Assembly: GCF_000011225.1 (NCBI RefSeq)
Contig: NC_004432.1
Span: 558,001 to 622,000, forward strand
Length of the DNA stretch: 64,000 nucleotides
Source: Malacoplasma penetrans HF-2
GTDB lineage: Bacteria > Bacillota_I > Bacilli_A > Mycoplasmatales > Mycoplasmoidaceae
Direction of reading: 5' to 3'
Each line of letters opens with the position of its first letter. Position 1 is the first letter of the stretch. The translations under genes and the position numbers were made by a program. The notes below the pieces were generated by a model. It saw nothing but the letters and a program-made list of their open reading frames with translations, made no database searches and was not told where the DNA came from. This document shows positions 1 to 64,000 of this stretch, piece by piece.

Positions 1-1162
1 AACTATCTTTAATAAGGCTTTATTATCAGTTGAAGAAATTAACCAACAATATGAAACTATTTTTAATTATGAAGTTAATAGCAAAGAATTAGGTTTAGAT
101 TTTGAAGTTAATTTAGCTAAAAAAGAATTGAATGATTCAGTGTTTATGCACATTTTGTCTCTTTGTAAAAATAACAATATAAAGCCAATTGTTAATATTA
201 TTGAAAATATTGTCTTTTTTGAAACTAAAAATTTTCATTCATTAAATAACTTTTTACTTCCTTATTCTTTCTTTTTGAATAATAAAAAAGAAATCCTTGA
301 AGGTTTAAACAATATGGAAATGGAATATTCTGATATTGCTTTAAATAACTTTAATAAAATTACAGGTGCATATGAATTAAACTTATTTTTAAACACTTAT
401 GATAATTCTAAAAAAGTTAGATATATTAGTTCTTCCCAACTTTCTAAAGGTGAACTAAAATTATTAATTCTTTCATACTTATATGAAAGATATAAAAACC
501 AAAACAAAATTATTATTGTTGATGAATTCTCGTCAACTATTAAATATAGTAATTTCTTATCAATTCAAGAATTTCTAAAAAGAGTTTTAACTTCAAACAA
601 CAAGTTCCAATTCATTTCTTGAAATAATGAGTATTTTGAAGAAACTAAACAACACTTTGATGAAAACATGAACATTTTTAACATTGTTAAATCTAAAAAC
701 TATGAAAGCGAAATTAAACAAATTTCAAAAGATGATATTGAAAAAGAATTAAAAGAAAAAGAAGTTGAAAAACTTAAAACAATGTTAAATGTTGAACTAT
801 TAAAAGAGTCTAATCTTGCTAAGAATAATTCTGAATTTGAATATCTTAAAGATAAAAATGATCAAGTTGAAGAAATTGAAATCAATGAATCTGAAGAATT
901 AGAAGAGTCATATGAAGAAGAGCCTTCAAAAGAATTAGATTCTTCAATAATGGATTTAGTTAATGAACTACAAGATGAAGAATTTATTGATGATGAAGAA
1001 GAATTATCAGAAGATGAAATAGCTAGAATGAGCAAACAAGAAACATCTGATGATGACTTATTTGAGCTAGAACAATTTAATGCTTCTTTTATTTTTCCAA
1101 AAACTAGTGCTAGTCAATGAAAAGAAGAACTAGAGCATGAAAAGGAAAAAGAAGAAGAATAA
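1..1162 (+). CDS. ATPase-like protein, 5' end outside the window
   Basis: The frame is open from base 2 to the TAA at 1160-1162, reading TGA at 620 and 1118 as Trp. The visible part has an ABC/SMC-like pair of motifs: LSKGE (about 440-454), resembling the ABC signature, and 80 bases later a Walker-B-like hydrophobic strand ending in VDEF (about 518-529). After about residue 220 the protein becomes a very acidic, Glu/Asp-rich tail, probably disordered. The Walker A motif would lie upstream of the window. I infer an ATPase of the ABC superfamily fold (DNA repair or chromosome type rather than transporter is possible), but I do not recognise the family. No terminator is obvious before the next gene, 41 bases on. 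Confidence 0.6.
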
Positions 1163-1203
1163 TAACTATATAATTAGTTTCTAATTAAATAAAAATAAAA
1201 GGG

Positions 1204-2130
1204 ATGAAAATGAATAAGTATAAAAATCAAATTGGTTTAATTGGATTAAATGATAGCAGTGAATGTTTATTAAGAAATCTTACTAGAAATTGTTTTAGTG
1301 TTCTTACATATGATTTAAATAAATCAAAATATGAAGAATTAAAGAAAGAAGGGTTTACATGTTTTGATTCTCTTGAAAAATTTGTTAACTATTTTTTAGG
1401 AGAAAAAATAGTTTTACTTACAGGGAATTGAAACAGACAAACAAACAACATATTTTTAGATTTAATTAATATGTTGAATATGGATAGCATCATCATAGAT
1501 TTAACAGACTCTAGTCATGATGTAGTAGTAAGTAATTATCAAAAAGCTAAAAATAAAAACATTGAATATGTAGATGCTTCAATTATAGGAACACTAGATG
1601 ATATTACATGAGGTTTTAGTTTAGCAATCAGTGGGAAAGAAAACACTGTAAGATATTTACAAAATGTATTAAAAAATACTTTATCTCATGAAACTAATTT
1701 CTTTTTCTCTGGAGCAATAGGGTCTGCTCATTTTCTTAAAATGATTCATGACTCTATTCAAAATTCATATGCTAATTCAATTTTAGAAGGATTAGATCTA
1801 ATGAGAAAAAGTCAGTTTGACTTTAACTTTAAGCAAGTATTAAACTTTTTTGAAAATGGTAATTCATTAATTCAATCTAGAATTTTATCTTTACTAAATA
1901 AAGCTGATGTAAGTAAAGAAAAAGATAATTATTTATTAACTGATGATGTTGTTAATTTAAACAGTGTACAAAACTATATTAAGCATTGTATGGAAAATAA
2001 AATTTATTCACAAACAAATTCTTCATCTAATTTTTCAATTCTAAAATTAAAAGATTTAGATGATGATTTCAAAAAAATGCTTTTTAAAAATTTAGTATTT
2101 GAAATAAAAAATGTTGAAGAAGATGAATAG
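1204..2130 (+). CDS. 6-phosphogluconate dehydrogenase-like protein (degenerate)
   Basis: A 308-residue reading frame, TGA read as Trp at 1429 and 1609. The N-terminus has a Rossmann-type strand-turn (IGLIGLND) where 6PGDH and 3-hydroxyisobutyrate dehydrogenases have GLGxMG, so the dinucleotide-binding loop is altered. The start of the helical domain keeps GSAHFLKMIHD, matching the 6PGDH catalytic segment (Lys and His kept; the following Asn is Asp here). The length is close to the short YqeC/Gnd-like proteins (about 300) rather than the 470-residue enzyme. ATG at 1204 directly follows the purine-rich AAAAGGG; ATG at 1210 gives a better 6-base spacing and may be the true start. Activity is uncertain because the cofactor loop is degenerate. 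Confidence 0.75.
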
Positions 2131-2144
2131 AATTTAAACTACTA

Positions 2145-2177
2145 GAAAATAACAAGCAGGTCTTGTTATTTTTTTAT
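2145..2177 (+). terminator. Rho-independent terminator
   Basis: The inverted repeat AATAACAAG / CTTGTTATT with a five-base loop is followed by a T-run. It closes the first two-gene unit. Confidence 0.8.
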
Positions 2178-2259
2178 TTACTTGCAATATTAAGTAATTT
2201 AGTTAATTAATAAGTAGATATTAATATATATTAATAATTAGTTATAAATAATTATTAAA

Positions 2260-3105
2260 ATGATTCCAGTTACAATATTTTATATTTCTATCTCTCTTAT
2301 AATTGTTTCATTAACTTTTCTTTTTAATTTCTTTGGAAAAAGACTTGTTAATAACTATTGGTTTTGGGCCATTCCAAGTCTTTTGTTTTTAATTTACTTT
2401 ATAGTTTTTAGATTCTATGGAGCTTGAAGGGATTTAAATCAATTTCTACAAACTAACTCAATTTGGTTAGGTAATGAGTTAAACTATGAAGACTCAATAA
2501 TAGTTAGTAAAGCATTATTGTTGGATATGTGTCCATTTGTTGCTATTGCTTTACCAGTTTCATTAATTTTGGATAAGACAAGAAGAATTGCCAATGCTAT
2601 ATCTCCGTTTGCAATCTTAGGTGCTGGAATTACCATTCCATTTATTGCATACTCAGATCCAGAAGCTGCAATCTCATTTAAGTATTTTTTTGTTGGTGGG
2701 TTTTTACCGATATATTTTTTTATGCATCTATATTTATTAACATATGGAGTAATGGTGTTTTCTAATAGTAGAAATAGAAAATGAATCCATTTATTAGATT
2801 GTCATATTTTTGCAGCTATCTTTTTTGGTTATGTTTGCTTTGTTTCTTTCACAACTAAAACAGTTTGAAATGTAACTGGAATTAATGCAAATGATTGAGA
2901 ATCATCTCTTGGTGAATATAATATGGTTTCTCAAATTTTTAATTTACCATTTCCATCAGTAATGGTTATAAGTTTTTTATTAGCTTATATATTTGTAGTA
3001 TCAATAGTAAGTATCAATATTTATTGAAAGAAAAAACATCAAAAAGATTTCAAAGTTATTAAATTGAAATATCTTAAAAATTCTAAAAATTTAAAAAGTA
3101 AATAA
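2260..3105 (+). CDS. Multi-pass membrane protein, function unknown
   Basis: A 281-residue frame using TGA as Trp at several positions (for example 2427, 2782, 2869). It has about seven strongly hydrophobic segments spread over the whole length, short loops and a Lys-rich cytoplasmic C-terminus. The layout recalls the small TMEM164/YwaF-like and mollicute DUF5378-type membrane proteins, but I could not confirm this by eye. The ATG has no clear Shine-Dalgarno sequence and follows the terminator by about 80 bases, so the transcript may have a short leader. It is followed after 16 bases by the IMPACT-family gene, probably in the same transcript. Confidence 0.7.
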
Positions 3106-3121
3106 TGTTAAATTCAATCTT

Positions 3122-3688
3122 ATGAAAAAAGTATTAAAAAATGGTTCTACTTCTTATTTCCAAATAAATGGTTCAAAGTTCTATGGATTTGGATTTTATA
3201 TAGAAGATGAAAATGAAGTAAATTCTATTGTTAAAAAGTTATGAGAAGAACATAAAAAAGCAGTTCATATATGCTATGGATTAGTTTGTAATCAAAACAA
3301 TTTATTAATAGAAAGATTTGATGATGATAATGAACCTAAAAATCTTGCAGGTAAAAAAATCTTATTAGCTTTACAAAATAATAATTTTGTAAATTCTTTA
3401 GTAGTGGTTGTAAGATATAAAACTAAATCACTATTAGGAAGTGGTTTACTATCTAGAAGTTATTACAAGGTTAGTGAATTATTGTTGCAAGAAAGTGAAA
3501 ATTATAGTGAATATACAAACACTTATAAATTTGAAATAGATATAAAAGATCAAAAGGAATTATCTAACCTTTTAAATTTATCTAAATCTAATAGACTTAC
3601 AATTTTGGAACAATCAGAATCTAAAGCAACTATAAGAGTAGAAGAATTAAACTTAGAATTTGTAAAACAAAAACTAAATTTATGTTAA
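3122..3688 (+). CDS. IMPACT family (YigZ/YvyE) protein
   Basis: A 188-residue protein with the UPF0029/IMPACT layout. An N-terminal SKFYGFGF strand is followed by HICYGL (family H-x-CYA), then ERFDDDNEPKNLAGK, matching the family ERFSDDGEPxGTAGKP, and then VVVVRYKTKSLLGSGLL, matching VVVTRYFGGxKLGxGGL. A C-terminal ferredoxin-like domain of about 70 residues completes the usual bacterial architecture. Bacterial members have been linked to ribosome- or RNA-associated roles, but the biochemical activity is not settled. One TGA (3241) encodes Trp. It probably ends the transcript that begins at 2260. Confidence 0.85.
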
Positions 3689-3740
3689 TTTTTTGATTGA
3701 AATTAAAAATAAAAAAAATTAATTTTTTTTAAATTTATTA

Positions 3741-3749
3741 TGCTATAAT
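3741..3749 (+). promoter_or_regulatory. Extended -10 promoter
   Basis: TGCTATAAT is a perfect TATAAT preceded by TG one base upstream (extended -10). It lies 60 bases ahead of the ATG at 3810. No good -35 box is visible at 17 bases, as is common with extended -10 promoters. Confidence 0.6.
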
Positions 3750-3809
3750 CAAATTTTTTGTTGATTGTGCTTTTTTTATAAAATATAATTATTATTGTGG
3801 TATAAATCA

Positions 3810-4913
3810 ATGAATTTAAATAAGATCATCTACAAAATTAATAATGAAAATTTTAAAAAGTTCCAAGTTTTCAATTCATCAAACACATTAAACTTCTTTA
3901 TTGTTAGTGACTTTTCTAAAATTCCTCCTCAGGAAATTATTAGATTATTGAATAATGATAGAAAAATAATAATTGATGATAATTCAATTGTTAGTGTCGA
4001 AACAATTAAAGAAATCTTTTCTACTTTACAGTTTAGTGATAAATTGAAAAACTTATATATATCTAAAGAAGCATATTTACAATGTGGTTTTCACAAAGAT
4101 TTTAGTGACCTACTAGCTGAGCTAGAAATCATTAATGAATCAAATGCAGACTTAATTGTAAAATCTGACATTCCATTACAAGCAGGATTAAAACTAAAGT
4201 ATTTTGAAAATCCTGATTACTTATTAAAGGTGTTAGATGGAACTTTATATATTAAAAAAATATTTTTAGAAAAATTTGATAACTTCAAATTTAGTTTAAA
4301 AAATGAATTTGAAAACTTATTGAAATTTGGAACTATAGTAAAAAATAATTTAATTTCTTCTTCAAATATCTTTATTGAAGAAATATCTAAGAACTACAAT
4401 GTTATTTGTAATGTTTTAGATCTTGAAAACAATTTCTACCCTGAAATTGATAATATCGAAAAATGAGGATTATTATCTTGTGTGGATTTAGATAGTAATT
4501 TAGTAGCTTCTCTAAATTCTGAAGAATCTAATCACTTACCAGGTTTTTTGCATTTAGAATCTAAAAACTTTGGTTGAATAGATGCTGTAAAAATTAAAAG
4601 AAATATCAAGAAACAAAACATTAAAAAAATCATTTTAGAAAATATTGAATGATTAGATAATTTTGAAGAACTAAAAATTTGTACAGAATATGGATTTAAC
4701 TTCATGCGTACAAAAACATTACCTCAAATTAATAAAGTAGATAAAACAATTGCTTTATATACAAAGTTTGATGGTTGAAATAAAGAAACTAAATCTATTA
4801 TTAACCCAGAAGATGTTCCATTTGAAATGTTGTATTTTATACATGAACTTAAAAGAATTCTATGCATTGAAACAATCTATTTAAGATTGCAAGGTGTTGA
4901 AATAGAAGTTTAA
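3810..4913 (+). CDS. Hypothetical protein, unrecognised
   Basis: A 367-residue soluble protein with no signal peptide or membrane segment. TGA serves as Trp at 4464, 4576, 4650 and 4777. The predicted sequence alternates beta-strands with amphipathic helices. I see no nucleotide-binding or catalytic motif. An in-frame TTG at 3795 would add five residues, but the ATG at 3810 fits the promoter at 3741 better. The gene stands alone between its own promoter and a strong terminator at 4948. Confidence 0.7.
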
Positions 4914-4947
4914 TTCTTAATAATATATTGTTTAAAGTTATTGCTAA

Positions 4948-4985
4948 TAAAAACAGAAAAGTAAAATTTTCTGTTTTTATTTTTA
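4948..4985 (+). terminator. Rho-independent terminator
   Basis: AAAACAGAAAA / TTTTCTGTTTT hairpin with a short A-rich loop and a T-rich tail. Confidence 0.8.
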
Positions 4986-5053
4986 TTTATTTTTTTATTA
5001 TATATATTGTGAATTTATAATAACAATCGATAAAAAAATAAATAAAGGATAGT

Positions 5054-8000
5054 ATGAAATCTAAAAAGAATAATTTTTTTGGTTTAAAAAATAAATTTAA
5101 TAAAGTAAAAGAATCTATTTCAAATACTAGAGAAAATGTTGTTAGTAGTATTTCAAATCAAATTGAATCTGTTAATAATACTTTTAATGAATACAAAACT
5201 AATTTAAATGATTCTAAAAAAAGATTTAAAAAGTTTGTTAAGAAAAATAAATTGTTAATGATCTCAACTGGTACAGTATTGGGAACATTTACATTTGCTA
5301 TGACAATTTATTTTTCTCAAACATTAAGTTTTTACCAAATGGAATCACGTGGTAGTAAACAAGGGAATAATATTGATACTTTATATAGTCATGACTCATA
5401 CATTACTAAAAAGTATAGAAGATCAGCTGCAAGAACATATTCTGGGACTTTAAGTGGATTTCCTGCAATCACTACTAGGAATGGTGCAGAGGCTAAGACA
5501 AGTATCTCTTTTTATAGTGCTGATTATTATCCATCACCAGTTCACCCATACTTCACAAATACCGGTACTCAAAGTGGTACACCATCTGACACAGAAAAAA
5601 TGAATAATGTGTGAGATGAAAACACACTATTAAATTCTAGTCAATTTATTCAGTGAGCAATTGCAAACAAACAATTAAAAAAACATCCTGCAATTGACCT
5701 TCAATATTATCAAGCAGCAACTAACAATACTAGTGAGTATTATCACAAATTACCAGATGATGCTTTGGCAGTAGAAAAGAACTTTAACATTGATTTAACC
5801 CAACCAGGTTATGTAGTAACAGGGTTATATGCTCCACCAGGTGAAGTTATTAACATCAAAATTCCTGGATTAACTGATGAAGAAGTTAAAGCTTTAAATT
5901 TAACTTTAACAATAGGTGACAATGAAAATCCAGCTCCTGGATATAATGCTTCAAACTACTCTAGAGCTAGCAAAAGATTACCAGTCATGAAAACAAGCAT
6001 TAGTATAACTACTAGTGAATTTAAATATGGTTCTCCTTTTGGTGGAATTGTTAATGTTGTTGTTAACAAAGAACCTGGTTTAAATGCTTTAAAAAATGTA
6101 GGGATGGTAATTAATGGTGCTGTTGAAGCTTTGCACTACATTCATGGATACACAACAGAAGCAGAATGAAAGAGATTAACTAAAGAAGCTAAAGCTCCTA
6201 TATTTGATATAGCAGCAGATCATATTAAGTTTGCAGGCCCTGTTCACACTTTAAGCCCTTATTTTAAAGGTGATAGTGCAACATATACTCAATAATATGA
6301 TCCAAAATCATATCCTTATAAATCAATGGATCTATATGACAAGATGGCATTAGATGCTTTATATACAATTAATAAAAATGCTGTTTGAAAACAATCATAC
6401 CGACATATTCATAGTAACTTTGTAGCCTATGGGGCAGCAGTTAGTTTTGTGGGTGCTTCATATATTAATTCACCATGAAGTTGATCAGCATCAATTTTAA
6501 ATTATGAAAATGTTCTTAATGAAGGTTCTTGAGGTGTAATGCATGAGAACAATCACCAAAACCAAGGTTCTTGAGGATATACAGGAAGTGGTGAAGTTAC
6601 TAACAATGTATTAACAATTGCTTCATATTTAAACTTTACTAATGTTTCTAACAATAGATATAAATGAATAAATTACAATGCAACAGATGGAAAAATCTCT
6701 AAGAGAGGAAATAACCACATTTATAAATTAAATGGATATTTGAATGTTGATACTTATTTAGATGAATATGTAAATGACAATAATAGTCCTGATAAAAATA
6801 AAGCAAGAGAAGGTATTGATTATGATTATTCAGTAATTATGTCTCATTTTGGAACTAGCACTTTCCAAAAAATTATTAGAAGTTATAGTGATTCTACAGT
6901 TACTGATTTCGAAGGAAATAAAATTACTATTCCTGAATCTATAAAAAATGACAGAAATGCAATATTTGTTTATAGAATTTCTGCTGTTACTGGATATGAC
7001 TGAATTGAATACACTTATAACTCTGGATTGATTTCTAGTGATATGAAAACCAAATTAGAAACTGCTTTATCAACAAATTTCCCTGTTACTAATACTAACG
7101 ATAGTACTGGTGGTAACAGTGGATCTGGTAGTTCTTCATCAACAACTAATAAAAATAGACTAAAGAAGTTTTTACCAGTTGGTAGTTTTTATGCTTCTCA
7201 AGTTGCATATGATGTAGCAACTGATGAAAATGGAAATGTAATTGAACCTAATAACTATACATCTATCCAAAGACCTTTCTTAATTCCAAAAACTGCTTTT
7301 ACTAGTGGATATAAATTTAATTTATCTGATAGTACTAAAACTGCTACTAAAAAACAAATGGATTCTAATTACACATTATCTGATTATAAAATTACAAAAA
7401 ATCCAAATAGTAGAAGTAGTTATGACTCGAGTTCTAACACTTTAACATATTATCCAGATACTTCTAATCTAAATAACACTGACAGTTTTGAATATGAAGT
7501 TACTGTAAAAGATGGAGGAAGTAATCAATATATTGTTAGATATAAAGTTGATTTACAGTTAGAGGGAAATACTACTGAATTTGTAGTACCTAGTAATGAA
7601 AATTATCAACAATACTATAGTTCTCAAATTACTTCATATCATAATGATATTAATTGAGATACCAATGTAACAGTTGGAAGTGAACAAAAATCTTTATCTT
7701 TACTAAGAGATAATACAAGTGGTAGCAATAACTTTACAGCAGCAACTACAAAAGATTCAACTTCTAATGACTTTTTATTTACTTTTGAAATCCCATTTAG
7801 AAGAGATGTGGATGTTAACTATTTAGAACTATGACCAAATTCAGTAAATAGAACTGCACCAGATGGAATAATAATTAAAGATGCTAAAGACAATATTTTA
7901 TTTGAGGGAGACTTTGAAAAAACAGCTTATCCTAAATTTTCTTTCCCTTCAGCTAGAACTAATAAATTAAAAGTATCTTTAAAAACTTTTGATAGGGAAG

Positions 8001-8824
8001 CAGGGAATACTGGAGATGATGGGGTTACAAGCTTTACTGAAAAACCAGTATCTAGAACAGTACAAGTCTGATACCTAGATGCAGGGTTAAAAGTTTCTCC
8101 AACATTAATTCTTACTCCAGACTCAGAATGAATCTATACAGTTGGTGATTGAAAGAGAGGTAATAAAGATGGGAAAGTAAATGGAGCATCTTTATACACA
8201 ATCTTACCTGGCACTAAAGTTGCATTTGGTTTTAGAGGAACTGCATTTACAATTGTTGGAACTAAAGACATAGGATATGGATCATTTAATGTATATATTG
8301 ATCACAAATATTACAGTACAGTTTCAACAAGTTCAAAATCAAGATCAGCAAATGAAGGATTATTCAGTGCTTCAAATTTAAGTGAAGGAGAACATTACGT
8401 GTCTATTACTACTAAAAACTCAGCTCCAGTAGAAATTCAATATTTTGCATTAGAGGGAACTGCTCAACCAATCAGTGTTAACGATTGATTCTACTTCTTA
8501 GCAATTGGTTTATCAATTATTGTTTTATTAACAATTGTTATTACTGTTTTATCAGTAATGTATTATTTAAAAGTTAAAAATAAAAGAATTACTATTTTTG
8601 ATAAATTTAAATCTAAGTTTAAAGCTAAACCAAATAGGCTTGAAAATGATGAAGATGATGAAATTGCTTTAGAAAAAGTAGAAGAAAAAAATAATAGTAA
8701 ACCAATAGAAAACAAGAACATTGATTTAAAAGATTCAAAAGAATTTAAAAAAGAGGAACAAAATAAAAATACTGAGACTAAACCTAAAAAAGATAAAGAT
8801 AAAAAATCTAAAAGGAATAAATAA
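5054..8824 (+). pseudogene. Membrane-anchored M60 family metallopeptidase with in-frame TAA
   Basis: One frame spans 1257 codons, but codon 414 (6293-6295) is TAA and the frame continues perfectly after it. The N-terminus has a basic cytoplasmic stretch, then a membrane segment near residues 68-92. TGLYAPPGEV (about residue 255) is typical of the M60 N-terminal accessory domain. The catalytic motif HENNH (6542-6556), followed by 12 residues and Glu (6593), fits the M60 pattern HExxH-x(8-28)-E. Later come a Ser/Gly-rich linker (near 7100), beta-rich ectodomain modules, a C-terminal membrane segment (about 8490-8570) and a Lys-rich tail. M60 enzymes cleave mucin-type glycoproteins. The TAA separates the accessory domain from the catalytic centre, so the peptidase is made only if the codon is bypassed, reverted or wrong. 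An ATG at 6326 could restart translation, but no good ribosome site is seen. Confidence 0.85.
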
Positions 8825-8826
8825 TT

Positions 8827-9645
8827 ATGAATACTAATAGTCAAGTTAATAAAGTTCCTAAAGATAACAATCTAAGAAAAGAAAAGAAACAAGCTAAGAA
8901 AAATAAAACTAAAAGCACAAAAGAAAATAAGTCATTAGATTCTTTTGATAAAGTATTAAGTACATTTGATAATTTCCAAAATAAATTATTAAAAGATATT
9001 AACTCATTTTTTAAAGAATTCTTTTCTAAAAAGTATTTTGTTAAAAGATATTTAAAATTCCAAAAGTTCTTTTTTGTTTCAAGTATTGTTTTATTAGTAT
9101 CAATGTTTTTCTGTTCAGCATTCTTAGGTGCAAAAGTTGGTTACTACATAAATTCAGTTCATTTAGATCAGTACAATTCTTTATTAATTCCAGGATCTAT
9201 TATTGGAATCTTGTCCTTCTTCTTATTTATGATTAATTCTATTTATCAACTACTAATCTTTTTAAAGTTATATGTAGCTGAGAAGAAAATAAAAAATCTA
9301 AGGTTCTTTGCATATGTTGGTGTTTTATCTATAGATTTACTAATAATATTATTATCATTAGTATTAATCATTGTTGACCATAGATTAATTTTTATTACAG
9401 AAATTATTTTAGTATTCTATTCATTGATTTGTAGCTTCTTATATTTTGATGAAAAATATGATCTTGATTTTGAATTCATTAAAAAGATGAATAATAAAAT
9501 TATCTCTAACTTCAACATTGATAAGATTAAAGAAACTTTCTTATTAACTAATAATGAAGAAACAAAAGATGTAATTGAAACTAAAGAATTAAAATCTAAA
9601 AATAAGAAAGATAAAAAAGATAAGAAAAGAAAAAAGACTAATTAA
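8827..9645 (+). CDS. Membrane protein coupled to the M60 gene
   Basis: A 272-residue protein starting two bases after the M60 stop, so it is translationally coupled. A Lys-rich N-terminal region (about 60 residues) is followed by four hydrophobic segments (about residues 80-105, 120-145, 158-180 and 185-205) and another strongly basic C-terminal tail. Both tails resemble the basic cytoplasmic tail of the M60 protein. No known domain is recognised. The tight coupling suggests a role with the peptidase, such as anchoring or partner binding, but that is inference. Confidence 0.75.
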   Translation: MNTNSQVNKVPKDNNLRKEKKQAKKNKTKSTKENKSLDSFDKVLSTFDNFQNKLLKDINSFFKEFFSKKYFVKRYLKFQKFFFVSSIVLLVSMFFCSAFLGAKVGYYINSVHLDQYNSLLIPGSIIGILSFFLFMINSIYQLLIFLKLYVAEKKIKNLRFFAYVGVLSIDLLIILLSLVLIIVDHRLIFITEIILVFYSLICSFLYFDEKYDLDFEFIKKMNNKIISNFNIDKIKETFLLTNNEETKDVIETKELKSKNKKDKKDKKRKKTN

Positions 9646-9653
9646 TTAGTTTT

Positions 9654-9685
9654 AAAGATGCTTTTACAAAAGCATCTTTTTTATT
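9654..9685 (+). terminator. Rho-independent terminator
   Basis: AAAGATGCTTTT / AAAAGCATCTTT with a three-base loop and a T-run, ending the M60 unit. Confidence 0.85.
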
Positions 9686-9801
9686 TTGTTGAATAGTTTA
9701 GTCAAATTTTTTGCTTGCAAATAATATTTTAAAAAAATGTTTATTTTATATATTTTTAATATACATATATTAAAAAACTTGCAGAAAATAATTTCCAAAT
9801 A

Positions 9802-9857
9802 TTGCAATTTGCCTCCCAATGAGCTAATATAAAATTACCTTAACTATAGAGTTTTGG
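9802..9857 (+). promoter_or_regulatory. Promoter plus 20-bp palindrome, surface gene 1
   Basis: TTGCAA (9802-9807), a 17-base spacer, and TAATAT (9825-9830). Seven bases later comes the imperfect palindrome CCTTAACTATAGAGTTTTGG (9838-9857). The same arrangement stands before the next three paralogues. The palindrome lies about where transcription should start, so it could be an operator or form a hairpin at the 5' end of the mRNA. Confidence 0.7.
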
Positions 9858-9937
9858 GATTTGATAGTCTTTTAAAAAGAAAATTAAAATCTAGGATATC
9901 AAATTTGAAAATAAATCAAAAAAGGAATGATAATTAT

Positions 9938-11488
9938 ATGAAAATAAGTAAAAAATTATTGATTGGAAGTATTACCACTCTTGGTGCTATTGGTGTTGGT
10001 GCAGCTGTTACAGCACCTTTAGTAGATTCATTTGCAAATAGAAACTCTAGTGGTGTAGAAGTTCCGAATCAGGACAACAACAATAACTCTGGAGATAATG
10101 ATAATAACAGTAATCCAAATGGAGATGGAAATCAAAACCAAGGTGGAGACGAAAACACTGATGGTAATGACAACCAAAACCAAGGACAAGATGGAAATAA
10201 TGGTGACGGCAACCAAAACCAAGGTGGAGATGGAGATACTAATACAGATCCTACTCCTCCTGTTCAATTGCAAAAAGATGCTACTAGACCAAATGATGGA
10301 ACAGAAATTGAATCAAGTGTTACAACAATTCCAGTAGCTGATGTTACTGAATTAAACAATTTCTTAAGTGAAAACTTTGAAAAATCAGTTAAGCCAACTT
10401 TTAATGGTTATTTTAAAAATGTAGATGTTTCTCTTGTGAAAGATTCTGCTAATTTTGCAAACAAAAATTTCAAAATATCAGTAACTCCAACTTCTGGACA
10501 TGCTTGAGAAGATGGAACAACTGATGCAAAAGAATACACTGTTCTTTTACCAAAAATGTTATTATTGGCTAGAACTTCAGGTGCACTTAGCTACAATGAT
10601 ATAATTATTGCAACTAATTCAGCTACTTTAGATAGTCACTTAAAATCTAATTTCACAGCTAAAAAATTTAGTGGTGCAACTATAACAAACTATACAGCTG
10701 AGTATGTTGCTGGTTCAGCTAATTTAGAAAATAGTTCATTTAAAGTAAAATTAACACCAGTTGTAGGTGCTGCTTGATATAATGGTGTAAATTATGGAAC
10801 AACTCCTGTTACAGTTAATGTTTCATTTTTAGCAGCTATTCCTGTAGTTTCTCTATCTAGTGCTGACACATTCTTGCAAACTTTCTCAGCTTCAGAAGTT
10901 TGAAATACTGAAACTTTTAATACAAAGCTTACAGATTTATTTAAAAATTCAGATAGTTTAAAATCATCTCTTTCAAATGATTATTCAGGTACTAACATAT
11001 CATATGTAAGTGGTTCAGCTGATTATGATAAAGGTGAATTTAAAATTACTGCAACTCCAAAAGGTAGATTTTCATGATTAGATACTAGAACTAAAGAAGC
11101 TAGAACTATTACTGTTAAAGCAAATATTCAAAAAATTTCATACAACACACCGCTTTCAGTTCAAAATGGTGGAAGTAGAACAGATCTTATTTATGGAAGA
11201 CCAACAGTTGTTCTAACATCTAAGACTACTAATACTACAACTTATAAAGCAAACTATAAATTGCATGAATCATCAGCTCAATATGGATGAACAACTCTTT
11301 GAAGTTATTCTCAAGATGGTGGTAAAACTTGAACTTCAGAACCTAAATCTGCTTTAAATCCAACTGTTACAGTAAACAATAGCATGGTTAAAGGTTCTCT
11401 AAAATTAAAGTTTGAAATCTTATTCTATATCGATGGTGGAGAAAATGCTCCAACTGTTGGATGATCAATGACTTTTGATGCAATTTAA
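9938..11488 (+). CDS. Tandem surface protein family, member 1
   Basis: A 516-residue protein with a signal-type N-terminus: a short basic start, then a small-residue hydrophobic stretch to about residue 30. There is no cysteine, so no lipobox. Residues 40-110 are a low-complexity Asn/Gly/Asp/Gln linker not found in the other three members. Three related modules of about 55 residues follow (around residues 138, 231 and 326). Each has LNxxLxxNF early, SA(N/D) in the middle and a TPxxG turn before Trp. Near the C-terminus is one Asp-box, SQDGGKTW (11309-11332). The last residues MTFDAI resemble MTFNAV in the paralogues. It is probably a secreted or membrane-anchored surface antigen. The layout recalls the P35 family of M. 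penetrans, but this assignment is inference. Confidence 0.75.
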
Positions 11489-11509
11489 TTAGAACTCATA
11501 ATTAAAAGT

Positions 11510-11548
11510 TAAAAATGACTTGTAAATATCACAAGTCATTTTTTTATT
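11510..11548 (+). terminator. Terminator of surface gene 1
   Basis: AAATGACTTGT / ACAAGTCATTT hairpin plus a T-run. Near-identical hairpins end members 3 and 4, and a variant ends member 2, so the terminator was copied with the gene. The rest of 11549-11823 is AT-rich with no gene I can support. Confidence 0.8.
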
Positions 11549-11823
11549 TATTTTTTAAATTAAATAAGTTTTCTTTAAAAACTCTGCTTCTTAATTTTAT
11601 GTAGTAGAGTTTTTAAACTTTTTATGAGTACAATTTTAAAAATTGTTTTGAATAATTAATTTAATTCAGTTTAGTGATTTATGTTTGAATCAAAACTAAA
11701 TATATAATTTATTTATTAATACAAAACATTTGACACAAAAAAGATGCATTACGCTCTTTTTAAAACAACACATGATAATTTTTTACGTAATTTTAAATAC
11801 ATAAAAAATTTACAAAAGATTTT

Positions 11824-11886
11824 TTGAACACCAAAATCTACTTTTTATCAAGCTAACATAAAATTGCCATAACTATATAGTTTTGG
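11824..11886 (+). promoter_or_regulatory. Promoter plus palindrome, surface gene 2 (abnormal spacing)
   Basis: TAACAT (11854-11859) is followed after seven bases by CCATAACTATATAGTTTTGG (11867-11886), the most symmetric of the four palindromes (one mismatch in ten base pairs). The only -35-like TTGAAC (11824-11829) is 24 bases from the -10 box, against 17 in the other three genes. The hexamer at the correct position is CCAAAA. This promoter may be weak or off. Confidence 0.6.
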
Positions 11887-11952
11887 TATATTTGTTTAGT
11901 TTGAATTTATTGATACAAGAATTTCAATAAATCAAAAAAGGATGATAAAAAT

Positions 11953-13431
11953 ATGAAATTAAACAAAAAATTATTAATAGGAAGTGTTACAACTCTTGGA
12001 GCTATGGGTGTAGGTACAACAGTAGTAACATCTCTTGCAAAAGATGAATCAACTTCAGTTGTTCCATTATCTGATTCATTAGCTCAAAAAAACTTGAGTG
12101 AAGTAGGGGTTGTAAATGACGCAAACAACAACTCTCGAGACAAAGAAGTTAATGTTGTGGTTGCTCCTAAAGTTTCTGCTGAAACTAAAGAAGTTGCAGA
12201 AGTTAAAAATGATGCAACTGCTCCAGCTGATAATACAGTTATTGAATCAGGTGTTGTAACAGAACCTGTGACTAATAATAATGAATTGAATAAATTTTTA
12301 AAAGATAACTTTGAACAATCAGTCAAACCAACATTTAAAGGTTACTTTCAAAATGTAGAGATTTCTTATAAAGAAGGTTCTGCAAAATTCGATGATAGAA
12401 CTTTTCAAATTAAAGTTAAACCAGCTGATGGTCATGCTTGAGAAAATAAAACAAATAATGAAAAAGAAATATCTGTTTATTTACCAAACATGTCGTCATT
12501 AGCTGATATTAAAATAGGTTCTCAAAAAGTTATTACTTATAGTGGACCTAGAATGGATTTTACTAGTTCAAGTAATTTAAATAATTATTTGAAGAGTAAT
12601 TTCTCAGAAAAGAATTTAAAAAGTGTGACATTCACTAATGTTGATAAAATTGAGTATGTTGAAGGTTCTGCAAAATTAGCAGGATTTGGTTCAAGTTTAT
12701 TTAGTATTAGAATTACTCCAAAAATTGGAGCAGTTTGATACAACAAGAGTTATCAACCAAGAACAATTCCAGTTTTATTTGCTTCAGCAGTAGCTGTAAC
12801 TTCAGTTCAAAGTTTTGACAAATTCAATTATCAATTCTCAGCAGCAGATGTATGAAGTAAAGAAACATTTAATAGTAAATTAACTGAGTTATTTAAAAAT
12901 CAAAATAGTGTAAAATCAAATTTTTCAGGTGACTATTCAAATGTTAATTTAAAATATGTAGATGGTTCTGCTAACTATGAAAAAGGAGAATTTCAAGTAA
13001 CTGCTACACCTGGTGCAAACTTCTTATGAAGTGATTATACTAAAGGTCAAAAAACAATAACTGTTTCTGCTCCTAACATTCAAAGATTCAATACTCCTCT
13101 TCCTGTTAAAGTTGGTGGTAGTAGAACAAGTCTTATTGTAGGAACTCCTTGAATGTCTTTAAAAGGTAAAAATAAAGAATTTACAACTTATGAAGCACAT
13201 TTCACTCTTAGAGGAGAAGCTAGAGATTTTGGATGAACAACTATTTGAAGTTATTCTAATGACAATGGAAAAACTTGAATCTCAAAAGATCTTAATGGTT
13301 TAAAATCATTCCATATGTTGAGTAAAAATGTGAAAAGTAATACTTTATTAAAATTCCAAATTATGTTTAATACAAGATTTGCTACTAGCACTCCTTATGA
13401 AGGGTATGCAATGACTTTTAATGCAGTTTAG
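11953..13431 (+). CDS. Tandem surface protein family, member 2
   Basis: A 492-residue paralogue of member 1 with the same cysteine-free signal-type N-terminus (KKLLIGSVTTLGAMGVG) and a variable Val/Ala/Glu/Lys-rich linker to about residue 80. Three modules start near residues 112, 210 and 310, and the C-terminal Asp-box is SNDNGKTW (13255-13278). It ends in MTFNAV. TGA encodes the conserved Trp that closes each module. A ribosome site AAAAAGGA precedes the ATG by about 10 bases. It is probably exposed on the cell surface; the ligand is unknown. Confidence 0.75.
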
Positions 13432-13450
13432 TTTAAATTGCTATTAATGA

Positions 13451-13492
13451 AATTAAAAAATGACTGGTGTATAATCATTGGTCATTTTTTTT
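13451..13492 (+). terminator. Terminator of surface gene 2 (diverged)
   Basis: AAAAATGAC / GTCATTTTT outer stem with an imperfect inner part, plus a long T-run. It is a diverged version of the family terminator. 13493-13725 holds no supported gene. Confidence 0.65.
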
Positions 13493-13725
13493 AACTCCTA
13501 ATACTTAATAACATTTTCTTATTTGCTTTTTGTTAATTTTATTAAGAGATAGGATATTATTATTAAATTTATTTTTATTAGTTAAATAACTTAAAAGTTT
13601 TAATAACAGGTTTTGATTTTTTTAAAATTCATATTCTTTAGTTTTTAAGAAAGATTATTTAAAAATTTGGGGTTTATAATTGTATATCTTTTTTTAAAAA
13701 AATTACAAAGAAATGCTTTTAAAAG

Positions 13726-13781
13726 TTGAATTTCACTTTTTAATAAGCTAACATAAAAGTGCCACAACGATAGAGTTTTGG
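13726..13781 (+). promoter_or_regulatory. Promoter plus palindrome, surface gene 3
   Basis: TTGAAT (13726-13731), a 17-base spacer, TAACAT (13749-13754), seven bases, then CCACAACGATAGAGTTTTGG (13762-13781). The right half AGTTTTGG is invariant in all four copies; the left half varies. Confidence 0.7.
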
Positions 13782-13883
13782 TATGTTTGTTAGTATTGAT
13801 TTTTTAATATTAACAAATCAAATAGTATGAAAAATAAAAATAAATATTAAAAATATAAAATTGTAAAAAGGAACAAATATTAT

Positions 13884-15491
13884 ATGAAATTAAGCAAAAA
13901 ATTATTAATTGGAAGCATTACAACTCTTGGAGCTATTGGAGTTGGTGCAACAGTTGTAGCACCTTTAGCTAATGATGCAACTGTTGCAGCACCTTTAGCA
14001 GATTCAATTGCTCAAAAAAACTCAAGTGAAGTAGATGTTTTAAAAGATACTGCTGATAGTTCTAAAGAAGTTAATAACTCAGTTACTGAAGTTACTAAAC
14101 CTTCTGAAGATGTAAAAGCTGATACAGTAGTTACTGAAACTGCACCTTCTCAAGATGAAAAAGTTGATTCAGTAGTTACTGAAATTGTAACTCCTGAAGT
14201 TGAAGATGTAAAAGCTGATACAGTAGTTGATGAAGTATCTGTAACTGAACTAATAAAAGATGCTACTGCTCCAAAAGATGGAACAGAAATTGAATCATAT
14301 GTTCTAACAGATCCTGTTACTAACAATGAAGAATTAAATAAATTTTTAAAAGACAACTTTGATAATTTGGTTAAACCAACATTTAAAGGTTATTTTGAAA
14401 ATGTAGAGGTTTCTTATAAAGATAATTCTGCAGATTTTAATAAAAAAACATTTAAAATTAACATTAAACCAATTTCTGGTCATGGATGAGAAGATGGATC
14501 TGGCAATAAAGAAAAAGAAATGTCAGTTTATTTATCTAACATGTCATGATCAGCAAAGATTGAAATAGATTCTAATAAATCTGTTGCTTATGAAGTTTCT
14601 AAAATGGGATTCACTAGTGCAAACCACTTAAATACTTATTTAAGAAGTAATTTCTCATCTTCTAATTTAAAAAATATAAAATTTACTAATGTTGATCAAA
14701 TTCAATATGTTGAAGGATCAGCAAAATTAGCTGCTTCAGGTTCAAGTCAATTTACTATTAAAGTTACACCAAAAGCAGGAGCTATTTGAAACAAAAATGA
14801 GGGTTACCAATCAAAAACAATTAATGTTTTATTTGCTTCAGCAGTACCTGTAACTTCAGTTTCAAGTTCTGATAAATTTAACTATAGATTATCAATTGCA
14901 GATGTTTGAAACAATGATTCTTTTGGTAGCAAATTAACTGAATTATTTAGAAAACCAAATAATGTAAAATCAAACTTAATAGGTGATTATTCAAATGTTA
15001 ATTTAAAATTTGTATCTGGTTCAGCCAACTATGAAAAAGGTGAATTTAAACTAGCTGCAACTCCTATTAATGGTTTCCAGTGAAGTGATTTTACTAGTGG
15101 TGATAAAATAATAACTGTTAATGCTAATAATATTCAAAGATTTAATACAGCTCTTCCTGTTAAAGTTGGAAACAGTTTCTCAAGTCTTGTAAAATTAACT
15201 CCAGCACCTTCAATAGTTGTAACTGGTAAAACTAAAGATCATACAGCTTATGAAGCAAAATTCACTATTAATACTTATGCTGCTGAATTTGGATGATATT
15301 CAGTTTGAAGGTATTCAAAAGATGGTGGAAAAACTTGAAGTGCAACTACTAATATTGGAAAAACAAAAACATTCAATCTGTCATCATGAAAAGTACCTAA
15401 GGGTTCTTTAGTGAAGTTCCAAATTATGGGGAAAACATATTATACTGGTCCTGCAGTTGAAGCATATGCAATGACTTTTAATGCTGTTTAA
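13884..15491 (+). CDS. Tandem surface protein family, member 3
   Basis: A 535-residue paralogue with the signal-type N-terminus GSITTLGAIGVGATVVAPLA. A duplicated short stretch rich in Val, Ala, Thr and Asp follows, in which VKADTVV and similar units recur (about residues 70-120), making the linker longer than in members 2 and 4. Then come the three modules (near residues 150, 248 and 350) and the Asp-box SKDGGKTW (15315-15338). It ends in MTFNAV. No cysteine is present. The repeat-rich linker is the most variable part between members. Confidence 0.75.
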
Positions 15492-15516
15492 TTAAAATTA
15501 AATTTTAAAGAAAATC

Positions 15517-15555
15517 AAAAAAATGACTTGTGGTTTCACAGGTCATTTTTTATTT
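15517..15555 (+). terminator. Terminator of surface gene 3
   Basis: AAAAATGACTTGT / ACAGGTCATTTTT with a short loop and a T-run, homologous to the hairpin after member 1. 15556-15719 holds only AT-rich spacer. Confidence 0.75.
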
Positions 15556-15719
15556 TATTGAAGACAACCAGATTAATTATATTTATCTATTAATGTTTTA
15601 TGAATTATTAAATATTTTTTAGCAATTTTTTAATATATTTTAAATTTATTTTTCAATTAATTAATTTGTTATTTTACATACATTTTTTTAAAAATGTTTA
15701 AAAAATAGGCTTTAAAAAG

Positions 15720-15775
15720 TTGAAATGGTTTTTCTAATAAGGTAATATAAATAATGCCACAACATAAAGTTTTGG
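15720..15775 (+). promoter_or_regulatory. Promoter plus palindrome, surface gene 4
   Basis: TTGAAA (15720-15725), a 17-base spacer, TAATAT (15743-15748), then CCACAACATAAAGTTTTGG (15757-15775). This palindrome is one base shorter than in the other three copies, and its gap from the -10 box is one base longer. Confidence 0.65.
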
Positions 15776-15849
15776 CTTTTTTATTGGTATATATTTCTAA
15801 TACCAATAATAATCAAAAATATAAATTGTTAAAAAGGAACAAATATTAT

Positions 15850-17310
15850 ATGAAAATAAGTAAAAAATTATTAATTGGAAGCATTACAACTCTTGGAGCT
15901 ATTGGAGTTGGTGCAACGGTTGTAGCACCTCTAGCTAATACTGCAACTGTTGCAGCACCTTTAGCAGATTCATTCACTCACCAAAATTTAAGTGAAGTAG
16001 AAGTACTAAACAATGTTACTAATAATTCAGAAGAAACTAATTCAGTAGTTAATGAAGTTACTTCTGTTGAAGAAAAAACTGAAGAAGTTAAAAATGTTGC
16101 TACTGCTCCAGAAGGAACAGTAACATCAAATCTTCAAGTTCCAGCAGGTAATCAATATGATTTAAATTGATTCTTAAATGAATATTTTGAAACAAAAGTT
16201 AAATCTTCATTAAGTGGTGATTTTAAAAATGTAGATATTTTTTACAAAGTAAACTCAGCTAATTTTGAAAATAAAACTTTTCAAATTAAAGTTACTCCAT
16301 CATCAGGATATCAATGAAATGATAGTACTAATAGTGAAAAAGAAATAACTGTTTCTTTAACTAACATTATTCCATTAGCAGAAATGAAAATAGAATCTGC
16401 AAGAGTTATTAATTATAATGTACCTAGAGCACACTTTACTAGCACTGAACATTTAAACAATTATTTAAAAGGAACTTTTTCATCTAAAAATTTACAATAT
16501 GTAACTTTTAATAATGTTGAAAAAGTGGAATATGTTGATGGTTCTGCAAAAATGTCAGAATGAGGTTGAACATTATTCACTATTAAAATAACTCCAAAAT
16601 CAGGAACTGCATGATACAATGGCAGCACTCAACCAAGAACAATTTCTGTAAGTTTTGATTCAGCTGTTCCAGTGGCTTCTGTTTCAAGTACTGATAATTT
16701 TAGTTATGAATTATCTACATCAGATGTATCAAATGATAGTACATTCAACACTAAATTAGAAAGTTTATTTAAAGATCAAAATAATGTGAAAAAATATCTT
16801 TCTGGAAATTATTCAAATGTTAACTTAACATATGTAAAAAATTCAGCTAACTTTGCAACTAAACAATTTCAAGTAACTGCAACCCCTAGTGGAAATTACT
16901 TATGAAGTGATTACACTAAAACTGTAAAAACTATAACTATTAAAGCAACTAATTTTTTACAACTTAATACTCCACTTCCAGTTAAAGTTGAAAACAGTTT
17001 CTCAAGTTATGTAAAATTAACTCCAGCACCTACAATGGTTGCAACTGCTAAAACTATAAATTACACAACTTACCAAGCAAACTTTACTATTAGTCCTTAT
17101 GCTTATGAATATGGATGATATAATGTTTGAAGTTATTCTACTGATGGTGGTAAGACTTGAACTTCAAATAACAATGGTATGTCAAAAACTTTCAATGTAT
17201 CAAATACAAAAGCACCTAAAGGTTCTTTATTAAAGTTCCAAATTATGGTTAGATCATATTACAATACCCCAGCAGAAGAAGGGTATGCAATGACTTTTAC
17301 TGCAATTTAA
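15850..17310 (+). CDS. Tandem surface protein family, member 4
   Basis: A 486-residue paralogue. The N-terminus is nearly identical to member 3 (KKLLIGSITTLGAIGVG). The linker is short and Glu/Val/Asn-rich, then come three modules and the Asp-box STDGGKTW (17137-17160). It ends MTFTAI. An ATG-like frame extends upstream to 15754, but that part overlaps the promoter palindrome; the ATG at 15850 follows AAAAAGGAAC and aligns with the paralogues, so it is the start. The high identity of the first 30 codons and of the upstream bases with member 3 points to recent duplication or gene conversion. Confidence 0.75.
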
Positions 17311-17337
17311 TTTAAATTGTATTTAATAAAAATTAAG

Positions 17338-17370
17338 AAATGACTTGTTATGACACAAGTCATTTTTTAT
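17338..17370 (+). terminator. Terminator of surface gene 4
   Basis: AATGACTTGT / ACAAGTCATT hairpin with a six-base loop and a T-run, matching members 1 and 3. Confidence 0.8.
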
Positions 17371-17506
17371 TGTCTGACTTTAAAAAAGATATTATTAATA
17401 ACATATCTATATATTTGATATTTACTTTAAAATCAAACTCCATATATAATTAAATTAGTAGGAGTTAATAAAAATAATTTTTAAAAAAATTATTTTTAGT
17501 ATTTGT

Positions 17507-17845
17507 ATGTTTAAAAAAGATTTTTGAGAAAAATATAGCATTAATAGTTCAGAAACCAAATCTTGTTCAATTTGTAATTCAATTTGTTCTAACTATTTAT
17601 CAATCCAATCAGCTAATGATGGATTAATTGTTTTATGTAAAAGTTGTGGAATAGATTCAGATAGTACAACTAAAGAAACTTATATTAAATCTCTAAATGA
17701 ATTACATTTAGAAAAAGATCTTTTATTAGATAAAATATTAGTTTATGAAAAATACATTAATTCTAATGGTGAAAGAAAATCTGATTTTGATAAATTTAAA
17801 GAACAATGAGAATTAAGAAAAGACATTAGAAATATAGATGGTTAA
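17507..17845 (+). CDS. Small zinc-ribbon-like protein
   Basis: A 112-residue protein, seen only when TGA (17525 and 17807) is read as Trp. Two cysteine pairs, CSIC (near residue 20) and CKSC (near residue 44), with a further Cys just after the first pair, suggest a treble-clef or zinc-ribbon fold in the first half. The second half is charged and helical. There is no membrane segment. I do not recognise the family. It lies alone between the surface-protein array and the nuclease gene and has its own terminator at 17876. Confidence 0.65.
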
Positions 17846-17875
17846 TATATAAAACTATTACAATTCATTAATCTT

Positions 17876-17909
17876 AAAAGATAGTATAATATCTATACTA
17901 TCTTTTTTC
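17876..17909 (+). terminator. Rho-independent terminator
   Basis: AAAAGATAGTATA / TATACTATCTTTT perfect stem with a T-run. Confidence 0.85.
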
Positions 17910-17938
17910 TTTATATTAATATTTAGGTTTATTTAACT

Positions 17939-19297
17939 ATGGCAAAACACAGAAGAAAAAACTATTCTAAACAAAGAAGAAAAAGTCACTCAAGAAAAAG
18001 TAATAAATACATATATGCATTATCAGTTAGCTTAGTAGCACTTGCAGTAGTTGGATATGGTGTTTATTATATAATTCAAAACAAAGAACAAATATTTTCT
18101 GGAAGCAGTAATTCTAATAATAATCAAAATCAAAGTTTAACAGGATATGGATATGTAAGAAGTCCATATGGTGCTAAATTTAAAATTGTAGATAGCAATA
18201 AAAGTTTTGTTATGGCTTCTTCTCACTTTGACTCTCCTGGTGCTTCAACTTCTGCTAATAGCTTAAATGAAGTTGAAACTAAAAGTTCAATATCTAACCA
18301 AGGTAGTCAAGAAGTTAAAGAAGCATCTAATACAGTTAGTGTTTTAGATGAATTTAAAACATATTTTAGTTCTGAAAATATTATCTTTTTTGCCGATACT
18401 AATATAAGAAAAGGGAATCAAGATAAAGCATTTAGTACTTTATCTAATAGTAGTTATTCAATGTTATTTAAAGACAATGATACCTATTCTACTTCTTTAT
18501 CTTCTACTGTTAATACTTTTGCTAACTCATATGATAAATTGATATATTCATTTAATAGTAATGATTTATCAATTTCTAATGGAACATATGATGATATTAA
18601 AAGTGTTATTAAACCAAATTATGAATCTAAAACAGGATTTGCTATCAATACTTATTTAACATTACCAAGTACTAACTTTACAGATGGACAAGGATGAGTA
18701 GATTATTCAGATAAGTATTATAGTAGTAACTCAGATGCAGTTTATAACTATGTTAAATATTTAATCTCTGATCATATTCCTGTAGGAACTGATATTAGCT
18801 ATAAAAATAATAGTAGTTCTGATTCAACTATTAGAGTTGGTGGATGAAACACTTTAAACTTCAATTTATACAATAAAGAGATACCTTCAGATTTTGATGT
18901 TTCAAACCCAACTAGTACTAACACTGAAACTAAAAGAATAGTTCATGAAATCAATGTTGCTAAAATCATTAGTAAAGCAAAATATGATTTAATTGGTTTA
19001 ATAGAAATTAATAAAAACACAACTCAAGAAAGTGTGAACTACTTTCTAAACTATTTAAATAGTGTAGACACAAATAACAATTCATACAAAGCACTACTAT
19101 CTGAAAATACTCCAGCTATCAAACAAGATAGTGGTCAAATAGAACAAGTAATATATTTATATAATTCTAAAAAGATTGAGTTAGATAATTCTATTAGTCC
19201 AAAATTCTATAACTCATATTCAGCTAGTACTTTAAATGCTTTTGACATTTTTATTAATTCATTAAATATTAATTATTTAAATAATAAAGAAATATAG
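17939..19297 (+). CDS. MnuA-like membrane nuclease, circularly permuted EEP fold
   Basis: A 452-residue protein. A very basic N-terminus (about 23 residues) and one membrane anchor (about 25-47) precede an ectodomain. Motifs of the endonuclease/exonuclease/phosphatase (EEP) superfamily are present, but the C-terminal half of the fold comes first: SPYGAKF and SSHFDSPGA (about 75-102), FADTN (151-155, equivalent to GDxN), SDH (277-279). The normally N-terminal half follows: RVGGWNTLN (299-307, catalytic Asn), LIGLIEIN (351-358, metal-binding Glu) and a YLYNSKKIEL strand (406-415). Mycoplasma MnuA-type nucleases degrade host DNA to supply nucleotides. All key residues appear to be kept, so an active enzyme is plausible. 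Confidence 0.8.
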
Positions 19298-19303
19298 AAA
19301 AGA

Positions 19304-19335
19304 AAAAATCCATTCAACTAAGAATGGATTTTTTA
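19304..19335. terminator. Bidirectional terminator
   Basis: AAAAAATCCATTC / GAATGGATTTTTT with a six-base loop. It has A- and T-runs on the two sides, so it can serve both the nuclease gene (plus) and the convergent gene at 19350 (minus). Confidence 0.85.
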
Positions 19336-19349
19336 AATTTATATATAGA

Positions 19350-19676
19350 TTAGTTTTTAATCTTTTCTGGATTATCTTCTACTTTGTTTTCTTCTTTTTT
19401 ATTTTCATCTTTTTGCATACTAGTTTTAGCTATGCTTTTGAAAAGATCTTCAAAATTTAAGTTATCTAAATTGATATTTTCCATTAATGATTTCATTTGG
19501 TCATTAAGTTTGTCAAATTGAATAGAACTATTAGAGAAATTTTCTAATATGTAAGTGATGAAATCATCTACACTACTTAAATTCATTTTTTCATAAATAT
19601 CTTTAGATTGTTCGTAGATCTTTTTAATTTTGTCAAAAGTAGCCAAACTAATTTCTATTTTAATTTTTTCACTCAT
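19350..19676 (-). CDS. Hypothetical helical protein
   Basis: A 108-residue, probably all-helical soluble protein ending in a Lys/Glu-rich tail. The start is supported by AAAGAGG eight bases upstream on the minus strand. It lies upstream of and convergent with the nuclease gene and follows ppa (minus) after 68 bases, so it may share the ppa transcript. No family is recognised. Confidence 0.65.
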   Translation of the reverse strand: MSEKIKIEISLATFDKIKKIYEQSKDIYEKMNLSSVDDFITYILENFSNSSIQFDKLNDQMKSLMENINLDNLNFEDLFKSIAKTSMQKDENKKEENKVEDNPEKIKN

Positions 19677-19743
19677 TGTATAAACCTCTTTAAATTATGC
19701 TTGGTTGTATTTATTATATAATACTAATTTTTATATATTATAA

Positions 19744-20289
19744 CTATGCTTTATATTTTTCTGGGTGTTCTTTTTTCATTTTGTTAACGAATTCATCTTT
19801 ATCCATTTTTCCATATTTTTTCATTAACTCAACACACTCATTGTATTCTTTAGTAGCTCATGCACTATCTTTAAAACCTTTGATAACTACTTTTTTATTT
19901 TGTAGCAATTTGTAAGTTTCAAAGAAGTTTTGGATTTCTTTAAGTGTATGTTCACCTAAATCACTTAAGTTATTAATATGTTTGTATCTTGGATCACAAT
20001 CAATTACAGAGATTAGTTTAGTATCTGTTTCTCCATCATCTATCATTTCCATTGCACCAATAATTTTAGCTGGAACAATAATTCCTGGTAAGAATGATTG
20101 ATCTGCAATTACTAAAGCATCTAATTCATCACCATCTCAATCTAATGCTTCTTTAATAAAACCATAATTGTGTGGGTAAACTTCTGTACCAAATAAAATT
20201 CTATCTACACTAATTTGGTTTGTTTTTCTATCATATTCATATTTAACATTTGATTTTTTTGGGATTTCAATAGTTACATTTAATTTCAT
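19744..20289 (-). CDS. ppa: Inorganic pyrophosphatase
   Basis: A 181-residue family I soluble pyrophosphatase, a usual length for the bacterial enzyme. It hydrolyses pyrophosphate to phosphate in the cytoplasm and so drives biosynthetic reactions. Recognisable segments: [14 protein letters not shown] at the N-terminus, [14 protein letters not shown], the metal-binding [11 protein letters not shown] (residues about 50-60, family GDGDPLDVLV) and DPRYKHI. One TGA (19857-19855) encodes Trp near the C-terminus and splits the gene under the standard code. The ATG at 20289 is preceded by an AGGTGAATTA region. Confidence 0.93.
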
Positions 20290-20451
20290 TTAATTCACCT
20301 ATATAAATAATTATTTCAATGTATTTATAATTTTACATTTATTTGTTATCTTATCTTTATAAAATTACTTATTTTATAAATTGGTTTTCAACTTAAAAGA
20401 TATAATTTAACCAATTGAGATAAATTAAATAATTTATCTAGGGTAAAGAAG

Positions 20452-21363
20452 ATGATGTTTGATGCTAATAAATCTTTAATTGCAAATCTTGCTGCTAGTA
20501 ATCAGTTAACTACTCATGAAGCATTAGCTAATACATCAACTTTTGAAATCTTAAAAACTTGATGAGATACAAGCATTGCTTTAAGTACTTTTGCTTCATC
20601 AACTTTACTAGCTTTATTTACTTCTTTTACTATTTTCTTTTTAAGAAACCACTATAAAACATTAAATGAAAGAAACCCATTTGTAAGACCTTTGATTTCT
20701 TCTCTTTGTGTGATTGCTGCACTATGTGCTGGATGAATTATCCAAATGATGTCTAGAAATAGTCCATCATCAATTACCTATTTCTCAATTTCAATTAGTC
20801 CTGTAATTGGTAGATGAGCATTTGAAGGAATGATCCATGGATTTAATTTAGTTTCTAAAGGTTTGATTTATGTTATAGGTTTTCACTTCTTAGGTTTAAT
20901 GACTGGTTTTCTAATTGCTAATTTAATAATCTATTTTATTGGTGATAAAAACCCAGCTAAAGATTATAGTTTGCAATCTACTTTTGGGACTAAACCATTA
21001 AGTACTAAAATGCATTTTGTTAAGAATTCTAGTGTTTGATTAATAGTTGGAGCAACTGTTCCTTTTTGTGGTTATTTTGTCTATATTAGTTCTAGTAGTG
21101 GTAACCAACCTTTTTCTCCTTTAATGTCTGTATTTTGTGCTTTAGCTATTATGTTTATTATGATGGTATTAACTCATAGAATTGGATACTATGATGGGAA
21201 CATGTTGTATTCAGTTTGTATTCAATTATCTAATATCTTTATTTTAAAAAATAAAGATAGAAAACAAATTTATAAAAACATTCCTATATCTATTACTTTT
21301 GCACTTGGATGACCATTTATATGAGGAATCATTTATGGTGTTCTTTATAATAACAATATTTAA
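20452..21363 (+). CDS. Multi-pass membrane protein, function unknown
   Basis: A 303-residue protein with about six to seven membrane segments. Between the third/fourth and the next segment is a hydrophilic loop containing GDKNPAKD. TGA encodes Trp at several places (for example 20560, 20563 and 20731). I tested for prolipoprotein diacylglyceryl transferase and found no such signature. A single NPA triplet is not enough to call an aquaporin. Two adjacent ATG codons (20452 and 20455) are possible starts. It is divergent from ppa and lies before the ribosomal protein operon. Confidence 0.65.
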
Positions 21364-21489
21364 TTAGCTTAATTTATTAGTTTTACAAGCTTATTATTGT
21401 TTTATTAAGGACATTATTTTTTGAAAACTTATTTAATAAATATAAATATAGATATGTTATCATTATATATGCTGTGTATTTAGTATTAC

Positions 21490-21600
21490 CCAGCTCAACC
21501 ATTCTTGTAGGTTTTTTCAATTAATTAATAAGATTGATATTTAAACTCCTGGTCATTATTAAATGATTGCAGTTGAGTACCAAACAGGATGAGTCTAGTT
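21490..21600 (+). ncRNA. Structured 5' leader of the rplU operon (L21-leader-like)
   Basis: A stretch less AT-rich than its surroundings, ahead of rplU. CTCAAC (21494-21499) can pair with GTTGAG (21572-21577); inside is a small hairpin TCATT-ATTA-AATGA (21553-21566) and AACC/GGTT near 21498-21513. CCTG (21548-21551) can pair with CAGG (21585-21588), with AAACT/AGTTT continuing the helix, which crosses the first helix. The position fits the L21 leader motif of low-GC Gram-positive relatives, used for feedback by a ribosomal protein, but sequence identity to that family was not tested. Confidence 0.5.
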
Positions 21601-21620
21601 TATATTTATGGAGGTAAAAA

Positions 21621-21923
21621 ATGTTTGCTATTTTTGAAGTAGGAAGTAAGCAATACAAAGTCCAAAAGGGTGATGTTATCTATGTTGAAAAACAAGATAA
21701 AAAAGTAGGTGAAAGCATCTCTTTTGATAAAGTACTAATGGTAGATGCTACTATAGGAAAGCCTTATATTAAAAATGCTACAGTTTCTTGTAAAGTTGAA
21801 AAACAAGGAAAACAAAAAAAGATTTTTATTATAAAGCATAAAAGATATACACGTTCTTTAAAAAGACAAGGTCATAGACAACCTTACACAAAATTAGTTG
21901 TTACAGGAATTAATGTAAAGTAA
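21621..21923 (+). CDS. rplU: 50S ribosomal protein L21
   Basis: A 100-residue L21 of the large subunit. [17 protein letters not shown] at the N-terminus and [19 protein letters not shown] at the C-terminus are family hallmarks. An excellent ribosome site, GGAGG, lies seven bases before the ATG. It is the first gene of the conserved rplU-prp-rpmA operon and sits behind a structured leader. Confidence 0.97.
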
Positions 21924-21927
21924 TTCA

Positions 21928-22236
21928 ATGATACTAATTGATTTTTATTTAGATGGTTTTAAGGTTTCTGGGCATGCACAATATGATGATGTTGGAAAAG
22001 ATATTGTCTGTTCAGCCATTTCAGGAATTTGCTTTGGAAGCATTAATTGATTTGATCAAAAAGATATATTGATATTTGAAAGTGATCAATCAAAACCTGA
22101 ATTAGTTTTAAAACTTAAAATGAATCAAAGAAATAAAATTGGGATATCTTTAATAGAAACACAAGTTAAAACAATAAGTGATTCATATTCTCAATTTTGT
22201 AAATTTAAAAAATATAATAAAGAATTGGAGAAATAG
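21928..22236 (+). CDS. prp: Ribosomal-processing cysteine protease Prp
   Basis: A 102-residue protein between L21 and L27. It has the conserved SGHA (catalytic His, about residue 16) and DIVCSAIS (catalytic Cys, about residue 29), the signature of the YsxB/Prp family. Prp removes the N-terminal extension of L27 in Firmicutes and relatives. Its substrate site is present in the next gene (NLQFFA in rpmA). One TGA (22048) is Trp. Four bases separate it from rplU and three from rpmA. Confidence 0.9.
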
Positions 22237-22239
22237 TTT

Positions 22240-22527
22240 ATGTTATTAATTAAAAAAATAAATTTACAATTCTTTGCCAGTAAAAAAGGGGTTGGTTCAA
22301 CTAAGAATGGACGTGACTCTAATCCTAAATATTTAGGTGCTAAAAAATCAGATGGAGAATTTGCTAAATCTGGTCAAATTATTTACAGACAAAGAGGAAC
22401 TAAAATTTATCCTGGTAAAAATGTAGGGTTGGGAAGAGATCATACATTATTTGCTAAAATTGATGGAATTGTTAAATTCACTAAATTTGGTGATAATAAA
22501 ACAAAAGTTAGTGTAATAGCTAAATAA
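22240..22527 (+). CDS. rpmA: 50S ribosomal protein L27 with cleavable N-terminus
   Basis: A 95-residue L27. The first residues carry the Prp cleavage motif (INLQFFA, cut expected after the second Phe), so that mature L27 starts with [25 protein letters not shown] and [23 protein letters not shown] segments identify the protein. Mature L27 reaches the peptidyl-transferase centre. Confidence 0.97.
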
Positions 22528-22544
22528 ATTAGAGAATGGTGTTA

Positions 22545-22573
22545 TTGTTTTCTAATGTTTCTTATGTGATAAT
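22545..22573 (+). promoter_or_regulatory. Sigma-A-type promoter
   Basis: TTGTTT (22545-22550), a 17-base spacer and GATAAT (22568-22573) with a TG extension just upstream. It precedes the ATG at 22606 by 32 bases. Confidence 0.6.
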
Positions 22574-22605
22574 ATATCAAATATTAGTTAACAATCAGAT
22601 TTAAT

Positions 22606-23082
22606 ATGAAAAAAAACAAAGAGAAAAAAATACCACGCGAAAGTGGTTCATATATAAAATTTCTATTAATCCTTGGTTTTGTTTTTTCAGCTTCTTGTTT
22701 AATTGTTGGTGCAGTTTTAACAGGAGTTTATTTTAAGAACTTTGATACATATTTAAAGTTATTAAGTAGCTGAAAAGGTGGACCTGGGTTTCAAGATTAT
22801 ATCAATAGTCACAATACTAACTATGAAACTTATAAAAATGAATCTGGAACAACTTGAGTATATGCAAGTTATTCATTGTTTACAGTTGGAATTGTTTTTC
22901 TAGTAGTAGGTTTAATAACTTTAGGTTTATTCATTTTCTTATGAAAAAGAAAAAAAGAAAGTTTTTCTAAAGGTGAAAAACACAAAAGAGTTAGTGAACC
23001 AGCACCTCGTGAATCTATTGACAGAAAAGAATCTCTTAAAAAAGTTTTAGTTAAATCACCAAATTTATCTAATGATGTTTAA
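22606..23082 (+). CDS. Two-span membrane protein, unknown
   Basis: A 158-residue protein: a short basic N-terminus, a membrane segment (about residues 18-42), an extracellular loop of about 45 residues, a second membrane segment (about 90-112) and a basic, Ser-rich cytoplasmic tail. TGA encodes Trp at 22771, 22856 and 22941. No family is recognised. It has its own promoter and terminator. Confidence 0.7.
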
Positions 23083-23087
23083 TTAAT

Positions 23088-23125
23088 TTAAAGATAATAA
23101 TCAAATTGGTTATTATCTTTTTTTA
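23088..23125 (+). terminator. Rho-independent terminator
   Basis: AAAGATAATAA / TTATTATCTTT with a nine-base loop and a T-run. Confidence 0.8.
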
Positions 23126-23219
23126 TTTTATTTAATTTCATAAAATTTTGTAATTTCTTGGTATCTAATAATTTGTTTAATTTATTTAGAATTTTATATA
23201 GAAAGGAGTTATAAAAAAT

Positions 23220-23858
23220 ATGGTAGATATTACACCAAGTCTGAAAGCTATCAAAGATTTTAATTATTTTGAATGAATTAAAAAAATTGAAAAAACTGGT
23301 ATAAATTCTATTCATTTAGATTTTATGGATTGTACTAGAACAAAAGATTTTGGATTAAGTTTTGAAATCTTAAAGTACATTGATCCTTCTATAAGAAAAG
23401 ATCTTCATATTATGGTTGATGATGCATACAGGTTAATTGATTTTATTCCTAAAGTTGAAAATGTATATATTCACACTCACTATGATATGGTTAAAGATTG
23501 AGAAAAATTTATTGAAAAAACAAATAAATTAAATTTTAAAACTGGCATAACTATTGATTTAAATTTTAGACATTTTGAAAAATTAAAGAGCTTTATATCA
23601 AAAATTGATTTAATTAATTTTATGGCAGTAGAAACCATAGGCAATACAGGAGAAAAATTTGATAATAAAGTTTTGTTGAATGTAAAAAAGATTATTGATG
23701 AATTTCCATTAAAAAAGGATGTTATCTTACAAGTAGATGGTTCTGTAAGAGAACAACATTTAGCAGATTGTAAAAAATATTTTAATTCAATAGTGGTAGG
23801 TTCTATCCTTTTTGAATTTGATGATTTAGAAAAAAGACTCTTTGAATTGCAAAAATAG
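23220..23858 (+). CDS. Ribulose-phosphate 3-epimerase-like protein
   Basis: A 212-residue TIM-barrel protein. HLDFMD (family HVDVMDG), DLHIMV (DVHLMV), GNTGEKF (NPGFGGQ region), VDGSVRE (VDGGI) and VVGSILF (VAGSAIF) occur in the right order. Several metal- and phosphate-binding positions differ from the classic epimerase, so it may be a divergent Rpe or a related hexulose/pentulose phosphate epimerase. GGAG lies about 10 bases before the ATG. It precedes the Ula-type PTS operon with transketolase, which fits pentose-phosphate interconversion. Confidence 0.7.
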
Positions 23859-23932
23859 CTTTCATTTATTCTTTATAGTTTATTGGTGTTATTTAGAATT
23901 CTATAAATATAAAAATAAGTGAGTATGTTGAG

Positions 23933-25861
23933 ATGCTAAATAAGATAAAAACAAGTTTAATAAGATATTTGATTGAACATAATTCAGCAAGTATTAATGA
24001 ACTTACAAATTATTTAAATATTAAATCTAGAATGGTTTATTTATATATAAATGAATTAAATTATTTACTTAAGAAAAATAATTTTAATGAAATAGTGGTT
24101 AAAAAAGGATATGTATCTTTAAACCTATCTATTGAGCAATTAAACTTTTTAATTTTAAATAATTATTATTCATTTTCACAAGATGAAAGAATTGATTTCA
24201 TTTGTTTTGACATTATTGTTTTTGGCAACAAAAGAACATTAGAAGATTATGCTAACCTATTTATCATTTCAAAAAACTCTATATCTTCAGATTTTAAAAA
24301 ATTAAAAGATAAATTAAAAAAATTAAATCTCAATTTAACTTACAGTACAGATTTAAGATATCAAATATTGGGAGATGAATTAGCAATAAGAAGTTTTTTA
24401 ATTAATTATGTTAGTTCATATTTATTAACAAATGATGAAATTATAATGTCTAAATTATTTGATGTTTCAATTTTAAAAAATCAGTATATTGCAAATAAAC
24501 TAGATGATTTAAATTCTTTAAATAGAAAGAACACAAAATCATATCTTGATCTAATTCAGTGTTATTTATCAATTCTATTTATTTACTATAAAAAGAAAAA
24601 GTTTTTAACTATAGATGAAAAAGATAAATCAATATTGAGTTCTCTAAAAGAATTTAAATTCTCTACAGATTTATTAAATGAATACTGCAAAAACAATAAA
24701 ATTGAAAATAACTATTTAGATGAAAATTATTATTTAACTATTTTATTAACATCTGGGAACATTATTATTAGTGACAACAAACTTAAGTATCATAAAAAGA
24801 TTTTGTTAGGACTAAAAAACTTAAAAGATGTTTTATACAAAATGTTAAGTGAAATTGAAAAGAATCATTATATTTTCTTTTTTGAAAAAGATAAATTAGT
24901 AACAGATTTGATAAATCATTTGATTCCTGCATACTATAGAGCAAAGTTTAATTTAAATGTTAATGTTGAATACTTAAATATAGTTAAAGAAAAGTATAAA
25001 AAATTTTTTAATATAACTGTAAAACATATAGGTGTAGTTGAAAACTATTTAAAAATTAAGTTCAGTCAGGAAGAGATAGCTTTATTGTCATTATATTTTG
25101 TTAGCAATATTTTATATAGTTCTAAAATGATGAAGAAGATAAAAACAATAATAGTTACTAATCAAGGTTTTAATATTTATAGAGTATTAAAATTAGAACT
25201 TGAAAATATATTCACAAATTTAGACATAGTTAAGATTGTTAATATTGATCAATTTTTAGAATTAGATGAGAAATTTGATTTGATATTGAGTTCAACTTTT
25301 TTAAAAAATGTAGAGTATGTGAAAATTAATAACATTTTAAGTGAAAAAAATAAAAAAGAAATCAATAACAAAATAAACACTATATTAAGTGAAAAGATAA
25401 AAAAGGAAATTCCTTTATCACTAGTTTTAAAAAGAGATTTTATCAACATTTTTGATGAAAAAAATTTATCTTGAGAAAAAGCAATTAAGTTATGTACAGA
25501 TTCTTTAATTAAATCAAAAAGAATTAATGTTAACTATATTAAAGCAATAATTAATAACATTAATAAATACAATTCAGTAATTACTTTGTCTAATAAAATT
25601 GCTATGCCTCATGCTTCTTATTTAGATGGTGTAAACAAATTAAGTTTTACTTTTAATATTTTTAAGCATCCTGTGGTATTTCCAGGAAAATCTAAATTTA
25701 ATATTTCTTTAATAATAATTTTAGCTCCTGAAGATAATGAAAAACACATCAAACCTTTATTTGAATTGGTTGATATTTTGAAACAAGAAGAAAATGTTAA
25801 TAGACTTTTAAAAATGAAAGATACCAATGAAATTTATCAATTTATTTTAGAAGGAGAATAA
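23933..25861 (+). CDS. PRD-containing transcriptional regulator with EIIA domain (MtlR/LicR type)
   Basis: A single 642-residue protein; a TGA at 25472 is Trp, not the end of a first gene. An N-terminal helix-turn-helix (about residues 5-60; NELTNYLNIKSRMVYLYI) is followed by a second winged-helix region (about 90-150), PTS-regulation-domain-like helical segments, an EIIB-like segment (about 400-455) and a C-terminal EIIA domain whose active His is in IAMPHAS (about residue 561). Such regulators are controlled by PTS phosphorylation and activate neighbouring PTS genes. It lies directly upstream of the EIIA-EIIB-EIIC genes, five bases from the next start. Confidence 0.85.
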
Positions 25862-25866
25862 ATTTT

Positions 25867-26301
25867 ATGACAAGTAATGATTTAATTGCTTTTCATAAGG
25901 GCAATATAAGTTGACAAGAATCTATCCGATTAGCTGTGTCACTGTTAGTAAAAAACAATATTGCTGAAAGTGGTTTAGCAGATGAAATAATTAAATCCAC
26001 TTTAAAATATGGTCCATATTATGTGATAGCTGAAAAGGTTGCACTAGCACATACTGCAGTTTGTGAATATAACAAAAAGCCAGGAATGTCTCTTGTAATA
26101 TTTGAGAATGCAATTAAGTTTAGTGAAAACCAAAAACATGAAGTTAATTTATTGTTTTGTATGTCAGCAATTGATTCTGACTCTCATATGGGCATATTAC
26201 AAAAATTTGCGAATACTTTATCTCAAAAAGATATAGTTTCAAAAATCTTAAATGAGTCAGATAAAACAAAAATTTATGAAATATTTAAAGGATTAATATA
26301 A
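25867..26301 (+). CDS. ulaC: PTS EIIA component, ascorbate (Ula) type
   Basis: A 144-residue EIIA of the mannitol/fructose-type fold. GPYYVIAEKVALAHT matches the UlaC segment GPYIVIAPGIAMPHA, so His in ALAHT is the phosphorylation site; the Pro before it is replaced by Ala. AAGGAG lies about 10 bases before the ATG, inside the end of the regulator gene. It passes phosphate from HPr to EIIB. Confidence 0.85.
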
Positions 26302-26303
26302 CA

Positions 26304-26594
26304 ATGAAAAAAATTTGTACAGTTTGTGGTCAAGGATTAGGATCTAGTTTAATAGTTGAAATGAACATTAAAAATGTAATTAGTGAACTAGGGCTGACAG
26401 ACAATGATGTTCAAGTAACACACAAAAATTTAAATTCATATTCACCAAGTGATGGGTTTGACTACATTATTTGTGGTATTGATTTAGCTGATAGTATTGA
26501 TGCTGGAAGTGGTCAAAAAATAGCACTTGAAAATCTTCTGAATGTGGATGAATTGAAATCAAAATTATTAGAAATTTTCAAAGGAGATAAATAA
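26304..26594 (+). CDS. ulaB: PTS EIIB component, ascorbate (Ula) type
   Basis: A 96-residue EIIB. The phosphocysteine loop VCGQGLGSS is at residues 6-14, as in SgaB/UlaB and lactose-type EIIB. Two bases separate it from the EIIA gene, so the two are translationally linked. It transfers phosphate to the sugar carried by EIIC. Confidence 0.9.
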   Translation: MKKICTVCGQGLGSSLIVEMNIKNVISELGLTDNDVQVTHKNLNSYSPSDGFDYIICGIDLADSIDAGSGQKIALENLLNVDELKSKLLEIFKGDK

Positions 26595-26597
26595 TAT

Positions 26598-26678
26598 ATG
26601 GATATTTCTCTACAAGTTGGAGCAGGTGAATGGTCCTATCTCTGTTTAGAGATTTTGTCGGGACACCTGCAATATTAG
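26598..26678 (+). other. Short ORF overlapping the start of the EIIC gene
   Basis: An ATG at 26598 has a good AAGGAG site in the end of ulaB and opens a 26-codon frame that stops at TAG 26676-26678. It overlaps the true EIIC start (26630) in another frame. It could be a leader peptide coupling EIIC translation, or the relic of a frameshift in the EIIC N-terminus. Confidence 0.35.
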
Positions 26679-28141
26679 TTGGCTTGTTTGCTATGTTAGG
26701 AGCAATTCTATTAAGAAAAAAAGCCACAGAAATTATCACAACTTTTTTTAAAACTGCTGCTGGTTTTTTAATAGTAACTGGTGGAGCTACTGTAATTAGT
26801 GGAGCGCTGACTAATTTTCAAGCATTATTCACAGACCTTTTTAATATAAATGGGATAATTCCAAATAATGACGCTTTTGCTGGATGATTCTTCTCAAATT
26901 ATGCAGCAATTTCACAACTAGGATCAATTGTAATGGTAGTGGCAATGATTCTAAACTTAATATTGGCATACACTAGTAGATTTAAATACATTTTCTTAAG
27001 TGGGCATGTATTATTCTATATGTCTGTAATGCTAAGTGGTGTAATGATTTTAAGTGGATTAGATGTAAACACAGTTGGTGGTTATGCAGTAGCTTTAATT
27101 TCATCTTCTACAATTTTAAGTGTTTACATGGTACTATCATGTGCAATGTTATACAAATGAACAAAGCAAATTACAAAAGTTGATACTATTACAGTTGCAC
27201 ATACAGGGTCTTTAAGTTATTTAATGGGTGGATTAATTGGAGAATTAGTTTACAAAATTAAAAAAGGAAAAAATATAAAATCAACTGAAGATATTAAATT
27301 CCCTAAAGGATTACAATTCTTTAGAAATACTTTTATTTCAATGGCAATTACTATGCTAGTTGTTTACTTGATTGTTTATGTTCCACAAGGAATTATGTAT
27401 CAAACTGGAATTAAATTATTAAGTGCAAATAATCCAAACTATGACATTATAAATGATCTATTTAAACCAGGTGCTGCAACAAACTGAATAGTTAAATGTA
27501 TTATAGAAGCGTTTACTTTTGCTGCTGGAGTAGAAATTGTTCTATTAGGTGTAAGAATGATTGTTGGTGAATTGGTACCTTCATTTAAAGGGATATCAGA
27601 TAAATTAATTAAAAATGCAAAGGCTGGAATTGATTGTCCAGTTGTGTTCCCATATGCTCCAAATGCTGTACTAATTGGTTTTGTGTGTTCAGTAATAGGT
27701 GCTATTGTAGGTTTAGGGTTATCAGTGGCAATTTCATCATCTAACAACATAATTGCAATTATTTTACCTGGTATTACTGCTCAATTTTTCTTAGGTGCTA
27801 CTACTGGTGTATTTGGTAATGTAAAAGGTGGGTTAATTGGGTGTATTGTTGCCTCTTTCTTGAATGGTATTATTATTACTTTTGTTCCAATTATGTTTTC
27901 AGCAGCTGGATGAACTCCAAGTAATGCAACTTTAGGATGAGGGGATACTGATTACTTCTTAGGAGCAATTCCAGGATTACTATCTTTACCGAGTTCTATT
28001 GGTGTTAAATATGGATTATTATTAGCAATTCCTATTGCAGCATATGTTGGTCTTGTAATTGATGGTTTATTAAAAAGATTTGTATTTGATAAAAGAAAAG
28101 CTGCAAAAATACAACAACCAGAAATTGGAATTAATGAATAA
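26630..28141 (+). CDS. ulaA: PTS EIIC transporter, ascorbate (Ula/SgaT) type
   Basis: A 503-residue permease with about 10-11 membrane segments. FRDFVGTPAILVGL at the N-terminus is the UlaA hallmark, and the long hydrophilic loop and final segments match SgaT. TGA as Trp occurs at 26885, 27158, 27485, 27911 and 27938. The ATG at 26630 has GGAG seven bases upstream. The last base overlaps the transketolase ATG. The family carries L-ascorbate in enterobacteria; the substrate here is not certain because no UlaD/E/F-like genes follow. Confidence 0.9.
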
Positions 28142-30111
28142 TGGATTATAGCAAATATATTAATAGCATTAGGTTATTATCTTTAAATGCTATTAAAAAA
28201 GCTAAGCAAGGACATGTTGGAATGAGCATGTCTGCAGCTACTATAACTTATACATTGTTTACTAAACACATTAATATTTCCAGTGTTGATCCAAAATGAA
28301 TCAATAGAGATAGATTTATTTTAAGTGCAGGTCATGGTTCGTTATCAATTTATTCAATATTGCATTTTAGTGGATTAATCTCTTTAGAAGAGTTTAAGAA
28401 ATTTAAAAATAATAGTGAAATTGTTCCTGGTCATCCAGAGTATTTAAAAAACAATTTTATAGATGCTTCAACTGGCCCTTTAGGTCAAGGAATTGGAATG
28501 GCTGTTGGAAATGCAATTGCTCAAAAGTATATTGTTAATAAATTTAAAAGTATAAGTGATTTGTTTGATCATTATGTTTATGCTTTAGTAGGTGATGGAG
28601 ACATACAAGAAGGTATCAGTTATGAGTCTATGAGCTTAGCTGGGAAATTAAAACTAAATAAACTAATAGTATTGCATGATTCAAATGATTATCAATTGGA
28701 TAGTTCTGTAGAAACTGTATTTAATGAAGATTTACAAAAAAGAATGGAATCAATGGGGTGATTTTATTTAAAAGTAAATAATGAAGTTGATGAAATTGAT
28801 TTAGCAATTTCCCTTGCTAAAAAACAGGATAAGCCAACTTATATTGAAGTTAAAACTTTAATTGGATATGGGACTAAAAATATTAATTCAAACAAATCTC
28901 ATAGTATGAGTTTATCTGAAGATGACATTGAGTATGCTAAAACAATTTTTGATTTAAAAAATGAAGAATTTTCTTTTGGTCAAAACATATATGATCACTT
29001 CAAAACTGAAGTTTTAAATAGAAATAGGAAATATGAAAAATGATTAAATAAATTTAAAGAGTATGAAAGAGAAAATAATTCAGATTTTATTAAGTTTAAT
29101 AATTATTTAAAAAGAAACTATAAAATTGAAGAAATTCTTAAAAACATTAAATTTTCAAAAACTTCAGTAGCTACAAGAAATTATGTAAAAGATTTGATGG
29201 ACTGCTTAAAAAATCATAATTCAGATTTTATTATTGCAGGTTGTGCAGATTTAGAAGCTGCAACAAATATTAAAATAAATGATTCAGATTTTAATTATGA
29301 TTATTCTTCTAACAATATTAAATATGGTATTAGAGAATTTGCGATGGGTGCTATCACTAATGGTATCTTGCTGCATAGTTGTTTAAAAACTATATCAGGA
29401 ACTTTTTTGGTTTTTAGTGATTATTTAAAAAGTGCTATTAGATTAGGAACATTAATGAGCTTACCTAACTTTTATATTTTTACTCATGATTCATATCAAG
29501 TAGGAGGAGATGGCCCCACTCATCAACCTATAGAACAACTTGCAATGCTAAGAAGTATTCCAAGAGTTAATGTATTTAGACCATGTGATGAAACTGAATT
29601 TTTAGCTGCTTCTTATAAGGCTTTAAAATCAACATCAGAAACTAACATTTTAGTTTTAACTAGACAACCATTAAAATCTAAAATTAATACATCTTTAAAA
29701 GGAACTATTAATGATGGTGGTTATGTTTTAGAAAGTGATCAAAATCCTGATATCACAATTGCAGGATGTGGTTCTGAAATTGATTTATTGTTTGATGTTA
29801 AACAAGATTTAAATGATCTAAATTACAAAGTTAAAATTGTTTCTATTCCATCATTAAATATTTTCTTAAATAATAAAGAATCTAAAATAAAAGAAATCCT
29901 AAATTCTAAATATGGTTTATTTACTATAGAACCATCTTCTGATGCTTATTGGTATAAACTTTCTTCATATGTAAAATCACATATTCATTTTGAAGCAAAA
30001 GAATATGGTAAATCAATGGATGGTGATGCACTATATAAAGAAAAAGGTTTTAACAAAGATAATATTAAAAATCTTATTTTAAGGAAGTTAATAAAATATG
30101 ACAATAACTAG
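28141..30111 (+). CDS. tkt: Transketolase
   Basis: A 656-residue full-length thiamine-diphosphate enzyme that moves two-carbon units between sugar phosphates. GHVGMSMSAA, SAGHGSLSIY and GPLGQGIGMAVG mark the N-terminal domain, with GDGDIQEG as the ThDP/Mg motif (about residue 153). GIREFAMG (the catalytic Glu region) and THDSYQVGGDGPTHQPIEQ mark the pyrimidine domain. It overlaps ulaA by one base, so it is part of the PTS operon. Confidence 0.95.
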
Positions 30112-30746
30112 TATTTCAATAATTGTATTAATTTGTTTGGGTGTAATTTTAGTAATAGGTGCTTTGATTTATACTAAGTTAATTAAGCCAAATACTTTTG
30201 CCTATACTTCTACAAGTTTTTATGTTAAACAAATTTTAAAATCTAAATTTAAGAAGTTCAAAAAAGACAAATTAATAAAAGAAGGATATATGGATGTAAG
30301 TTGAAATTTGGAAAATACTAAATTTGGTAATGTTCCTTATCTTTTGTATGAAGAATCAATTTATTTAATTTCAAATCCTTTATATTGAAATATTAGAGAA
30401 GTTAAAGAAGAGAACAACAATATAATATGTGAATCTAAAAAAAAATAAATTTGCATTACCACCAGATGTTTCATTCTTCATAGATTTTTGCAGAGCTTTT
30501 AAAAAAGAATATAAAGTTAAAGAAAACACAAAGATTATTGTTCCTTGTTTAAATAAAGAATTTAAAGAAGACACTATTCAAAATATTCATTTCGTAAAAA
30601 TTGATAAAATTGAAGAATTTATTACAACAATAAAAGAAAGTAATAAAACTGACATAAGTTCAACTTTTGAAGAAATAAAAAAGAAAATGATTGTTCCTAA
30701 GAAAAAAAGAGGAATATTCAAAGAAAGAAATGTCAGTGTGTTGTAA
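30098..30746 (+). pseudogene. Membrane-anchored protein split by a poly-A frameshift
   Basis: The first frame (30098-30448, 116 residues) starts inside the end of tkt, has one N-terminal membrane segment (about residues 5-28) and ends just after a run of nine A (30437-30445). The second frame (to 30746, 105 residues) continues directly in frame +1 and has only a weak GTG start. With eight A the two join into one protein of about 215 residues. The layout suggests a single gene with a homopolymer length change, or expression by slippage. No domain is recognised. It would be the last gene of the PTS operon. Confidence 0.6.
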
Positions 30747-30899
30747 GTCTTTATAAATTCTTATTGCCATTTATTTTTAAAATATTAAGTTTTCATTTTT
30801 ATAAAAACATAAATTTTTATGCATAAAAAAATTAAATGTATTTGAAGATTTCTTGTTTTCTTATAAAAAAAGTTTAAGGCTTTAGTTATATATTCAAAT

Positions 30900-30944
30900 T
30901 GTGAAGTATTTAAAAAACCATTCTTTTACAAATGGATCTTCACA
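30900..30944 (+). promoter_or_regulatory. Nested hairpin in the leader of the beta-glucoside PTS gene
   Basis: TGTGAAG (30900-30906) pairs with CTTCACA (30938-30944), enclosing an internal loop and CCATT/AATGG (30918-30922, 30931-30935). It lies immediately before the ribosome site AAAAGGA. It could be an antiterminator target, an operator or only a translation-modulating structure. Confidence 0.4.
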
Positions 30945-30964
30945 CTAATTTGAAAAGGATTTTT

Positions 30965-33900
30965 ATGGATAATAAAAAAATTACAATCTATGCTCCATTA
31001 GATTGCAGTGTTTATCCGATTGAAAAAATCGAAGACAAAGCCTTTGCTTCAAAATCTTTGGGTGAAGGTGTGTTTATTATTCCTAAAAAAGGACAAAATA
31101 AGTTTTACTCCTTTTTTGAAGATGCTACTATTTCTTTAGTAGCAGATACTAAACATGCTTTCTTTATCAAAGATCAATCAAGTAAAGTTGTTGGTCTTAT
31201 TCATATTGGTTTAGAAACAGTTAATTTTAAAGGTGAGCCTTTTAATAACAAGGTTAAGCCTGGTGATAAAGTAAATCTAAATTCGCTTCTAACTGAAGTG
31301 GATTTAGATTTTTTATTACAAAAAAAGATAACTTTATCTACCCCGATTGTATTTGATAAACAAGAAAATTCTAATTGACAATTCAAGCCAATTCCAAAAA
31401 TTGGTAGTGTTAAAAGAGGTCAACCTATTGGTTACTTAGAATATGTAGAAAATAAAGAAACTGCTGCAAATACAAAAAATGAAAAAGCAGTTACAGAAGA
31501 TGGAATTATGAAAAGTAAATTCCAAGTAGCTGCTGAAAATATTTATGGTTTTGTTGGCGGTTATACTAACTATACTAATTACACTAACTGTATGACTAGA
31601 TTTAGATTTATGGTTAATGACAAGAATAAAGTTGAAGTTAATAAAATTAAAGAAATTCCAATTGTAAAGGGAATTAATTGAAATGGAAATGAACTTCAAA
31701 TTATTATTGGTGGTGATGTAATTAGAGTTAGAGAATCTTTCAATAAATATTTAGAAAGTATTCATGTTCCTTTAAAAGATGCTGTGGCTAGCAAAGGGAC
31801 AGAATCTAAACAAGAGTCACAACAATTTGCAACTAAACAAACTAAAAAAGGATTTAGAAATAGAGTACTAGTTCCTTTAGTTAGTTGTATTATGCCAATC
31901 CTTTATGTTTTATTAGCAGCAGGGATATTTAAAGGGATTTACTCTATTTGTAATATTATAGATCCTGCAAACTTCCCAAGTAGCATGGGGACAACTTTTG
32001 CTGGTTTAAATGCAACAGCACAAGGTTTATTTGGTACCACAATAGATGGAATATCAGGTGTTCAATGGTTTGCATATGTACTATTTGTGATAGGTGATGT
32101 TGGTATCAACTTCTTAGGGATATTAATATTCTTCTCAGTTGTTAGATATATGAAAGGAGATATGATAAGTGCAATGGGTGTAGCCCTTGTATTGATTGCT
32201 CCTTCTATATATGGTTATTTTGACTCTACAAATGGTACTACAACTAGCTGACAATTAGCACCTGCAGTTCCATTGGGTGGTGGATTTAATATTACTTATT
32301 CTATCCAATCATATACAAACTCAGTTTTAGTTTGTGGTGGTACTGGAGTTGCATATGTATACTTTGATAGATGAGTTAAATCTTGAATGCCTGGAATGCT
32401 AGATGTTGTTCTTAGAATGGCATTAGTAATTCTATTTACTGTTGTATCAGTTTACTTTATATTAGGACCTGCATTAAGTGTTGTTCAAACTATAATAGGA
32501 ATTATATTTAATGCATTAAGTTCTATCCCTTATGGTATTGGTGTAGCATTGTTTGCTCTATTATGACAACCACTTGTGTTAACTGGTGCACATGGTGCAG
32601 TTGCGGGTGTTTTAATTGTTCAAGTTTATGCTACTCAAGCTGGAACTTCATTAATGTGAGGTTTAATGCTAGGAGTATTTGGACAAGGTGCAGCTGGGTT
32701 TGCAGTAGCTGTTCACACTAAAAACTCTGAATTAAGAAAACAAGCATTGACTGGATTTGTACCAGCTTTACTAGGGATTACAGAACCTGTAATTTATGGG
32801 GTAATTCTTCCTAAAGTTAAACCATTTTTAACAGGTTGTTTAGCTGCAGGAATTGGTGGATTATTTGCAGGTATCTTTGGTGTTGCTTCATATTTAAGTG
32901 GTGGACAAGGAATATTAGGAGTACTAGGTTTAGTAGTTAACCAAGCATGAATGGAAAAAGATGCTACTCCAATTAATTTATTAACAGGTCTTAAAAATGA
33001 TACTGCTGCAAACTTAACATATGGTGTAATTAGTATTTTAGTAGTTTATGGTGCTGCATTATTATTTGAGTTCTTCTTAAATAAAGAAAGATTACAAGAA
33101 CTACATGCTACTAAAAAAGCAAATAACTTTTTATTGAGAACTTGTGTTTTAAAAACTTGATACTTAAATGATCAAAAACTACAAGATACTTTATCAAAAC
33201 TAGAACAATCTAAAAAAGGTTGAGATAAGTTTGTTTTAAAACTTTACTTAACTTGATTGATTAATGCTTATAAAGTTAAATATCTTTTCACTATTAAATC
33301 TAAAGTAAATAAATTAATTATGTATGCTGCAAATGTGAAAGACCCTAATAGTGAAAAAGGAAAGGTAAAAATTGCTACAAGTTTAAAGAAACAAAAAGAT
33401 AAAAAAGAATTAGCAATCAATGTATTAAAAAATAAATTTAATGAAAGTGATTTTAATCAATTATTAGTTTTATCTAATGAATTATCAAAAGCAACTGATC
33501 TTGTTACTCATCAATTTATATTAGATGCAAAAGCATATGAAAAAGATGTAATTATTGATGTGAAACTAAATACTAAATTTAATTCATTAAGTGATAAAGC
33601 TGAAAAACAAATTATTAAGATTCAAACTAAAATTGCTAAGTTAAAAAAACAAGATAAATCTGATAGTTTAGTTAAAGTTCAAAACTTAGAACAAAAACTA
33701 AAAGATTTAAATGTTAGTAAAAAAATGGTAGAAGTGGAAAACAAAATTGACTCTAGAAGAGAAAACTATGAAATGTTGAAAAACAAATTATTAGAAGTTA
33801 ACAATCAATATACTTCTATTGTTGATAATGTTTTAAAAGAAACTGCAACTTATTTAAAAGATGAAAAATTTGCTAACCTAGATTCTAAACACTTTAATGC

Positions 33901-33994
33901 CATTCACTCAGTTGATGTATGTTATGGTAAAGAAGTGGCAAAAATTAATGAATATCACAAATATCAATTGTTTAACATTAACTTAGAAAACTAA
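30965..33994 (+). CDS. Fused PTS EIIA-EIIB-EIIC, beta-glucoside type, with C-terminal extension
   Basis: A 1009-residue protein in the unusual order A-B-C. EIIA (about residues 1-155) has the Glc-type site GLIHIGLETVNFKG (active His). EIIB (about 180-270) has the phosphocysteine motif NCMTRFRF. EIIC (about 290-700) has the BglF/sucrose-type membrane segments beginning VLVPLVSCIMPILYVLLAAG. The last 300 residues or so are highly charged and probably coiled-coil, which the family normally lacks. The ATG at 30965 has AAAAGGA five bases before it; an ATG at 30932 is less likely. Two 6-phospho-beta-glucosidase genes follow, so beta-glucosides are the likely substrate. Confidence 0.9.
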
Positions 33995-34012
33995 ATTTAT
34001 TTGTTTAATTAT

Positions 34013-34029
34013 TACAGTAATATACTGTA
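34013..34029 (+). promoter_or_regulatory. Inverted repeat upstream of the first beta-glucosidase
   Basis: TACAGTA-ATA-TACTGTA: a perfect 7-bp inverted repeat with a 3-base spacer, overlapping a possible TATACT -10 box (34021-34026). It looks like an operator for a dimeric repressor. Confidence 0.45.
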
Positions 34030-34077
34030 TATAAGAATAGATAAATTCTTAGATAAAAATATCTTATAAGGAGAACT

Positions 34078-35508
34078 ATGAAATTCAAAAAATTAGAAAA
34101 ATTCCCTGAAGGGTTTTTATGAGGGGCATCATCTAGTGCTTATCAAATTGAAGGTGCTTGAGATGAAGATGGAAAAGGTATGTCTACCCAAGACTTACCA
34201 AAGCAAAATGTTGATGGATGAGTAGATTGATCAAAGATTACTGATTTTAAAGTAGCAAGTGATCAATACCATAGATATAAAGAAGATATTGCTTTAATGG
34301 CAGAAATGGGATTTAAAGCATATCGGTTCTCAATTGCATGAACTAGAATCATTCCTGATGGTAATGGTGCTATTAATAAAAAAGGAATTCAACACTACCA
34401 TGATGTAATTGATGAATTATTAAAACATGGAATTGAACCAGTTATTACAATGTATCACTTTGATTTACCATTGGCTTTAGAACAACAAGGTGGATGAACA
34501 AATCGTGATTTAATAGTTCCAGCATTTGTAAAATATGCTAAAGTACTATTTAAAGAATATGGACATAAAGTAAAATACTGATTGACTATCAATGAACAAA
34601 ACATGGTAGCAATGGTTGGTGATATTTTAGGAATGGTTTCATCAGATCCAAAAAACAGATGAAAACACATGGCTAATTTAAATCACAATATGTTACTAGC
34701 TCAATCTTATGCTTTTATTTATTTACATAAAATGTGTCCTAATGCTAAGATTGGACCTGCTCCAAATATTTGTGTATACTATCCAAAAAGTTGTAATCCA
34801 GAAGATTTTACTGCAGCTAAAAATGCCCAATCATTACTACATTGATACTATTTAGATATTGCAGTAAGAGGCAAATATAACAATATAGTTTGAAAGTTCT
34901 TAAAAGACAATGATGCATTACCAGAAATTAGAAAAGATGACTTTAAAGTTTTTAAAGCAGGTAAACCTGACTTTATTGCTTTTAACTACTATGCATCAGG
35001 AACTGCAGAAAAAGATGAAGGAGATGCAGTTATCACACATGGTGATCAACACTCTATGTTTGATGTACCAGGTTTATATAAAGGTGCAGAAAATGAATAT
35101 TTAGGTAAAACAAATTATGGTTGAGCAAAAGACCCTATTGGTTTTAGAAATACATTTAGAGAATTATATGATCGTTATCAATTACCTTTATTAGTTACTG
35201 AAAATGGGTTAGGAACTCAAGATACACTAACAGCAGATGAAAAGATTCATGATGATTATCGGATTGAATATTTAGAAAACCATATTAAAGAAATGAGAAA
35301 TGCTATTAGTGATGGTGTAGAAATTTTAGGATACTGTCCATGAAGTGCAGTTGATCTTGTGTCTACTCACCAAGGTATTACTAAACGTTATGGTTTTGTA
35401 TATGTTAATCGTGATGAATTTGATCTTAAAGATTTAAGAAGAATTAGAAAAGACAGTTTCTATTGATACCAAAATGTAATTAAAAATAATGGTAACAATA
35501 TTGAATAA
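34078..35508 (+). CDS. 6-phospho-beta-glucosidase (GH1), copy 1
   Basis: A 476-residue family GH1 enzyme that hydrolyses phosphorylated beta-glucosides brought in by the upstream [19 protein letters not shown] opens the protein. TINEQN contains the acid/base Glu (about residue 182) and VTENGLG the nucleophile (about residue 379). At least a dozen TGA codons encode conserved Trp residues, so the gene is invisible under the standard code. AAGGAG lies six bases before the ATG. The phospho-specific subfamily is inferred from the PTS context. Confidence 0.92.
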
Positions 35509-35531
35509 TTCTTTAATAAATTAGTAAATAT

Positions 35532-36965
35532 ATGAAAATTAAAAAATTAAATCAATTCCCTAAAAATTTCTTATGAGGAGCATCTTCTAGTGCTTTTCAA
35601 GTTGAAGGTGCTTGAAATGAAGATGGGAAAGGACTATCTATTCAAGATGTCCCAAAAAAAGATATTGCTGGTTGAATAGATAGAAGTAAAGTAAGTGATT
35701 ACAAAGTTGCAAGTGATCAATACCATAGGTATAAAGAAGATTTTGCTTTAATGGCAGAAATGGGATTTAAAGCATATCGATTCTCAATTGCATGAACTAG
35801 AATTTTACCAGATGGTGTTGGTAAAGTTAATCCACTAGGAATCAAGCATTATCATGATGTAATTGATGAACTTTTAAAACATAATATAGAACCTATTATC
35901 ACATTGTTTCATTTTGATATGCCTTATGCTTTAGAACAACAGGGTGGATGATCTAATCGTGATTTAATAGTTGATGCTTTTGTAAATTATGCAAAAATTC
36001 TATTTAAAGAGTATGGACATAAAGTTAAATATTGATTAACTATTAATGAACAAAATATGCTAGCAATGGTTGGTGATTTATTTGGTTTAACAAATTCTCA
36101 AGAATCAAGCAATCGTTGACAAAATATATCAAAGATTAATCATAATATTTTAATAGCTCAAGCTAAAGTAATTAATGAACTACATCTAACAAATAAAAAT
36201 GCAAAAATTGGACCTGCACCAAATATTGCAATTTACTACCCAAAAACTTGTCATCCAGAAGATGTGTTAGCTTCTAAAAATGCTCAAGCATTAATGCATT
36301 GATATTATTTAGATGTTGCAGTTAGAGGCCAGTATAACAACATTGTTTGAAAATTCTTAGAACAAGAAAATGCCCTTCCAGAATTTAGAAAAGATGATGA
36401 ACAAATATTTAAAAATGGTAAACCTGATTTTATAGCTTTTAATTACTATACTTCTGGTACTGTTGAAAAAGCTCTTGATGTTGCAGTCACAACAAGAGGA
36501 GACCAACAAAATATGTTTGATGTTCCAGGAATGTATAAAGCTACATCTAATGACTTTTTAAATAAAACTAAATTTAATTGAACAATAGATCCAGTAGGTT
36601 TAAGAACAACATATAGAGAACTATATGATCGTTACCAATTACCATTATTGGTAACTGAAAATGGTTTAGGTTCCCCAGATGAATTAACTAAAGATTTTAA
36701 AGTTCATGATGATTATCGGATTGAATATTTAAAAGCTCATATCTTAGAAACAAGAAAAGCTATAAGTGATGGAATCCCTATAATAGGATATTGTCCTTGA
36801 AGTGCAATTGATCTAGTATCTGGATATCAAGGTGTTAACAAACGTTATGGCTTTGTATATGTTAATCGTGATGAGTTTGATCTTAAAGATTTAAGAAGAA
36901 TTAGAAAAGATAGTTTTTATTGATACCAAGAAGTAATCAAAAATAATGGTAACAATATTGAATAA
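35532..36965 (+). CDS. 6-phospho-beta-glucosidase (GH1), copy 2
   Basis: A 477-residue tandem paralogue of the previous gene. The same [16 protein letters not shown] start, TINEQN acid/base and VTENGLG nucleophile motifs are present, and the C-terminal residues KNNGNNIE are identical. It begins 23 bases after the first copy. No strong ribosome site precedes the ATG. The central region differs enough to suggest separate substrate preference rather than a very recent copy. A strong terminator follows. Confidence 0.92.
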
Positions 36966-36985
36966 TTTCTAATTCATTAACAAAT

Positions 36986-37024
36986 AAAAAATATGGAATT
37001 TAAATTTGAATTCCATATTTTTTT
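36986..37024. terminator. Bidirectional terminator
   Basis: AAAAAATATGGAATT / AATTCCATATTTTTT hairpin between convergent genes. Confidence 0.85.
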
Positions 37025-37898
37025 ATAACTTAAATAATTTTTGCATTTCTTTAGCAATCCCATCTTGGTCATTACTATATTTAGTAATTCTATGAGTTAA
37101 TAGTTTTACAGTATGAGAAGCATTTTTCATTGCATACCCATTAGACCTTGTTAGCATATCAACATCATTTTCACCATCACCAAATGAATAAGTTTGGTTT
37201 AATGGGATCATATAATAACTAGATAAGAATTTTGTTACTGTTCCTTTACTTGAAAAGATTGAATTAACTTCTATTACTGTACCTGTTAAATCTGTTGGGA
37301 TTGATCAACTTCTAACAATCAATGTATTTGTTATACTTTTGATTTTGAATGTAATTTCATCAATGTATTTTTTATCTTTAATATAAATTAAGATTGAGTT
37401 AACATCTTTATCTATTTTATCAATCTCATTTAAATCTAATGCTACAAAACCATCTTCATCACCTTGCTTTTTAGTATTAATATGAAATTTTGATAAAAAT
37501 TCATATTGAATGAATTTACTTTTTTCTTCAGTTAAAACATATGTTCCTTCAATGTTTTCAATTAATACACAACCAATGTATTTTAATAATTTCTTATCAG
37601 ATAAGATATGTTTAATTGCCTCTTTTGAAAACCCTAAGTTGATCATAGAAAAGTTAGGATCAGTAGGGTTAATAATATTTGCTCCATTTAAATTAGCCAT
37701 TATAGTATCTAGCCCTAATTGTTTATAGTACTTAATTGCAGCTCTAATAGGACGACCTGTTGCTATACAAAATTTATTATTGTTTTTAGAAGTGAATTTT
37801 TTAATAATATCAACTGAAAACTGTGATATTGTTTCATCATCTTTTAATAATGAACCATCTAGATCACAAATCACTAAAGTTCTTTTATTTCAATTCAT
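37023..37898 (-). CDS. Cof-type HAD-IIB phosphatase
   Basis: A 291-residue haloacid-dehalogenase family hydrolase. Motif I is ICDLDGSLL (nucleophile Asp near residue 11), TGR in CIATGRP (motif II) and FGDGENDVDML (motif IV near residue 238). The Cof/HAD-IIB family removes phosphate from sugar phosphates and cofactors; the substrate is not predictable. TGA is Trp at residue 3 and in RSWSIP. The start at 37898 has AAGGGG five bases before it; a shorter start would remove the first strand. Confidence 0.88.
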
Positions 37899-37900
37899 GA

Positions 37901-38908
37901 CTACCCCTTATAAGTTCCTAAACCTAATGTTTGTTGAACAAGATTAATTTTTTTATTTACTATTTCATTACATTTTTTTGCATTCTTTTCTAATTTTTGT
38001 TCTATTTCATTACTGTTGAAATAAATTTGATATTTTTTTTGGATATCTTCTAATAGCAAACAAACTGCATCTGCTACTTTTGTTTTAAATTCACCATAGT
38101 TTTTGTTTTCAAATTCTTTTTCAATTTCATCTGTTTTTTTATTAGTTAAACAAGAATAGATTGTCATTAAGTTACTTACACCTGGTTGGTTTTCTACATC
38201 ATATTTAACTTTATTTAGTGAATCTGTTTTAGCTTGCATAATCTTTTTTCTAACATCTTCAACTTTATCTAATAAGAAAATTGTTCCTTTGGTATTAGCA
38301 TTTGATTTTGACATCTTAATTGATGGATCTACTAAATCCATGATTTTTGCACCCATTTCTGATTGGTAAATTTCTGGAATCTTGAATAAATTAGTTTTAT
38401 ATTTTTTATTCATTCTAATAGCAATATCTCTTGCTAATTCCATATGCTGTTTTTGATCTTTTCCAACTGGTACTAAATCTGCATCATACAATAAGATATC
38501 TGCTGCCATTAAACAAGGATAAATAAATAAACCTGTTGGAATGTTAGTGGTACCATTTGCATTTGTTTTTTGAGATTTATCTTTAAATTGTGTCATCCTA
38601 CTAAGCTCACCCATATATGAGTGACATGTAATAATGTAACTTAATTGAGTATGAGCTAAAACACTTGATTGATAAAAGATAATATTTTTATCAAAATCTA
38701 ATCCACAAGCTGCATAAATACTAGCAACTGATTTTCTATTTGATTCTAATTCCTTAGGATTAAAATCCACTGTGATTGAATGCATATCAGCTATAAAAAT
38801 AAACATTTTGTTATCATTTTGTAAATTAATAAAATTCTTTAATGCTCCTAAGTAATTTCCTAGTGTTAAAGAATTTGTTGACTGAATTCCAGATACTATT
38901 GTTTTCAT
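37901..38908 (-). CDS. trpS: Tryptophanyl-tRNA synthetase
   Basis: A 335-residue class I synthetase charging tRNA-Trp. GNYLGAL is the HIGH-like motif (residues 17-23), GELSRMTQFKDKS is a TrpRS hallmark, GKDQKQHMELARDIA binds substrate, and KMSKSN is the KMSKS loop. The protein contains no tryptophan at all, and the position usually Trp in HAQxxW is Tyr. Two bases separate it from the HAD gene downstream, so both are probably one transcript. In this code it is needed for both UGA- and UGG-reading tRNAs. Confidence 0.96.
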   Translation of the reverse strand: MKTIVSGIQSTNSLTLGNYLGALKNFINLQNDNKMFIFIADMHSITVDFNPKELESNRKSVASIYAACGLDFDKNIIFYQSSVLAHTQLSYIITCHSYMGELSRMTQFKDKSQKTNANGTTNIPTGLFIYPCLMAADILLYDADLVPVGKDQKQHMELARDIAIRMNKKYKTNLFKIPEIYQSEMGAKIMDLVDPSIKMSKSNANTKGTIFLLDKVEDVRKKIMQAKTDSLNKVKYDVENQPGVSNLMTIYSCLTNKKTDEIEKEFENKNYGEFKTKVADAVCLLLEDIQKKYQIYFNSNEIEQKLEKNAKKCNEIVNKKINLVQQTLGLGTYKG

Positions 38909-39065
38909 ATTAATTAATAATGTCCTTATATGAATAAAAGATAAAATAAGTTAAAAAAGCTAACTTGTATTATATATAATTATATATATTATAAATTTAA
39001 TATATAAATTAATAATATGTATATTAAATGCCTAACAATAATTATCAATAAGTGAAGGTACTAAA

Positions 39066-39569
39066 GTGATCAAGTTATATGTAAAATCAAATTGCTTAGG
39101 AAGTCAAAAAGCAGAAAACTTTTTAAAGAAAAATAATATTAGATTTGAAAGAATTAATTTAAGTTTTATTCCTTTGGATGAAGAAGAACTTTTCAAAATG
39201 CAAACAGTAATTAATCCTAATATTAGAGATATTATTAATTTTAATTCTGATTATTTCAATAATAATCCAGAATCAAAAGAATTAATGATGCAAGCTAACT
39301 TAAGAGATGTAATTACTTTTGTTATGAAAAATATTGATGCTTTAAGTTTTCCAATTGCAGTAGATGCAGATTCTAGAAGTGGGAAAGTTAAATCAGTTTT
39401 TGTTGGTTTTAATGAAAGTGAATGAAAAATCTTAAATGATGAAAACTATAGTGAAAGCTTAGATGTATTCTATACAAACTGTAGTAAAAATTATATTTTT
39501 AAATCTTGTTGTTGTTTTGATGAAGTTGCAAATGATAATACTAATATATTAGTAAACTTAGACAAGTAA
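39066..39569 (+). CDS. Spx/ArsC-family protein
   Basis: A 167-residue protein starting with GTG, GAAGG nine bases upstream. IKLYVKSNCLGSQKAENFLKK matches the ArsC/Spx thioredoxin-like N-terminus, with CxxS in place of the Spx CxxC. DVITFVMKN and FPIAVDADS lie at the expected place of the family's second half. A C-terminal stretch of about 45 residues with a Cys-Cys-Cys cluster is unusual. Spx proteins act with RNA polymerase in thiol stress; whether this one does is inference. It is followed after 19 bases by nadK. Confidence 0.75.
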
Positions 39570-39588
39570 TTATTGTTTTATTAAATAT

Positions 39589-40353
39589 ATGAAAAGATAT
39601 TTTATTATTGATAATGGTTCAAGTAAATCAATTGCATTAAGAAAGAAGTTTGAATCATTAATTACAGAAGAATGAACATATTCAGAAGATGATTATGAAT
39701 ATGTTTTTATTATTGGTGGAGATGGAACTTTTTTAAGAAATAGGAATAAATACTTAGATAAAAAAGTTGTAGTTATCAATGGTGGTAACCTTGGTTACTT
39801 CTCACATTTTAATAGAGATAATCTTAATACTATTTTTGATAAAGTAGAAAATGATTCTTTATTTTTTAGTCCTTTAGAAATTGAAGTATTAGTTAATGGT
39901 AAACAATTCTTTTGCATTAATGAAATCTTAATTAGAAGTGATAAAGTTTTAAATGCAAAAGTTTATATTAATAACACTTTATTAGAAAACTTTAAAGGAA
40001 CAGGAATTATGGTTGCAACTCCATGAGGTTCAACTGCTCATGCTAAGAATGTTGGTGGTGCAATTGTAGATCCAAATTTAAATCTTGTTCAATTTATTGA
40101 AGTTGAACCCTTAACACAAAAAAGATATAGTTCTTTAAAGTCTCCATTTATTTTAAGTTATGAAAATAAAATTATTTTAAAGTCTAAAGAAAATTGTCAT
40201 GCTTCAATAATTTTGGACGGGACAAAAATTGAAGAATTATATAATGATAATTTAACAATTAAGTTTAATTATGCTAAATTTAAAATGTTTAAACCTGATT
40301 GTAAAAAAGGATATATTAAAAAATTAAGAGATTCTTTTATAAGGGATAAGTAA
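39589..40353 (+). CDS. nadK: NAD kinase
   Basis: A 254-residue ATP-NAD kinase making NADP. FIIGGDGTFLR holds the GGDG motif (about residue 44), NEILIRSDK the conserved NE/D site, and GTGIMVATPWGSTAHAKNVGG the family T-x-GSTA region (one Trp from TGA). Length and order match the short bacterial NadK. It overlaps the following ATG by one base (TAATG). Confidence 0.93.
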
Positions 40354-40730
40354 TGAAAAAAATAACTTGATATTATATTTGTACTTTTGGAATTGGTTAT
40401 TTAGTAGCCAAAAAGAAAGCTAAAAAAATTGCAACTACAGTTAATAGTGAACTAACAGTAACAAATGAAGTTCCTTTTAAAGTTAAAGAAATAATTGATG
40501 CAGTTGGCGGAATTGATAACTATTTATTTAATTCAACTACAATCAATTCTATTAAAATTGGTGTTAAAGATATTGAACTTGTAGATAAAGAAAAAATTAA
40601 AAAAATGGGTGCAGTTGGAGTTAATTTAAACCAAGACAGTATTAGATGTTTATTTGGTGATTTCTCTAAAAAATTAGGACAAATGCTAGATGAATCATAC
40701 CCTGATAAAAAAGCAGAAACAGAAAAGTAA
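40353..40730 (+). CDS. Orphan glucose-type EIIB-like protein lacking the phosphocysteine
   Basis: A 125-residue protein: one N-terminal membrane-associated segment, then a PtsG-type EIIB fold (IIDAVGGIDN, then IGVKDIELVDKEKIKKMGAVGV, then RCLFGDFSKKL). In functional EIIB the segment reads CxTRLR; here it is STTINSI, with no Cys, so phosphotransfer is not expected. It overlaps the nadK stop by one base, so it is co-translated. A regulatory or scaffold role is possible. Confidence 0.75.
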
Positions 40731-40752
40731 AACAACTTTTCTGTTTTTTATT
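40718..40752 (+). terminator. Terminator overlapping the end of the EIIB-like gene
   Basis: AACAGAAAAGT / ACTTTTCTGTT with a five-base loop and a T-run; the stem's 5' arm lies in the coding end. Confidence 0.8.
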
Positions 40753-40794
40753 TATATAAAAAAATTAATTCATTATTTTTTTGTAATAAGATAT

Positions 40795-40825
40795 AAAAAA
40801 AGATGCTTTTATTTGCATCTTTTTT
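40795..40825. terminator. Terminator for the minus-strand adh gene
   Basis: AAAAAAGATGC / GCATCTTTTTT with an eight-base loop; U-run in both directions. Confidence 0.75.
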
Positions 40826-40845
40826 ATTAATTATTAAATTGTTAA

Positions 40846-41940
40846 CTAACTAACTTTAATTGCCACTTTTAATACTCCATCTTTTTGGTTTGCAAAGATA
40901 TTGTATCCTTCTGCAATTCTATCAAAAGGTAAAGTATGAGTAACTAGTGATCTTAAATCAACTCTTTTATTTTCAATTAAAGACATTAATCTTCTCATTC
41001 TTTCACTTCCTCCAGGACATAATGCAAATGAAATTTTATGATCACCTAATCCTGCAGCTAGTGCATCTAATGGCAACTTGATATCACTTGAATAAACTCC
41101 TAGTGAAGATAGAGTTCCACCTGCTCTTAATAGTCTAAAACCTTGTTCAAAAGTTGATTGAGAACCTAAACATTCAATAGCTGAATCTAGCATTCTACCA
41201 TCTGTGATTCTATTAACTTCTTGTACTACATCTACATTTCTAAAATTAATGGTGTGAGTAGCACCTAGTTCTTTTGCAATTTCTAATCTTCTATCATTTC
41301 CATCAATTGCAATAATAATAGAAGCTCCCATTAATTTTGCACCAGTTGTTGCACATAAACCGATTGGACCTTGTGCAATTACACCAACATAGTCACCTAA
41401 TTTGATGTTGGCATTTTCTGGACCACTAAAACCAGTTGACATAATATCTGGACACATTAGTACTTGTTCATCTGTTAAAGCATTTGGAACTCTTGCAAGA
41501 TTTGCCATTGCATTTTTAACTAAGACATATTCAGCTTGGCAACCATCCATGATGTTTCCAAATTTTCATCCAGCTGTTGGCTTGTATCCATATTTAGTAC
41601 CAATTCCATCCTGTGAAGATTGTCCAGATTGACAAGCAGCTGTATATCCACTTGGAGTAATTGCTCCAGCTAATACTCTTTCTCCTAGTTCAAAACCTGT
41701 TACTTCATCTCCAACTGCTGCTAAAATACCAACAGCTTCATGGCCAATAGTTAATCCTGGTTTTACAGGATATTCACCTTTAACAATGTGAATATCTGTT
41801 CCACATATTGTTGTAGTGGTAACTTTAATTAAAGCATCATTTGGACCAACTGTTGGAATTGGTTTATTTACTATTTGAATTTTATTTTTTTCTACAAAAA
41901 CTAAAGCTTTCATAGAGGTAGGTAAATTGATTGATTTCAT
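40846..41940 (-). CDS. Zinc-dependent alcohol dehydrogenase, secondary-alcohol type
   Basis: A 364-residue medium-chain dehydrogenase. ICGTDIH gives the first catalytic zinc Cys and GHEAVG the catalytic His-Glu, and CPDIMSTGF is typical of the NADP-dependent isopropanol/Thermoanaerobacter-type enzymes. GPIGLCATTGAKLMGA is the nucleotide-binding loop. The usual four-Cys structural zinc lobe is reduced to one Cys (ACQSGQSSQDG), as in that subgroup. One TGA (41553-41551 region) is Trp. AAGGA precedes the ATG. It would recycle redox cofactor with small ketones or aldehydes. Confidence 0.92.
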
Positions 41941-41969
41941 ATATTTTTCCTTACTAATTACATATCCTT

Positions 41970-42118
41970 TTTATTATCAGTCTGATTGCCCACCAAAGAT
42001 TTATATCTTTATTCAGATTTAAAATTTTATTAACTATATATAGATGTATAAAAAATAAGCAAAGTAGATAAGTAAATTGTTTTTACTTATCTACTGGTAT
42101 TAAAATTCTGATAATAAA
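41970..42118. repeat. 11-bp inverted repeat flanking a 127-bp promoter-bearing segment
   Basis: TTTATTATCAG (41970-41980) and its exact reverse complement CTGATAATAAA (42108-42118) enclose 127 bp. Reading minus, the segment has TTGCTT and, 18 bases on, TATAGT, a possible promoter aimed at adh. The segment also holds AAAGAT/ATCTTT and a perfect 14-bp hairpin (next entry). The segment could be invertible, but no recombinase is seen in the window. Confidence 0.45.
42063..42095. other. Perfect 14-bp hairpin without a T-run
   Basis: AGTAGATAAGTAAA (42063-42076) and TTTACTTATCTACT (42082-42095), loop TTGTT. It lacks a clear U-run on either strand, so it is a poor intrinsic terminator and may be an operator or recombination structure. 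Confidence 0.6.
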
Positions 42119-42203
42119 TTTAAATGATATTTAAGAATTTATTTTTTAATCTATATTTTATAATCATTTAAAAGTTATTTATAAAAATAAATAGGTATTT
42201 AAG

Positions 42204-43106
42204 ATGTTTAAAAAAAGAAAGAATATTAATGATTTTCTTAAAAACAAATACTTAAGTTTTAGAAAAGGTGAGTTTAATGATAATGACCTTTTTGACTATT
42301 CTCAAATGTGACAAGATTTAGAAGAAAGAAAAACTAAAGAACATCAAAAAAATGTTAAAAGACTTTCACTTAATGTAGATCTTAAAAAACTAAAAGAAGT
42401 AGAAGAAAGTAAAGATTTAGATAAAACTATAAATGATTTTTGTATTCCTTTTATTAAGGATAAAAAGAATAAAAAAATTTATTATTGAAGCATTTTTATA
42501 TCTTTAATATCTAGAATATTACTTCATGGATTTTATCTAACACTTTTTGCTTTAATAGCTTATGTTGTTTATGAAAGTGCTCATCTTAGACCGGTCTATG
42601 GAACACTAATGAAAAGAAGGTTATACATAATAACTACAGTTGTTGTAGCAGTATTAAACTTTCCAATAGCAGCTTTAATATTTTCAGGATTTAAAAAAAG
42701 TAAAGTGTTTAAGGGTAGGAGCATAATTGGTATAGCAACTGCAAATATTGCAATTTATAGAGAGACAAAAAAATTAATAAAAAAGTATCTCTTGTTAGTA
42801 AATGATAAAAGTAATGATGCTGATAAGGAAAATGATCCAAATAAGATTAATAAACAAGTCATTCTTTTATTGGTTAATCAATATTTTCATGTGAACTTAT
42901 TAGACACTTTCTTTTTAGATAAAGAATTAACAAATGATTCTGTAAATAATTTAAAAGCTAGCAGATCAAAATCAATTAATAAAAACTTTAAGATATGCAA
43001 TATTTATAATTTGTATGAACAGACAAGACCATTACTGCATATGTTTGTTTCCACATTCATTTATGCAGGAATTGCATATTTAATATATTTGTTTTTCTTA
43101 AGATAA
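42204..43106 (+). CDS. Membrane protein paralogue family, member 1
   Basis: A 300-residue protein with a charged N-terminal domain of about 95 residues, then membrane segments near residues 98-122 and 138-158, a basic cytoplasmic region (YRETKKLIKK), and a last membrane segment at the C-terminus (IYAGIAYLIYLFF). The most conserved block of the family, NDFCIPFIKDKKNKKIYYWS (about 75-94), is shared by four neighbouring genes. No known domain is recognised. The family seems to be a local expansion. Confidence 0.75.
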
Positions 43107-43296
43107 GAATTATCTATAATGATTTAATTCTTATCTTTTTATTTATGTTTTTATCATTGATTAATCTATCTATTGTTTTTAAAAATAGATAGATTAAAAC
43201 TGTAAAAGTATTTTTGTAAGAGTTTTTATGAATTAGAAATTTCTATTTTAAAAATATGAATTTTAAAACATAGAATAAAAATAATGGGTATAAAAA

Positions 43297-43554
43297 ATGT
43301 TTGTAAATGAAAACAAAATAAAATCAACTTTTCAAAAAGAAGAAATTAAAAATTGCTGAGAGTTTAAAATGTTTAACTTTTGTAATTTTTACATAACTTC
43401 AGTTAAATGAAATTTAAATATTTATTTTGCTGTTCATTTATTGAAAATTGCCAATAAAATTTCAAAATCAAATTTATGCACTGATTTTGTTTTAGAAAAA
43501 AGAAGTTTTATTTTTCGATTTATAAAAATTTTAATTGGTGATCTCAATGCCTAA
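43297..43554 (+). pseudogene. Chimeric remnant: 5' end of a family member fused to unrelated sequence
   Basis: The first 20 codons (MFVNENKIKSTFQKEEIKN) and about 90 bases upstream closely copy the start of the gene at 44580. After that the frame (85 codons, TGA as Trp) shows no family sequence. It overlaps the next start at 43547. It looks like a recombination product. The surrounding 43107-43296 carries only AT-rich spacer and the copied upstream region. Confidence 0.6.
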
Positions 43555-44470
43555 AAATCCTTTTAATGATTTCAAAACAATAAAAAACTTCAAGAAAAGA
43601 AAAACAGAATTAAATGGTGAAGAAAAAGTTAAAACTGATGATTTGGGTTTAGAGATTGCATGAGGTGTTTTAAAACAATTTGAATCTAAAGAAAATCAAA
43701 AATTACATAAATTATTTTCACTGAATGTAGATATAAATAAATTAAAAGAACTACAACAAAATAGAAACTTAAGTAAAACTATTAATGAATTTTGCATCCC
43801 TTTTATTAATAATAAAAAAAATAAAAAGCTTTATTATTGAAGCATTTTGATAGCCATCCTATCAAGAATATTTTTCCATGGTATTCATTTATTAGTTTTC
43901 ACTCTTCTAGCTGTTTTATCATATAAAGTTTTACCTTTGGGTTCTATAACTAATCATGAACTATCCACTAGAGAAGATGTTTATGTTAGTTTTGTTGGTA
44001 TACTCTATGGTTTAAACTTATTATTTGTTCTTTTTATTTATTCAGGGTTTAAAGCAAATAAAGAGTATAGGAATAGAACTATAATTAGCATTTCTACTAG
44101 TAATATTTTTTTATATAGAAGAACTAAAATTCTTGTTAAGAAATGTTATTGATTGTTAAATTCAAACAATGATATGCAAAACATTGAAGATAACAAAGAA
44201 ATAATAGAAGAAATAACAAAACATTTTAATATTCTTATTAATGGATATTTCAGAGTATTTTTATTAGGTACTTTATTCAATAATACTAAGTTAGAAAATG
44301 GTATAAAAAATGATTTCAAGTATAAAAAATATAAGTCATTATATTGAGAAAATATTGTGAGTTATATTTATTGTTTTTATATTAATAGCATTGCATTAAT
44401 TTATTTATTTTTTTCTATTTTCATTTATGCAGGTTTTGGGTATTTAATTTATCAAACATTTTTTCAATAA
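43547..44470 (+). CDS. Membrane protein paralogue family, member 2
   Basis: A 307-residue paralogue with the same order: charged N-terminal domain, INEFCIPFINNKKNKKLYYWS block (about 80-100), two membrane segments, the RRTKILVKK basic region, and C-terminal IYAGFGYLIYQ. TGA is Trp at 43661, 43838, 44150 and 44345. No good ribosome site precedes the ATG, which lies inside the end of the remnant frame, so expression may depend on coupling. Confidence 0.72.
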
Positions 44471-44579
44471 ATAATTAAAACTATAAAAGCAGTTTTAGTA
44501 AGAGTTTTTGTGATTAGCTAACTTTTATTTTAATAAACAATAATGTTAAAACATAGAATTTAAACAATAGGTATAAAAA

Positions 44580-45440
44580 ATGTTTGTAAATGAAAACAGA
44601 GTTAAATCAACTTTTAAAAAAGAAGAAATTAAAAATTATAAAGACTTTGATTTTAGTGATAGATCTGAGCATTTAAATAACCAAAGAATTTTTGAAGTAC
44701 AAAAAATTCGTAAATCTTTATCATTGAATGTTGATTTTGAAAAACTTAATGAAATTCAACAATCAAAAAACTTTGAACAAACTTTAAATGAATTTTGTAT
44801 TCCTTTTATAAAAGATAAAAAGAATAAAAGAATTTATTATTTAAGTATTTTTATATCTATTTTATTTAGAATTGTTTTACATGGTTTTTGAATTGTATTA
44901 TGCACAGTTCTATTATTTTTTTTAAACAAAATCTTACCTGTAAAATCTTATGAATGAATATATTACATATTGTTTTTCTTGGCCTTTTATTTTTTAAATA
45001 GCACAATATGCTATCAAATTTATTTTTACAAAGGACATATGAAAGAAACTAAGTATATTAGGAGAGGTCTAATAGGTTTTTCTACTACCAATATATTTAT
45101 TTATGGACAAACTAGAAGATTGGTTAAAAAATCTTTTCAATTAATGTCTAATAATAAAGAAGAAAAAGATAATAAAGAAAAATTTGTTTTCTTAATTAAT
45201 GCCTATTTTAACTTTTATCTGCTAAGAACATTTTTTTCAAATACTAAGTTTAAATTTGATAAACAAATAAATAGTTCTACCCAAAAAACAAAAACAGTTT
45301 CAATTAAATTCAGATTATTTTATTTTTATGGATTGTATCTTAACTTGTATCCATATTTTTGTTTATATGTTTCAATGATTTTTTATTTTTGTATAGGGCA
45401 GATAATTTATCAAATTTTTTTGATAAATATATTATTCTAA
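44580..45440 (+). CDS. Membrane protein paralogue family, member 3
   Basis: A 286-residue paralogue. NEFCIPFIKDKKNKRIYYLS block (about 77-96), two membrane segments, a GQTRRLVKK region and a C-terminal hydrophobic segment (IGQIIYQIF). Its 5' region and first codons are repeated at 43200-43360, so this gene or a sister was the source of the remnant. TGA is Trp at 44889 and 44955. Confidence 0.72.
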
Positions 45441-45697
45441 ATATTTAAATTTAATGAATGATATAAATGGTTTTTTAACTTGTATTACAAATATTGAATG
45501 AAAGATTAATTTCACAATTATTTTTATTCAAACTATATAATCAAAATATATAAATGAAGAGCTTGATTTATATTAAGTGTTTTGTTTCTTTAAAATTATT
45601 TTCAGCTATTTTATATATACCTGCAAAATAATTTGTTATAGAAAGCATATTTTACTCTTTTATATTAAGTGTTTATTTAACACATAAGGTTATATTC

Positions 45698-46621
45698 ATG
45701 TTAAGAAAATCTAAAGAATCTAAAAAAGTTTTTAAAACAATAAAAATGATTAAGAAAAATAGTGTTGATTTTGAAAATACTGAAGTCAAAAATGTTGATC
45801 TTACTGAAACATGAGATTTATTAGAAAAACAAAAAACTAATAATAGTCATAAATTATTTAAATCTATTTCTTTAAATGTAAGTATTAGCAAAATTAAAGA
45901 AACATTAAATTTTGAAAATTTTGAATGGACTTTAAAAGAATTTTGTATTCCATTTATCAATAATAAAAAGAATAAGAAAATTTATTACTGAAGTATTTTT
46001 ATTGCTATCATATCAAGGATTTTCTTTCATGGATTTTATTTAATATTGTTTGCAATAGTTTCATTAATTGTATATAAGTTATATGTTTTTAATTCTTTTT
46101 CAGAAGAAATTGTTAGAAGAAAAATGCATGTCTCAATTATTTCGGCCATATATGGTTTAAATTTTGTACTTTCAGGTTTATATTATTGAGGATTTAAAAA
46201 AGATAAAACATTTAAAAGAAGAACAATTATTAAAACTAGCACAACTAATATATTTGTGTTTGGACAAACAAAAAAGCTTGTGAAAAAATGTTTTATTTTA
46301 TCAACCAACGATATAAAAACTTATACCAAAAACCTAAAATTTAATAAGTATAATAAAAAGTTGTTTGTCATATACATTGTTTGACATTTTCATTTAAATT
46401 TATTGGATACTTTCTTTTTTGACACTGAAACAAATCAGTCAGAAAAAAATGTTAGTAAATATAAAAATAGGATTATAAAACCACTGTATAAAGAACATGT
46501 ATTACTATCTATTTATAAATTCTATAGTATTTATTCAACTTTAATTCATATGCTTATTTCTGTTCTTATCTATGCAGGGTTTGGCTATTTAATTTATCAA
46601 GTATTTCTTCAAAACCTTTAA
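45698..46621 (+). CDS. Membrane protein paralogue family, member 4
   Basis: A 307-residue paralogue with KEFCIPFINNKKNKKIYYWS block (about 82-101), two membrane segments, GQTKKLVKK basic region and C-terminal IYAGFGYLIYQVF. TGA is Trp at several places (for example 45809, 45989, 46187 and 46382). The 257 bases before it (45441-45697) hold no gene; TATAAT occurs at 45536-45541 without a matching -35 box. Confidence 0.72.
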
Positions 46622-46746
46622 TATTATTAATTTATAAAGTTAAAAAACTTTATAAATTTTTATTTTTTTGACTATATTTTCATATACCTTTAATTTTTTA
46701 ATTAACTTTTTAAATAAAGTTATATGATATTTTATGAGGTAAAAAA

Positions 46747-48036
46747 ATGATTAAATTAAATTTCACAAACTTCTTAGAAGGAAATAAAAGCACTGAAAAA
46801 ATATTTAAATCTTATGCTTCTAAAATTGAAACTCTTAATAATAGCATTGAGGAGAAAAAATGCAAAGGTGCTTCAATGTTGGGATGAATGGACTATCCTA
46901 GCAAATATAATAAAAATGAAATTAAGGAATTAATTAATGTTTCTCAAGAATGATACAACAATAAAAAAATTAAAAATGTTGTAGTATTGGGAATTGGAGG
47001 TTCTTATATTGGTGTAAGAGCTGGAATTGATTGAGTGCTACCAGAATTTAATAGAGAAAAGGAAATCTATTATGTTTCTAGTATGTCATCATCTTATGTT
47101 TACTCTCTAATTGAAAAACTTAAAAAAGAAGACTTTTACTTAATTGTTATTTCTAAATCTGGAACTACTTTAGAAATTGGTGTAGCTTTTAGATTATTTT
47201 ATAGTTTACTGTTTGAAAAATTCGGATCAGAAGGAGCTAAAGAAAGAACAGTAGCAATTACAGATAAAGAAAAAGGAACTTTAAGAAAAATTGCAGATAC
47301 TCAAGACATCCAAACATTCTCTATTCCAGATGATGTTGGAGGTAGATTTAGTGCTATTACTCCAGTTGGTCTATTTGCAATGGGGGTAATGGGATTAGAT
47401 GTTAATAAAGTATTAAAAGGTTGTGCTAAAGCAATTGAAGATACAAAAGAACCAGATATTGAAAAAAATACTGCATACCAATATGCAGCACTAAGACATT
47501 ATATGTATTCTAAAAAAGAAAAATATAATGAAGTATTTTGTGTATATGAAGATGCTTTAAGATTCTTTACTGAACACTTAAAACAACTATTTGCAGAATC
47601 TGAAGGAAAAGAAGGAAAAGGTTTATTACCTGTTAACTGTTTATTTACAACTGATTTACACTCTGTTGGTCAGTTTTTACAAGAAGGAAATCAAATCTTT
47701 TTTGAAACTTGTATTAGCATTAAAAACCCATTAAATGATGTTGTTATTAATGAGTTTTTAAAAGATGAAGATGGATTAGGTTTTTTAAATGGTAAAAAAC
47801 TAGATTACATTAACAAAGTAGCTGCTTCTAGTACAATAGATGCTCACCATATTGATGGAAAGATTGATATTATTCAAATTAATTTAGATAACAGAAATGA
47901 AGAATCTTTTGGATACCTATATTCTTGATTCTCTAAAGTTGTTGCTATGAGTGGTTTATTATTGAAAGTTAATCCATTTGATCAACCAGGTGTTGAAGCT
48001 TATAAGAGTAGAATGTTTACTAAGCTTAAAAAATAA
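46747..48036 (+). CDS. pgi: Glucose-6-phosphate isomerase
   Basis: A 429-residue short-type Pgi of Firmicutes and mollicutes, interconverting glucose-6-P and fructose-6-[13 protein letters not shown] (about residues 78-89) and [10 protein letters not shown] are the phosphate-binding motifs, [12 protein letters not shown] is the signature, and the C-terminal Lys region is present. GAGG lies seven bases before the ATG. It feeds glycolysis together with the PTS genes. A terminator follows. Confidence 0.96.
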
Positions 48037-48065
48037 GATTATTAGCACTATTTATTATTTATATT

Positions 48066-48092
48066 AAAGAGACAATATTGTCTCTTTTTTAT
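48066..48092 (+). terminator. Rho-independent terminator
   Basis: Perfect palindrome AAAGAGACAATATTGTCTCTTT plus a T-run. Confidence 0.85.
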
Positions 48093-48186
48093 TTTCTAAA
48101 TAAAATTATTAAAACTTTATTTAGAAAAATTATAAATAAGCAAATTAATGTGATATAGTTTTAATAATTTTAAAAAGGAGAAAAAA

Positions 48187-49233
48187 ATGAATTTCCCATT
48201 TAGAGAAACCGATTTCAATGGAAATTTAAATATTGCAATTGCAGTTAATCTTGTAATCTATGCAGTATTGTTAATTTCAGTTCCCTCAATTGTTATTGGT
48301 ATTATTTCTTTTATCAAACCTAAGATTAAAGCTAAAACATCATTTTACTTGTATGCTTTTTCTTCTGCTGTTTTTTTAATGGTAGGAACAGTAGGTTTAA
48401 TTAGAGAAGGATATGAAGGAACAGAAACATTCACACATGAATTACCAAATAGTGAAGGAATAAACCAATTAATTATGGCTGGTATAATTGCTGGTGGTGC
48501 ATTAGCTGGTTTAACAGTAGCTATTGTATTTAGATATTTCTTTGTTAAGTTTTCAGGAGAGGTTCACAAAACTCATGATAACCACTCTCATGATGACCAC
48601 ATCTTTAACTTATCAGATATTGATAATCCAAAAGCTGCATGATTAGTAATCTTTCTAATCTTAAGCCATAGAACAATAGATGGATTTGTATTAGGTGGAA
48701 CTGTAGCTAAAATGTCTACAGGAGCTGATTTAAACTTAGGTTTATTTATTACTTTCATTCTTCACATTTTTGTTGAAGTGTTAATTGTTTATTATCGTCA
48801 AGTTCAATATGGACAAAAAAGATGAAAAGCTTTATTTTATAATTTTGTAACATTATTAGCAATTGTACCTGTTATGGTTATTGGTGCATATATTAACCAA
48901 TACCTAGCACAAGTTGCTTGAATCTTACCATTTGTAAATGTATCAGGTGGTTCAATTATTGCATTTGTTGGGGTAATTGAATTAGTACCAGAATTCTTAC
49001 ACTATAAGAGAATGTCTTCAAAAGACTGATATAAATTAATCATTTGTTATTCTGTAGGAATTGTATTTGCTTTATTTATATTATCATTCCACACTCATGA
49101 ACATGTTGAAGAACATGCACATGATCATGATCATGAAACAACAACACAAGTATTAAAACTAATTGCAAACCCAAAACAATATTTATCAAGTTTAAACAAC
49201 TTTAATATTGTTAACAATTTCCAACCAGTATAA
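48187..49233 (+). CDS. ZIP-family metal transporter
   Basis: A 348-residue protein with about eight membrane segments. SHRTIDGFVLGG resembles the ZIP fourth-helix motif HNxxDG, and LHIFVEVL the fifth-helix site. His-rich loops (DNHSHDDH near residue 140; HTHEHVEEHAHDHDHE near 305-320) fit binding of Zn or similar ions. ZIP proteins bring divalent metal into the cytoplasm. AAAAGGAG lies seven bases before the ATG. Metal specificity cannot be read from the sequence. Confidence 0.8.
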
Positions 49234-49303
49234 AATTTTTAATTGTTTTTTATAAATTAATATAAAGTTATAAAATTAATAAAGTATATAGTAGGAGTTA
49301 GAA

Positions 49304-50740
49304 ATGGAAAATACATTTTATAAAGGTAGTGCCTATATTAATGGAAAATTTGTAGATAGTGAAAAAACAATTCCTGTTATTTCTACAATTGATGGTTCTA
49401 CAATTGGATCAGTTGCTGCTTTATCTAAAAAAGATATTGATATGGCTTTTGAAGGTGCTCATTTAGCTTTTAACTTATGAAGAAACTTAACACCAGAAAT
49501 GAGAATTAAAAAGATTAAAGAATTTGCTGAATACTTTATTGCTGAAAAAGAATTTTTAGCAACATTAATGTCTTATGAAATTGGTAAGTCTTATAATGAT
49601 GCTTTAAAAGAAGTTGAAAGAAGTTATGAAAATATCTTTGAAACTATTGAAGTTTATGAAAAAGAATTTGTTAACCCAAGTGTAATTGGGCCTGAAGTTA
49701 ATAAAATAAAGGGAAAGACTGGTTACTTTTATAATGTTCCAGTAGGGGTAGTTTTAGCAATTGCTCCATTCAACTATCCAATTAACCTAGGATTAGCAAA
49801 AATTATTCCAACATTACTAGTTGGTAATACTATAGTTTTTAAACCTGCAACACAAGGATCTTTAGTTTCTTCTCAACTTGCAAAATACTTTGATCAAGCT
49901 AATTTTATTGCTGGAGTATTTAATTTAGTAACTGGAAAAGGTAGTGAAATTGGTGACTACATTTTAGAAAACAAAAGAATTCAAGGTGCTACATTTACTG
50001 GAAGTTCTGACATTGGATTTAAATTAGCTTCTAAATTACCAATGAAACCACTAGTTTTAGAATTAGGTGGAAAAGATGCTGCAATTGTTACAAACAATGC
50101 AGATGTAGAATTAGCTGCTAAAGAAATTATTAAAGGTGCATTTGGATATTCTGGTCAAAGATGTACTGCTATTAAAAGAGTATTAGTTACTAAAGAAATT
50201 GCAGATGATTTATTAATTCATTTAATTAAAGAAGCTCAAAAACTAAAAGTTGGAAACCCTTTAAATAATCCTGATATTACACCTTTAATTGATAGAAAAG
50301 CAGTAGACTTTAATATTGATTTAATTGATGATGCAATTAACCATGGTGCAAATCTTGTATATGGTGGAAACATTGAAGGATACAACTTATTAAGACATAC
50401 AATTTTAGATAATGTAAGTACTAAATCTAAACTTGCTTGAGAAGAACCATTTGGACCAGTTTTACCAATTATTAGAGTTTCTACAATTAATGAAGCAATT
50501 GCAATTGCAAATGCTAGTGAATATGGTTTACAAGGATCTGTATTTACTAAAGACCTTGAAGAAGCTAGAACCATTGCAAAATACTTAGATACTGGAACTG
50601 TAAATATTAACAGAGGAAGTTCTAGAGGACCAGACATTTTCCCGTTCATTGGAATTAAAAAATCAGGTTTTGGTGTTCAAGGGATTAGAGATTCATTAAA
50701 AGCAATGACTAGAGTAAAAGGTATTGTTGAAAACGAATAA
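49304..50740 (+). CDS. gapN: NADP-dependent glyceraldehyde-3-phosphate dehydrogenase (non-phosphorylating)
   Basis: A 478-residue aldehyde dehydrogenase of the GapN type, oxidising glyceraldehyde-3-P directly to 3-phosphoglycerate with NADP. APFNYPINLGLAKIIP (residues about 155-170), TFTGSSDIG, the Glu motif LELGGKDAA and the catalytic Cys in GQRCTAIKR (about residue 288; GapN typically has this RCTA-xKR form) are present. GGAG lies nine bases before the ATG. It would supply NADPH in an organism with a reduced pentose phosphate pathway. Confidence 0.92.
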
Positions 50741-50773
50741 TTCTTAAATACTTATTATTAAATTTAATAAATG

Positions 50774-50806
50774 AGATTAAAGTTAACTAACTTTAATCTT
50801 TTTTTA
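50774..50806 (+). terminator. Terminator of gapN
   Basis: AGATTAAAGTT / AACTTTAATCT-type stem with a T-run. Confidence 0.8.
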
Positions 50807-50826
50807 TTTGTACTAACAAACATTAA

Positions 50827-50861
50827 AAACCCACTCCTTAAAGTATTAAGAAGTGGGTTTA
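50827..50861 (-). terminator. Terminator of the minus-strand aldo/keto reductase
   Basis: AAACCCACT...AGTGGGTTT hairpin (one mismatch) downstream of the minus-strand gene, with T-rich flank on the minus strand. Confidence 0.7.
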
Positions 50862-50887
50862 ATTGTTTTAAAAATATTAGTTAATAA

Positions 50888-51751
50888 TTAATATCAATCA
50901 TGCTTTTCATTTTTATCTAATGATGCAATCAGTTCCATTTCTTGATTAGATAATTCAAAATCAAAAACAGATATATTTTCTTTGATATGAATTGGATTAC
51001 TTGAACCTACTATTGTAATTATCCCTCTTTGTAATAATCATCTAGAGATGATTTGAGCGCTTGTCTTATTATGATCTTTTGCAATACTTACAATTGTAGG
51101 ATTATTTAAAACAGAAAAAGTATGACCTCTTCCACCAAATGGATATCAAGCTTGCATTGCTATATTTAAATTATGCATATAAGGTACAACTTCTTTTTCT
51201 TGATAATAGATATGAATTTCATTTTGGATTAAAGATGGTTTGATATTAATTTGAGGAAGAAAACTATTAATTTCTTTTATGTATCAGTTAGATAAACCGA
51301 CTGACTTTATTTTTCCCTTTTCAATATATTTTTCAATTGCCTTATATGCTTTTACATCATTTTCTCCTGGGTGATGTAAAAGCATCATATCAATATAATC
51401 TGTATTTAATTTATTTAATGCTTCTTCTATTGCTTTTTCAGGATTTGCAAATTGAGCACCAGGATATAGTTTAGTAATTACAAAAATTTCATTTCTATTT
51501 ATGTTTGACTCTCTAATTGTCTCTCCTACTTCTTTTTCATTTCCATATAAAGAAGCAGTATCGAATAATCTTATTCCTATTTCCAGTGCTGCTTTAATAG
51601 CATTTTTACATGTTTGGTTATGTAAAGAAGTTGTTCCTAATCCTATTATTGGTATTTGATAACCATCATTTAAAGTTAACAAAGGAGGATTGTGATTTGT
51701 TCCACTTGATAAATTAAATTTGGATATATTTGTATTATTGTTTTTATTCAT
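50888..51751 (-). CDS. Aldo/keto reductase
   Basis: A 287-residue TIM-barrel NADPH oxidoreductase. The catalytic tetrad is visible: Asp in FDTASLYGNE, Tyr in the same segment, Lys in VITKLY and His in LLHHPG. IIGLGTTSLHN at the start and VGSSNPIHIKEN near the end match the family. A Thr/Asn-rich stretch of about 25 residues precedes the first strand. TGA is Trp at several points (for example after GLSN). The substrate is unknown. A second homologue lies at 58665. Confidence 0.9.
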
Positions 51752-52068
51752 GTTAATTCTCCTAAAGTTTCATACTGTAGTTATCAATGATTATTAACTA
51801 TAGATAAGTTATATGATGAATGGTAAATTTTACAAAAATTAGTTAATTTGAAAAATTAATTTTAGTGCATTCATATTAGAACAGAATATGAATATAAAAA
51901 ATTGAAAATATTTATTTTTAGTAAAATAAAAATTTTTTTGTTCTTTTTTAAAAAAAGTTAAAAATTTTTAAAAAAAATTATGACATTAGCCTCTAATTCT
52001 TACATTAATATAGTGTAGACATAGAAAATGCCTACAAAATTTTAATATAAAAAAACAGAGGTAAAAAT
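51752..52068. other. Gene-free spacer with a possible promoter
   Basis: 317 AT-rich bases between divergent genes. Near 51980-52020 the A-runs stop and a less AT-rich patch (TGACATTAG...TAATATAG) could hold the promoter of the coiled-coil pair. No gene, repeat or RNA structure is supported. Confidence 0.5.
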
Positions 52069-52314
52069 ATGCCTAAAATGAAAATTAAAAAAATAAAATT
52101 TTCCTATTTTATTAATTACACAAACAGACTTTTTAAGTCTTCAAATATTAGTAAATTAGTTTCACTTATAGAAAGTATTAAAAAGAAATTTACAAGAGTT
52201 AAACAATTGTTTATAAAACAAACTTATAAAATTGAAACTTATCAATTAGCTAAGAATTTTTACGATAATTCAGTTAATACGAAAATGGAGGTAAATTATG
52301 GATCAAAACAATAA
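52069..52314 (+). CDS. Small basic protein upstream of the coiled-coil gene
   Basis: An 81-residue, strongly basic protein with GAGG eight bases before the ATG. Its end overlaps the start of the next gene by 17 bases, so the two are translationally coupled. Predicted helices, no membrane segment, no known domain. Confidence 0.6.
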   Translation: MPKMKIKKIKFSYFINYTNRLFKSSNISKLVSLIESIKKKFTRVKQLFIKQTYKIETYQLAKNFYDNSVNTKMEVNYGSKQ

Positions 52315-52750
52315 AAACAACAACAAACCTATTAAAGGTAAACTTTCTGAAAAAGAATTTGTATCTATGGTAAAAGGATGCAAAATTGTAGAAGTAGAAG
52401 ACCTTATCATAGATAGTGAAGTTTTTGTAGATGATAAAAACAATGTTAGAATTATTACATCTAAAGCAAAATGTTATATGGAATTTACAAAAATTAAAAA
52501 AGAAAAAATTATTCAAGAGGTTATTCCTCCCCCTAAAGATATAGATGGATCTATTGAGGGTATGTTAGGGAAAATTCTCGATAAAATGGATGTAATTGAA
52601 CTAGATCTGAAAACTCTTAAAGAGGATGTGGCTCAACTTAAAACTGACATGGTTGAAGTTAAATCAGATATAGCTATTCTTAAAGCAGACATGATAGATG
52701 TAAAATCTGGTAAATATTGCAAAAACCACAATCTATATGAAAATGCTTAA
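52298..52750 (+). CDS. Coiled-coil heptad-repeat protein (full-length copy)
   Basis: A 150-residue protein with GGAGG seven bases before the ATG. A globular N-terminal half of about 75 residues is followed by a parallel coiled coil. Its end is built of exact seven-residue units of the type D-x-x-x-(L/V)-K-x: four units here. The last residues (SGKYCKNHNLYENA) include Cys and His. The arrangement recalls the coiled-coil tails of repeat-rich mycoplasma proteins, but I do not claim homology. The two downstream copies lack the N-terminal half. Confidence 0.7.
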   Translation: MDQNNKNNNKPIKGKLSEKEFVSMVKGCKIVEVEDLIIDSEVFVDDKNNVRIITSKAKCYMEFTKIKKEKIIQEVIPPPKDIDGSIEGMLGKILDKMDVIELDLKTLKEDVAQLKTDMVEVKSDIAILKADMIDVKSGKYCKNHNLYENA

Positions 52751-52834
52751 ACCAAATATATAAAAAGATTCTTAGTTAGTATAAATTCCAAATTTTTAAA
52801 TTGTTTTATAAATAAATATCATGTAAATGTTTAT

Positions 52835-52870
52835 AACTATACTAAATCTAAAATTTAGTATAGTTATTTT
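52835..52870 (+). terminator. Terminator of coiled-coil unit 1
   Basis: AACTATACTAAAT / ATTTAGTATAGTT stem, short loop, T-rich tail. Confidence 0.8.
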
Positions 52871-52961
52871 TATTATTAATACATGAAATATTAATAAGAT
52901 ATGTATCTTATTAGATGATAAAAACAATGTTAGAATTATTACATCTAAAGCAAAATGTTAT

Positions 52962-53297
52962 ATGGAATTTACAAAAATTAAAAAAGAAAAAATTATTCAA
53001 GAGGTTATTCCTCCCCCTAAAGATATAGATGGATCTATTGAGGGTATGTTAAGAAAAATTCTTGATAAAATGGATGTAATTGAACTAGATCTGAAAACTC
53101 TTAAAGAGGATGTAACTATCCTTAAATCAGATGTTACTCAACTAAAAACTGACATGGTTGAAGTTAAATCTGATGTAGCTCAACTAAAAACTGACATGGT
53201 TGAAGTTAAATCAGATATAGCTATTCTTAAAGCAGACATGATAGATGTAAAATCTGGTAAATATTGCAAAAACCACAATCTATATGAAAATGCTTAA
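52962..53297 (+). pseudogene. 5'-truncated coiled-coil copy 2 (seven heptads)
   Basis: A copy of the C-terminal half of the 52298 gene with seven heptad units. The first ATG in frame is internal (Met in KCYMEF) and has no ribosome site. A longer frame open upstream to about 52829 begins inside the terminator of unit 1 and is not credible as a gene. It may serve as a donor for recombination with the full-length gene. Confidence 0.65.
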
Positions 53298-53381
53298 ACC
53301 AAATATATAAAAAGATTCTTAGTTAGTATAAATTCCAAATTTTTAAATTGTTTTATAAATAAATATCATGTAAATGTTTAT

Positions 53382-53417
53382 AACTATACTAAATCTAAAA
53401 TTTAGTATAGTTATTTT
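53382..53417 (+). terminator. Terminator of coiled-coil unit 2
   Basis: Identical hairpin to unit 1, 547 bases further on. Confidence 0.8.
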
Positions 53418-53508
53418 TATTATTAATACATGAAATATTAATAAGATATGTATCTTATTAGAACATAAAAACAGTGTTAGAATTATTACATCTAAAGCAA
53501 AATGTTAT

Positions 53509-53823
53509 ATGGAATTTACAAAAATTAAAAAAGAAAAAATTATTCAAGAGGTTATTCCTCCCTCTAAAGATATAGATGGATCTATTGAGGGTATGTTAGG
53601 AAAAATTCTCGATAAAATGGATGTAATTGAACTAGATCTGAAAACTCTTAAAGAAGATGTAGCTATCCTTAAATTAGATGTTACTCAACTAAAAACTGAC
53701 ATGGTTGAAGTTAAATCTGATGTTGCACTTCTTAAACAAGACGTTGCTATTCTTAAAGCAGACATGATAGATGTGAAATCTGGTAAATACTGCAAAAATC
53801 ATAATCTATATGAAAATGCTTAA
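53509..53823 (+). pseudogene. 5'-truncated coiled-coil copy 3 (six heptads)
   Basis: A third copy with six heptad units and a few substitutions (for example Pro to Ser in VIPPSKD). No ribosome site or complete N-terminus. It is the most diverged copy. Confidence 0.65.
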
Positions 53824-53907
53824 ACCAAATATATAAAAAGATTCTTAGTTAGTATAAATTCCAAATTTTTAAATTGTTTTATAAATAAATATCTTGTAAA
53901 TGTTTAT

Positions 53908-53943
53908 AACCATACTAAATCTAAAATTTAGTATGGTTATTTT
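53908..53943 (+). terminator. Terminator of coiled-coil unit 3, with compensatory change
   Basis: AACCATACTAAAT / ATTTAGTATGGTT: relative to units 1 and 2, one stem T and its partner A have become C and G, preserving the pair. Confidence 0.8.
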
Positions 53944-53948
53944 TATTT

Positions 53949-54491
53949 GTTGCTAAAATATTATTTTTTAACCCTCCTCCTTATCATGTGTAAATGACAA
54001 TATTCTCAATGTTGAATTTGTAATAAAAATTCTTAGATGGTTTTTGTATTTTATTTGGAATTGGCAAGATTTCAATTCTGGATTATTGCTCAAAATTCTC
54101 AAACAATTCCTAAGAGTTTTTCAATCTATTTGTAAATCTCTGAATAAAACCTTGATTTTACTGCTTGTCTTTTTTTTAATAATTCTTTTATTTTTCTTTT
54201 TATTCTCATTTTGTTATTTTTTCATAATTCCTTCTATTATAGAAAATATAAAAATGTCTATTTCTTTAGTTAAGTCATAACATGGGTTTGGAATTAACTT
54301 TCCTGATAACAATAATTTTATTTTTTTAAAAATTATAAGGTTATTTAGTTATCTTTAATATAATTAAATTTGTATTATTATGTTGAAAATAAAATTGTCA
54401 TGTTTATTTAAAATCAAATAAATATTTATTTGCATCAATGTTTGTTTTCATACTTATAAGAGAATATTTTAATTAGAGAGATTGTAAAAGA
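53949..54491. other. Spacer with one doubtful small membrane ORF
   Basis: Between the repeats and the mod gene. A 78-codon frame at 54044-54280 would encode a hydrophobic protein with one membrane segment, but it starts with TTG and lacks a ribosome site, so I do not call it a gene. Otherwise AT-rich; no RNA structure is supported. Confidence 0.5.
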
Positions 54492-56233
54492 ATGGAAAGA
54501 AAAATTAGTGAATTAAAATTATCCTACATAAATAAGATAAATAATCAACCATCTGCATCTTTTAATAAAGATCAAAAAGAAATAGCAATAAAAATTATTG
54601 AAAAAGCTAATGATGAAGATTTAGATAATATTTATAAACTTTTAAATATGAGAATTAAAACAGGATTTGTTTTTGATTTGTCACCAAATGAAAACAGGAA
54701 ATCCATTTCATGATTAAAATATAATAAAGAACTATCTATTAATGACAAAAAAGCAAATAATTATTATGAATATGATGATGATAATTTAACCAATAGCAAT
54801 CTTTTGATTATTGGTGAGAATTATGATGCTTTAAATAATTTACTGCTAACACATAGAGGGATGGTAGATATTATATATGGGGACCCCCCCCCTATAATAC
54901 AGATGCATCATATAATGAAAAAAATAATTTGCTTGAAGAAGAAGTGTTAAGTAAAAAATCAAATAAGTTTTCATATAGAGATAAGTTTAGCAGATCTGGA
55001 TGATTAAATATGATGTCTGAAAGATTGAAGAAAGCTAAACAACTTCTTAAAGATGATGGAATAATTTTTATATCTATCGATGATAATGAACAAGCCTATC
55101 TAAAAGTGTTGATGGACGATATTTTTGGGGAAGATAATTTCATTTCTAATATTGTGTGAGACAAGAGAAATGCACAAAATGATAATAAATATATAGAAAA
55201 AAATCATGAATATATTCTGGCTTATTCTAAAAATTGAAAAAATTTTAAAATAAACCAGGTATTTGAAATTAATAAGAAAAAAGGCCAACTTATTCAAATG
55301 ACGATTGGAGCAAACGAAGATGGTTTACTTGTTAATCGTAAAAATATGGGTTGAACATTATATTTTAATCCTGCAACAAATGAAAAAATTCCACTTATGG
55401 ATTATGACCCCAAGAAAGTTGAAAGAGATTCTACTATTGAGAATCTTTATAAAGATGACAAAGAAATAATAGACAAAGGTTTTGTTCCTATTAGACCACC
55501 CATTAAAAATGGTGTTTTATTAAGATGAAGCTGAAGTTTTGATAAAGCTATAGAAAGAATTGAAAAGATTATTCCTAAAATGACAAAGAATGGGTATTCT
55601 TTATTTTATGCTGATGAGAAAGAGTATAAGCAGGTATCTCACAAAAGTATTGTAAGATTCAATATTAATCAATCAATTATAGATAATATTTCATCTTCTA
55701 AAGGAAGTAATACATTAAGAAAATTAGGTATTGAATTTCCTAATCCAAAACCTGTTGAGTTAATAAAGTTTTTAATTAACAAACACTCTAATGAAAATGC
55801 AATAATTTTAGATTTTTTTGCTGGTAGTGGTACAACAGGGCATGCAGTTATGGAACTAAATAGTGATCCAAAAACTAAAGGAAATCGTAAATTTATTTTG
55901 TGTACCAATGAGGAAAGAACTAAGCAAGATATCAACAAAACAATTGCTAAAGATATTTGTTTTGAAAGGCTTTATTGTTTAATTAAAAATATTAAGACTA
56001 GTGGGGAATCTTTTAATAATTTATCAGTGGATGAATTGAAAAAATATCAAGATGTTTCACTAAAAACTTTTAATATTAATTATGCAGATGTATCAATAAA
56101 TTCTAATATTGATAAATTATTAGAAGAAATTAAAAAATCTATGAGATTAATTCACAGAGATTTTGACATTAATAATGAGTCTATTATCAAGCAGCTTTAT
56201 TCACTTTTCACATTAGAAAAGGAGAATAATTAA
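54492..56233 (+). CDS. mod: Type III DNA methyltransferase (Mod), phase-variable, out of frame
   Basis: The frame starting at ATG 54492 runs to a run of nine C (54884-54892), where it must shift to continue into 56233; UGA is Trp throughout. With seven C the joined protein (about 580 residues) has IIYGDPPYNT, the catalytic motif IV (DPPY) of beta-class adenine methyltransferases, and later DFFAGSGTTGHAV (about 55812-55850), motif I, in the order typical of type III Mod. Target recognition lies between them. With nine C translation ends about 14 codons later at TAA. It modifies adenine in DNA; Res is the next gene, four bases on. In this AT-rich genome such a C-tract is exceptional, so it is most likely a slippage switch set OFF here. 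Confidence 0.92.
54884..54892 (+). repeat. Poly-C tract (9 C) inside the mod catalytic motif
   Basis: Nine consecutive C in the codons for the Pro residues of DPPY. Seven C gives the native motif in frame, ten gives DPPPY, eight or nine shift the frame. Confidence 0.95.
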
Positions 56234-56237
56234 AATT

Positions 56238-58535
56238 ATGGAATTAACTAGTGTTCAAAATAAAGCTGTTAAAAAAATTGTTAATTATTATATAGAAAAT
56301 AAAGAAAAATTTATATACTTTAATGCTCCTACAGGGAGTGGTAAAACATTCATGATAGCTAATGTTATTAGTGAAATACTAAATTTTAATTTAGCTAAAA
56401 ATAAAAAAAGTATTTTTATAGTTTTTACATTGTCTCAAGCTGAGTTACCTGTTCAATTTGATAATAAGCTAAAAGATTATCAAAAAAATTTGTCAACAAA
56501 ATTTGAAAGTATTTATCAAGACTCACCATCAAATACAAATATTAAATCTCCTGACAATGAATTTGATATTAAATATGAAGGTTATGATGTGTTAGTTTTT
56601 GGAACCTCATCATTTGGTAAAAATAGAAAATTTTCTGAGTTAGGAAAATTTAAAGCTTTAATAGAAGAGTTAAAAAATAAAGGGTTTGAAATTATTTATA
56701 TTCGAGATGAAGCACACATTGGAGACAAAAGAAAAAACACTAATGATGGGTTAGATGAACAAAAGCTAGTTATTGATGAAGCAAGTTTTGTTATTAAAAT
56801 GACTGCAACTCCAGATTTTAACAATAATGGAGCTAATGTGTTTATAAAAGAGAAAGATCTAAATAATGATGACAATAATTGCTATTTATTAAAAACAAAC
56901 CATCACTGAAATATTAATTTTGAGTCTGATATCATAGATGATGATATTATTTTGGATACAGCAATTAAAACATTTAAGGACATAAAAAATAAATACAATA
57001 TCAAATCAAAAGAGTCTGGTAAAATCATTAATCCTGCAATGTTGATTCAAATAAGTTCAAAAAATCAATTTAATGAAGAGATAAAAGAAAGTGATAAAAG
57101 AATTGATTAAATTATTAAAGTTTTGAAGGAAAATAAACTTTCATGAGTTATTTACCTTTCAAATAGAAAAGAATCATCTTTAAAAGAGACAGGGAATAAA
57201 ACAGATGTTTCCTTAAAAATGATTTCAAGAAATAATAGTAATATTGATGTGATAATTTTTAAAGTAGGACCTGCAACAGGATGGGATATCCCTCGCGCTT
57301 GCATGTTAGTTCAATTAAGAAAAGTTTGCTCTGAGAAATTAAACCAGCAGACTATTGGCAGGATTAAAAGAAATCCTAGAAGTGATTTAAAAAAAGATGA
57401 TTTGTACTTAGATTATTGAATTTATTCTTCACATCAAGAAAAAACTAGAGAAATACATAATTACAAATTACAAGAAAAATTTGAAAATACTAATTTCCCA
57501 TCTATTATTGTTACATCAAAAACTAAAAATGAAAACAAGGAAATGAATTTAAAATTTTGGTCTGAAGAAGCATTTGAATATATTAAAAAACAAGAAAAAG
57601 ATTTTATTTTTTATTGAAAAGATTTCTTTGTCAATAATAAAGATAATTTTATATCAGTTAAAAGTATTATATATGGTTCTGATGATAAGAAAAATAGTAT
57701 TTTCAGAGAGAAACTTTTTAATATTTTGGATATAAATATGTTTATATTTAAAATTTTCAAAAAATATCATTGGTTAAATAAAAGAGAATTAGAGAAAATA
57801 TATTTGAAATTATTTTATACACATGACATGGATTACACACAATTTCTTTTTATATTTTGTAATCTTTTTGTTGAAGAGTTGAATATTAAAAGAAATAAAT
57901 ATTTGTCCAATACTGATAGAAAATATGAGATAAATTACTTCAATACATTACCTAAACAATTCATTGTTTATGAAGGGGAAAATAACAAAGTTAATATTAA
58001 AGATATAGAAGGTATTTATGCTTATAAAAATATTTCATATGATAAAAAAGATAATGACTTTCAATTTTTAGACAGCATGCCAGAAAATGTTTTTTTAACT
58101 TTTATTAAAAAAGAAATAATTTTTAGGAATTTAGAAAATAAAATTGAGTTACTTGCAAAAAATCCCCTTCAGTCAACAATTTATTGTGAGTATTGGAAGG
58201 CATCTGAATCAAAGTATTGCAAAGCATACATAGATTTTATCCTTAAAGTTAAAAATAAAAATGAATTTGTTTTTATTGAAATAAAATCATTGGATTTTGA
58301 TTATGATGAAAGAAAAACTGAATCTATAATTAATGAATTAAAATGTTATGAAAATTCAATAAATAGTTCAACTATGGATATTCATTTAGCTGTGATCCCA
58401 ATAGGAAAAAATCAAAAAATATTATCAAAAAATTATGAGATGGTCCATATAAAAAATAAAAACAGTTCACAAAGTAATAAAACTAATTATAAATCTATAA
58501 CAGATTTTTTAGACTATTTAGAAATGATTAATTAG
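56238..58535 (+). pseudogene. res: Type III restriction endonuclease subunit (Res) with nonsense codon
   Basis: One frame of 765 codons, but codon 291 (57108-57110) is TAA after GAT; the frame is intact on both sides. Motifs: Walker A APTGSGKTF (about residue 30), RDEAH (DEAH box, about 157), KMTATPDF (motif III), QQTIGRIKRNPR (motif VI, about 372-383), and in the C-terminus YIDF plus EIKS, fitting a PD-(D/E)xK nuclease. Res needs Mod for specificity; it cuts unmodified DNA. The stop separates the helicase lobes and removes the nuclease, so the system is probably inactive in restriction here. Confidence 0.88.
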
Positions 58536-58664
58536 TATCTATAAAAAACTATAATTTGTTGTTAACAAATGAAAAATAAAAACTTTTTAAATTTAATATA
58601 CACATATATATGACTAAATATTAAAACATCTATTGAATATAAATTACATTGGTTTTAGTAATTT

Positions 58665-59534
<870 letters not shown>

Positions 59535-59597
59535 ATTAATTACTCCTATATTTAGAAAGTACTAATAATTATAAAACTGATATTATATGCACAATTA

Positions 59598-59627
59598 AAA
59601 AAAGATGATTGTAATAATCATCTTTTA
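59598..59627 (-). terminator. Terminator of the GNAT gene
   Basis: AAAAGATGATT / AATCATCTTTT hairpin; read on the minus strand it ends in a T-run, just past the stop of the GNAT gene. Confidence 0.75.
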
Positions 59628-59655
59628 ACTTATTAAATACAACTTATATTCATCT

Positions 59656-60138
59656 TTATAATTCTTCATTGTTAAAGTAGAATTGTGCTCTATTATGTTT
59701 ACCAGTGTGTTTTACAATATATTTTTTATTAGTGTAATTATCTAAAGTCTTTTTTCAAAAAGATTCAGCAATTAAAGACAATGGTGCAGTTTTAATAACT
59801 CAATTACCCTTATAGGTATTAAATATTATTCTTATTGCTTTTTCACCAATCTTTTTATATCTACAGTGACTTAAAACAAAGATTTCTCCCACTTCATAAT
59901 TATTATTAACTTTCTTATTTATTAATATGAAACCTAATAACTCTTTATTTGATTTAATAAAATAAGCAAAGTTATTATCACTATCATTAAAGTATTTATC
60001 TAAGTTATAAACATACTCACAAGTATCTGAATTGAATATAAAAGGTAAATATAAACTTAAATCATGTAAATAAAGTTGTAAAAGTTTTTCTAACTTTATT
60101 CTTTGGTTAAGTTCTACTCTTTCTAATCTTATTTCCAT
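59656..60138 (-). CDS. GNAT-family N-acetyltransferase
   Basis: A 160-residue protein with the GNAT layout: an N-terminal helix-rich part, LLGFILI (strand 4 region), EVGEIFVLSHCRYKKIGEKA (strand 4 and the acetyl-CoA loop, family R/Q-x-x-G-x-G/A). One TGA near residue 113 is Trp. The acceptor is not predictable. It lies next to the tRNA gene on the same strand. Confidence 0.8.
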
Positions 60139-60263
60139 AATTTAATCCCTTTTATATTATTTATTATTATCCTTAACTTTATTTAAGTTTTAAAAATATA
60201 TAAATATATAGTAAAAAAAGTCTGATCTTTTAAATATAAAGATCAGACTATGTTTTGTACTAA

Positions 60264-60349
60264 TGGTGCTCAGAAAGGGACTTGAACCCTTAAGGTATCA
60301 CTACCGGTAGATTTTGAGTCTACTGCGTTTGCCATTTCGCCATCTGAGC
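60264..60349 (-). tRNA. tRNA-Leu (CAA)
   Basis: A class II tRNA with a long variable arm. Acceptor stem GCTCAGA/TCTGAGC, anticodon stem GTAGA/TCTAC and loop CTCAAAA giving anticodon CAA (reads UUG). T-arm AGGGTTCAAGTCCCTT with the conserved TTCAAGT loop. A 3'-CCA is encoded. Confidence 0.93.
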
Positions 60350-60363
60350 AATTCACTTAAATA

Positions 60364-60369
60364 ATTATA
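60364..60369 (-). promoter_or_regulatory. -10 box of the tRNA-Leu promoter
   Basis: TATAAT on the minus strand, ending 14 bases before the tRNA 5' end. No good -35 box is seen. Confidence 0.5.
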
Positions 60370-60466
60370 CTAATAAACTTAATAATATTTTTTAAATTTT
60401 ATTTATTTTAATCATTTATAATTTATTAGTTAAAATTTAAAATAACTCTACAGGAAATCTTAAATA

Positions 60467-63421
60467 ATGATCTTTTTAAAAAAATTTGAAGCTATAGGTT
60501 TTAAATCATTTGCAGACTTTACCAAACTAAATTTTGACTCTACTATGATTGGAATTGTAGGTCCAAATGGTGCTGGTAAATCAAATGTAATTGATGCTAT
60601 TAAATGAGTATTAGGTGAACAATCAATTAAATCACTTAGAGGTAAAAAAAGTGATGACATTATTTTTCATGGTTCTAAATCTAAAGAAGCTTGTGAATAT
60701 GCACAAGTTACTTTAACATTTGATAACACTAAAAAACAATTACATTTTGATGGTGATGAAGTTTCTGTTAGTAGAAAATTACATCGTGGTAATGGAAATA
60801 ATGAATACTATATTAATGGTCAATTAACTCGTTTAAAAGATATCCATGATATTTTTAGTGATACTGGTTTATCAAAAGGGTCATTAGGGATTATTTCACA
60901 AGGTACTGTTAACTGATTTGCAGATTCTAAACCAGAAGAGAGAAGAACTATTTTTGAAGAAGCTGCAGGGATTAGTAAATATATTAGAAAAAAAGAAGAA
61001 TCTTTAAGACAACTAGAAAGAACTCAAAATAATTTAAATAGAGTAAATGACTTAACTAAAGAGTTATATAAAGATATTAAAAAACTTGAAGTTCAAGCTT
61101 CTAAAGCAAAAGAATATAGTGAGAAAAAAGAAGAACTTACAAAGTTAGAAATTTCTATTTTAGTTAAAGATATTGTTCAAGCTAAATCAGATTTAGAAAC
61201 TGTACAAACAAAGTTAAATAATTCTAAAAACATTAAACAAGAAGTTGGACCTAAATTAGAAATGTTATCTAACCAACTAAATGCACATAAAGAAATGCTT
61301 ACAAAAGCAGAAATTAATAATGATAAGTTTTCATGAGAGCTTGGAAGTATTAAAGACAAAATTAAAGAACTAGAGCTTCAAAAAGTTACTTTTGAAAATG
61401 ATTTAGCAATTGATATGAATTCTTCTGATTTTGAATCAAGAATAAATGCTATTGAAACTTCAATTATTGTTAAAGAAAAAGAATTATCAACAGTTAATAG
61501 TATTCTTGAAAGAAACAAAAGTGAAGTTAGTGAATTTACAGAAAAGCTAGATAATTTAAAATATGAAAGTAAACTTTTAGAAAAAGAAATTTTAGATTTA
61601 TCTAAAACAGTTACTAAACAAGAAAGTGATTTAGAACACCTTTCTGTTCTTTTAAAATCTAAACCAAATTTTGGTGGTGGGGCTAAAGCTATTTTGGATA
61701 ATAAACAAGCTTTAACTGGAGTTTTAGGAAGTGTTTTAGATTTTGTTAAATGTGATCCAATCCATGAAAAAGCAATTACAACTGCTCTTGGTAAAAATAG
61801 TCAAAACATTGTTGTGAACACAAGTAGAGATGTTAAAAGAGCAATTGATTTTTTAATTAATAATACTGCTGGTGTTGCTACATTTATGCCGGTTTATGAT
61901 ATGAATCCAAAGCCAATGCGTGATGAACACCATCAAATCTTATTGCAATTAGATGGCTTTATTGGCATTGCTAGTGAACTTATAAAATGTGATAAAAAAA
62001 TTAAACCAGTATTTGATGTTTTATTAAATAAGGTTATTATTGCAAATAATTTTGAACAAGCTTTAGAAATATCTAAATATACTTATCAACTTTATAAAAT
62101 TGTTACTTTAGATGGACAAATTATTAATCCTCATGGGGTAATAACTGGAGGTTATACAAAACATCTTAGTGATTCATTAGTTTCAGTTGATAAAAAAATC
62201 AAAGCAATTGAAAAAGAAATAGAAGAAAACAAAAAGACTTTAGCAACTAAAGAAAATAGAAAAGCAGAAGTTGAATTACAAATCATTGATCTAGATTCAA
62301 AAGTTAGAGAAAGAAAAATTAATTTAGGGATTTACTTCTCTTCTGAAAAAACATTATCTGAAGAAATTGTTAAACTAAAAACTGAATATCAAAAATCTAC
62401 TAAGAAAAACTTTGGTGATTCTGAAGCTAACCTTGCTAAAGATATTAAAGAAATTACAGATAGATTAAATAGCTTAAATAACTCAAAAGAAAAAGTAACT
62501 TATGAATTAAATACTAATGAAAATACTAAAAGAGAACTTAAAAAAACTATTAATGATTTAGAAACTAATATTGATCAAAATAGAAAATTGTTAAATGAAA
62601 GTACTGATGTAATTGTAGAACTTACTGAAACTGAAGTTAGAAGTAAATCAGTATTAGAAGTTAGCAAACAAAAGCTAAATGATACTTATAAAATGACAAT
62701 TGAAAATGCAATTGAAAAATATAGTCAACCATTAGAAATTTCAGATCAAGCAGCAAGAAATAGAATTGAAAGACTTTCAAAAGAAATTGGGTATATCGGT
62801 CCAATTAATATGGATGCTGTAAATGAGTTAAAAGAAAAGTCTGAAAGATATGAAAAAATGAGAAATGAAGAAATTGAAATTACTCAAGCAAAAGAAAATA
62901 TCTTAGACACAATTAAAGAACTTGATCAAAAGGCTCATGAAGACTTTGAAAGAACAATTATTCAAATTAATGAAGAACTTCCAAAAACATTTAAATACTT
63001 ATTTGGAGGAGGATCTTGTTCAATCAATTTTACAGATCCAACAGATATTTTAACTTCTGGGATTGATATTAGAGCAAACCCACCAGGAAAACATGTTAAT
63101 TCATTATTTGCATTATCAGGTGGAGAAAAAACATTAGTTGCTCTTTCAGTGTTGTTCTCAATTCTAAAAGTAAGTTCATTCCCATTAGTAGTATTAGATG
63201 AGGCTGAATCTGCTTTAGACCCATCAAATGTTGAAAGATTTGGTGATATTATTTCAGCATATTCAAATGAAACACAATTTATTGTAATTACTCACCGTGA
63301 AGGAACAATGTTACGTTGTGATAAATTGTATGGAGCAACAATGCAACAACAAGGTGTTACAATTATGTTCCAATCAAAAGTTCAAGAAGCTAAAAAATAT
63401 GCTTCAGATGATCAAGAATAA
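60467..63421 (+). CDS. smc: Chromosome segregation protein SMC
   Basis: A 984-residue SMC ATPase that organises and separates chromosomes with ScpAB. Walker A is GPNGAGKSN near residue 34, a first coiled coil to about 400, a hinge (about 420-560 region, with GGYTKHLSD), a second coiled coil, then signature LSGGEKTL and Walker B PLVVLDEAESALDP near the C-terminus. The coiled arms are shorter than in B. subtilis SMC (about 1190). Many TGA codons encode Trp in the head. It is followed 25 bases later by ftsY, a common neighbour. Confidence 0.96.
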
Positions 63422-63446
63422 TTTAAGTAGTTAATTGAGGTTTAAT

Positions 63447-64000
63447 ATGGCATTTGGTTTTTTTAAAAAAATTGTTAATAAATTAAAAGGTAAAAAAGAA
63501 GGTAGCTTAGAAGATCTATCAGCAAAAATTGAAGAAAAAAATATTGAAAAACAAGCTGAGATTTTAGAGGTACTTCCTGAAAAACAAAAGAAATTTGATG
63601 AAGGATTAAAAAAGTCTTCTTCTACACTTTCAAAAGCAATTACTGAAATTGTTAAGAAATTTAAAAAAGTTGATGAAGAGTTTTATGAAAACATTGAAGA
63701 ACTTTTAATATCTTATGATGTTGGAGTTTTAGCAACAAACAAAATTACTGATGCTATTAGAGAAGAAATAACTTTCCAAAATGTTGAAGACCCTGATTTA
63801 ATTAAAGAAATTATTGTTGATAAAATTTTTACTTATTACATTCAAGATACTGACACTAATACATTTTTAGATATTAAAAAAGATAGAACTAATATCTTAT
63901 TGATTATGGGTGTAAATGGTGTTGGTAAAACTACTTCAATTGCTAAGATTGCTAACCACTTTATTAAAAAAGATAAAAAGGTTTTATTAGTGGCAGGTGA
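63447..64000 (+). CDS. ftsY: Signal recognition particle receptor FtsY, 3' end outside window
   Basis: The first 184 residues of the SRP receptor, which docks ribosome-SRP complexes at the membrane. A Lys/Glu-rich N-terminal A-domain, then the helical N-domain (KVDEEFYENIEELLISYDVGV matches the FtsY LEELLxxDVG motif), then the G1 loop GVNGVGKTTSIAK (about 63909-63945). The remaining GTPase motifs lie past the window. Confidence 0.95.
   Translation, partial: MAFGFFKKIVNKLKGKKEGSLEDLSAKIEEKNIEKQAEILEVLPEKQKKFDEGLKKSSSTLSKAITEIVKKFKKVDEEFYENIEELLISYDVGVLATNKITDAIREEITFQNVEDPDLIKEIIVDKIFTYYIQDTDTNTFLDIKKDRTNILLIMGVNGVGKTTSIAKIANHFIKKDKKVLLVAG

What the first reader, a model, noticed from the sequence alone, without database searches (positions are those of the whole stretch)
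17939..19297. Circularly permuted MnuA-like nuclease
EEP-family motifs occur in the order (HFDSP, DTN, SDH) then (WNTLN, GLIEI), the reverse of the usual order of the two halves. All catalytic positions appear to be kept, so this looks like a true circular permutation of the fold, not a fragment. The new N-terminus carries the membrane anchor.
Basis: partly seen in the sequence, partly recalled or inferred. Interest (0 to 1): 0.75.

Follow-up and report, generated by a model that had tools for sequence, protein, structure and literature searches.

The report
Circularly permuted mycoplasma surface nuclease
The gene encodes a membrane-anchored, DNase I-like nuclease whose two halves have swapped places in the chain while every catalytic residue is kept; the same swap arose at least twice in mycoplasmas, and a third rearrangement of the same domain occurs in close relatives, so one enzyme family has been re-cut several times by evolution.

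Summary
ORF 17939-19297 (+, code 4, 452 aa) is a MnuA-family (EEP/DNase I-like) nuclease with the C-terminal half (model 112-327) before the N-terminal half (model 3-122). All catalytic residues are kept. AlphaFold gives a confident core. Its secondary structure matches, column by column, that of a canonical relative (85% versus 35% for shifted controls). It is not unique. Permutation CP-A occurs in 27 of the 133 genomes of the order with a MnuA-type match: 4 Malacoplasma and 23 genomes of another family. Canonical order dominates. A tree of un-permuted sequences puts the two CP-A groups in separate clades (one origin rejected, AU p = 0.00017). Three other Malacoplasma carry a second permutation, CP-B, cut elsewhere. 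This means at least three independent events, two at the same poorly conserved loop. A 1125-aa relative with two fused canonical domains is the kind of intermediate that permutation by duplication needs. The genome has no other recognisable EEP or SNase nuclease, so this gene is the leading candidate for the M. penetrans nuclease P40 (inferred). I found no paper describing circular permutation in this superfamily. Activity is not tested.

The parts
17939..19297 (+). ORF of the permuted MnuA-type nuclease, 452 aa (50.8 kDa), code 4, stop included
17939..18076 (+). Basic cytoplasmic tail and single transmembrane anchor (residues 1-46; hydropathy peak 28-46; no lipobox cysteine)
   Evidence: sequence
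18149..18811 (+). Canonical C-terminal half placed first (residues about 71-291; model about 130-327): YVRSPYG, HFDSPG, SQEV, ADTN, SYDK, SDH
18812..18820 (+). Short new junction joining the old C-terminus to the old N-terminus (residues 292-294, 2-residue gap between the profile matches)
18818..19237 (+). Canonical N-terminal half placed second (residues 294-433; model 3-122): WNTLN, GLIEI, EQVIYLYN
18224..18232 (+). Catalytic H96 and D98 (HFD)
   Evidence: invariant in CP-A alignment; maps to canonical H200/D202
18395..18403 (+). Metal/phosphate site D153 and N155 (DTN)
18770..18775 (+). Catalytic D278-H279 (SDH)
18845..18850 (+). W303-N304 (WNTLN), first strand of the canonical domain
19004..19006 (+). 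Metal-binding E356 (GLIEI)
19238..19294 (+). C-terminal tail, low confidence (residues 434-452); lies where the canonical inter-half loop was cut
19303..19334 (.). Intrinsic terminator-like hairpin usable in both directions, closing the gene
   Evidence: 2 found, 0.1 expected

Best explanation
The gene encodes a cell-surface, membrane-anchored, metal-dependent DNase I-type nuclease of the MnuA kind that has undergone natural circular permutation. The old C-terminal half now precedes the old N-terminal half; the old ends are joined by a few residues, and the new ends lie in the poorly conserved loop between the EQV strand and the RPPYG strand. The chain still folds into one complete alpha/beta-sandwich, bringing N304, E356, E402, H96, D153, N155, D199, D278 and H279 into one active site outside the membrane. 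There it would cut extracellular nucleic acid for nucleotide salvage, as characterised MnuA proteins do. Shown here: order, completeness, residue conservation, anchor, predicted fold, and separate origins of the permuted clades. Inferred: enzymatic activity; origin by tandem duplication, fusion and trimming of both ends (a fused double-domain relative exists); identity with the M. penetrans Ca/Mg-dependent endonuclease P40.
For: Two profile matches in inverted order, covering the whole domain. Catalytic residues invariant in 16 permuted proteins, and each maps to its canonical counterpart. AlphaFold with only permuted homologues: pTM 0.75, core blocks mostly pLDDT 80-96. DSSP of the model agrees with that of the canonical M. 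testudinis model on 85.4% of 301 columns against a mean of 34.5% and a maximum of 49.2% for circular shifts. The canonical control superposes in sequence on the whole of DNase I (Z 26.1, 254 residues), whereas the permuted model finds the same families only at Z 11-13 and 7-10% identity, as expected if the chain order differs but the fold does not. Purifying selection on permuted genes: w 0.08-0.16 in four close pairs; 0.35-0.37 in Malacoplasma with dS 1.2-1.4. Cut loop among the least conserved places of the domain. Synteny with G004.
Against: No activity data and no solved structure. Mean pLDDT is 75, and the tails and several loops are uncertain. Pfam PF03372 finds nothing in the protein, although it also fails on the canonical relative. 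The P40 link rests on a locus tag in a review table and a position estimate.
Confidence: 0.9

Rival explanations
1. One ancient permutation inherited by all CP-A genes, in Malacoplasma and in the other family alike, with CP-B derived later.
For: Same cut loop in both groups; CP-A members share the same arrangement.
Against: The tree of un-permuted sequences puts Malacoplasma CP-A with CP-B and canonical M. testudinis/M. amphoriforme proteins (100/99) and the other CP-A group elsewhere (100/99). A single CP-A clade is rejected, p-AU 0.000165. Trees from each half alone also keep the two groups apart. Linkers differ: -1 to 5 residues against 12 to 22.
Confidence: 0.07
2. A decayed or chimeric remnant: a pseudogene-like fusion of nuclease halves without function.
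For: Some relatives in the family are broken: G008 CP-B is frameshifted, G205 CP-A is split, the first G058 copy has an internal stop.
Against: Intact ORF, all catalytic residues kept in four Malacoplasma species at 41-51% identity, purifying selection, confident fold, own terminator.
Confidence: 0.04
3. The permuted chain works only as a domain-swapped dimer, each active site built from the first half of one chain and the second half of another.
For: Old termini are joined by a very short linker in Malacoplasma. Nothing here tests oligomeric state.
Against: The monomer prediction already gives a confident complete core. In canonical EEP folds the two ends lie close together (established knowledge), so no swap is needed.
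Confidence: 0.05

Closest known systems
MnuA family membrane nucleases (NCBIfam NF045851; M. pulmonis MnuA, M. bovis MBOVPG45_0215, M. pneumoniae Mpn491)
   Same: Homologous over the whole domain above the family cut-off; same catalytic residues as listed for MBOVPG45_0215 (N84, E119, H238, D289, N291, D336, D398, H399; PMC12115388); surface location.
   Different: The halves are in reversed order; new termini in the loop between the EQV and RPPYG strands.
DNase I / EEP superfamily (PF03372; DNase I, DNase1L3, TDP2, CNOT6L)
   Same: Predicted alpha/beta sandwich and active-site residues.
   Different: No permuted natural member found in the literature searched.
CP-A clade of the other mycoplasma family, e.g. 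Mycoplasma zalophi (L140), M. buteonis (L152), Mycoplasma sp. CSL7503-lung (L149)
   Same: Same order of halves and same cut loop.
   Different: Separate origin in the tree; longer linker (12-22 residues); usually lipoproteins with long N-terminal extensions rather than a bare transmembrane anchor.
CP-B proteins of other Malacoplasma (G005, G006/L133, G008)
   Same: Sister clade, same N-terminal anchor style, permuted MnuA domain.
   Different: Cut after the YDK strand: only the SDH segment moved to the front (model 260-327 then 3-264).
M. penetrans endonuclease P40
   Same: Ca/Mg-dependent, membrane-associated/extracellular nuclease of the same species, about 40 kDa (name; from memory); the domain here is 40.5 kDa; a review table gives MYPE4380 (PMC9051441), which by interpolation lies within about 10 genes of this ORF.
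   Different: Gene identity listed as undefined in another review (PMC12115388); P40 is called a lipoprotein in that table and this ORF has no lipobox; not proven.

Membership tests
MnuA family membrane nuclease (NF045851) | Whole-protein profile score over the curated cut-off (185 bits) | tested here: met
   207.3 bits, two stretches
MnuA family membrane nuclease (NF045851) | Collinear match: N-terminal half before C-terminal half | tested here: not met
   Model 105-316 precedes model 8-115; hence described as a permuted derivative, not a plain member
MnuA family membrane nuclease (NF045851) | Membrane or surface localisation signal | tested here: met
   Basic tail plus one hydrophobic segment, residues 24-46; prediction only
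EEP / DNase I-like superfamily | Catalytic N, E, E, H, D-N, D, D-H set | tested here: met
   N304, E356, E402, H96, D153, N155, D199, D278, H279 invariant in 16 permuted proteins and mapped to the canonical protein
EEP / DNase I-like superfamily | Complete two-sheet alpha/beta sandwich | tested here: met
   Predicted; fold searches 43, 44 against control 72, 73. No experimental structure
EEP / DNase I-like superfamily | Pfam PF03372 match over the gathering score | tested here: not met
   No match; the canonical M. testudinis protein fails it as well, so it is uninformative for this family
EEP / DNase I-like superfamily | Divalent-metal-dependent nuclease activity | not testable with these tools
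   Needs an assay
Circular permutation of a domain | Both segments present once, swapped, covering the whole domain, with the same fold | tested here: met
   permutation-aware superposition not possible without coordinates

The most novel reading that the evidence does not exclude
The MnuA domain is a hotspot of natural circular permutation: at least three independent events within the mycoplasmas, two of them cut at the same loop, with a living fused double-domain relative as the kind of intermediate involved. These would be the first natural permutations described in the DNase I/EEP superfamily, and the permuted Malacoplasma enzyme is the long-known but genetically undefined P40 nuclease of M. 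penetrans.
Probability: 0.5. Interest if true: 0.75.

Novelty: new variant of a known kind. Interest (0 to 1): 0.63.

Why it matters
Natural circular permutations are usually single, ancient and hard to reconstruct. Here canonical, CP-A, CP-B and fused double-domain forms coexist in closely related genomes, and one loop was used twice independently, so the rules for where a fold can be cut and re-joined become directly testable. It also gives M. penetrans, which lacks any other recognisable EEP or SNase nuclease, a concrete candidate for its known surface nuclease.

Tried and rejected
Pfam on the protein: only spurious hits. Sequence search of the PDB with the permuted profile: matches confined to one half (best E 1.7e-4). 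The sequential structural superposition on DNase I and PDE12 (Z 11-13, 7-10% identity) was not taken as a true residue equivalence: it runs the first half of the model over the N-terminal half of the target, presumably through the pseudo-two-fold of the fold. Single origin of CP-A: rejected. Assembly artefact: rejected, since the order recurs in independent genomes. Chimera of halves from different parents: not supported, half-trees agree. Search for CP-A outside the two families in a 395-genome sample of the class: none. The paper reporting P40 as a pathogenic determinant is not in the library. Exact MYPE number: only interpolation was possible.

Full report
WHERE IT LIES. The window is bases 558001-622000 of a single-contig genome of 1,358,633 bases, which by size is Malacoplasma (Mycoplasma) penetrans HF-2 (from memory). 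ORF 17939-19297 (+) reads 452 residues with TGA as Trp. It stands alone: a terminator-like hairpin usable in both directions follows at 19303-19334. Upstream are two paralogous surface-protein-like ORFs and a small ORF; downstream, convergent, are a small ORF and an inorganic pyrophosphatase-like gene (names by eye). The small ORF, the nuclease, the next small ORF and the pyrophosphatase gene keep their order in another Malacoplasma genome, G004 (61, 50, 84 and 88% identity), so these two genes are orthologues in place.

THE OBSERVATION. NCBIfam NF045851 (MnuA family membrane nuclease) matches in two stretches whose order is inverted. A profile built here from 42 canonical relatives places residues 52-291 on positions 112-327 and residues 294-433 on positions 3-122. 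Nothing of the domain core is missing and nothing is duplicated beyond a variable loop. In an alignment of 16 permuted proteins the invariant columns include H96, D98, E125, E128, D153, N155, D199, D278, H279, W303, N304, E356 and E402. Each maps to its counterpart in the canonical M. testudinis protein, which shares 36% identity over 301 columns; E128 is Asp there. The residues published for M. bovis MBOVPG45_0215 correspond (PMC12115388).

FOLD. AlphaFold2 with only permuted homologues (9 rows) gave pTM 0.75 and core blocks mostly at pLDDT 80-96; the tails and some loops are poor. A canonical control, M. testudinis, gave pLDDT 81. Laid out by profile column, the two DSSP strings agree at 85.4% of 301 columns; circular shifts give a mean of 34.5% and at most 49.2%. 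The canonical model superposes in sequence over all of DNase I (Foldseek E down to 5e-17; Z 26.1, 254 residues aligned). The permuted model finds the same superfamily but only at Foldseek E 5e-5, and Z 11-13 with 7-10% identity. That is what a permuted chain of the same fold should do with sequential aligners. A permutation-aware superposition was not possible because coordinates are not released.

HOW WIDESPREAD. A profile in permuted order separates the genomes cleanly. 29 genes in 27 genomes match as one long collinear stretch (E 1e-76 or better). All other matches cover half the profile at a time (E 5e-52 or worse). 133 of 320 genomes of the order have some match. Four of the permuted genomes are Malacoplasma and 23 belong to another family, among them Mycoplasma zalophi, M. 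buteonis and Mycoplasma sp. CSL7503-lung and CSL7491-lung. An even sample of 395 genomes of the class showed none elsewhere. Several of these genomes also hold a canonical copy (G058, G206, G214, G182, G183). In Malacoplasma, three other species carry a different permutation, CP-B, cut after the YDK strand (model 260-327 then 3-264); one of the three is frameshifted. No canonical MnuA was seen in the 10 genomes of the genus searched.

ORIGINS. On a tree of un-permuted sequences (83 proteins; 109) Malacoplasma CP-A is sister to Malacoplasma CP-B, and both group with canonical M. testudinis and M. amphoriforme proteins (100/99). The other CP-A proteins form a separate clade (100/99) among canonical proteins. 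Holding all CP-A together costs 70.9 log units, p-AU 0.000165. Trees of each half keep the two groups apart, so the halves were not brought together from different parents. The joining linker is -1 to 5 residues in Malacoplasma and 12 to 22 in the other clade. Canonical order is that of the whole superfamily, so permutation is the derived state. This gives at least three events, two at the same loop. That loop is among the least conserved places of the canonical domain (first percentile at model position 124), and the CP-B cut is in a region of high length variation. Whether CP-A and CP-B in Malacoplasma arose separately from a canonical gene, one from the other, or from one shared fused duplicate cannot be told here.

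MECHANISM OF PERMUTATION (inferred). Tandem duplication, fusion and trimming at both ends is the usual route. A relative in G238 is a 1125-residue protein with two complete canonical MnuA domains in one frame (143-468 and 769-1123), next to a third copy. It is not in the direct line, but it shows that such intermediates occur in this family. The N-terminal anchor was kept: canonical, CP-A and CP-B proteins of this lineage all start with a basic tail and one hydrophobic helix.

FUNCTION (inferred). Surface, metal-dependent nuclease for nucleotide salvage, possibly with the roles described for MnuA and Mpn491 (PMC12115388, PMC7954426). Selection keeps the permuted genes: w 0.08-0.16 in four close pairs of the other clade; 0.35-0.37 between Malacoplasma species, where dS is already 1.2-1.4. 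The genome shows no PF03372 and no PF00565 match, so this is its only recognisable nuclease of these two kinds. M. penetrans P40 is a Ca/Mg-dependent nuclease whose domain is listed as undefined in one review and which is given locus MYPE4380 in another (PMC9051441). Interpolating from metS (MYPE9380 in PMC13215547; at about 1,255,567) and from a total of 1038 genes (memory), this ORF should bear a number between about MYPE4300 and MYPE4400. The link is plausible but unproven.

NOVELTY. No paper in the library joins circular permutation with MnuA, EEP or DNase I-like nucleases (the single paper holds both terms but was not read); subscription papers are not covered. I file it as a new variant of a known kind: a permuted derivative of the MnuA family.

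Noticed in passing
L157 1264-4638 (G238:C1): A 1125-aa lipoprotein-like ORF with two complete canonical MnuA domains in tandem, beside a third single-domain copy.
   Followed up: yes
L133 4761-5948; L016 1234-2475; L043: A second, different circular permutation (CP-B) of the same domain in three other Malacoplasma genomes; the G008 copy is frameshifted.
   Followed up: yes
L117 2006-3982; L009 1498-2613; L114: Broken CP-A copies: split in G205, an internal stop in the first of two tandem copies in G058, and fragments in G127.
   Followed up: partly
window 13884-17310: Two tandem paralogous ORFs (535 and 518 aa) with nearly identical N-termini (MK.SKKLLIGSITTLGAIGVGATVVAPLA), probably surface proteins.
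   Followed up: no
L140 6240-8483; L094; L097; L127: Many CP-A proteins of the other family carry 200-530 residue N-terminal extensions, some of low complexity, before the nuclease; function unknown.
   Followed up: no
L128 22-2745 and L129 (G129): Very divergent MnuA-like proteins (long branches), one matching the profile in two overlapping pieces.
   Followed up: partly
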